Shown one piece after another: positions 1 through 32,250 of a DNA stretch of 32,250 nt; position 1 is the stretch's first letter; each line of letters starts with the position of its first letter. The DNA comes from an uncultured Colwellia sp. Lineage in GTDB: Bacteria; Pseudomonadota; Gammaproteobacteria; Enterobacterales; Alteromonadaceae. The DNA is taken from contig CAJWBY010000033.1 of the NCBI GenBank assembly GCA_913020705.1, positions 1 through 32,250 of the forward strand, read 5' to 3'. The translations under genes were made by a program, and so were the position numbers. The notes below the pieces were generated by a model. The model searched no databases and was not told where the DNA came from. It saw nothing but the letters and a program-made list of their open reading frames with translations.

Positions 1-60
1 TGTTTTATTTAGAGAATTCAGTAAAATAGCTAATATTTAACAGTTCTGTAAAGGTTAGTG

Positions 61-291
61 ATGAAACGCGTTGTTTTATATATTTCAGATAAATGCCCCC
101 ATTGCCGTGAAGCTCAAAAATACTTGGATGATAATGGCATTAAATACAGATTAACAAATGCGAAAATGCAGCGCGGTAGAAAAGAGCTTGACGCCATAGG
201 GGCACGCTCTGTACCAGCCCTTAAAATTGGTAATGAAGTAATGATTGGCTGGAATCTAAATAATTTTAAGAAACTCTATGGCGCGGGTTAA
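61..291 (+). CDS. Glutaredoxin-like thiol-disulfide protein
   Basis: A 76-residue cytoplasmic protein with one thioredoxin-fold domain. It has a CPHC active site at residues 12-15 and a cis-proline segment (SVPAL) further on, both typical of the glutaredoxin/NrdH-like group, which reduces disulfides or glutathionylated proteins. The length fits small glutaredoxins. I chose the ATG at 61 rather than the GTG directly before it because AAGG at 51-54 is well spaced for it. It stands alone, followed by a perfect palindrome. The exact substrate cannot be told from the sequence. Confidence 0.85.
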   Translation: MKRVVLYISDKCPHCREAQKYLDDNGIKYRLTNAKMQRGRKELDAIGARSVPALKIGNEVMIGWNLNNFKKLYGAG

Positions 292-294
292 GAG

Positions 295-322
295 GCTTAA
301 TTATCTAATTAGATAATTAAGC
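295..322. terminator. 28-bp perfect palindrome after the glutaredoxin gene
   Basis: GCTTAATTATCTAA followed directly by its exact reverse complement, starting 3 bases after the stop codon. It could form a hairpin that ends or stabilises the transcript. It is AT-rich and lacks a T-run, so a role as an intrinsic terminator is uncertain. Confidence 0.45.
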
Positions 323-726
323 AACCAATGAACACAGAGTTATTGATTACTCTATTTTGAGTGGATAACAAAATATAGAGGAACAGAGCATCAGAAACTA
401 ATACGTCTATGTATTCAGCAAGCTCATTGCTGCCGTCGGCTTTCCATTAATTGGTGTTAACTTTTACCCCCATAGAGGACAAACACCTAATAATAGGTTA
501 ACTATCCTTCATAACAGTGTGCTGTGCCATTAGAGCAGGTCAAGAAAGAATGATCTAAAGAACTGGCCAAAGAATAAGGGATTCTAGAAATGTTTAGTGT
601 ACGATTTCTTACATTTTAATAATGATGAATTCTTTGTGTTCATTCATAAGTATTTTATTATGTCAGTTTAGAAACTTAAAGCTATAGCTTAGAAAGAACA
701 GACAACGAATAAAGAGAGACTGATTA
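323..726. other. Non-coding stretch, nothing recognised
   Basis: About 400 bases between the glutaredoxin-like gene and the VC0807-type gene. No ORF, RNA gene or repeat was recognised. The promoter of the downstream gene presumably lies here. Confidence 0.4.
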
Positions 727-1419
727 ATGAGTTCAGAAAAACCTAAAAACAAACCCTTATTGGAAATAATATTTAATGTTGCGTTGCCTTCGTGGTTATT
801 AATGAAATTTTCAGGACCTGAATATTTAGGTGTGGTGCTTGGGTTGATTGTCGCACTATCATTTCCCATAGGTTATGCCATCTATGATTATGTCAGAACG
901 AAAGAAACCAACTTGATATCAGTGTTTGGCTTTTTTAGTGTTTTTTTAACGGGTGGCATTGCGCTATTTGAATTGAGTGTTGAGTGGTTAGCCATTAAAG
1001 AGGCTTCTATTCCTGGGTTAATTGCAGTGTTTGTGGTTTTCTCTGGCATATATGGCAAGCCTTTAATCGCAAAAATACTGTTAAATGAATCGATAATTAA
1101 TGTAAATAAGGTCTATAACAAATTAAATGACTTAGGGAAAATGAATGAATTTGTTATTAGAATGGCATTTGCCAATCAGTTGTTGGCATTAACCTTTGTT
1201 TTTTCCTCAATTATGAATTATTTGCTGGCAAAATGGCTTGTTAAAAGCCCTGCTGGTACGGTTATGTTTAATGAAGAGCTTGGTCATATGACATTAATGA
1301 GCTATCCCGTTATTGCCATACCATCAATGTTAATGTTGGCTGGCCTTTTGATTTATGTGACGAAGGTGATTAAGGAATTAACAGGATACAAATTTACGGA
1401 GTTAATGATCCAACAGTAA
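727..1419 (+). CDS. VC0807-family inner-membrane protein
   Basis: A 230-residue protein with about six hydrophobic segments and short loops. The pattern resembles the VC0807 family of gammaproteobacteria: an N-terminal PLLEIIFNVALPSWLLMKFS stretch, a middle WLAIKEASIPGLI motif and a late SPAGTxxFNEELGxMTxxSYPVIAxPS motif. I recognise it from these conserved strings; the family function is not known to me. The start is an ATG about 10 bases after a GAGAGAC stretch. It appears monocistronic, with a hairpin downstream and an IS element beyond. Confidence 0.75.
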   Translation: MSSEKPKNKPLLEIIFNVALPSWLLMKFSGPEYLGVVLGLIVALSFPIGYAIYDYVRTKETNLISVFGFFSVFLTGGIALFELSVEWLAIKEASIPGLIAVFVVFSGIYGKPLIAKILLNESIINVNKVYNKLNDLGKMNEFVIRMAFANQLLALTFVFSSIMNYLLAKWLVKSPAGTVMFNEELGHMTLMSYPVIAIPSMLMLAGLLIYVTKVIKELTGYKFTELMIQQ

Positions 1420-1448
1420 GCTTTTAGCCAAAAAGCCGACATTAGCTG

Positions 1449-1471
1449 TTGAGTTACTAACGGTAGCTCAA
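1449..1471. terminator. Hairpin downstream of the VC0807-type gene
   Basis: TTGAGTTAC, five-base loop, GTAGCTCAA: a 9-bp stem with one G-T pair, starting 30 bases after the stop codon. There is no T-run, so termination is only a suggestion. Confidence 0.35.
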
Positions 1472-1550
1472 TGAGCCTATTGCAGACGTTTTATTGGTTT
1501 GTTAAAGAATAGTGTTCTTTAATTACTTTATATTTCTCAGGGCTTATAAA

Positions 1551-2968
1551 TTGAAATCAAAATTCATCTCGTTCCCAAGCAACCCTCTTTCCAGAAATGC
1601 TTGAAGATTTTGTCGCTAAAGAAAATCCTGTTAGAGTAATTGATGTATTTGTCGATGGTTTAGATTTAGAAAACCTTGGTTTCAAAGGTGTTCAATCTAA
1701 AGCAACTGGCCGACCTGGTTATCATCCCGCCATATTACTCAAAATTTATATCTATGGTTATTTAAACCGAATTCAGTCATCACGCTGTCTAGAGCGAGAA
1801 ACACAACGTAATGTTGAACTTATGTGGCTCACGGAGCGTTTATCACCCGACTTTAAAACAATCGCTGACTTTAGAAAAGATAACCATCGTGGGATTAAAA
1901 ACACCTGTAAAACCTTCGTTCAAATATGCCATAAATTCAATATGTTTAGTGAAGCGACTGTTGCTATTGATGGTAGTAAGTTTAAGGCATCCAACAACAA
2001 AGATAAAAACTACACTCCAAGTAAAATGAAGTCTCATATTGAGCGAGTAGAAAAGCATATTAATAATTATTTTTTGAAGCTTGAACAGTCAGATTCACAA
2101 GAGAACACATCACAATACATTGCTAATATTGAATCTAAATTAGATTTCTTAAAACAACACCTCATAGAACTAAAAGAGATGGAATTAGCCGTCAATAATC
2201 ATCCTGATAAACAAGTATCAACAGTCGATCCTGATTCTCGCTTGATGAAAACACAGGGCATGACACGAGCTATTTGCTATAACATACAAAGCGCTGTGGA
2301 TACGAAACATCATTTAATTGTTGCTCACGAAGTCACCAATACAACAGATAGGGGGCAGTTGTGCAATATGACCAAACTGACACTTAAAGCGTTAGGGAAA
2401 AGTGTTACAACAATATTGGCAGATAAGGGTTATTACAGCCGACAAGATATTAAAGATACTCAAGATTTAGGTGTATCGACGCTTGTACCAAAAACCGATA
2501 CATCAGGCTCAGAAAAGAAGGGAATTTTTAACAAGTCACTGTTTGAATATAATCAAGATAATGATGTTTATATTTGCCCTGCGGGCAATGAGCTTCAACA
2601 TCGATTCAATGCGATAGAAGGAGGGTTAGATATCAAAATTTACTTCAATGGTATGGCTTGTAAAAATTGTACTCTCCGAAGCCAATGTACCCGCTCTAAA
2701 AAAGACCCTAGAAGAATGAGACGTTGGATCCATGAAGCTGATATGGAAAAAATGGAAGCCTTGCTCAAAGCAACGCCTGATGCGAAAACAAACGGTTGAA
2801 CATCCCTTTGGTACGATTAAGTTGTGGGCAGGAGCCACGCAACTTTTAACAAGAGGGTTTAAAAATGTCAGTACAGAATTGAACCTGCATGTATTGGCGT
2901 ATAATTTAAAAAGAATGCTCAATATATTTGGAATAGAAAAGTTGATGAAGGAAGTGATGTTGCCGTAA
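1551..2968 (+). pseudogene. IS1182-family transposase, frameshifted
   Basis: A DDE transposase of the IS1182 group. The main frame (1597-2799) carries the N-terminal ENPVRVIDVFVDGLDL and LxIYGYLNRIQSSRxLERE motifs, the first catalytic Asp in VAIDGSKFKA and the second in ILADKGYY. The C-terminal part, with the third acidic residue in VEHPFGTIK, is in a different frame from about 2785 to 2968, so the active site is split by an indel near 2785. The usual N-terminal segment before LFPEML is also out of frame: codons reading RSQATLFPE precede 1597 with no start, and a possible TTG start at 1551 is in another frame. No clear terminal inverted repeats were found. Probably dead. Confidence 0.85.
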
Positions 2969-3336
2969 GAGGTAACTCTTTCCTTAAAAGACCCAAATAT
3001 GTTTCAAATAGGAGCCAATATCAGCAATTTTGAACGAATAAAAAATATAAAACATGGATATTCATAAATATCGGCTTCGCTACGCGAAGCCTTATAAAGA
3101 GCTGATATAAAGCCTCAATAATAAAAACTTACAATAATTAGTTTTCACACAGGCTGGGCTAGCAGTTGACCTAAAGAACAACTACTTGCCAACGTAAAGC
3201 GCACTGAATAAGCATTAAAATTTTATAATGAACAACCGCTTTGATGGTGTTTTTACTACTTTAAGGTTTGATTAAAAGTTATAAACTAAAAGTGTCGGTT
3301 CGAGTTTGAGCTACAACTGATGTTCGATATTTTCCA
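2969..3336. other. Non-coding stretch with a strong hairpin
   Basis: Downstream flank of the IS1182 remnant. It contains the stem-loop GGCTTCGC-TAC-GCGAAGCC at 3073-3091, an 8-bp perfect GC-rich stem. It could be a dispersed repeat element or a terminator, though no T-run follows. The rest shows nothing recognisable. Confidence 0.45.
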
Positions 3337-3666
3337 TTAAATTAAGGGATCAAGTTGAACTCTTTCTATTAAAACACCAGACCCTGAATATTTTGCTATT
3401 ATGTTTTCTAGTACACTCCCTGTATATGAGGTGTACCCATCTTCTTCATTTATTGGTAATTCATAAGTTGAGCCTGAATATTGCGCCCAAATCCAAAAGA
3501 GTCCACATTCTGATAATGTCGGGAATTCTGTTGAACCCGAACTTAATCTCCAAGAGTCACCATATAGAAAACTACCACGCCAAGTACCAAATATCTTGTA
3601 AAAACATTCTTCCTCCTCAGGTATGAATTTTAAAATTACCCAGCCATCCGGATTGTATGTACTCAT
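3337..3666 (-). CDS. Conserved hypothetical protein, aromatic-rich
   Basis: A 109-residue soluble protein rich in Trp, Tyr, Gly and Ser, with no signal peptide or membrane segment. Features such as KIFGTWRGSFLYGDSWRLSSG and SGSTYELP resemble a small family of uncharacterised bacterial proteins that I half-recognise by the GDSWRLNSG-type motif; I know no function for it. It is the last of several minus-strand genes, 48 bases after the 3714-4025 gene, so co-transcription is possible. The start is ATG at 3666, with a purine-rich GGCGG stretch upstream. Confidence 0.6.
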   Translation of the reverse strand: MSTYNPDGWVILKFIPEEEECFYKIFGTWRGSFLYGDSWRLSSGSTEFPTLSECGLFWIWAQYSGSTYELPINEEDGYTSYTGSVLENIIAKYSGSGVLIERVQLDPLI

Positions 3667-3713
3667 TTTTTATACCGCCATTTACATTTAATATATTCAA
3701 TTGTTCAGCTAGC

Positions 3714-4025
3714 TCAATGCAATGCACTTTCTCGCCATAAATCCTGTTTATCTACAGGTAACTCTGCTTTAGTCATGAATACTCGTATTTTGATAGTTTC
3801 ACCGTCTTTTTTTGAACATTCACACACCATCAAACCTAATGTATCCATTGAAGCTGTATCCCAATTCAAAAAACTGCCATTAGAGTTCTTCTTTCGCGTT
3901 AATCGTTTGTCATCTGCTCTTAGTTTTATCATTTGTAGAGCAAAATCAAAACTCATATCACAAGCCTTAGCAAGACGATAAATTCGAGTGTAATAAGCTT
4001 TATTTTTTCTGAGTGTTTTTTTCAT
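3714..4025 (-). CDS. Hypothetical basic protein
   Basis: A 103-residue protein with a strongly basic N-terminal half (KKTLRKNK, KLRADDKRLTRKK) and a more acidic C-terminal half. There are no membrane segments and no motif I recognise. It lies 45 bases downstream of the zinc-ribbon gene at 4070-4951 on the same strand, so the two may share a transcript. The Shine-Dalgarno is weak. The basic N-terminus could bind nucleic acid, but that is only a guess. Confidence 0.5.
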   Translation of the reverse strand: MKKTLRKNKAYYTRIYRLAKACDMSFDFALQMIKLRADDKRLTRKKNSNGSFLNWDTASMDTLGLMVCECSKKDGETIKIRVFMTKAELPVDKQDLWRESALH

Positions 4026-4069
4026 ATTCGCTATTTTCTTTTCTTATTCAAATCGTAATTATTAACTGT

Positions 4070-4951
4070 TTAGCGCTCAGAGAGCTGATTCAGCTTTTCA
4101 GCCAATACCGTATCCAGAACATGAAAAAGTTCAGGGCATGGTTGTTGAAGGTTCAACGCGTTTATTAATAATTGCCCTAGTCGTAATTCAGGATATTTAA
4201 CCTGCACACTGGTAATACTTTTTAGCAGTTGTTGTTTAGTCTCATCAAGGTTACTCTCAGCCAAAGCGGAATCTCTTGAACTCTCCTCATCAATGTTTGT
4301 ATTGATAAATACGCTGGATAACATACCTTCGGCAGTTTTATCTTCATCAAAAGTGAACTTGGATTTAAAATTTAACCTGCCAGGCATAAAATCATCATCC
4401 GCTAAGGGCGCTTCTTTAAAAAAACTGTTCCAATCTTTTTTCTCATAAGCACAAATCAAATCGGCAAGTTGATGCAGCTCGTTTCCTTCGGCTGATTCGT
4501 ATTGTGCATCCCAAAGTTGCTCTACACGTTTCAGCGCAACCGTTAATTCATTGTTATCGGTAATTTTATTTTTTAATAATAACTCTCTTGCAGCCAACCT
4601 TACATCACACTTGCCTTTAAGCTGAATTGCTTTAGCTTTTGATTGGCAAATCACATCAAAAATATTGCTATATTCAAGGGGGGTCGTCTCACTACTTTCA
4701 TTGTTTTCAGCAGGAGCATTACTTTCATCCGTTACTCTGAGCGTATCGCCACACATATCAGCAAAGCATTGTTGGCATAAATCAATGCTAATCTGTTTTC
4801 CATCACCATGAATCGAGCTATAGCCACAATGATGCGCTATTGAAATAAACTCATGAAAATCATAGTCACTCCCAGCACTTGCTTGTAAACCACAACCATC
4901 ACAAACCACTGCTGTTAGCTCCTGTGTAGTGACCGTTTTAAACGTTTTCAT
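4070..4951 (-). CDS. Zinc-ribbon protein with antitoxin-like modules, unknown function
   Basis: A 293-residue soluble protein with three parts. Residues 1-70 hold CDGCG and CQQCF pairs, a probable Cys4 zinc site. The middle (about 120-200) reads ALKRVEQLWDA...EGNELHQLADLICAYEKKDW, which resembles the N-terminal region of HigA-type antitoxins, followed by WNSFFKEAPLADDDFMPGR, reminiscent of the toxin-binding tail of VapB/MazE-type antitoxins. The last 60 residues contain YPELRLGQLLINAL...PELFHVLD, like a small widespread domain of unknown function. These resemblances are from memory and weak. No toxin is recognisable next to it. ATG at 4951 was chosen because AGGAG sits 5 bases upstream; a GTG codon directly precedes it. 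Confidence 0.6.
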   Translation of the reverse strand: MKTFKTVTTQELTAVVCDGCGLQASAGSDYDFHEFISIAHHCGYSSIHGDGKQISIDLCQQCFADMCGDTLRVTDESNAPAENNESSETTPLEYSNIFDVICQSKAKAIQLKGKCDVRLAARELLLKNKITDNNELTVALKRVEQLWDAQYESAEGNELHQLADLICAYEKKDWNSFFKEAPLADDDFMPGRLNFKSKFTFDEDKTAEGMLSSVFINTNIDEESSRDSALAESNLDETKQQLLKSITSVQVKYPELRLGQLLINALNLQQPCPELFHVLDTVLAEKLNQLSER

Positions 4952-5262
4952 CACTGCTCCTATTGATAATGCTCTCCACGATTAATGGAGTTAAGTTGAA
5001 AAGTGAAATCACTTTGATTAAAGATGAACGATAAGGTGTTCATTAAAGTCCTCATTTAGATGTGATGGTGAGTATCCCCGTTGGTTACAAGGTACTCTTG
5101 TGTTGCCAATAGTATAATCAACATTGTTATGCGTATGCCGGAGATAGTTCACTCGTTTCATAGCCTATTGGTATCGACTTTTTCGAAGGTACATGATGGG
5201 TAATAACAATTGATTTTGAATGAACCCAAATTCACAATGCAAGTCAGAATAAATAGCCAGTT
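4952..5262. other. Intergenic stretch, nothing recognised
   Basis: About 310 bases between two minus-strand hypothetical genes. It holds no ORF of note and should contain the promoter of the 4070-4951 gene, but no convincing -35/-10 pair stood out. Confidence 0.35.
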
Positions 5263-5790
5263 TCATTTATGGCCTAACTTTTTATGTTTTGCTAAGCAAT
5301 TTAACCAAAGCTGTTTAGAGAAACCGGTGGATTGATGAAGTTTATCAATAAGCATATCGCTAATATCAAGTTCACCCTCTCTGAATTGAGTAAATTCATT
5401 CGCGGTTAATTCCAGCATATCTTGCGCATGAATATCTGATACGTCATGGGTGATTTGCCATTTAACAAACAAATTAGCAAAGCTAAATATAAAGGTATGA
5501 CTGCTCTCGCTTGTCGTTTTTAAGGTATAAAAATAAGCACTTCTCCCTTGGCCGACACGAAGTGGTTTAGCATTGGCTTTTAGGTATAAGTGACCTTCAT
5601 CAATCAGCTCTAAGGCACAGCTTTTAATCTCTGATAAGTAATTTTCAATTGGCGCACAATTTATATTGTTCATACCACCGTTAACAGCAATATATAGCTG
5701 CTTTTCATCTTGAGTATCAACACCAACATGTAACCAACTTGGGCTATTAGGTTGCTTTATTCGCTTTATAAAACTTTCTTGGGTTAGCAT
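5263..5790 (-). CDS. Hypothetical protein
   Basis: A 175-residue soluble protein, mixed alpha/beta by composition, with no signal peptide, membrane segment or recognised motif. The start is an ATG at 5790 without a good Shine-Dalgarno. It shares strand and general position with three further unknown genes at 3337-4951 but is separated from them by about 310 bases, so it probably has its own transcript. Function unknown. Confidence 0.55.
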   Translation of the reverse strand: MLTQESFIKRIKQPNSPSWLHVGVDTQDEKQLYIAVNGGMNNINCAPIENYLSEIKSCALELIDEGHLYLKANAKPLRVGQGRSAYFYTLKTTSESSHTFIFSFANLFVKWQITHDVSDIHAQDMLELTANEFTQFREGELDISDMLIDKLHQSTGFSKQLWLNCLAKHKKLGHK

Positions 5791-5819
5791 AAAATCGATG
5801 CACCATTTATCTCAGTTAC

Positions 5820-6002
5820 TTAATCAAAAATCTCGACATGATTTGTTCTGTTTATCATCATTTTCATTGATTTATTATTATCAATATTGAACAGTATTGG
5901 TGAGCCATCTTGAATGAAAAAATAATAAAAGCAAATCATACTCCCTTGTAATAAAAGGAAAACCTTCGCATATCGCATCACTTTCTTCGCATAACGCGGC
6001 AC
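5820..6002 (-). CDS. Possible small membrane peptide (weak)
   Basis: A 60-codon frame starting with GTG at 6002, eight bases after AGGGA. It has a basic N-terminus with a repeated RYAK motif, one hydrophobic stretch (VFLLLQGSMICFYYFF) and a polar tail. It precedes the 5263-5790 gene by 29 bases. No homology is recognised, and it may be chance. Confidence 0.25.
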   Translation of the reverse strand: MPRYAKKVMRYAKVFLLLQGSMICFYYFFIQDGSPILFNIDNNKSMKMMINRTNHVEIFD

Positions 6003-6116
6003 TTTTTAAATCCCTTATTACTTAACTAATTGAAATATATGAACAGTCAATTTTATTGATAAATATTAAGAACTTTTTGTTATTTATTTTTAGTTTTTTA
6101 TATAAATAATGAATAT

Positions 6117-6293
6117 ATGGGGTGTTCTAATGATTATGGATGGCAATATCATCAAGGAGTGTTAGTTATATATGACCCTAGCGTAGGTGAGTTTTTATTG
6201 TCATGGACGCGTGGTCCCGCTTGTCATTTTTTGTGGTGCAGGTTAAAAGGTAGTGTTTGTTCATTTGATAATTTATCTGGCACTGCTGGGTAG
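6117..6293 (+). CDS. Possible small ORF (weak)
   Basis: A 58-codon frame from ATG 6117 to TAG 6291-6293. The product is rich in Trp, Gly and Cys (QYHQGVLVIYDPSVGEF, SWTRGPACHFLWCRL) and looks more protein-like than random AT-rich frames nearby, but there is no ribosome site. It could be a remnant of a larger gene. Confidence 0.25.
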   Translation: MGCSNDYGWQYHQGVLVIYDPSVGEFLLSWTRGPACHFLWCRLKGSVCSFDNLSGTAG

Positions 6294-7042
6294 GAATTTA
6301 TAGTCACTATTATTTTGATTAATTTGACAGTATACCTTTGATTTATGTCGATTAAGCTTACTTTTTATAATACTCATTGACGGAAAGGCTGAGATACTTC
6401 GAGAGCTTTCTTCTCGTTCATCTAATGATAAATGGTTTTTTCCCTTTGTTTATCGTTAGGTCTGATACCTTCGACTAATTAAGAGACTTTATTAATCGTA
6501 AAGTTATCTACTTAATTTATTTACGTCGCCCTAGTACAACATATCAAAAACCGATTTAACTAACATATAAAAAACGCATCAATATAAGATAATGGTCTAT
6601 CAAATTATGTAAATAAAATCATTCCCAAGATATTCAAAAAGATAGCCCAACTTATTTTTTAAAAGTGACGCGATATGCTAAGAATTATCTTTAATTACAG
6701 CTGACTATGATTTGCTTTTATTGTTTTTGTATTTAGTATGCCTTATCAATTCCCTTGCGGCTTTGTTCGAAAGGGCAGTGTAATGCGACGTGATACACAG
6801 AAAGAAACAAGGTTAAATCGAGTAGGTAACCTTACTCCCATAAGAGGCCTATTGATATCGTGCTAACCGTTAAAAGTTTATTAAAAAGGGTAAGGCAGCC
6901 GAGCAATCATAGTTGGTTACTCGTGGGCCCACTGAAACTAAAGAACAAAATAGGTTTTTACATTACTACTGTTACGACATCATTTGATTACTATAGGCTG
7001 GGCGCGAATGCATACTTTACGTAGACTCGAAGGTTTCTCTCT
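6294..7042. other. Non-coding stretch, nothing recognised
   Basis: About 750 bases with only very short frames on either strand. No tRNA, repeat or att-like duplication was spotted. It lies between the unknown-gene cluster and the integrase module and may be decayed accessory DNA. Confidence 0.35.
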
Positions 7043-7222
7043 ATGAAATGTAGCATCCCTGCGTTTATAACAGCTTTAGCGTTTTTCATACTCTTTATAT
7101 TGAGCACGTCAGTCCTCACCTATTTCACAACAGAAGGTCTTTACGTTGTTATGGGGGTATTTAGTTTGTTAGTGATATGTTTATTGCTCATGATTATTTG
7201 TATTGACCATCAAGATAAATAA
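7043..7222 (+). CDS. Small two-segment membrane protein
   Basis: A 59-residue frame from ATG 7043 to TAA 7220-7222. It has two hydrophobic segments, about residues 5-28 and 33-54, separated by a short polar turn (FTTEG) and ending in a charged tail (DHQDK). AAGG lies 9 bases upstream of the start. The composition fits a genuine small inner-membrane protein; the function is unknown. It sits just before the excisionase/integrase pair but about 120 bases away from it. Confidence 0.45.
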   Translation: MKCSIPAFITALAFFILFILSTSVLTYFTTEGLYVVMGVFSLLVICLLLMIICIDHQDK

Positions 7223-7340
7223 TTCATCTTTTAACCTCAACCAAAATCCTCCTTTCAAGTAGCGCGTTTTAAGATTCATTTTATTGTTACCTCAGCCACT
7301 CAATTGCAGTGGTCATCAAATTAACTTAATGAGGTAGAAC

Positions 7341-7550
7341 ATGAATACTTATTTAACGACTGACGAGTTATCAAAGAAAATCAAATATCAACGCCGTACT
7401 ATCAGTACCCGCTTAAAAGATTCCGTGCTTATTGAAGGAATACACTACATCCGTCCTTTTGGTGGTCGAAAAATCCTCTACATATGGGAGCAAGTAGAAA
7501 AGCGCATGCTCAATGATAATGCTATCGATGAATTAATTAAACTGATTTAA
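7341..7550 (+). CDS. Excisionase-like small DNA-binding protein
   Basis: A 69-residue protein starting MNTYLTTDELSKKIKYQRRTI, which has the shape of the helix-turn-helix/winged-helix excisionases that often precede tyrosine integrases: LTTxELSxKIxY at the first helices, then a recognition-like region and a GGRKILYIW beta hairpin. It ends 10 bases before the integrase gene, so the two are almost certainly one transcript. By analogy it would bend DNA at the att sites and steer excision; this is inferred from position and composition. Confidence 0.65.
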   Translation: MNTYLTTDELSKKIKYQRRTISTRLKDSVLIEGIHYIRPFGGRKILYIWEQVEKRMLNDNAIDELIKLI

Positions 7551-7560
7551 GGGGAAGTAT

Positions 7561-8748
7561 ATGAGCAGTATTCGAGCGCGTGGAAATAAACTGATATTTG
7601 ATTTCACTTATCAGAACGTAAGGTGTCGTGAAACAAGTCGATTAATCAATACGACAGCCAATAAAAAATTAGCCAATGAGGTCCTTACATGTATTGAAGC
7701 AGAAATAATTGTTGGTACTTTCTGTTATGAAAAATATTTTCCAAAATCGAAAAAAGTGACTTTTTTTCAGCAATTAAACGTCGATAAGCACAATGTTGAT
7801 ACTAAGGTGGTGCCTACGGTTGCTGAATTTACGAAAACATGGTTAGAGGAAAACTCAGGAGGGTGGCGTCCAACTTATTTGGATAAGTTAAACGGTATGT
7901 TCAATAAATATATTTTACCTTGTCTTGGTCATATTCACTTAAATAAGTTAACAAAATCAAATGTTTTGATGTTTCGAAATGACTTAGTGGGTATTGAGAA
8001 ATCAAATGGTGAAAAATTGAGTGCAAATCATATCAACAAAGTGATGATGAAATTGAAAGCCTTGTTGAGCGAAGCTTCTGAGCGCTTTACATTGGATAAC
8101 GTAAGTCAGTTGGTTAAACCGCTAAAAGACAAAAAGGCTGAAGTAACACCGCTGTCTTTGAATGAGGTTGGAACGTTTTTACAACTCATCAGAAAGGATC
8201 ATCATTGCTATTTCTCAACACGATTTTTTACGGGGCTCCGCTCTTCTGAAGTGACCGCGTTGAAATGGCAAGACATCTATCTAAAAGACTCATATCTCAT
8301 GGTCCGTTCAGCACTTGTGAGCGGAGAAATAATCAACACGAAAACCGTGGGCTCTTATCGAAAAGTTGAATTAAATAAAATCGTGATTGAATCCCTGCAA
8401 AAACACAAAGATGACGCTGTTTTTAACAAAGACGCAGACTTCGTGTTTTGTACTTCAGAGGGGGCACACATTAATAACAATAATATTTGTGCTCGCGTTT
8501 GGCATCCAATGTTAAAATTAATGGATCTAAAGCCTCGTAAAATGTACCAGACTAGACATACCACGGCGTCATTTTGGTTGGCGTCAGGGGAGTCACCAGA
8601 ATGGATTGCAAAACAGTTAGGTCACAGCAGTACGGCTTTATTGTTTAGCACTTACAGCCAGTTTATTGCCAATAACACTCAGCGTGATGGCTCTCGTTTT
8701 GATAAGTTTTTGGAGCATTCAAATACTTTTAATAAGGAAGTTGAATAG
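7561..8748 (+). CDS. int: Site-specific tyrosine recombinase (phage/island-type integrase)
   Basis: A 395-residue integrase. Residues 1-60 look like the Arm-type N-terminal DNA-binding domain seen in phage integrases (MSSIRARGNKLIFDFTYQ); 85-180 form the SAM-like core-binding domain; 195-380 the catalytic domain. Visible catalytic residues are Arg227 (TGLRSSE), a probable Lys261, Arg332 with His333 in the YQTRHT box (the first box histidine is replaced by Tyr329, as in many phage-type integrases), His355 in QLGH and nucleophile Tyr365 in STYSQF. GGGGAAG precedes the ATG. It is not an integron integrase: it has an arm domain and lacks a recognisable IntI-specific insertion. No tRNA or att duplication was seen, so the extent of its island is unclear. 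Confidence 0.9.
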   Translation: MSSIRARGNKLIFDFTYQNVRCRETSRLINTTANKKLANEVLTCIEAEIIVGTFCYEKYFPKSKKVTFFQQLNVDKHNVDTKVVPTVAEFTKTWLEENSGGWRPTYLDKLNGMFNKYILPCLGHIHLNKLTKSNVLMFRNDLVGIEKSNGEKLSANHINKVMMKLKALLSEASERFTLDNVSQLVKPLKDKKAEVTPLSLNEVGTFLQLIRKDHHCYFSTRFFTGLRSSEVTALKWQDIYLKDSYLMVRSALVSGEIINTKTVGSYRKVELNKIVIESLQKHKDDAVFNKDADFVFCTSEGAHINNNNICARVWHPMLKLMDLKPRKMYQTRHTTASFWLASGESPEWIAKQLGHSSTALLFSTYSQFIANNTQRDGSRFDKFLEHSNTFNKEVE

Positions 8749-8761
8749 TGTTTTAAATGAG

Positions 8762-8789
8762 GAAAGTACCCTTTTTAGAGGGTACTTTC
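8762..8789 (+). terminator. Strong hairpin after the integrase
   Basis: GAAAGTACCCT, loop TTTTAG, AGGGTACTTTC: an 11-bp perfect stem starting 13 bases after the integrase stop. It is probably a transcription terminator, although only a short T-rich stretch follows. Confidence 0.6.
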
Positions 8790-8984
8790 TCAAAGTCATT
8801 AACCTTACCGAACTATATATTCTCGAACTTTGGGATAATCACATCAGAACGTTCAATCATTATCATCTAATAACACCTCTCTACCACTGAATAAGACTCG
8901 CTTTTCGATAGCGTAACGATAACAAAGTGGCAAAAATAACAAAAAATAGTATTATACAAAAACTACATTATTGATTGGCTATAC

Positions 8985-9260
8985 ATGTACTACGATAATC
9001 TACTAAACTTTTGTTTTGACGCATTATTACATCTGTACTTCACTGTGCAGTCAAATGAGGGCTACACTTCTGCTACTGCTAGAAATGCAATACTGGTTAA
9101 GTTTTTAAAACCTAAGTTGAAGTTACGCGCATATAACGACCAAAAAAAGAATATTCAGCTTATGCTTCGGGTGGGGCGTCAAAAAGATAAAAAATTAGAG
9201 CTAGAATTACTTGAGATAAAAAAACGGGCGTTTGCTGTTTATAAAGCACCCGACTCATAA
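8985..9260 (+). CDS. Hypothetical protein
   Basis: A 91-residue protein with a hydrophobic/aromatic N-terminal third and a highly basic C-terminal half (KFLKPKLKLR, KKLELELLEIKKR), possibly helical. There is no recognisable motif and no clear Shine-Dalgarno before ATG 8985. It lies between the integrase and the copA fragment, in DNA that looks like mobile-element debris. Confidence 0.4.
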   Translation: MYYDNLLNFCFDALLHLYFTVQSNEGYTSATARNAILVKFLKPKLKLRAYNDQKKNIQLMLRVGRQKDKKLELELLEIKKRAFAVYKAPDS

Positions 9261-9414
9261 GTTCCTGATTATCATCAACTGCCATTCGCAGTCATCCCAT
9301 GAATATTTTATATTATAACAATCCATTAGTAATCTCTTCATGTCAAAAATGTGAGCCGTGTGGAAGTTATCAATCGTGAAATCGAATATTCAGTCACAGG
9401 TAAAACAGCGTTTT

Positions 9415-9795
9415 TTATGTAATGTTCGAGATGAATTGTTCATAGGTTACAAAGGATAAAGTCTTCACTTGTACGTGCTCAGTGGCTAAATTTATCGATG
9501 CACTGACCATACCGGTTACTTTTAATAATGCTTGTTCGACCCGCTTCACACAAGAGGAGCAACTCATCTTTCCAATACCAAATTGCTTTACCTTTACTGG
9601 CACTTGATAACTTGCCTCAAGAACAGCGGTCATTAATTCACTATGACTGGCAGTACCTTGAATCGTTGCCGTATCTGTAGCTAGATTGACTTTAACATCT
9701 GTCACGCCAATCAGTTTGTGTAACGCCTTTTCAACACGACCGACACATGAAGTACAGTTCAACCCGTCAATTTTGAATTGTGTCGTTGTATTCAT
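9415..9795 (-). CDS. Truncated CopA: two heavy-metal-binding domains only
   Basis: A 126-residue product made of two HMA domains with metal-binding motifs GLNCTSC (about residues 11-17) and KMSCSSC (about residue 76 on). This matches the N-terminus of copper-exporting P1B-type ATPases, which normally continue for several hundred residues with membrane helices, a CPC motif and the DKTGT phosphorylation site. None of these follow; the frame stops after EQFISNIT and downstream DNA is unrelated. A CueR-type promoter is intact upstream. It is therefore most likely a 3'-truncated copA still under copper control; a stand-alone two-domain copper chaperone is possible but less likely. Confidence 0.75.
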   Translation of the reverse strand: MNTTTQFKIDGLNCTSCVGRVEKALHKLIGVTDVKVNLATDTATIQGTASHSELMTAVLEASYQVPVKVKQFGIGKMSCSSCVKRVEQALLKVTGMVSASINLATEHVQVKTLSFVTYEQFISNIT

Positions 9796-9832
9796 AAGCT
9801 TCTCATCTTATTTTAATTGTATAACTAAGCTT

Positions 9833-9863
9833 AGGTTAAGGCTTACCATGGTTGTAAGGTCAA
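9833..9863 (-). promoter_or_regulatory. CueR-type copper-responsive promoter
   Basis: On the minus strand: -35 TTGACC, a 19-base spacer containing the dyad CTTAC-AACCATG-GTAAG, and -10 TAACCT. The long spacer with dyad is the hallmark of MerR/CueR-activated promoters, and the -35 and -10 match those of E. coli PcopA. It is placed to drive the truncated copA at 9415-9795. No cueR gene is seen nearby. Confidence 0.8.
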
Positions 9864-9940
9864 CTGTTTTATATAAAAAGTGTTACAAGTGACAGTTTAT
9901 AATTTAACTGTAATCACTGCATTCTAATGAATATCCTTAT

Positions 9941-9995
9941 AAATAATTAAATAATTAAATAATTAAATAATTAAATAATTAAATAATTAAATAAT
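9941..9995. repeat. 8-bp tandem repeat (AAATAATT)
   Basis: Six perfect copies of AAATAATT plus a near-perfect seventh. It lies in non-coding DNA between the copA promoter and the next gene. It could vary in copy number by slippage; no coding effect is visible. Confidence 0.9.
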
Positions 9996-10179
9996 AAAGT
10001 GTACTTAAATAAAAAAGGAAATAATTCGTGTAGTGTCTTAATGTGTTTTGTAGATGTGTTCGCAGAGTTGCCCGTTTTGGATTTGATGTTTGAATAAGTG
10101 CGTACCAAATGATTTTGGTCAAGCGCAGCCATTCAAGTAATTAAGCTGTTTTTATTATTCAAAAGAAGGATACAAAACA

Positions 10180-10569
10180 ATGGAAAACAATGAGTCGAAA
10201 AATACAATTACTATTCATATTACATTGAGTATTACTATAATCCTTACTCCACATGATGTTGTATATCCAAAAGAGCGAGAATTTATTGAGCAAAAAGTTG
10301 AACAGCAAGAATTGGAAGTTCAACTCAAACGCTCTGCAAGACATGAGGCTATGTTATTAATAGACAAATATAGCATCGACGAGTACGGAAAGAACATGAT
10401 AATACACTTTGCACGACGAGAATCTAAAATCATCAATAATCGAGAGGCCATAGAGCACTGGGTGATGATTCAATTCACAGTAGAAGGTTTACGCGATGAA
10501 GAATTGGATGATAAGTTTAAAAAGGTACTTTCAGTCGTTGATCCCATGGTCGAATTATATGAATTTTAA
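10180..10569 (+). CDS. Hypothetical protein
   Basis: A 129-residue protein with a short hydrophobic stretch near residues 11-25, then charged, probably helical sequence (EREFIEQKVEQQELEVQLKR) and an acidic C-terminus. An AAGGA sequence lies upstream of ATG 10180 with slightly long spacing. No family is recognised. It ends about 50 bases before the left end of the IS66 element. Confidence 0.5.
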   Translation: MENNESKNTITIHITLSITIILTPHDVVYPKEREFIEQKVEQQELEVQLKRSARHEAMLLIDKYSIDEYGKNMIIHFARRESKIINNREAIEHWVMIQFTVEGLRDEELDDKFKKVLSVVDPMVELYEF

Positions 10570-10701
10570 ACTTTAATTGGATTTTTAACTGATTTTCTGT
10601 AATGAATTTTGATATAAATAATGTAAGCGCCTAACCAACCACCTCATTCCTTAGCGATTAACATTCGCCTATGATCACCTTCATAACTCAAGGAGATCAT
10701 C

Positions 10702-11019
10702 ATGCGACGAACACCACAGCAATGGCTTACACTTTTTCAAGTCCAGAGTGAAAGCCATTTATCGGTAAAACAATTTTGCCTTGAACAAGGCATATCAACC
10801 TCTAACTTTTACAAAAATAAAGCAGCTGCAACATCAATAGCTCAAAGAGCGCCATAAGTAATGACATCACCGTTTTCTCAAGTTCACTTGGCGGTGCCTG
10901 AGCTGAAAAAGACCAATTGCCTACGGGATATTAAACTAAATATTGGTAACATTGAGCTGACACTCGATAGCCAAACTGAAGTGAACTGGTTAGTCAATTT
11001 AGTTGGGCAACTCGCATGA
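10702..11019 (+). pseudogene. tnpA: IS66 tnpA with an in-frame stop
   Basis: The first IS66 gene, a small accessory protein needed for transposition in this family. It starts MRRTPQQWLTLFQVQSESHL and has a helix-turn-helix-like segment (SVKQFCLEQGISTSNFYK). Codon 52 is TAA (10855-10857); the same frame then continues to a stop at 11017-11019, whose end overlaps the tnpB start as ATGA, the usual IS66 arrangement. The frame is otherwise intact, so this looks like a single nonsense change. An ATG at 10861, just after the stop, could restart translation of the second half. Confidence 0.75.
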
Positions 11020-11372
11020 AGATGTTTGTTCAACCTTCTGCCGTGTATTTACATCGCGACCCCGTTGATTTTAGAAAGCAAATTGATGGCCTTGCCGCCA
11101 TTGTTGAGTTGACGATGAAACAATCGTTAAGCTCTGGTGCTTTATTTGTTTTTTGCTCAAAGCAACGTAATAAATTGAAACTACTTTACTGGGATAAAAC
11201 GGTTTTTTGTTTGTGGTACAAACGCCTTGAAAAAGATAAATTCAAATGGCCTAAAAAACATGACTTAGCTACGATTAATATTGATGAAGAGCAGTTACAT
11301 TGGCTACTGAGAGGCGTTGATATTAGTGCGATAAAACCCCATGAAAACATTGAGTTCGACTCGGCTTTTTAG
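11016..11372 (+). CDS. tnpB: IS66 accessory protein TnpB
   Basis: A 118-residue protein with the standard IS66 Orf2 signature: an early VDFRKQIDGLAAIV segment, then GALFVFCSKQRNKLKLLYWD and a late WLLRGVD. It is required together with TnpA for IS66 transposition, with an unclear molecular role. The start overlaps the end of the tnpA frame by 4 bases, suggesting translational coupling; tnpC follows 23 bases later. Confidence 0.92.
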   Translation: MKMFVQPSAVYLHRDPVDFRKQIDGLAAIVELTMKQSLSSGALFVFCSKQRNKLKLLYWDKTVFCLWYKRLEKDKFKWPKKHDLATINIDEEQLHWLLRGVDISAIKPHENIEFDSAF

Positions 11373-11395
11373 TCATTATTTGTTATAATTCTGCC

Positions 11396-13018
11396 ATGAA
11401 AAATCATCACTTCACGCTCAGTAATGAACAATTAATCCAGCGTATCTTAACGCTCGAAACTCAGTTGTCTGAGCAGAAAAGTGCGCTTGATGATAAAGAA
11501 AAAGCAATCACGAATAAAGATAATGCTCTATTAAAAAAAGATAAAATCCTCTTAAAAAAAGACGTTCAGATAACTCAGAAATCCGACAAAATAGCTAGCT
11601 TAGAAGAATACATTCGTTACATGACTCAGCAACGGTTTGGGGCTTCTAGTGAAAAGTGGTCGCCCGACCAATTAGGCTTATTCGACGAGGCGGAATTATT
11701 AAGTGATGAAGCTGATGTTGAAGAAAACACAACGCTCGTTCCTGCTCATCAACGTAAAAAGAAGCGCGTATTATTTCCTGACAACCTGCCTGTTACCGAT
11801 ATTATTCATGACTTACCTGAAGATGAAAAGTTTTGTCCGCATGACAATCAAGCGCTAAGACATTTTAGTGATGAATGCTCAAAACAGCTAGATTACATCC
11901 CCGCAAAGGTAACCATATTGAACCACGTGCGCCGTAAATATATGTGCCCGTGTTGCAATGATTATTTTATTACCGCGAAGAAACCTGCACAACCGATTGA
12001 AAAATCAATCGCCAGTCCAGGGCTGCTTGCTCAAATAGCCACGCATAAATATTGTGATGGCTTACCGCTGTATCGCCAAAGCAAGCTTGTTTTTAAACGC
12101 TTAAACGTCGAACTTGATCCAACCAGTATGGCAAACTGGATGATTAAGTGTGGGCAGTTAGTGCAACCACTGATTAATTTAGGGCTGGATGCATTGAGAG
12201 CGCAAGACGTGCTTTTTATGGATGAAACCGTCACTCAGGTGCTTAAAGAAGAAGGCCGTCGTGCGAGCCAACAAAGTCGCATGTGGATAATGACCAATAA
12301 TACTGACCAACGGATGGTCTTATTTCATTATAGCCCGACGAGAGAAACCAGCGTAGCCGAACTTATGTTAGGTGATTTTAAAGGCACATTAATGACGGAT
12401 GGCTATGCCGTTTACGACAGCGTGGCTAAGAGCAACGGCTTAACGCATTTGGGGTGTTGGGCACATGCCAGACGCTATTTTAAAGAGGCGAGTGATGCGC
12501 AACCTAAAGGGACCTCAGGTAAACCAGAGCAGGCGCTCTCTTACATTCAAAAATTATTTCGCATTGAAGCAGAAATAAAGACAGCAACAAGCGATGAAAA
12601 ATACCGCGTTCGGCAACAAGAAAGCATGCCGATATTAGCCGCGTTAAAGAAGTGGCTCGATAAATCGTTAAAACACCCGGTAAAATCAGCCAAGTTAACG
12701 AAAGCGCTCACCTATTTAAGTAACCAGTGGAGCAAATTAAGTCGGTATACGGAGAATGGCGCGTGGCCGATAGATAATAATCATGCTGAAAATTGCATTA
12801 GGCCTTTTGTTATCGGTCGAAAAAACTGGCTGTTCTCTACGAGCGTAGAGGGAGCTAAGGCCAGTGCAAACTTATACAGCTTGGTTGAAAGTGCAAAAGC
12901 GAACAACCTAGAGCCATCAGCCTATTTAAAAACCGTATTCACGTTATTACCCCAAGCAGAAACCGTAGAAGATATTGAGGCATTACTGCCTTGGAACATC
13001 AATAAGGCAGTTCGTTAG
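11396..13018 (+). CDS. tnpC: IS66 transposase TnpC
   Basis: A 540-residue transposase. Residues 15-75 form a coiled coil with lysine-rich repeats ([18 protein letters not shown]). A zinc-binding region follows ([10 protein letters not shown] and nearby Cys/His), then the DDE catalytic core: Asp276 (DETVTQVL), Asp335 (TDGYAVYD) and Glu465 ([11 protein letters not shown]). The length fits full-size IS66 transposases and no frame damage is seen. The stop lies 8 bases from the right end of the element. Confidence 0.95.
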
Positions 13019-13668
13019 CCGCTTACGCTTACCGCATACTGAACACCTTGATCTGAATGTACTATCAATCCAGCCTTAGGTTTTCGTTGCCACATCGTCA
13101 TAGTGAGTGCATCACAAACAAGTTGAGCTTTCATTCGTGTCCCCATGCTCCAACCAACAACTTTACGCGAGTATAGGTCGATTACTATCGCCAAATATAG
13201 CCAGCCTTCTGAAGTCCATATGTAGGTAATATCTTGTACCCACGCTTGATCAGGTTGTTGAACATCAAAGTTTTGCTCAAGTTCGTTCGCGTAAACTGGC
13301 TTGTTGTGTTCGCTGTTTGTCGTTGCTTTATATTTTTTCTTATAACGTACCCAAACGTTCGCCTCTTTCATTAACAGCGTTGTTTTTCTGCGGCTAACAG
13401 GGAAGCTGAGTGCATTTAAGGATTTTTGAATACGTCTTGCGCCATAAGTATTGTCACTAAACTTTGCAATGTCTTTCACCCATTCCACCATCTCTTGATG
13501 AGTTGTATCAATGGGCTTTTGAGCCTTTCTTTTCTGATAGCTATAATAGTTGTTACTTCTTATACCCAATACGCGACACATCAGTATCACGGGCCAGATC
13601 TTCTTATGTTGGGCAACAAACGAGTATTTTACTTCGTTTCTTTTGCAAAGAAGACCGTCGCTTTTTTT
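13015..13668 (-). pseudogene. IS3-family transposase OrfB, 3'-truncated
   Basis: The catalytic half of an IS3-family transposase. Visible are the HTH_21-type region ([18 protein letters not shown]), the first Asp in WVQDITYIW and the second in [12 protein letters not shown]. The third acidic residue and about the last 90-100 residues are missing: the frame runs into the IS66 terminal repeat, gaining VSVSG before a stop. Expression would come from a -1 shift at the seven-A run (13662-13668) near the end of orfA, giving [20 protein letters not shown] at 13590 is the first internal start. Inactive. Confidence 0.85.
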
Positions 13669-13969
13669 AATATCTCACGCTCCATTTCTAGGCGCTTGAC
13701 TTGAGCTTTAAGTTTGCGAATTTCATCTTGCTCTGGCGTAAGCTTTCCGTTTCCTCTAAAAGCATGACCATCATCATTTTCCGCTTCTTTGATCCATCGT
13801 CCAAGCACTTGAGCACTGACGTCTAAATTTCTAGCGGCTTCTGCTACAGGATAGTTTTGATCCCTAACGAGGGCGATTGCATCTAATTTGAATTCTTTTG
13901 AATAAGTTTTACGGTTTTTCATTTGTCTCTCCAGTTAAGTCAATTATGTCTTAACTGGGGTAGTCGAAT
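13027..13969 (-). mobile_element. IS3-family element, truncated by the IS66 junction
   Basis: The left (orfA-side) end is near 13969, reading TGATTCGACTACCCCAG on the minus strand, and is followed by a stem-loop (CCAGTTAAG at 13931-13939 pairing with CTTAACTGG at 13950-13958). orfA is intact; orfB is cut at the IS66 boundary after the HSDQGVQYA motif. The missing right part is not found elsewhere in the window. Confidence 0.85.
13629..13922 (-). CDS. IS3-family OrfA (HTH_Tnp_1 protein)
   Basis: A 97-residue DNA-binding protein with the IS3 OrfA signature: [16 protein letters not shown], an HTH ([21 protein letters not shown]) and a C-terminal leucine-zipper-like segment ([26 protein letters not shown]). 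The A7-G slippery run overlaps its last codons and would allow -1 frameshifting into orfB. ATG at 13922 lies just inside the element end. It is intact, but its partner OrfB is truncated, so the element cannot move by itself. Confidence 0.9.
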
Positions 13970-13979
13970 CAATTAGACC

Positions 13980-14264
13980 ATGTCATTGTTAAAACAATAT
14001 GCATGGCTATCCTCAGCAATAATAGGTGCTGTTGTTATTCTTATTCAATTAAAAATCCTTACCTTTGGCTCAAATATTTATATACCTTTAGGTTGTTTTT
14101 ACTTTTAAATTCTTAACTCTTTAATTGCTCAAGATTTTATAGTTGAGACATTGACTAAAGGTAAAACTATTTATGATATTTCTAAAAAAGTATATATATT
14201 ACGCAATCTCTCTATATTTGGTTTAGGGCTTGGTGCAGGGTTACTTACTAATAGCTTTACTTAG
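13980..14264 (+). pseudogene. Cassette 1: membrane protein gene with an in-frame TAA
   Basis: ATG 13980 opens a frame of 42 codons (hydrophobic: WLSSAIIGAVVILIQLKIL) that meets TAA at 14106-14108. The same frame then continues for 51 codons to TAG at 14262-14264, ending with a second hydrophobic helix (LSIFGLGLGAGLLTNSF). The intact product would be a protein of about 94 residues with at least two membrane segments and a charged middle. The start is only 2 bases after the TTAGAC cassette boundary and the end is 8 bases before attC, as expected of a cassette gene. No family is recognised. Confidence 0.55.
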
Positions 14265-14272
14265 ACTTCAAA

Positions 14273-14370
14273 ACCTAACAAGCTAATTAATATGGACAAA
14301 AAACAGTTGGCTGTTTTCGTTCCTCAATATTTTAGCCAACAATTTTTTGCTCATTAATAGGGCGTTAGGC
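14273..14370 (+). repeat. attC 1
   Basis: Inverse core ACCTAAC, then arms containing AACAGTTGGCTGTTTT and TTTTAGCCAAC, core GTTAGGC at the end. Confidence 0.9.
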
Positions 14371-14452
14371 TTTACGATGGTTTAAGTGAAATTAGCATTG
14401 AATAACACTTAAACCATTTAATATAAATCACTTAGTATTCGGAGAAAAACCA

Positions 14453-15037
14453 GTGATATATGAGAAAGTTCCTTGCACAATTTGTGGGGTATTTACATCG
14501 CCAGAAACCATTAAAGTAACATCTGGTATTTGTAGGAAATGCTTTAGGGAAAGAGATAAAAATCAAATCATAGCGCGGAAAAATCAAAATTATTTGAAAC
14601 TAATATCTTGGTATCAAATTGCGACTGCTATTATGATCCCGTTATTTATCTCTCTAGAAAATGGTATATCTGAATTCAATACCTCTTCTATATTTACTTT
14701 ATGGGTAGGTATAGTAATTATGAATTTATTGGCTGGTTTTTTTCTATTGAAAAATCAGAGTCTAGGTATATATCTTTCAACTATTAACTTAATATTTCAA
14801 TCTTTTTATATTATTACTAATTCAGTTAATTACGAATATCATGGAATTGGAGGTATTTTTATCTTTCTAAATCAGAATTTTGATTTTGGGCTCACAGTGG
14901 AGTTGAATTCTGTAATACGAATTTTTATAACTGAAAATACTTCAATATTTCAGTTTGGTATAAATCCTTTGATCATATTTTTCCTGTTTATTATATATCA
15001 GTCAGTAAAAGAGAATCAAAATACAAAGCTTAGTTAA
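14453..15037 (+). CDS. Cassette 2: zinc-ribbon membrane protein
   Basis: A 194-residue protein. Residues 6-32 carry two CxxC pairs (CTIC and CRKC), a probable zinc ribbon facing the cytoplasm. After a charged linker come about four hydrophobic segments (ATAIMIPLFIS, FTLWVGIVIMNLLAGFFLL, LSTINLIFQSFYII and a last helix near the C-terminus). The start is GTG 14453, with GGAG 8 bases upstream. It is the only gene in its cassette. No family recognised; a sensor or membrane-quality role is a guess. Confidence 0.65.
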   Translation: MIYEKVPCTICGVFTSPETIKVTSGICRKCFRERDKNQIIARKNQNYLKLISWYQIATAIMIPLFISLENGISEFNTSSIFTLWVGIVIMNLLAGFFLLKNQSLGIYLSTINLIFQSFYIITNSVNYEYHGIGGIFIFLNQNFDFGLTVELNSVIRIFITENTSIFQFGINPLIIFFLFIIYQSVKENQNTKLS

Positions 15038-15096
15038 TGCCAAGTATAACGATGTAAATTTATTTACATCAAGGGAATGATTATCGTATTAAAAAA

Positions 15097-15192
15097 GCCT
15101 AACAAATTGCTTAAACGGACACAAATAGCTGGCTGTGCTCGTTCTTCGCTATTATAGCCAGCCATTTTTAGCCGCTTAGCAAAGCGTTAGCC
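15097..15192 (+). repeat. attC 2
   Basis: Inverse core GCCTAAC, arms AGCTGGCTGTGCTCG and TATAGCCAGCCA, AAGCGTTAGCC at the end. It belongs to a second attC sub-type with CCGCTTAGCAAAGCG near the 3' side. Confidence 0.92.
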
Positions 15193-15198
15193 GTATAG

Positions 15199-15235
15199 TT
15201 GTAACCTCAAGCCCATGTGATACTATAGTGACACA
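15199..15235 (+). promoter_or_regulatory. Promoter/operator of the cassette toxin-antitoxin pair
   Basis: -35 TTGTAA (15199-15204), 16-base spacer, -10 TACTAT (15221-15226). An imperfect dyad TGTG...CACA spans the -10 (15216-15235), a likely site for autorepression by the antitoxin. Cassettes of this kind usually carry their own promoter. Confidence 0.5.
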
Positions 15236-15261
15236 TTACTTAATTCTAAATAGGTTTTATC

Positions 15262-15519
15262 ATGAGAGTTGAACTCGTAACAACACTTAAACGTCAAGCG
15301 ACTAAAATTTTGGCTGATCTCCATATTTCCAAAGAACCAGTTTTAATTACTGAACATGGGCAACCATCTGCTTATTTAGTTGATGTCGATGATTATGAGT
15401 TTATGCAACAGCGAATGGCTATTCTTGAAGGCGTAGCACGCGGTGAGCAAGCAATTAAAAATGGTAATACATTTTCAAATCAAGATGCAAAAGTGAAAAT
15501 GAGCAAATGGCTGAAGTAA
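15262..15519 (+). CDS. Cassette 3: Phd/YefM-family antitoxin
   Basis: An 85-residue antitoxin. The N-terminal part (VTTLKRQATKILADL...EPVLITEHGQPSAYLVDVDDYE) is the Phd/YefM fold that dimerises and binds its own operator. The C-terminal tail (about 55-85) should wrap and neutralise the toxin. It overlaps the toxin gene by 13 bases, so translation is coupled. Its own promoter lies just upstream. Such pairs are frequent in chromosomal integron arrays and are thought to stabilise them. Confidence 0.92.
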   Translation: MRVELVTTLKRQATKILADLHISKEPVLITEHGQPSAYLVDVDDYEFMQQRMAILEGVARGEQAIKNGNTFSNQDAKVKMSKWLK

Positions 15520-15806
15520 TATGGACATCACCAGCTCTTGATGATTTAAATGATTTAGCTGAATACATTGCTTTAAGTAATATTCCTGCGGCTAAAAAGT
15601 TGGTTCAAAAAGTATTCGATAAAATATCAAGGTTAGAAAGTCATCCTGAATCTGGTAAAAGGCCACAGGAGTTAGTTAATTTAAATTATCGCGAAGTTAA
15701 TGTTAATCCCTGTCGGATTTTCTATAAAATTGATAGTGAAAAAGTTTATATTTTGCATGTCATGCGACAAGAACGAGATCTACGTAGATTTCTCCTACAG
15801 AGCTAA
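15507..15806 (+). CDS. Cassette 3: RelE/ParE-family toxin
   Basis: A 99-residue toxin with the ParE/RelE fold: WTSPALDDLNDLAEYIAL at the N-terminal helix pair, then HPESGKRPQEL, YREVNVNPCRIFYKID and the C-terminal VYILHVMRQERDLRRFL, which carries conserved arginine positions. It is the partner of the overlapping Phd/YefM antitoxin. Whether it inhibits gyrase (ParE-like) or cleaves mRNA (RelE-like) cannot be decided by eye; the overall pattern is nearer ParE. Confidence 0.92.
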   Translation: MAEVIWTSPALDDLNDLAEYIALSNIPAAKKLVQKVFDKISRLESHPESGKRPQELVNLNYREVNVNPCRIFYKIDSEKVYILHVMRQERDLRRFLLQS

Positions 15807-15810
15807 ATAC

Positions 15811-15895
15811 GGCTAACAAGTCATGCAAGCAGGACAAAACTCGTGCCTCGTTTATTTTAACCAACTATTTTTAGCCTCATAATGAGGCGTTACGT
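15811..15895 (+). repeat. attC 3
   Basis: Inverse core GGCTAAC five bases after the toxin stop, then AAGCAGGAC and ATTTTAACCAAC, core GTTACGT at the end. The inverse core pairs with the cassette's own start (TTAGCC). Confidence 0.9.
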
Positions 15896-15929
15896 TTTTT
15901 TAAATAGTTTTGCAACAAGGAATCAGATT

Positions 15930-16331
15930 ATGAATAAAATAATTAGAGTAGCATTATCTTTTACATTGATTTTAATTGGGTGTAAATCTACATATGAGCC
16001 GTCATATGTGGGGGATATTACTGAAGTTAAAGTTTCAGAATTAAGTAATTATTGGGTTCGAGAGTCAACCAAAATAAAAATGCTGTCTGGGCGCCCGGAT
16101 TGGTTACCAAAAGGTGGTGGTAAAGGTATTTATTCTGTTGTTATCGATTCAAATGGATATGAAGTCACTAAAAAATTAGTTAGTTCTACTCCTGATGGTT
16201 GGATGACTCAAAAGCACCTAGATAAAATGCCTAAGGTACGTTATAAGCCCTCTCAAGCGAATTTAAAAATGGCTCCTGTTAAAGTCCAAATGTCATTTGA
16301 AATTATGCGTAGGCGAGAAATCAAAACATAA
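15930..16331 (+). CDS. Cassette 4: lipoprotein with a TonB-C-like domain
   Basis: About 133 residues from ATG 15930. I prefer this start over an upstream frame start at 15882 because AAGG lies just before it and it begins a clean signal peptide (NKIIRVALSFTLILIGC) whose LIGC is a lipobox. The mature part (GIYSVVIDSNGYEVTKKLV...MTQKHLDKMPKVRYKPSQ...APVKVQMSFEI) resembles the C-terminal domain of TonB-type proteins: beta strands around a 'G..V.K..V.SS...G' pattern and a YKPS motif. It lacks the proline-rich linker and membrane anchor of a true TonB. Probably an envelope protein; function unknown. Confidence 0.7.
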   Translation: MNKIIRVALSFTLILIGCKSTYEPSYVGDITEVKVSELSNYWVRESTKIKMLSGRPDWLPKGGGKGIYSVVIDSNGYEVTKKLVSSTPDGWMTQKHLDKMPKVRYKPSQANLKMAPVKVQMSFEIMRRREIKT

Positions 16332-16425
16332 AAAGTCATTAAAGCAGGACAAAAAACAGTTGGTTTTTTCTCGTGCCTCGCTTATTTTAACCAACAATTA
16401 AAAGCCTCTTAATGGGGCGTTATGT
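16326..16425 (+). repeat. attC 4
   Basis: Degenerate inverse core ACATAAA overlapping the stop of the lipoprotein gene, arms AACAGTTGG and TTTTAACCAAC, core GTTATGT. Confidence 0.85.
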
Positions 16426-16449
16426 TTTAGGGATAGGTTTGCCAAAAAG

Positions 16450-16737
16450 TTGATAGTTTCTATTTCAATAATTTTGTTGTTGCTTTCACTAACAACAGCT
16501 TCGTATTTTTATGGAGTGTCTATTGGCAGTGAATTGAAAGGGGCTAATACAAATGCGAGTGAAGCAAGTAAGCTTGTTTACACACAGCTTTGGCCTGATA
16601 CTCTTCATGAAGTGACCACATCACAAAGAGAAACAGAGATAAATAAAAGCATAATATTGTTGGGTAAGTATCTATCGAATAAACGTCCGTCACCATTCTT
16701 AGATGATACGGTTCAAAGTTGTTGGTTAATAAACTGA
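16450..16737 (+). CDS. Cassette 5: small secreted/anchored protein, 3' end replaced
   Basis: A 95-residue frame starting at TTG 16450, 12 bases after AGGGATAGG; no ATG is available in frame. An N-terminal hydrophobic helix (IVSISIILLLLSLTTASYFYGVSIG) is followed by a polar domain. Its last codons (about 16715-16737) overlap, on the opposite strand, the coding sequence of a ParD fragment, so its natural C-terminus was probably lost in the rearrangement that brought the parD piece in. No family is recognised. Confidence 0.5.
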   Translation: MIVSISIILLLLSLTTASYFYGVSIGSELKGANTNASEASKLVYTQLWPDTLHEVTTSQRETEINKSIILLGKYLSNKRPSPFLDDTVQSCWLIN

Positions 16738-16778
16738 TCAAAGTGATCGCCTAGTGTAACGCTAGTATTTTTAGCCAT
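16713..16778 (-). pseudogene. parD antitoxin fragment, antisense in cassette 5
   Basis: On the minus strand, ATG 16778 opens MAKNTSVTLGDHFDQFINQQ, a clear match to the conserved N-terminus of ParD antitoxins (ribbon-helix-helix), with AAGGA upstream. It stops after 21 codons, where a normal ParD continues with a segment like SGRYGSASEVVR. No ParE gene follows. It is therefore the first quarter of a parD with its ribosome site, orphaned and running against the cassette array. Confidence 0.75.
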
Positions 16779-16826
16779 AGTGTATTCCTTGTTTGTACCA
16801 ATATATATTAGATTATGGTATAAAAA

Positions 16827-16920
16827 ATATAACAAGGTAATCAAACGGACTAAAACAGTTGGCTGTTTCACTTTGTTCACATTATAGTCAACCATCTTTA
16901 CCCGCTTATTGGGAGGAGCT
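16827..16920 (+). repeat. attC 5, core site altered
   Basis: Inverse core ATATAAC and arms AACAGTTGGCTGTTTC and TATAGTCAACCA are normal, but the terminal core reads AGGAGCT where GTTAGCT is expected from the next cassette's inverse core (AGCTAAC). Confidence 0.8.
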
Positions 16921-16933
16921 CTCAAGGAAATCT

Positions 16934-17590
16934 ATGAGCACATTTGACATTTTTTTTTGGATAATCTTACTCGTAGTATTAGTAATCTCAGGCTATTATG
17001 CTTCAAAACGTGAGAATAAATTCAAAATAACGAAACAAGATTTCATTTCTAAGTATAGTTTCAAAGAGGAAGGTGAAATTTATAGGGAGCTTCATAAACA
17101 TGGATTTAGGCTGCTTAACTTTACTGATGAAGATTACGAAATATGTAAAATCATGAAAAAAGAAAGTGAAAAAGAAGATATTTATATTTTCGATTTTGTT
17201 TACAGATCCAAGTATGCCGACCCAAGTAATTCCTCTAAACCTTCTACTCTCAGAGCAGTTTTCTTTAAATTTAAAAGTAAAAAGTTATATAAATTTGAAT
17301 TATTTCCAGAAAACTTCTTTGAAAAAATAAAACAGCTATTTGGTTTTGCTGATATTGATTTTAACGAACACCCCATTTTTTCAAAACTTTATGTCCTAAA
17401 AGCAGAGGAAGAATCCGAAGTCAGGACTAGATTTCCCAAACTACTGATAACCAAACTAGAAAACATAAAAGGTGTATGCATTGAATCCCGTGAATCTTGT
17501 TTATTAACTTATAATTTACACGAAGGTGAGTTTGCGGATTACGAAAACCTTTACAAAAATGCAGTTTTTTTTGCTAGCAGCTTCAAGTGA
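16934..17590 (+). CDS. Cassette 6: membrane-anchored protein of unknown function
   Basis: 218 residues from ATG 16934; AAGGAAA about 5 bases upstream decides this start over an in-frame start at 16859 that would lie inside attC. One N-terminal membrane helix (FDIFFWIILLVVLVISGYYAS) is followed by a charged cytoplasmic domain with many aromatic residues (FKFKSKKLYKFELFPENFF). No motif is recognised. It is the sole gene of its cassette and the gene ends 9 bases before attC 6. Confidence 0.65.
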   Translation: MSTFDIFFWIILLVVLVISGYYASKRENKFKITKQDFISKYSFKEEGEIYRELHKHGFRLLNFTDEDYEICKIMKKESEKEDIYIFDFVYRSKYADPSNSSKPSTLRAVFFKFKSKKLYKFELFPENFFEKIKQLFGFADIDFNEHPIFSKLYVLKAEEESEVRTRFPKLLITKLENIKGVCIESRESCLLTYNLHEGEFADYENLYKNAVFFASSFK

Positions 17591-17598
17591 TAATTGAG

Positions 17599-17698
17599 AG
17601 CTAACAAGCCATTCAGGTAGGACAAATAACAGCTGGCTATTTACTCTTTCCTCGCTATTATAGCCAACCATTTTTTGCCTGTTATTTGGGCGTTATAT
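17599..17698 (+). repeat. attC 6
   Basis: Inverse core AGCTAAC, arms AACAGCTGGCTATT and TATAGCCAACCA, core GTTATAT. Confidence 0.92.
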
Positions 17699-17756
17699 GT
17701 CGAAAAGTGGTCAGGTGTATCATTACAATTTACACAAAATTTTAAGGAAATAAATT

Positions 17757-18113
17757 ATGACTTATGTTGATGGATATGTTTTGGCTGTTCCAAGAAAAAA
17801 TAAATCGAAGTATATTGCACTCGCTAAAGAAATGGCGGTAGTATTTAAAGATCATGGGGCCTCGTCTATAATGGAAAATTGGGCAGACGACGTACCTGAG
17901 GGTAATGTTACTTCACTCCCAATGGCAGTTAAGTGTGAGGAAGGTGAGGATGTTGTTTTCTCCTGGATCGTATGGCCGTCTCGAGAAGTTCGCGATTTAG
18001 GTAATAAGGCCGCTATGGAAGATCCTAGATTAAAAGATTGGGAGCCTAATTCGATGCCTTTTGATGGAAAGAGAATGATATTCGGTGGATTTACTACTAT
18101 ATTAGAATCTTAA
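17757..18113 (+). CDS. Cassette 7: DUF1428-family protein
   Basis: A 118-residue soluble protein of the DUF1428 family (E. coli YbaA group), a ferredoxin-like alpha/beta barrel fold. Landmarks are YVDGYVLAVPRKN at the start, WADDVPEG in the middle, FSWIVWPSREVRDLGN and a C-terminal MPFDGKRMIFGGF. Its length equals the family norm. AAGGAAATAAATT precedes ATG 17757. The biochemical role of the family is not established. Single gene of its cassette. Confidence 0.9.
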   Translation: MTYVDGYVLAVPRKNKSKYIALAKEMAVVFKDHGASSIMENWADDVPEGNVTSLPMAVKCEEGEDVVFSWIVWPSREVRDLGNKAAMEDPRLKDWEPNSMPFDGKRMIFGGFTTILES

Positions 18114-18133
18114 TTTAATGGATTCAACCAGAC

Positions 18134-18232
18134 ACCTAACAAATAATTTAAGCAGGATTTTTAATCGTGGTCAGGTTCCGCTTGCTTCGCATTTTAACCA
18201 ACAATTAAAAGCCTCTTAATGTGGCGTTAGGC
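18134..18232 (+). repeat. attC 7, inverse core does not match own cassette
   Basis: Inverse core ACCTAAC and core GTTAGGC. The cassette starts with TTATAT, which would call for ATATAAC. The arms (TCAGGTTCCGCTT, TTTTAACCAAC) differ somewhat from the neighbours. Confidence 0.85.
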
Positions 18233-18253
18233 TTTTCTATAATTTAGGTGAAT

Positions 18254-18664
18254 ATGGATATTATGAAGAATAAAATTACAAAATTGGAAATAGTAGGATT
18301 AGTATTAGTCGCACTCATAGTTTTGTTACAGGGTTTCTATGGTACTTTTGCTTTCATTGATCCCGCCAAATTTTCTGCCGTTAGAGGCACTGAACTTTTT
18401 TCGGTTATGGACGCTGATTGGGTGAAAATCTATGGCTCGCGTACAATTTTTATTTCTTTAATATTTGGTTATCTTTTATATACTCGAAATTATATTGTTT
18501 TAATGTGGGGTGCATTATTTGCAGTTGTTATGCCAATTACCGATGGGTTACTTGCATATCAAGCTCAAGCACCATTTAAGGTTGTTGCTAAGCATATAGT
18601 CACAATTTTATACTTATTAATTATATTCTTTGTCTTAAAAAAGGTTGTTGACAACAAAGCCTAA
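18254..18664 (+). CDS. Cassette 8: four-helix membrane protein (DUF4267-like)
   Basis: About 136 residues with four hydrophobic segments. The layout (first helix, FIDPAKFSAVRG, then ADWVKIYGSRTIFISLIFG and PITDGLLAYQAQ) resembles small DUF4267-type membrane proteins; this is pattern memory only. AGGTG lies close to ATG 18254; GTG 18248 and ATG 18263 are alternative starts. The stop codon is part of the attC inverse core, so the last residues (NKA) are set by the recombination site. Function unknown. Confidence 0.65.
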   Translation: MDIMKNKITKLEIVGLVLVALIVLLQGFYGTFAFIDPAKFSAVRGTELFSVMDADWVKIYGSRTIFISLIFGYLLYTRNYIVLMWGALFAVVMPITDGLLAYQAQAPFKVVAKHIVTILYLLIIFFVLKKVVDNKA

Positions 18665-18760
18665 CAAGCCATTGAAGCAGTACAAATAACATCTGGCTAT
18701 TTGCTCATTCGTCGCTTATTTTAATAAACTATTTATTTGCCTCTTAATGAGGCGTTAGGC
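18659..18760 (+). repeat. attC 8
   Basis: Inverse core GCCTAAC, overlapping the stop of the cassette 8 gene; core GTTAGGC. The two match perfectly with the cassette start TTAGGC. Confidence 0.92.
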
Positions 18761-18786
18761 ATTCATTGGAGTTTTGAGCAGATAGC

Positions 18787-19359
18787 ATGGAAGAGTTTAA
18801 CGTAGCAATCTTTCTATTCATCAATCAATATGCAGGAAAAAGTAGCTTTTTGGATGCGGCTCTAATTGGCACCGCGGAAGCTATGCCGTATATTTTTATA
18901 CTCATAATTATTTACTTATGGTTTGTTGGGAGCATTGAAAGAAAAAGATCTAGCTTCAATTCTGGGCTTTCAGTATTACTTGGCATGTTAACAAGTTATG
19001 TTGTTTCACTTTTTTACTACCATTCTCGTCCATTCGTAAATAATTTGGGGACTCAATTGGTCGAACATGCACCTGATTCTTCATTTCCCTCTGATCACAC
19101 AACTTTTATCTTCTCTATATCTGTTATGTTGCTATTCAATAAATCATCTAGAGTTCTCGGTATTGCTCTATGTTTTCTTAGCCTTATTAGTGGTTTGTCT
19201 AGGGTTTTTGTAGGCGTCCATTTCCCTTTAGATATTTTAGGTGCTATTTTGGTTGCAACATTTTCATCATTGGTTGTGTTTAAATTACGACACAAAACCA
19301 ATGGTTTATTAAACGTTTTGGTAAAAAAAATGCCTAACAAGCCAATCAAGCAGGACTGA
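18787..19359 (+). CDS. Cassette 9: PAP2-family undecaprenyl-diphosphatase (BcrC-like)
   Basis: A 190-residue integral membrane phosphatase with the PAP2 motifs: RP at 81-82 (YYHSRPF), PSDH at 101-104 and SR...H...D at 138-149 (SRVFVGVHFPLD). These form the active site that removes a phosphate from undecaprenyl diphosphate, recycling the cell-wall lipid carrier; members can lower bacitracin sensitivity. About five to six helices are visible. The C-terminal MPNKPIKQD is encoded by the attC site. The substrate is inferred from the family and not shown. Confidence 0.85.
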   Translation: MEEFNVAIFLFINQYAGKSSFLDAALIGTAEAMPYIFILIIIYLWFVGSIERKRSSFNSGLSVLLGMLTSYVVSLFYYHSRPFVNNLGTQLVEHAPDSSFPSDHTTFIFSISVMLLFNKSSRVLGIALCFLSLISGLSRVFVGVHFPLDILGAILVATFSSLVVFKLRHKTNGLLNVLVKKMPNKPIKQD

Positions 19360-19432
19360 AAATAGTTTGCTCGGTTCCGCTTCGCTGCACATTTTAGCAA
19401 ACAATTTTTAGCCCCTTATTGGGGCGTTATGT
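19332..19432 (+). repeat. attC 9
   Basis: Inverse core GCCTAAC lies inside the end of the PAP2 gene; core GTTATGT at the end, arms AATAGTTTGCT and TTTTAGCAAAC. Confidence 0.92.
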
Positions 19433-19441
19433 TTTTATCGA

Positions 19442-19747
19442 ATGGATGCATATATGAATAAATTGAGGATTAATAAAAGAGTTTTTATGATAGGTTTATT
19501 ACCTGTTTTAGGTTTACTCATTACATTTATTTTAAATTTTATCGCTGGTCCGGGTTATACGACTTCAGTAAATCAAGGTGCACTTCGTGTCTATTTTATG
19601 GGTTCTGTTATGTGGTCGGTATTTGCATTTTTTACAGGTATATTTATGTACTCAAAATGCAGTTCAATGAATCATCTTAAATTTATACTTGGAGTTTCAT
19701 CTGTAGCTTTAGGTGTCTCAATGCCTTGGATTATAGGTATGTCGTAG
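19442..19747 (+). CDS. Cassette 10: small membrane protein
   Basis: A 101-residue protein with three hydrophobic segments (FMIGLLPVLGLLITFILNFIA; SVMWSVFAFFTGIFM; FILGVSSVALGVSMPWIIG). ATG 19442 is 10 bases after attC 9; ATG 19454 is an alternative. No family is recognised. It may act in the inner membrane; nothing more can be said. Confidence 0.55.
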   Translation: MDAYMNKLRINKRVFMIGLLPVLGLLITFILNFIAGPGYTTSVNQGALRVYFMGSVMWSVFAFFTGIFMYSKCSSMNHLKFILGVSSVALGVSMPWIIGMS

Positions 19748-19753
19748 AAAAAA

Positions 19754-19853
19754 ACAGAGCAAGCCATCAAGCAGGTTAAATAACAGCTGGCTATTTACTC
19801 CTTCGTCGCTTATTTTAGCCAACAATTATTTTCCTGTTAATTAGGCGTTATAC
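19754..19853 (+). repeat. attC 10
   Basis: Degenerate inverse core ACAGAGC (ACATAAC expected), arms AACAGCTGGCTATT and TTTTAGCCAAC, core GTTATAC. It marks the left border of the nha unit. Confidence 0.85.
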
Positions 19854-19883
19854 TATTCAGGCGGCACCATGCTTCATCAGAAT

Positions 19884-20249
19884 TTAATCAATTAAATATT
19901 TTTTTAATCCTTCTTCTACAGTTTTTTCTGTCCAAGTAGGTTTATGGTTTTGCTTACGTTTAATTTTTCGAAGCAACGTCATTCTCGCTCTCGATAAAGA
20001 TATATTAACGGCTGACATCACAGATGTTTGATTATCAGTAATAATAATGTCAGGTATACCTTTTGTATGTATGATGATGCGACAATTTTTGTCTTTACCC
20101 CCTTTAGGACCATTAATGTCATCTATCGTTACGTTAATCGCTTTAACGCTGTCACAAATTTTTCCGAACATTCGTCGAGTTTTTTGTCGAATGCGTGATA
20201 AATTTTCATTTGAAAGACCTACATTTAAGTCAGTAATCGTTAATTCCAT
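19884..20249 (-). CDS. Cassette 11: HPF/RaiA-like ribosome-associated protein
   Basis: About 121 residues from ATG 20249, chosen because AGGTG lies just upstream and family similarity begins with MELTITD; the frame is open to an earlier start at 20294. The segment INVTIDDINGPKGGKDKNCRI matches the hallmark 'D.NGPKGG.DK.C' of the HPF/RaiA (sigma-54 modulation) family, whose members sit on 30S subunits and promote ribosome hibernation. A basic tail (RKIKRKQNHK) follows. It is downstream of nhaA and the Rap1a-like gene on the same strand, 17 bases from the latter's stop to its frame start, so probably the last gene of that operon. Confidence 0.75.
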   Translation of the reverse strand: MELTITDLNVGLSNENLSRIRQKTRRMFGKICDSVKAINVTIDDINGPKGGKDKNCRIIIHTKGIPDIIITDNQTSVMSAVNISLSRARMTLLRKIKRKQNHKPTWTEKTVEEGLKKYLID

Positions 20250-20311
20250 AAAACACCTATATATCAAATAAATTTTTGGTTTAAAATAAACCATTAATAT
20301 TAATTTTATCC

Positions 20312-20776
20312 TTACTTAGGACACGGAAAGTCAGCAATCAGGGTTTCAAATAATACTTCTTTTAATGGTTTATTGGTCAGTTGATTAATATCAATTGATT
20401 TTGCAATATCTGACGCAACCTTTCTTCTATCGCTATCGAGAGGAATGCAAAATTGGTATTCCTTATGTGTTTTCAAGTACGATGAATAATCAACAACACG
20501 AGTTCGGTAAGCTCGTTTTAGAAAGTCACTTTGCTCTCTAGGCTGACGGTCGATCATTGCTTGTGGTTTTACAGCGCCATCTTTTGTTAATAATGAAGAA
20601 TCTATAAAACCGTCGATATATAACTTACAGGCATTAATTTCTTTTTTATCAAGCTCTTGCTGGTAGGCTGAGCAAGATGCAATTATGTCTGATTTGAAAT
20701 CGGCTAACACTATAGTGGGTATTAGTAATACACTCGTTACGACAATACTAAGTATTCTATATTTTAATTTTTTCAT
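20312..20776 (-). CDS. Cassette 11: exported Rap1a/Tai-like protein
   Basis: A 154-residue protein with a signal peptide (YRILSIVVTSVLLIPTIVLA, cleavage probably near A25) and a periplasmic domain with four cysteines. The pattern CxLYIDGFIDS...FCIPLDSDRRKV...NKPLKEVLFETLIADFPCP resembles the Rap1a/Tai immunity-protein fold ('G..D', 'FCiP', 'AFPC'). In that family some members neutralise type VI amidase effectors, but many are uncharacterised. Its start overlaps the end of nhaA by 20 bases, so the two are translationally coupled. No effector is seen, so an immunity role is unproven. Confidence 0.65.
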   Translation of the reverse strand: MKKLKYRILSIVVTSVLLIPTIVLADFKSDIIASCSAYQQELDKKEINACKLYIDGFIDSSLLTKDGAVKPQAMIDRQPREQSDFLKRAYRTRVVDYSSYLKTHKEYQFCIPLDSDRRKVASDIAKSIDINQLTNKPLKEVLFETLIADFPCPK

Positions 20777-21974
20777 TGTTTTTTCCTTTATTAGTTATTA
20801 CTTTTTTTGATGATTTTGTTAGCAGATACGCACCTGCTACCGCTGAAATAATTGAACCTACCAATACGCCTACTTTGACCTGTGTTTGATAAGCAAGCCC
20901 TTGTTCTTCAAAAGCTAACGAACCAATAAATAAGCTCATAGTAAAACCAACACCGCACAATAAACACACACCATAAAGCTGTGTCCAAGTAGCACCTTCA
21001 GGTAATTTACATAGTTTTAATTTTACTGCGACAAAGCAGGCGACAAAAATTCCAAGTTGCTTTCCTATAAATAATCCACCAATAATGCCTATTGAAACTG
21101 GGGTTACCAGTTCATCTATAGTTGCACCTGTTAAACCAACGCCTGCATTAGCAAAGGCAAATAAGGGTAATACAAAAAATGCTATCCAAGGATGTAAACC
21201 ATGTTCTATTTGATAGGACATAGAATGACTTTTTGAGCGGGCTATAGGTATAAACCAAGCGACAACAAAGCCTGCTAAAGTGGCATGTACACCTGATTTT
21301 AATACTGCCGCCCAAACAATAATTGAGACGAGAATAAATGGGGTTTTGTTTTCTAATTTTAATCGATTAAAAATAAACAAAACGACACAACCAATACTTG
21401 CAATAATTAAAGAGTTGGTAGCTAATTCTTGCGAGTAGAAAATTGCGATTATGATAACTGCACCAATATCATCAATAATGGCTACTGATAATAAAAACAA
21501 TTTCAGGCTTGGCGGTAAGTGCTTACCAAATAGAATAAAAATACCTAGAGCAAAAGCAATATCGGTAGCCGAAGGGATCGCCCAACCATTCATTGCAACG
21601 GCATCTTGATAATTAAAAGCAACGTAAATTAGCGCAGGAAATACGATACCCGCAATGGCAGCTAAAAACGGCATTACCACTTGATCAGGGCTTGAAAGTT
21701 GTCCGTAAAATAACTCTCTTTTAATTTCTAGGCCAACGACAAAAAAGAACAGCGCCATTAGCCCATCGTTAACCCACAGTACCAATGGTTTACTAATAGC
21801 AAATGTACCTAACGTGATACTGACAGGGAACTCTAGAAAAGCATTGTAGTTCGCACTAAAAAAACTATTAGCCATGAATAGGGCCAGTATCGCGGCTATC
21901 ACTAAAATAATACCCGAGCTTGCATCGGTTTGTATAAATTGTTTCCACTGTAGTACAAGTTTATTTTCTGACAT
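20757..21974 (-). CDS. nhaA: Cassette 11: Na+/H+ antiporter NhaA
   Basis: A 405-residue inner-membrane antiporter with about 12 helices, exchanging external protons for internal Na+/Li+. Key residues: Asp138 in SATDIAFALG and the pair Asp168-Asp169 in VAIIDDIGAV, equivalent to D133/D163/D164 of E. coli NhaA; LPLFAFANAGV and GFTMSLFIGSLAF are also typical. The length is close to E. coli NhaA (388). It is transcribed away from nhaR, from the 140-base gap 21975-22114, and leads an operon with the Rap1a-like and HPF-like genes. It lies between attC 10 and attC 11, an unusual location for a housekeeping ion antiporter. Confidence 0.95.
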   Translation of the reverse strand: MSENKLVLQWKQFIQTDASSGIILVIAAILALFMANSFFSANYNAFLEFPVSITLGTFAISKPLVLWVNDGLMALFFFVVGLEIKRELFYGQLSSPDQVVMPFLAAIAGIVFPALIYVAFNYQDAVAMNGWAIPSATDIAFALGIFILFGKHLPPSLKLFLLSVAIIDDIGAVIIIAIFYSQELATNSLIIASIGCVVLFIFNRLKLENKTPFILVSIIVWAAVLKSGVHATLAGFVVAWFIPIARSKSHSMSYQIEHGLHPWIAFFVLPLFAFANAGVGLTGATIDELVTPVSIGIIGGLFIGKQLGIFVACFVAVKLKLCKLPEGATWTQLYGVCLLCGVGFTMSLFIGSLAFEEQGLAYQTQVKVGVLVGSIISAVAGAYLLTKSSKKVITNKGKNNEKIKI

Positions 21975-22114
21975 ATCAAAGCCCTTTCATTTAGTAAAAG
22001 TAGTTTATCTAAACTGCGAAACAATAAAAGTCGTATATATCTACCTATCTATCAATTTTTAATTGATAGTGATATTTTAAACGCTTAAAGAGCTCTTTAC
22101 CTAAGGAATAAAAA

Positions 22115-23011
22115 ATGGCGAAACTTAATTACCATCATTTACAATATTTTCATGCAATTGCAACTCACGGTAGTATTGCCAAGGCTTCAAGCATTATGCA
22201 TATCACACCACAAACATTAAGCGCTCAGTTAAGTTTATTAGAAAACCAATTAGGCTATAATCTTTTTGATAGAAAAGGTAAGCGACTTGTATTAAATGAT
22301 ATGGGACACATAACTTTAAGCTATTCCCAAGAGATATTTAGTTTAGGGGATGAGTTGTTACATTCACTTAAAAATCATTCTACTGACTTTGCCTTTAGAT
22401 TTTCTATTGGCGTTACCGATGTTATTGCTAAAGTTTTTTCATTCAATTTTCTCAAAACAATTTACGATATGGATGATTCGATTAAATTAGTCTGTAAAGA
22501 AACAAGTTTAGAGGTTTTACTTGGTGAATTAGCCACTAATAAACTAGATGCAGTGTTAAGTGATACCTCTTTACCCGTTGGATCTCCACTCAAAGCCTAT
22601 AGTCACTTAATAGGTAAAAGTGGGGTTAGCTTTTTTGCCCATAAAGACTTAGCAGACAAATTAACAGGCAGCTTTCCAACATCATTAGATAACAGACCTT
22701 TTTTCCTTGCTGGTGAAGGTACAAATCAGCGATTAAGCGTTCTTTCATGGTTCGAACAGATCAATATATCTCCCTTAATCATCGGTGAGTTTGACGATTC
22801 CGTGCTAACTAAATATTTTGGCCAAGCTGGGTATGGTGTATTTTGTGCACCAACGATTATCGATGAACATGTTATTGAGCAGTTTGGCGTAAGGTTGATT
22901 GGTAGAACAACAGATATTACTGAACATTATTATTTGATATCACCAGAGCGCAAAGTAAAACACCCTGCAGTTCAACACCTTATAGAAGAAGGTAAAAAAC
23001 TATTTGTTTAA
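22115..23011 (+). CDS. nhaR: Cassette 11: LysR-type regulator NhaR
   Basis: A 298-residue LysR-family regulator. Residues 1-65 form the winged HTH (LNYHHLQYFHAIATHGSIAKASSIMHITPQTLSAQLSLLE with LFDRKGKRLVLNDMG), strongly like NhaR of E. coli; the rest is the periplasmic-binding-like effector domain. NhaR senses Na+ and activates nhaA. It is divergent from nhaA, with both starts bordering a 140-base AT-rich region where its site should lie. AAGGAAT sits 8 bases before the ATG. The regulator plus target arrangement suggests the unit works independently of any integron promoter. Confidence 0.9.
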   Translation: MAKLNYHHLQYFHAIATHGSIAKASSIMHITPQTLSAQLSLLENQLGYNLFDRKGKRLVLNDMGHITLSYSQEIFSLGDELLHSLKNHSTDFAFRFSIGVTDVIAKVFSFNFLKTIYDMDDSIKLVCKETSLEVLLGELATNKLDAVLSDTSLPVGSPLKAYSHLIGKSGVSFFAHKDLADKLTGSFPTSLDNRPFFLAGEGTNQRLSVLSWFEQINISPLIIGEFDDSVLTKYFGQAGYGVFCAPTIIDEHVIEQFGVRLIGRTTDITEHYYLISPERKVKHPAVQHLIEEGKKLFV

Positions 23012-23098
23012 CTTTATAAATTTTTGGGTAACATCATAAAACTAAACTCTAAGTCACTTTTTGCACGATAGTGAGATAGAAACTAATAAAGGTATATT

Positions 23099-23182
23099 AT
23101 GTCTACAGTGTCCTTAAGGTTCCAAATTTCCCTTATAGGTATTGTTGATTGTTTTGATACGGTTATCAGACCCTTAGGTTAG
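23099..23182 (+). CDS. Possible 27-residue ORF after nhaR
   Basis: ATG 23099, with AAAGG 5 bases upstream, opens MSTVSLRFQISLIGIVDCFD and ends at TAG 23180-23182. The middle is hydrophobic. Too short to judge; it could be a small peptide or a remnant at the edge of the unit. Confidence 0.2.
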   Translation: MSTVSLRFQISLIGIVDCFDTVIRPLG

Positions 23183-23268
23183 CGATTTATATTTTCTACT
23201 AAAATGAATGTACCTTTAATATGTATAACGGCTATATCAATAAAATTCTTAAAAGGTTGCGTAAATAT

Positions 23269-23368
23269 AGTTAGCAAGGCAATCAAAAGGACAAAAAAAG
23301 TTCGCTTACCTGACTTCGTTAAAGTATTGTAGCCAAACTATTTTTATCCGCTTAGCAAAGCGTTAGAG
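23269..23368 (+). repeat. attC 11, degenerate inverse core
   Basis: The start AGTTAGC replaces the expected GTATAAC; the rest (AAGTTCGCTTACC, TGTAGCCAAACTA, CCGCTTAGCAAAGCGTTAGAG) is clearly attC of the second sub-type. It marks the right border of the nha unit. Confidence 0.8.
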
Positions 23369-23380
23369 TACTCTCGAGTT

Positions 23381-23857
23381 ATGTACCTATTTCCGCACAA
23401 TGACAAATGGAAATATGAGTTCGAAAACGTAAGAGATTCAATAATTTCCACTTACGAAGGTGATATTGAAATTTATCATATTGGTTCAACTGCAGTATCA
23501 GGGTTATATGCTAAAGATTGCATTGATCTTTTAGGGGTCGTTAAAGACATTTCAAAGATTTTAACTTTCAGACAAAGTATTGTTAACCTCGGTTTTGTTT
23601 ACAGAGGTCAAAATGGAATCATTGGTAGAGAATACTTTTCAAAAAAGCATAGAAAGGTTCATTTGCATATTTTTCAATCCGGTGATGTAAATGTGGATAA
23701 ACACTTAAATTTCGTCAAGGTGATGAAAAATAACGTAGCGTTAATTGCTGAATTAAATCAGGTTAAACAAGACTTGCACGCAAAGTACCCTAACGATAAA
23801 GAATCATACCAAAATGAGAAAGAGTTCTTTTATAGTCATATAAATCAAATGCTCTAA
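23381..23857 (+). CDS. Cassette 12: GrpB family (UPF0157) protein
   Basis: A 158-residue protein of the GrpB/UPF0157 group, which has a nucleotidyltransferase-like fold. Visible are the opening P-x-x-x-W (FPHNDKW), the GSTAVSGL motif at residues 35-42, the paired acidic site in DCIDLLGV, and GREYFSKKHRKVHLHIF, plus the C-terminal YQNEKEFFYSHI. Members may transfer nucleotides, and many are linked to dephospho-CoA kinase or resistance-like genes; the actual reaction is unknown. ATG 23381 lies 13 bases after attC 11, without a clear Shine-Dalgarno. Confidence 0.88.
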   Translation: MYLFPHNDKWKYEFENVRDSIISTYEGDIEIYHIGSTAVSGLYAKDCIDLLGVVKDISKILTFRQSIVNLGFVYRGQNGIIGREYFSKKHRKVHLHIFQSGDVNVDKHLNFVKVMKNNVALIAELNQVKQDLHAKYPNDKESYQNEKEFFYSHINQML

Positions 23858-23947
23858 TAAGTTGCTTAAACGAACACAAACAGCTGGCTGTGTTCGTTCC
23901 TCGCTAATATAGCCAGCCATTTTTAACCGCTTAGCAAAGCGTTAGCT
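23852..23947 (+). repeat. attC 12
   Basis: Inverse core CTCTAAT (one mismatch to the cassette start TTAGAG), overlapping the GrpB stop; arms AGCTGGCTGTGTTCG and TATAGCCAGCCA; core GTTAGCT. Second sub-type. Confidence 0.9.
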
Positions 23948-23961
23948 ATAAGGAATCTAAC

Positions 23962-24657
23962 TTGGGCACTCGCATCATGAGTTTTATTGAGAAATCTAAT
24001 AAGATATTGCTATTTATCGCAGCGATAATTGTCATTATTGCAATTGGTAAAAATATAATTAGTGATCTTTTAAGAAAGGATTATTCTGAACCCAAAGTAC
24101 AAGTTATTGATCATAACGATGCGCTAGAAGAAGATCAAAAACCTAAATTAGAAAAAAGGTATGTAGGTCAAATTAAAGATGTGCATATTCTAGAAATAAC
24201 CTCGGACAAAATAGTAGAAGAACAATCTTATAGTGCAAATACCAACATGATGATTGTTTCAGCGACTTTGAGTTTAAGTAGTAATGCCGTTAATTTAATG
24301 TTTACTAAAGCGGGTGAAAAAAATAATTTGTTATTCGAGAATAATGCACTAATCGTAGATTTCACACCAACCCAATCAAGAGAAACCGAATACCGAAACA
24401 TATTAAGTAAAAACATCTATTCTGTGGCAAGACAGGACACGAATAAAGATGGATTTCTAAACCAAGATGACAATAAAGAGTTCTTGGTTTCTGAATATGA
24501 CGGTACTAAGTTAAAATCTGTCATGGATAATATCGCAGGTTATCAGGTGATTAGTAATGACTTAGTCTTACTTAATGCGGCGACTGATAGCGATATGTTC
24601 TATTATACTTTTAATGTATTATCAGGTGAGTTACTCAAGCTTGATACAAACTTATAG
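23962..24657 (+). CDS. Cassette 13: membrane-anchored protein with an EF-hand-like loop
   Basis: A 231-residue protein. A single N-terminal membrane helix (ILLFIAAIIVIIAIG) is followed by a soluble domain that should be periplasmic. DTNKDGFLNQDD near residue 155 has the spacing of a calcium-binding EF-hand/dockerin loop (D-x-N-x-D-G-x-L-x-x-x-D). TTG 23962, 7 bases after AAGGA, is the best-supported start; ATG 23977 is an alternative without good spacing. The stop is followed directly by attC 13. No overall family is recognised. Confidence 0.65.
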   Translation: MGTRIMSFIEKSNKILLFIAAIIVIIAIGKNIISDLLRKDYSEPKVQVIDHNDALEEDQKPKLEKRYVGQIKDVHILEITSDKIVEEQSYSANTNMMIVSATLSLSSNAVNLMFTKAGEKNNLLFENNALIVDFTPTQSRETEYRNILSKNIYSVARQDTNKDGFLNQDDNKEFLVSEYDGTKLKSVMDNIAGYQVISNDLVLLNAATDSDMFYYTFNVLSGELLKLDTNL

Positions 24658-24757
24658 CTAACAAAAAATTAAACAAGGACAAAAAACAGTTGGCTTTTTG
24701 TTCACTCCGTTCACTTATTTTAACCAACAATTAAAGCCTCTTAATGGGGCGTTAGGG
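24656..24757 (+). repeat. attC 13
   Basis: Inverse core AGCTAAC pairing with the cassette start TTAGCT, arms AACAGTTGGCTTTTTG and TTTTAACCAAC, core GTTAGGG. Confidence 0.92.
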
Positions 24758-24782
24758 CTATAGGCCCACTTCAGGAGAAATT

Positions 24783-25322
24783 ATGGATAATAGAGATGAA
24801 TTAATACGTTTTACTAAAAAGGGAATTGGATTTCCGCTGGCAGGTTTGCTCGTAATTACCCTCCTTACTTTATTTGTGAATTTTTTGCCACAGAGGCAGG
24901 CTTTAATTTGGGTGATAGTTGTAACGGGCAGTACATTTCCAATAGCATTTTTCATCTCAAAAATATTCGATGTTAATCCATTTGCTAAATTGTCACCTTT
25001 AACAGACTTAGGGGCTATTCTAGCGTTAGCCCAATTCCTTTATTGGCCTGTGCTAATAATGGTATTACAACTTAATCCTAATTGGTTTCCTTTTGTTTTT
25101 TCAGTACTGTTTGGTTCTCACTTTATTCCTTATGGTTGGCTATATAAAAGTACAGCGTATTATTTTATTGGTTTTAGTATGCCTGTGGTAGGATGCTTAA
25201 TGGCTCTCGGAGGAAGTGAATTTTCATATCTTTATACATTTGCTTCACTTATTCCTGTATATATAATAACTTGTGGTTTACTTTTTAAAGAAATCTCAAC
25301 CTTCAAAGAAGCAGTAATATAG
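24783..25322 (+). CDS. Cassette 14: polytopic membrane protein (DUF7010-like)
   Basis: A 179-residue protein with about five to six hydrophobic segments and short loops. The motifs KKGIGFPLAG near the start and SHFIPYGWLYKSTAYY in the second half recall small membrane proteins grouped as DUF7010, a call made from memory only. AGGAGAAATT precedes ATG 24783. The stop lies against attC 14. Function unknown. Confidence 0.65.
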   Translation: MDNRDELIRFTKKGIGFPLAGLLVITLLTLFVNFLPQRQALIWVIVVTGSTFPIAFFISKIFDVNPFAKLSPLTDLGAILALAQFLYWPVLIMVLQLNPNWFPFVFSVLFGSHFIPYGWLYKSTAYYFIGFSMPVVGCLMALGGSEFSYLYTFASLIPVYIITCGLLFKEISTFKEAVI

Positions 25323-25420
25323 CACTAACAAGCCACTCAACCAGGACAAAAATAGTTGATGTTTATTTCTTCGTCGCTTATTTTAACCATTATTTTTTGT
25401 CTCTTAATAGGGCGTTAAAT
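25323..25420 (+). repeat. attC 14
   Basis: Inverse core CACTAAC (one mismatch to the cassette start TTAGGG), arms AATAGTTGATG and TTTTAACCAT, core GTTAAAT. Confidence 0.9.
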
Positions 25421-25434
25421 ACCGAGGAGCTTAG

Positions 25435-25827
25435 GTGCTTAATTCGATTCATCATGCCGCTATCATTTGCTCAGATTATCAAAAATCTAAGCACTTTTAT
25501 GTTTCCATTCTTGGTTTAGAGGTTATAGCTGAAAATTACCGTGAAGAGAGAGATTCATTTAAACTTGATCTTAAATTATCCAATGGTGGTCAAATAGAGT
25601 TATTTTCTTTTCCTAATGCACCAGATAGATTGAGTTTCCCTGAGGCTTTAGGTTTAAGGCATTTAGCATTTAATGTAGAGTCAGTTGAATCAGTTAAAGC
25701 ACACCTTTTATCTCGAGGTGTAGCAGTTGAGCCGATCAGAGTAGATGCATATACTAATAGAAAATTCACATTTTTTAGTGACCCTGATGGTCTGCCATTA
25801 CAATTATATGAGCAGACGGCCATATAG
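25435..25827 (+). CDS. Cassette 15: VOC/glyoxalase-family protein
   Basis: A 130-residue protein of the vicinal-oxygen-chelate superfamily, with two beta-alpha-beta-beta-beta modules. Probable metal ligands are His6/His7 (IHHAAI), Glu55 (QIELF), His76 (LRHLAF) and Glu126 (LQLYEQ), the arrangement of the small lactoylglutathione-lyase-like proteins. FFSDPDGLPLQLYE is the usual C-terminal signature. The start is GTG 25435 with GAGGAG 5 bases upstream. The substrate is not determinable. It is the last cassette before the array ends. Confidence 0.88.
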   Translation: MLNSIHHAAIICSDYQKSKHFYVSILGLEVIAENYREERDSFKLDLKLSNGGQIELFSFPNAPDRLSFPEALGLRHLAFNVESVESVKAHLLSRGVAVEPIRVDAYTNRKFTFFSDPDGLPLQLYEQTAI

Positions 25828-25918
25828 AAAACCATTCGACCAGAACAAGTAACAGTTGGCTTTGTTAGTTTCGCTTATTCTAACCCACTATTATTTGCCT
25901 CTTAGTGGGCCGTTATTT
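25822..25918 (+). repeat. attC 15, last of the array
   Basis: Degenerate inverse core ATATAGA overlapping the VOC stop, arms AACAGTTGGCTTTG and ATTCTAACCCAC, core GTTATTT. No further attC follows, so this is the distal end of the array. Confidence 0.85.
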
Positions 25919-26026
25919 CTGCAAAAGCTAATCCAAAGCATTCCCCTTCGTTTATTGGCTAAGGTCAGCAATATGGTAATAGTGACTGTTCGATTTATCT
26001 CGGTAAGGGGAAATAGCGCCATACAC

Positions 26027-28144
26027 TTACTGCAACACCACTATGTCATGATTAATAGCAATAAACTGACTGAGTAACACCTGGTTTCCTTTTAACCCGC
26101 TAACCTTCCAAGCCATTGCTTCTAGTTGGGTTATTGATTTTATAAACTGGCCTTGCAGGTTATACTGATTCAAAATAAAACTATCCTGATCAACACTATA
26201 AATAAACGGGTCGTTAATGAATAAAGCTTTACCATTTAGTTCAGGTAATCGCGTAATTTCGATATTTTCTTTGTTCAGAACATGAGTAAACACCTCTCCG
26301 TCAATATTGCTATAAAACAGCTGATTACGGTGAACCCAAGCTGATTCAACCTGATTGATTTCAAAAGAACTTAACTTGTTTTGGTCAAGATCCAAGCGAT
26401 ATAATCCCCCTGGTTGAGGATCATTTAATAGTACTAACAATTGATTTTCTTCATACCATGACAGAATGGTATAGAGGGGTTTTCCAGTATGAAAAAACTG
26501 TGTTTATCCATTTAAATCAGTTATGGCAAGCTTGTCATTAGACACCCAAGCCAAAAACTTTCCATCAGGAGACCAATTAAAATTACGGATACTGGTATTA
26601 TACGAATTGAAACTTAATTGAGAAGCATGACCGTTATTCCAAAGCCAAAGCCAAAGCTGATCCTGACCGCTGCGATCAGATATAAATGCAATTTGATCAC
26701 CATTTGGCTGGTACAGTGCATTTCTGTCTTGAGCAGTAGAACGCGCTAAACTCGTGAATTTCAGATTCTGACTATTCAACTCTGATGTAATTTGAGTTAG
26801 CGGTTTGTCTATGAGTGTGATTTGAGCAATATCTATATCTTTCTTGCCCTTTACTGCTAATAAATGGTTATTATTCGAATGTTTGACCACAGATAACAAA
26901 TTGTTTTTTGGCGTTTTAATTTCTTGTAGCTGCCCATTTAAATCTATCTTGTACAGCCTATTATTGCTAGTAGCTAGCAAATATTTTCCCTCCGGTTCGA
27001 AGTTGGCTGTAAAATTCTGATTATGACTCATTCCCTGAGTAAGTTCGATCTCTACACGATTAAGCAACTTTCCCTTTTCATCTAATATTTGTAGTATGTT
27101 ATTAAAGTGATTATCGCGGCCAATTAGCGCAAAGCGATTGTGTATTGGATCATAATCAAAATGATAAATGTAAAGCTCTTTTGGAGTATAAAGGGGGGTG
27201 ACATCTTTGCTCAAGTCATCATAATGCATTAACTGATAGAATCCGTCGTTATATTGTAAAAAAACATATTGATGATTTGACAATGCCTTAGGAGTTTCTA
27301 ATCTCTGCGCTTGACATTGATGACGAAAGCTAGGTATTTGTGGTGCTGACAACGCTAAGGAAAAGTCTAAAGTTGCTATATTCCAACATAATGAATTGTC
27401 GGCCTTTTTTACTTGTTCTTGATTTGATTGGTCGCATTCTTTTTTGGCTGAAAATATAAGTTCTCTACCATCAACGGTAAAACTCATCCCTCCATAAAAT
27501 CCTGGCTGAGAGGTTAACTGGTTTTCTTTACCACTATCCTTATGTCTTGCCCATAAATGACTTTTGCAAGAACCAGCATAACGATTAAACACTATATACT
27601 TTGCATTCGGGCTAAATAGGGCATGGCTTTCATGGGCATCTGTTTGAGTTAGCTGACTTATTTCCGTATATTGATTAGGTAGAGAATCTGACCAAAAAGC
27701 GTTCATTGCGACTACAAGCATCAATATTACCAAAGCAGAAAATGGGATAGCAAATTTTCGCTTGTTTACCTTGTGCTGCTTTACGTCTTTTTTATCGCTA
27801 ATTATTTGTAAGTCAGGCAATGGCTGCCAGCGTACCTCGGCAATAAGACGGTAACCAATGCGGGGGTGTGTGGCGATTATGGTTGGGGATTTGGCATTGT
27901 CTATTAGTACTTTTCGTAAAATGGCAATGCAACGTTGCAATGCATTGGGCACTACTTCAGTACCCTGCCAGATGTGATCCATGATTTCCTTATGGGTCAC
28001 CACTTCATTTTGGCGTTTAGCCAATAATAACAACACTTGCAAAACCTTGGGCTCAATCTGAGTATGGAGTTCATTTCTAATGACTACAGATCGGGAAATA
28101 TCAATTTTAAAATCAGCAATATAAAATATGTTTTTCTCTGTCAT
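26027..28144 (-). pseudogene. CadC-like membrane regulator, interrupted by one in-frame stop
   Basis: Starting at ATG 28144: residues 1-105 are an OmpR/CadC-type winged HTH (IEPKVLQVLLLLAKRQNEVVTHKEIMDHIW...IAILRKVL...GYRLIAEV), 131-150 a membrane helix and the rest a periplasmic sensor of TolB/PD40-like beta-propeller repeats (ALFSPNAKYIVF, WSPDGKFLAWVS). TAA at 26504-26506 ends the first frame after 546 residues. The same frame is then open to 26027 and carries more propeller sequence (TQFFHTGKPLYTILSWYEENQ...), so the intact protein would be about 705 residues. One base change explains the stop. It is divergent from the secreted hydrolase at 28357, its probable target. The truncated form keeps the DNA-binding and membrane parts and might still act. 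Confidence 0.85.
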
Positions 28145-28288
28145 TTTGACCCATGAGTAATATTCTGAGCGCCTGATATTTTATGATTAATTGTTTTAGC
28201 TGTCGAGGTCTAGGTTTTAAAAATACGTTAAATAGCTTGTTTTTACAGGCCATCAGCAATTCATCAGGAATTCATAAGCCCGCATATA

Positions 28289-28318
28289 TTGCAATCGAAT
28301 GAGAATTCTCATTAAAAT
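28289..28318 (+). promoter_or_regulatory. Promoter with a palindromic operator in its spacer
   Basis: -35 TTGCAA (28289-28294), 18-base spacer, -10 TAAAAT (28313-28318). The spacer holds most of a perfect 16-bp palindrome, AATGAGAATTCTCATT (28298-28313). It lies between the CadC-like gene and the hydrolase gene, about 40 bases before the latter's start, and is likely a repressor or activator site. It resembles half of a Fur box but is three bases short of the usual form. Confidence 0.55.
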
Positions 28319-28356
28319 AAAAATCAATTGAACACTCGTTCCAAAAGGTATATTTA

Positions 28357-29948
28357 ATGAGCCATAAAAAGACCTCTTTCAAACTCTTAAAGCGAGGAGT
28401 GTTAGTCTTATTGCTGTTAACTTTCAGCACAATATTGTTTGCTGGTGAAAAAGAAAATAGCATTATAAATAAAGCAGTCGAAGCCTATGGCGGAGACAAG
28501 TTGAGAAAATTGCAAAGACTGCAACTTACAGACAACATAAATCATTATATCCCTTGGCAAAGTGGTCATTCTGCCCAAGGTCCGATGGTTATGTATTTAA
28601 ATAAACATCAAATAGAACTAACGCTCGATTTATTAAACAAGAGAAAAGCATTTAAAGAAGTCACAACTAGGTTAATAGGCGGTCATAGTACAGATACGCC
28701 AGCAGTAGCTCACCGAATTTTTACAGAGGGTAAAGGATATGAGATAGATCATGCTTTAAAAAAATATCAACCAGCAAAATATCTCAACTATGACAATGTA
28801 GATAGCGGCAATAGCCAATTGCTAGACCCCATTATAATTAGACAATTAGATAAAGACAGAAATAATGTTCAATGGACAGATACAGCAAACATACAAGGTC
28901 AGGCTCACGATGTATTGACAGTAAATGCTGGCACTGAACATGAATATTCAATCTATATCAATCAAAAAAATGGCTATTTAACGCGCATGCTTAAAAAGCA
29001 AGGGCAGGAAATCCAGAGTTACGACTTTCTAAATCATCATCAAACGCAAGGTATCACTTGGGCCAAAGAGTTATTTGTTAGCACCGCAGAACAACCTGTT
29101 TATCATAGCGACTCTAGGGAACTCACTTTTAACACTGTGCAAAGCCATCAATTCAATATCTCCTCCGGTTATGACTTGCAAACAAAGAAACAATACTTTG
29201 ATGTTTCAAAGTTAACCATCAGGCAAGTAGCGAAGGATGTATATTTTGTCGGGCAAGGCTGGGGGTATACTCTATTTATTGATTCAGGTGACCACTATAT
29301 TTCTGTCGGTGCTTGGGGAGAAGTAGATGATTCTAAGGCTTGGCAACAAGGCTTAGACTTGCTAAGGCTTGGCAACAAGGCTTAGACTTGCTAAGGAAAA
29401 CGACAGGCAATAACAAACCAATAGCACAACATGTTGTTAGTCATCATCATACTGATCATATGTCCGGACTTAGGGGTATTGTTAAGCAAGGGATAAATTT
29501 AATCATTCATCCAGCAGATATAACTGCGGTAAATGATTACCTAAAACAGCCATTAGCAGAGAGCCGATTTTTACCCATAGATAAAACGAGCTACTTAGCA
29601 GATGGTAAAGTTATGCTTTTTGATGTGCCCAATGGCCACGCCAGCCATAATTTAGTAGTCTATCTGCCCGAGCACAAATTGCTAATTACGGAAGATATGT
29701 TTGGTAGTAGCTATAAAACGGCATTAGAGTCTCCTGTCAGCTGGCCAAATGTGGACGTTTATTACAGACTTGAGGTGTTATCAGGTGCAATAAATCAACT
29801 CAATCTTGACGTTGAAAAATATCTATCAACCCATCATGGGCGAATATTAAATCAAGCAGAGATAAACAAAGCTCTAACGTTAAGTCGCCCCTCTAGAGAT
29901 GAGCTTATTCAACGCTTATTTTTTGATAATATCAAATTGAATGAGTGA
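28357..29948 (+). pseudogene. Secreted metallo-beta-lactamase-fold hydrolase, broken by a 29-bp duplication
   Basis: A signal peptide (LLKRGVLVLLLLTFSTILFAG) is followed by an N-terminal beta-rich domain (to about residue 290) and a metallo-beta-lactamase-fold domain. The zinc ligand motif HHHTDH is at 29442-29459, with later ligands in NGHASHN, ITEDMF and THHGR. The first frame ends at 29385 and the second runs from about 29340 to 29948; they are joined by two tandem copies of a 29-base unit (29334-29362, 29363-29391). Removing one copy restores a single frame of about 520 residues (DDSKAWQQGLDLLRKTTG). As it stands, the product stops before the zinc site. AAAGG precedes ATG 28357. The substrate is unknown. 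Confidence 0.88.
29334..29396. repeat. 29-bp tandem duplication inside the hydrolase gene
   Basis: Two exact copies of a 29-base unit beginning TAAGGCTTGGCAACAAGG, followed by a 5-base partial third copy (TAAGG). 29 is not a multiple of 3, so the second copy causes the frameshift. The unit itself contains a direct repeat of AAGGCTT. Confidence 0.95.
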
Positions 29949-30214
29949 TTATTCTTTGATGTATATATTTCGTTATTCTTACCAATTATTGATGTTATTT
30001 TTAATTTTTAGATTTTATATGTTTATTTGAAAGCATGTAACCAACTGTTTTTTAATGTAAAGCATGCTTTGGAGTGATTTTTGCTTTATACGTTGGATTT
30101 TCTATATTTTAAGGGATTAATATGGCTGTCAAACAACTCCTAACTATTCTTGGTTAAACTACTTAATTTATAGAAATTATTGACTATGCAATTTTACCAA
30201 CAAGAGAGATGTAG
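29949..30214. other. Intergenic stretch, nothing recognised
   Basis: About 265 AT-rich bases between the broken hydrolase and the serine hydrolase gene. No ORF of note, hairpin or recognised operator. A promoter for the downstream gene may lie here. Confidence 0.35.
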
Positions 30215-31993
30215 ATGATTAAATATTATAAAAGTGCTTTAGGAGTATGTTTTATTTTACTTTGCTCTAACACTTGGGCTAACCAACAAGAATTGATCAA
30301 AAATGTCGAGAACAGTTTATCACCTGTCAATAGCTTCAAAGGCGATAAATTATGGAGTTTACAAGATCGAATGAAACACTATGGAGTTCCTGGTGTTGGA
30401 ATTGCTGTTATAAAAGATTACAAAGTCAGCTGGTTTAAAACCTATGGTCTAGCCGATAGAGAGGCGGGAAAGGTCGCGAGTAACCAGACTTTATTTCAAG
30501 CTGGATCTGTATCTAAACCTGTTGCAGCATTTGGTGCATTGCGTTTAGTGGAGGCCGGTAAACTGCCGCTTGATAGTGATATTAATACAACGCTTAAAAG
30601 TTGGAAACTTCCTGAGAACGAATTTTCCACTAAAGCCAAAGTTACCTTACGAGAATTATTAAGCCACACAGGTGGATTAACGACTCGTGGATTTATAGGC
30701 TATTCCCTTGATGAAAAAATTCCAAACGTTATACAGATACTTAATGGTATAAAACCAGCTAACTCTGCTCCCGTTAGAGTTAACAAAGAACCTGGGGGCG
30801 ACTTTCGTTATTCCGGAGGCGGTTACACAGTTGCACAACTTATGATGAGTGAGGTTTCTGGAATGCCTTTTAATAAAGTAATGGATGAGTTGTTATTTAA
30901 TTCGGTAAGAATGACTCAAAGCTTTTACCAACAAACATTGCCAACGGCTTTACTCAAAAATTTAGCTGCAGGTGTAAGGGCCCATGGAGATGCTGTTACG
31001 GGAAAATACCACACTCATCCAGAAATGGCAGCAGCTGGTTTGTGGACTACAGCAGGCGATTTAGCTTTATTTGCAGCTGAAATACAAAAAGCATTAAGTG
31101 GAAACAGTAAACTATTGAATAAAAGTACAGCGCAAACCATGATTACAGAAGTTGATTCTGGTTATGCGCTAGGTTGGTTCGTCGATAACCGTGGTGGAAC
31201 AAGCTATTTTTCACATGGTGGTTCGACACAAGGTTTTTCTACACAGTTAACAAGTCACCTTAAAGATGGTTATGGTGTTGCTATTATGACTAATTCTAAT
31301 CACCCAGAATTTTTAGATGAAGTGGTTAGTGCTGTTGGTTTAACTTATGAATGGGATGGTTATCAAGCGAAAGAAACACAAAACATCACTAAAGAGATGT
31401 TCAATAAATACTTAGGTCAGTATCGTTATGACAGCACCCAATCAATATCAATTACAAGCCAAGAAGGAAAATTATGGATGAGTTATCCCGGTACGTCACC
31501 TAAAGAGTTAAATTACACTGGAGAGGGAATATTTCTACGCCGAGAAAGCGCTACACCCATTAAATTCACTGAGGCTAAGGGAGTGATTCAGTTTAATTTT
31601 GTACGCAGTTATGGAAATTATCAAAGTCACCTTAAACTGGCAAAAGACGAACAGATGGCGGGAGATGCTCTCAATACAGATGATTATGCTGATGCACTTA
31701 TTGCCTATCGAACTTTACTGGAAAAAGATTCTAGTGATGAATCATTATCAGAAGGTCGTTTGAATAACCAAGGACTAAGTATGATGAAGGAAAATTTTGA
31801 TTACGCTATAAAACTATTAACCATCAATACTGACCTTTATCCTGATTCTGCAAATACGTGGGATAGTTTAGCCTTTGCATATCAACAGGCTAATATCAAA
31901 CACAAAGCTATTCAACATTATCGCAATGCACTTAAACGCGATTCAACATTTCCATCTGCGTTGAAAGGATTAGCAGAACTGGAAAATAAATGA
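30215..31993 (+). CDS. Secreted class C beta-lactamase-type serine hydrolase with TPR tail
   Basis: A 592-residue exported protein. A signal peptide (SALGVCFILLCSNTWA) is followed by a penicillin-binding/class C beta-lactamase-like domain (about 40-375): nucleophile motif SVSK at Ser98-Lys101, Tyr199 in RYSGGG (the YxN-like box) and HGG at 334-336 in place of KTG. A beta-strand domain follows (YLGQYRYDSTQSISITSQEGKLWMSYPG), then two to three TPR-like helical repeats at about 480-590 (DYADALIAYRTLLEKD, ANTWDSLAFAYQQANIKHKAIQHYRNALKRD). The family includes esterases and D-amino-acid peptidases. HGG in place of KTG and the TPR tail argue against a true beta-lactamase. It follows the metallo-hydrolase in the same direction. 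Confidence 0.9.
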   Translation: MIKYYKSALGVCFILLCSNTWANQQELIKNVENSLSPVNSFKGDKLWSLQDRMKHYGVPGVGIAVIKDYKVSWFKTYGLADREAGKVASNQTLFQAGSVSKPVAAFGALRLVEAGKLPLDSDINTTLKSWKLPENEFSTKAKVTLRELLSHTGGLTTRGFIGYSLDEKIPNVIQILNGIKPANSAPVRVNKEPGGDFRYSGGGYTVAQLMMSEVSGMPFNKVMDELLFNSVRMTQSFYQQTLPTALLKNLAAGVRAHGDAVTGKYHTHPEMAAAGLWTTAGDLALFAAEIQKALSGNSKLLNKSTAQTMITEVDSGYALGWFVDNRGGTSYFSHGGSTQGFSTQLTSHLKDGYGVAIMTNSNHPEFLDEVVSAVGLTYEWDGYQAKETQNITKEMFNKYLGQYRYDSTQSISITSQEGKLWMSYPGTSPKELNYTGEGIFLRRESATPIKFTEAKGVIQFNFVRSYGNYQSHLKLAKDEQMAGDALNTDDYADALIAYRTLLEKDSSDESLSEGRLNNQGLSMMKENFDYAIKLLTINTDLYPDSANTWDSLAFAYQQANIKHKAIQHYRNALKRDSTFPSALKGLAELENK

Positions 31994-32105
31994 AAAAACT
32001 TGAGTTGAAGCGATGTCAGTGCCTAATATTCTGACACTGTCTAAGCAAACCAATATTTAACGATAGAGATAAATATTGGCTAGTACTTTCATCATACATT
32101 TGAAC

Positions 32106-32250
32106 CAACAATTTGACATTGTTTTTACAAGTTATGGGACAATTGGGTGGTTGCCTGATTTAGATAAATGGGCAACCATAGTTGCTAAATATCTAAAGCC
32201 AAAAGGACAATTTGTTTTTGCGGAATTTCATCCAGTGGTGTGGATGTTTG
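32106..32250 (+). pseudogene. SAM-dependent methyltransferase fragment, cut by the window end
   Basis: From about 32106 the frame reads QQFDIVFTSYGTIGWLPDLD, then KWATIVAKYLKPKGQFVFAE and FHPVVWMF, typical of the middle of class I methyltransferases after the SAM-binding glycine-rich motif. That N-terminal part is missing: a stop lies just upstream in frame (about 32070) and the previous gene ends at 31993. It is probably a 5'-truncated gene that continues past the window. A TTG at 32076 could start it, but without a SAM-binding motif. Confidence 0.65.

What the first reader, a model, noticed from the sequence alone, without database searches (positions are those of the whole stretch)
19848..23361. 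nhaA-nhaR operon with two extra genes as a giant integron unit
Between attC 10 and attC 11 lies about 3.5 kb holding nhaA, a Rap1a-like gene, an HPF/RaiA-like gene and divergent nhaR. Typical cassettes carry one or two genes and depend on attC-bounded circularity. Here a complete, self-regulated sodium/proton antiporter locus, coupled to a ribosome-hibernation-like protein and an exported protein, appears to be cassette cargo. The cassette start TTATAC pairs poorly with the inverse core (AGTTAGC), so it may also be an insertion into a cassette. Either reading is unusual and suggests a mobile salt/alkali-response module.
Basis: partly seen in the sequence, partly recalled or inferred. Interest (0 to 1): 0.72.

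Follow-up and report, generated by a model that had tools for sequence, protein, structure and literature searches.

The report
Sodium-pump operon stranded among integron cassettes
A complete, self-regulated sodium/proton-pump operon from a marine bacterium sits between two gene-cassette recombination sites, but the sequence indicates that it became fused to the stump of an older cassette rather than being a normal giant cassette; its pairing of a sodium-linked regulator with a ribosome-hibernation-like protein recurs in related bacteria.

Summary
A 3515-bp unit (19848-23362) lies between attC 10 and 11 of 15 same-orientation attC sites. It carries nhaA, a Rap1a-like protein, an HPF-type protein and divergent nhaR. 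No integron integrase was found in the window.

The "giant cassette" reading is mostly wrong. nhaR/nhaA/rap1a is a chromosomal locus of Colwellia-type genomes, in about five different settings. In nha-type loci of 22 genomes, one has a clear attC, 6 kb away. Upstream of attC 11 lies the 3' stump of a different, 109-codon cassette gene; two intact relatives of that cassette start GTTAGCTATA and end TATAGCTAAC. The window unit starts GTTATAC and pairs with its own inverse core at 0 of 3 variable positions, the worst of 13 cassettes scored. So the unit is a chimera: operon plus remains of an older cassette. The route is inferred. The genes are intact and keep a conserved operator-like repeat.

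The more interesting lead: relatives of this HPF protein share a locus with an NhaR-type regulator in 22 of 30 cases (directly adjacent in 11), and 12 of 20 mostly lower-scoring NhaR loci pair with an HPF gene against 0 of 30 top-scoring ones. This suggests a sodium/alkali-linked ribosome-hibernation switch.

The parts
19750..19850 (+). attC 10, left border; R' cut point G^TTATAC at 19847/19848; inverse core ends AGC instead of AAC
19848..19883 (+). 36 nt of unknown origin between the attC 10 cut point and the hpf stop codon; a 25-mer over the junction (19847-19871) is absent (<=3 mismatches) from 295 family genomes
19884..20249 (-). HPF/RaiA-type protein, 121 aa
20312..20776 (-). Rap1a-like small protein with signal-peptide-like N-terminus (by eye); its start overlaps the 3' end of nhaA by 20 bp
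20757..21974 (-). nhaA, Na+/H+ antiporter
21975..22114 (.). divergent nhaA-nhaR promoter region with inverted repeat TATCAA-N7-TTGATA (10-12 of 12 positions kept in the 14 aligned sequences, 12 here) and a CGACT block (in all 14)
22115..23011 (+). nhaR, LysR-type activator
23012..23146 (.). stretch of unknown origin; no significant similarity to the three cassette relatives tested
23147..23271 (+). 3' remnant (in-frame stop and a deletion) of a 109-codon cassette gene family
23264..23366 (+). attC 11, right border; inverse core AGTTAGC; next cassette starts G^TTAGAG at 23362/23363

Best explanation
The unit is a chimera. An intact chromosomal operon of the Colwellia type (nhaR diverging from nhaA-rap1a-hpf, with its own operator-like repeat) is joined on its right to the 3' stump and attC of an unrelated, older cassette, and on its left, 36 nt beyond hpf, abuts the cut point of attC 10. 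It came about most likely by illegitimate recombination or translocation of the operon into a cassette array, with loss of the 5' part of one cassette and probably of a neighbouring attC; the junctions then decayed. The operon most likely works as expected for its families: NhaR with Na+/alkali activates the divergent promoter, giving NhaA, the exported Rap1a-like protein and the HPF-type protein, so it does not need an integron promoter. Shown: gene content, foreign stump, core mismatch, chromosomal setting in relatives, signs of constraint, conserved repeat. Inferred: the route of insertion, a single operon transcript, Na+ control and HPF function. The unit might still be excised by an integrase supplied elsewhere, but probably poorly.
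For: Stump: 23147-23271 matches the C-terminus of the G231 protein in two pieces (64% of 22 aa and 79% of 19 aa, E = 3.4e-8). The family is rare: 6 proteins found in the 5.8-billion collection and 4 of 295 genomes (the fourth, G043, is weak: E = 4.9e-4 over 48 aa of a 795-aa frame). In G184 and G144 the gene sits in a cassette starting GTTAGCTATA and ending TATAGCTAAC, 10 of 10 complementary (read by eye). In the window the same ending reads TATAGTTAGC while the unit starts GTTATACTAT; pairing 0 of 3. Origin: 17 of 295 family genomes have nhaA of this type (76-89% identical) beside a rap1a gene, 16 of them with nhaR beside it; all four genes together as here in G005, G006 and G128, and G003 has them with nhaR on another contig. 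About five sets of neighbours, each shared by two or more genomes. In nha-type loci of 22 genomes one (G018) has attC matches at E <= 0.001, the nearest 6.1 kb off. dN/dS 0.03-0.19 in 8 of 11 pairs tried, rough because dS exceeds 1. Operator-like repeat 12 of 12 in the window, reached by 0 of 200 shuffles.
Against: No empty-site array was found, so the order of events is not proved. The left junction falls exactly at the attC 10 cut point, which an integrase-made event would also give. No repeats recognisable as transposon ends mark the borders, so no transposon route is visible. The G231 relative of the stump has no attC recognised by the model, though that model also missed the sites in G184 and G144, so it is narrow. 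In 3 of 39 cassettes elsewhere the cores also fail to pair at all. The 36-nt and 135-nt edge pieces have no known source.
Confidence: 0.65

Rival explanations
1. Backbone flanked by two cassette clusters: the operon is at a native chromosomal site, cassettes 1-10 were integrated at a GTT (attG-like) site just behind hpf, and a second cluster integrated downstream of nhaR and decayed.
For: attC matches are abundant in this genus (14-111 per genome at E <= 0.001 in 17 of 17 genomes, at most 150 candidates scored each) and 15 of 17 have an integron integrase over the cut-off. In G018 a 3.5-kb insertion holding two attC matches separates two genes that lie about 150 bp apart in G002 and G008, near the nha locus. 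The left border is exactly at a cut point.
Against: It needs two same-orientation clusters within 36 and about 250 bp of both ends of one operon, and the right cluster would begin with a truncated cassette. Of 30 window ORFs outside the block, 29 have no match in the relatives' nha loci; the exception, 30215-31993, has only paralogue-level matches in L066 and L067 (22-39% identity). This is weak evidence, since the relatives' contexts differ so much.
Confidence: 0.2
2. A genuine large cassette: the chimera arose elsewhere and was inserted here as a 3.5-kb circle by an integrase, and can leave again.
For: Position between two attC sites in the right orientation; R' GTT intact on both sides; the bottom-strand fold of attC 11 is no outlier (z = -1.0, range of 14 sites -2.6 to +0.5); integrases common in related genomes.
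Against: Core mismatch 0 of 3, AGC inverse cores on both sites (5 of 15 window sites lack AAC), no second copy of the whole unit seen in 295 genomes, 2.6 times longer than the longest of 39 scored cassettes.
Confidence: 0.12
3. Assembly artefact joining a chromosomal contig into an array.
For: Very similar attC sites complicate assembly (stated in PMC9024848, passages read); reads are not available.
Against: The junctions at hpf and nhaR lie beside unit-specific sequence; the right junction is in a diverged stump rather than inside an attC. Inference; no reads were seen.
Confidence: 0.03

Closest known systems
nhaAR of Escherichia coli (NhaR activating nhaA; arrangement recalled)
   Same: NhaA and an NhaR-family LysR activator side by side; both pass NCBIfam models
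   Different: Here nhaR diverges from nhaA, and rap1a and hpf follow nhaA; none of the 30 top-scoring NhaR loci of the order has an HPF gene within about 1.5 kb
[quoted passage not shown]
   Same: 15 attC sites in one orientation, no integrase found in the window, mostly small cassettes
   Different: This unit is several times longer, holds four genes on both strands with their own promoter region, and its ends belong to different cassettes
HPF/RaiA ribosome hibernation factors (PF02482)
   Same: Fold and profile match; 4 of 4 relatives tested that sit in a locus with NhaR pass PF02482
   Different: The window protein is below Pfam detection at E <= 0.001 and is encoded with an antiporter and NhaR; the usual enterobacterial hpf setting is recalled, not checked
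E. coli NhaR effect on rmf and 100S ribosomes (PMC10003395, passages read) and on rrn promoters (PMC10157491, abstract read)
   Same: An NhaR regulator tied to ribosome activity
   Different: There rmf and rrn are not said to be linked to nhaR, and the authors conclude that NhaR represses rmf; here an HPF gene is physically in the NhaR locus

Membership tests
Integron gene cassette | Bounded by attC sites in the same orientation with intact R' GTT | tested here: met
Integron gene cassette | Start (R') and inverse core (R'') of the unit's own attC complementary | tested here: not met
   3 of 7, 0 of 3 variable positions
Integron gene cassette | Content and attC have one origin | tested here: not met
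   stump of a different cassette gene between nhaR and attC 11
Integron gene cassette | Excision as a circle by IntI | not testable with these tools
   needs an experiment
Complete integron | intI gene and attI next to the array | tested here: inconclusive
   no intI in the 32-kb window (tyrosine recombinase 7561-8748 scores 31 of 265 needed); attI not tested; the array may continue outside or be a CALIN
NhaA antiporter | Equivalog model score | tested here: met
   TIGR00773 463.7 over 254
NhaR activator | Equivalog model score | tested here: met
   NF008284 222.6 over 219 (narrow)
HPF/RaiA (S30AE) | PF02482 over gathering score | tested here: not met
   no hit for the window protein at E <= 0.001; 5 of 7 relatives tested pass
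HPF/RaiA (S30AE) | Fold and profile similarity to ribosome-bound HPF | tested here: met
HPF/RaiA (S30AE) | Binds and silences ribosomes | not testable with these tools
   needs an experiment

The most novel reading that the evidence does not exclude
A branch of NhaR-family regulators in the order around Colwellia controls dedicated HPF-type proteins, so that Na+/alkali stress sets ribosome hibernation directly. The antiporter (NhaA or Mrp) and a Rap1a-like exported protein are variable add-ons to this NhaR-HPF core, and the window holds a copy that has entered a cassette array. Support: HPF relatives share a locus with an NhaR-type regulator in 22 of 30 cases, directly adjacent in 11, including loci that lack an intact nhaA (G147, G154) and loci with an mrp operon; order-wide, 12 of 20 mostly lower-scoring NhaR loci have a divergent HPF gene next to nhaR and 0 of 30 top-scoring ones do. 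Against: the Colwellia operator-like repeat is not shared by the distant pairs, and no function was tested.
Probability: 0.35. Interest if true: 0.65.

Novelty: new variant of a known kind. Interest (0 to 1): 0.4.

Why it matters
For integrons, it is a readable case of a chromosomal multi-gene operon fused to a decaying cassette's attC. That is one plausible first step by which cassettes could gain large, self-regulated cargo, though here it is probably an end state. More widely, the NhaR-HPF pairing offers a testable genetic link between sodium/alkali sensing and ribosome hibernation; in E. coli, NhaR is reported to act on rmf and 100S ribosomes (PMC10003395, passages read), and no physically linked NhaR-HPF locus appeared in the listings of the searches made.

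Tried and rejected
No whole genome is held for the window, so copy number and the rest of the array stay unknown. RNAalifold gave no consensus structure for the attC alignment, so R1 and R2 are sequence-only. Bottom-strand DNA folds of 14 sites had z from -2.6 to +0.5 and do not tell good sites from decayed ones. I tested whether the stump extends left of 23147: 9 comparisons, none significant against 300 shuffles each. The start of the unit as a lost cassette: a 25-mer in 0 of 295 genomes with up to 3 mismatches, its first 22 nt in 0 of 94 loci. Border repeats: none useful. Plasmids: 11 records with partial similarity, none covering 80%. The outer array flanks were traced to other genomes, but none of the six loci L101-L106 nor L083 has an attC by R1, so no empty site was found. 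In the attC scan of relatives, matches between E = 0.001 and 0.1 also turned up in three nha-type loci (L066 0.0014, L063 0.042, L071 0.069) and are not counted as attC. The Colwellia operator-like repeat is not seen in the distant NhaR-HPF pairs: apart from the window and L112, 1 of 26 tested regions beats its shuffles at 0.05 (L128, 0.035), which is against one shared operator. HPF loci without an NhaR-type regulator in the locus are counted as misses (L115, L117, L118, L122, L123, L127, L129, L130; L115 and L130 lie on short contigs); the HPF matches in G022 and G252 contain in-frame stops. In one search one of eleven gene pairs failed and two had saturated dS, and the IntI test there used a wrong ORF; it was redone. 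Of the 70 NhaR matches listed, the 30 with loci were the top-scoring ones. I fetched 20 others: 19 of the 22 scoring under 300 bits and G370 at 392 bits; all 12 HPF pairs are among the 19. The contrast is therefore between score classes, not random samples. Not every top-scoring locus shows nhaA within its 1.5-kb flanks. contexts were clustered at 35% identity; two further sets of neighbours are linked through G003, so I count about five, not more. Literature: integron with nhaA (5 papers), integron with antiporter (109, 15 listed), integron with Colwellia (20, 12 listed), nhaR with nhaA and hibernation (1), NhaR with ribosome hibernation (2), antiporter/NhaR/interface protein (45, 10 listed). 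No listed title reports an nha cassette or a linked NhaR-HPF locus, but only listings and the named passages or abstract were read, in an open-access subset.
Full report
WHAT IS THERE. The window holds 15 attC sites in one orientation between 14271 and 25915; a model built without attC 10 and 11 still finds both (E = 1.1e-19 and 9.7e-11). No integron integrase was found: the best tblastn hit of a Colwellia-type IntI is E = 0.087, while two control loci give 93-94% identity. The tyrosine recombinase at 7561-8748 scores 31 against 265 needed for the integron-integrase model. Between the cut points of attC 10 and attC 11 lie 3515 bp (19848-23362) with hpf, rap1a, nhaA and divergent nhaR. The other window cassettes are small; 39 cassettes scored in two arrays of related genomes run from 307 to 1346 bp.

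THE GENES. NhaA and NhaR pass their NCBIfam equivalog cut-offs, NhaR narrowly. The Rap1a-like protein passes PF18602 and begins with a signal-peptide-like stretch (by eye). The HPF-like protein is missed by Pfam and NCBIfam at E <= 0.001 but matches ribosome-bound HPF by profile and by predicted fold. dN/dS against relatives is 0.03-0.19 in the eight pairs where it could be computed, of eleven tried; dS is above 1 in all eight, so the ratios are rough, but the genes look maintained. The rap1a start overlaps the nhaA end by 20 bp. The 140-bp nhaA-nhaR gap keeps an inverted repeat, TATCAA-N7-TTGATA, at 10-12 of 12 positions in the 14 aligned sequences; in the window it is perfect, which 0 of 200 shuffles reach. 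The operon therefore seems to carry its own control.

WHERE THE OPERON COMES FROM. The closest NhaA relatives in named genomes are from Colwellia, Cognaticolwellia, Pseudocolwellia, Thalassotalea, Psychrosphaera and Thalassomonas, with one unplaced gammaproteobacterial assembly. In 295 genomes drawn from the family, 149 have some DNA match to the unit, many of them to nhaA alone or to attC only (list cut). Comparing the fetched loci with the window proteins, 17 genomes have nhaA of this type (76-89% identical) beside rap1a, 16 of those with nhaR beside it, and hpf completes the set in G005, G006 and G128 (in G003 nhaR is on another contig). Two more distant genomes (G107, G031; nhaA 58-61%) show nhaR, nhaA and a weak rap1a match. 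Others lack an intact nhaA: G147 keeps nhaR, a 49-aa nhaA tail, rap1a and hpf; G154 keeps nhaR and hpf; G077 and G134 keep nhaR and rap1a; in G210 nhaR lies at a contig end. The neighbours fall into about five sets, each shared by two or more genomes, plus singletons. Across nha-type loci of 22 genomes (8-10 kb each side as a rule) one has attC matches at E <= 0.001: G018, the nearest 6.1 kb away. So the operon is normally backbone, has changed neighbours several times, and is not usually tied to integrons.

WHY IT IS A CHIMERA. The family has six proteins found in the large protein collection and matches in 4 of 295 genomes, one of them weak. In G184 and G144 the gene is plainly a cassette, read by eye: it starts GTTAGCTATA and ends with its stop codon inside TATAGCTAAC, followed by a palindromic attC body; my attC model does not recognise those sites, and in G231 it finds no attC either. 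The window stump keeps the same ending, as TATAGTTAGC, directly at attC 11. But the unit starts GTTATACTATTC, which does not pair with that ending: 0 of 3 variable positions, against 1-3 of 3 for the other 12 window cassettes scored and 3 of 3 for 27 of 39 cassettes elsewhere, 3 of which also have 0. Mismatched window pairs give 0 of 3 in 41 of 156 cases, so the pairing supports but does not prove the point; the stump does. The first 36 nt and the 135 nt after nhaR have no identified source.

HOW IT GOT THERE. I favour translocation of the operon into an array with loss of one cassette's 5' part, because one interrupted array needs fewer events than two same-orientation clusters ending within 36 and about 250 bp of one operon. 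The main rival, backbone with cassettes integrated on both sides, is kept at 0.2. In this genus attC matches are abundant (14-111 per genome in 17 of 17) and integrases common (15 of 17 over the cut-off). G018 shows a 3.5-kb insertion with two attC matches between two genes that are about 150 bp apart in G002 and G008, in an otherwise conserved nha neighbourhood. Integrases acting on attG sites besides attI and attC are stated in the abstract start of PMC12901181 as listed; the original genomic-integration study is recalled, not read. A true mobile cassette is possible but unlikely, given the core mismatch and the AGC inverse cores of both flanking sites, although 3 of the other 13 window sites also deviate from AAC.

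THE WIDER LEAD. A profile of the HPF-like protein matches 30 of 295 family genomes at E <= 1e-6. In 22 of the 30 an NhaR-type regulator is in the same locus: with nhaA in G005, G006, G128, G015, G275 and G100; with mrp antiporter genes and a Rap1a-like gene in G014, G252, G143 and G202; in G147 with only a 49-aa nhaA tail and rap1a; and in 11 further loci with nhaR directly beside hpf and no NhaA or Mrp match within the 1.5-kb flanks (with for the loci whose nhaR lies beyond the edge). The four next genes scanned in such loci are unrelated to Na+/H+ antiport: Bax1-I, GST, DEAD helicase and a SulP-type transporter. G001 has an mrp version too, whose HPF gene passes PF02482. Six of seven LysR proteins tested pass the NhaR cut-off; the one in L145 scores 193 against 219. 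Order-wide, 61 of 158 genomes have an NhaR match at E <= 1e-50, 70 matches in all. Of 20 loci that I fetched (19 of the 22 matches under 300 bits, and G370), 12 have an HPF gene divergent from and next to nhaR; of the 30 top-scoring loci none has. This contrast is between score classes, not random samples, and the Colwellia operator-like repeat is not shared by the distant pairs. In E. [quoted passage not shown] the authors warn that the in vitro binding does not prove binding in vivo (PMC10003395, passages read). NhaR also binds rrn promoters (PMC10157491, abstract read). A physically linked NhaR-HPF locus was not in the listings of the searches made.

VERDICT. As an integron story it is an old chimera, mildly unusual. 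The NhaR-HPF pairing is the part worth following.

Noticed in passing
L187-L198 and L111-L140: NhaR-type regulators paired with HPF-type genes: 12 of 20 mostly lower-scoring NhaR loci against 0 of 30 top-scoring ones; 22 of 30 HPF-relative loci.
   Followed up: partly
L080 8365-11584 (G001): A solitary attC match lies about 130 bp behind an NhaR-like gene that diverges from a Rap1a-like gene (26% by tblastn; no Pfam hit), an HPF gene and mrp/mnh antiporter genes, an arrangement recalling the window's right border.
   Followed up: partly
window 16823-16913: attC 5 has lost its GTT core, so decay within the array is visible.
   Followed up: no
window 32045-32114: Weak attC-like match (E = 3.3e-4, 8.6e-4) about 6 kb beyond the last clear attC.
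   Followed up: no
window 15507-15806: ParE-family toxin-antitoxin-type cassette gene, 93% identical to one in the G014 array (L077), suggesting recent cassette exchange in the group.
   Followed up: no
window 1597-2799, 10700-13018, 13015-13922: Transposase gene by Pfam (1597-2799) and IS66- and IS3-like genes (by eye) upstream of the array; DNA around the first is 90-98% identical in G134, G002, G167, G186 and G273.
   Followed up: no
L062 659-4176 (G018): A 3.5-kb insertion with two attC matches between two genes that are close neighbours in G002 and G008: cassettes inserted into the backbone near the nha locus.
   Followed up: partly
window 28357-29948: A metallo-beta-lactamase-fold gene appears split into two overlapping ORFs.
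   Followed up: no
L048 (G134): nhaR of this type matches in two pieces, so it may be broken there.
   Followed up: no
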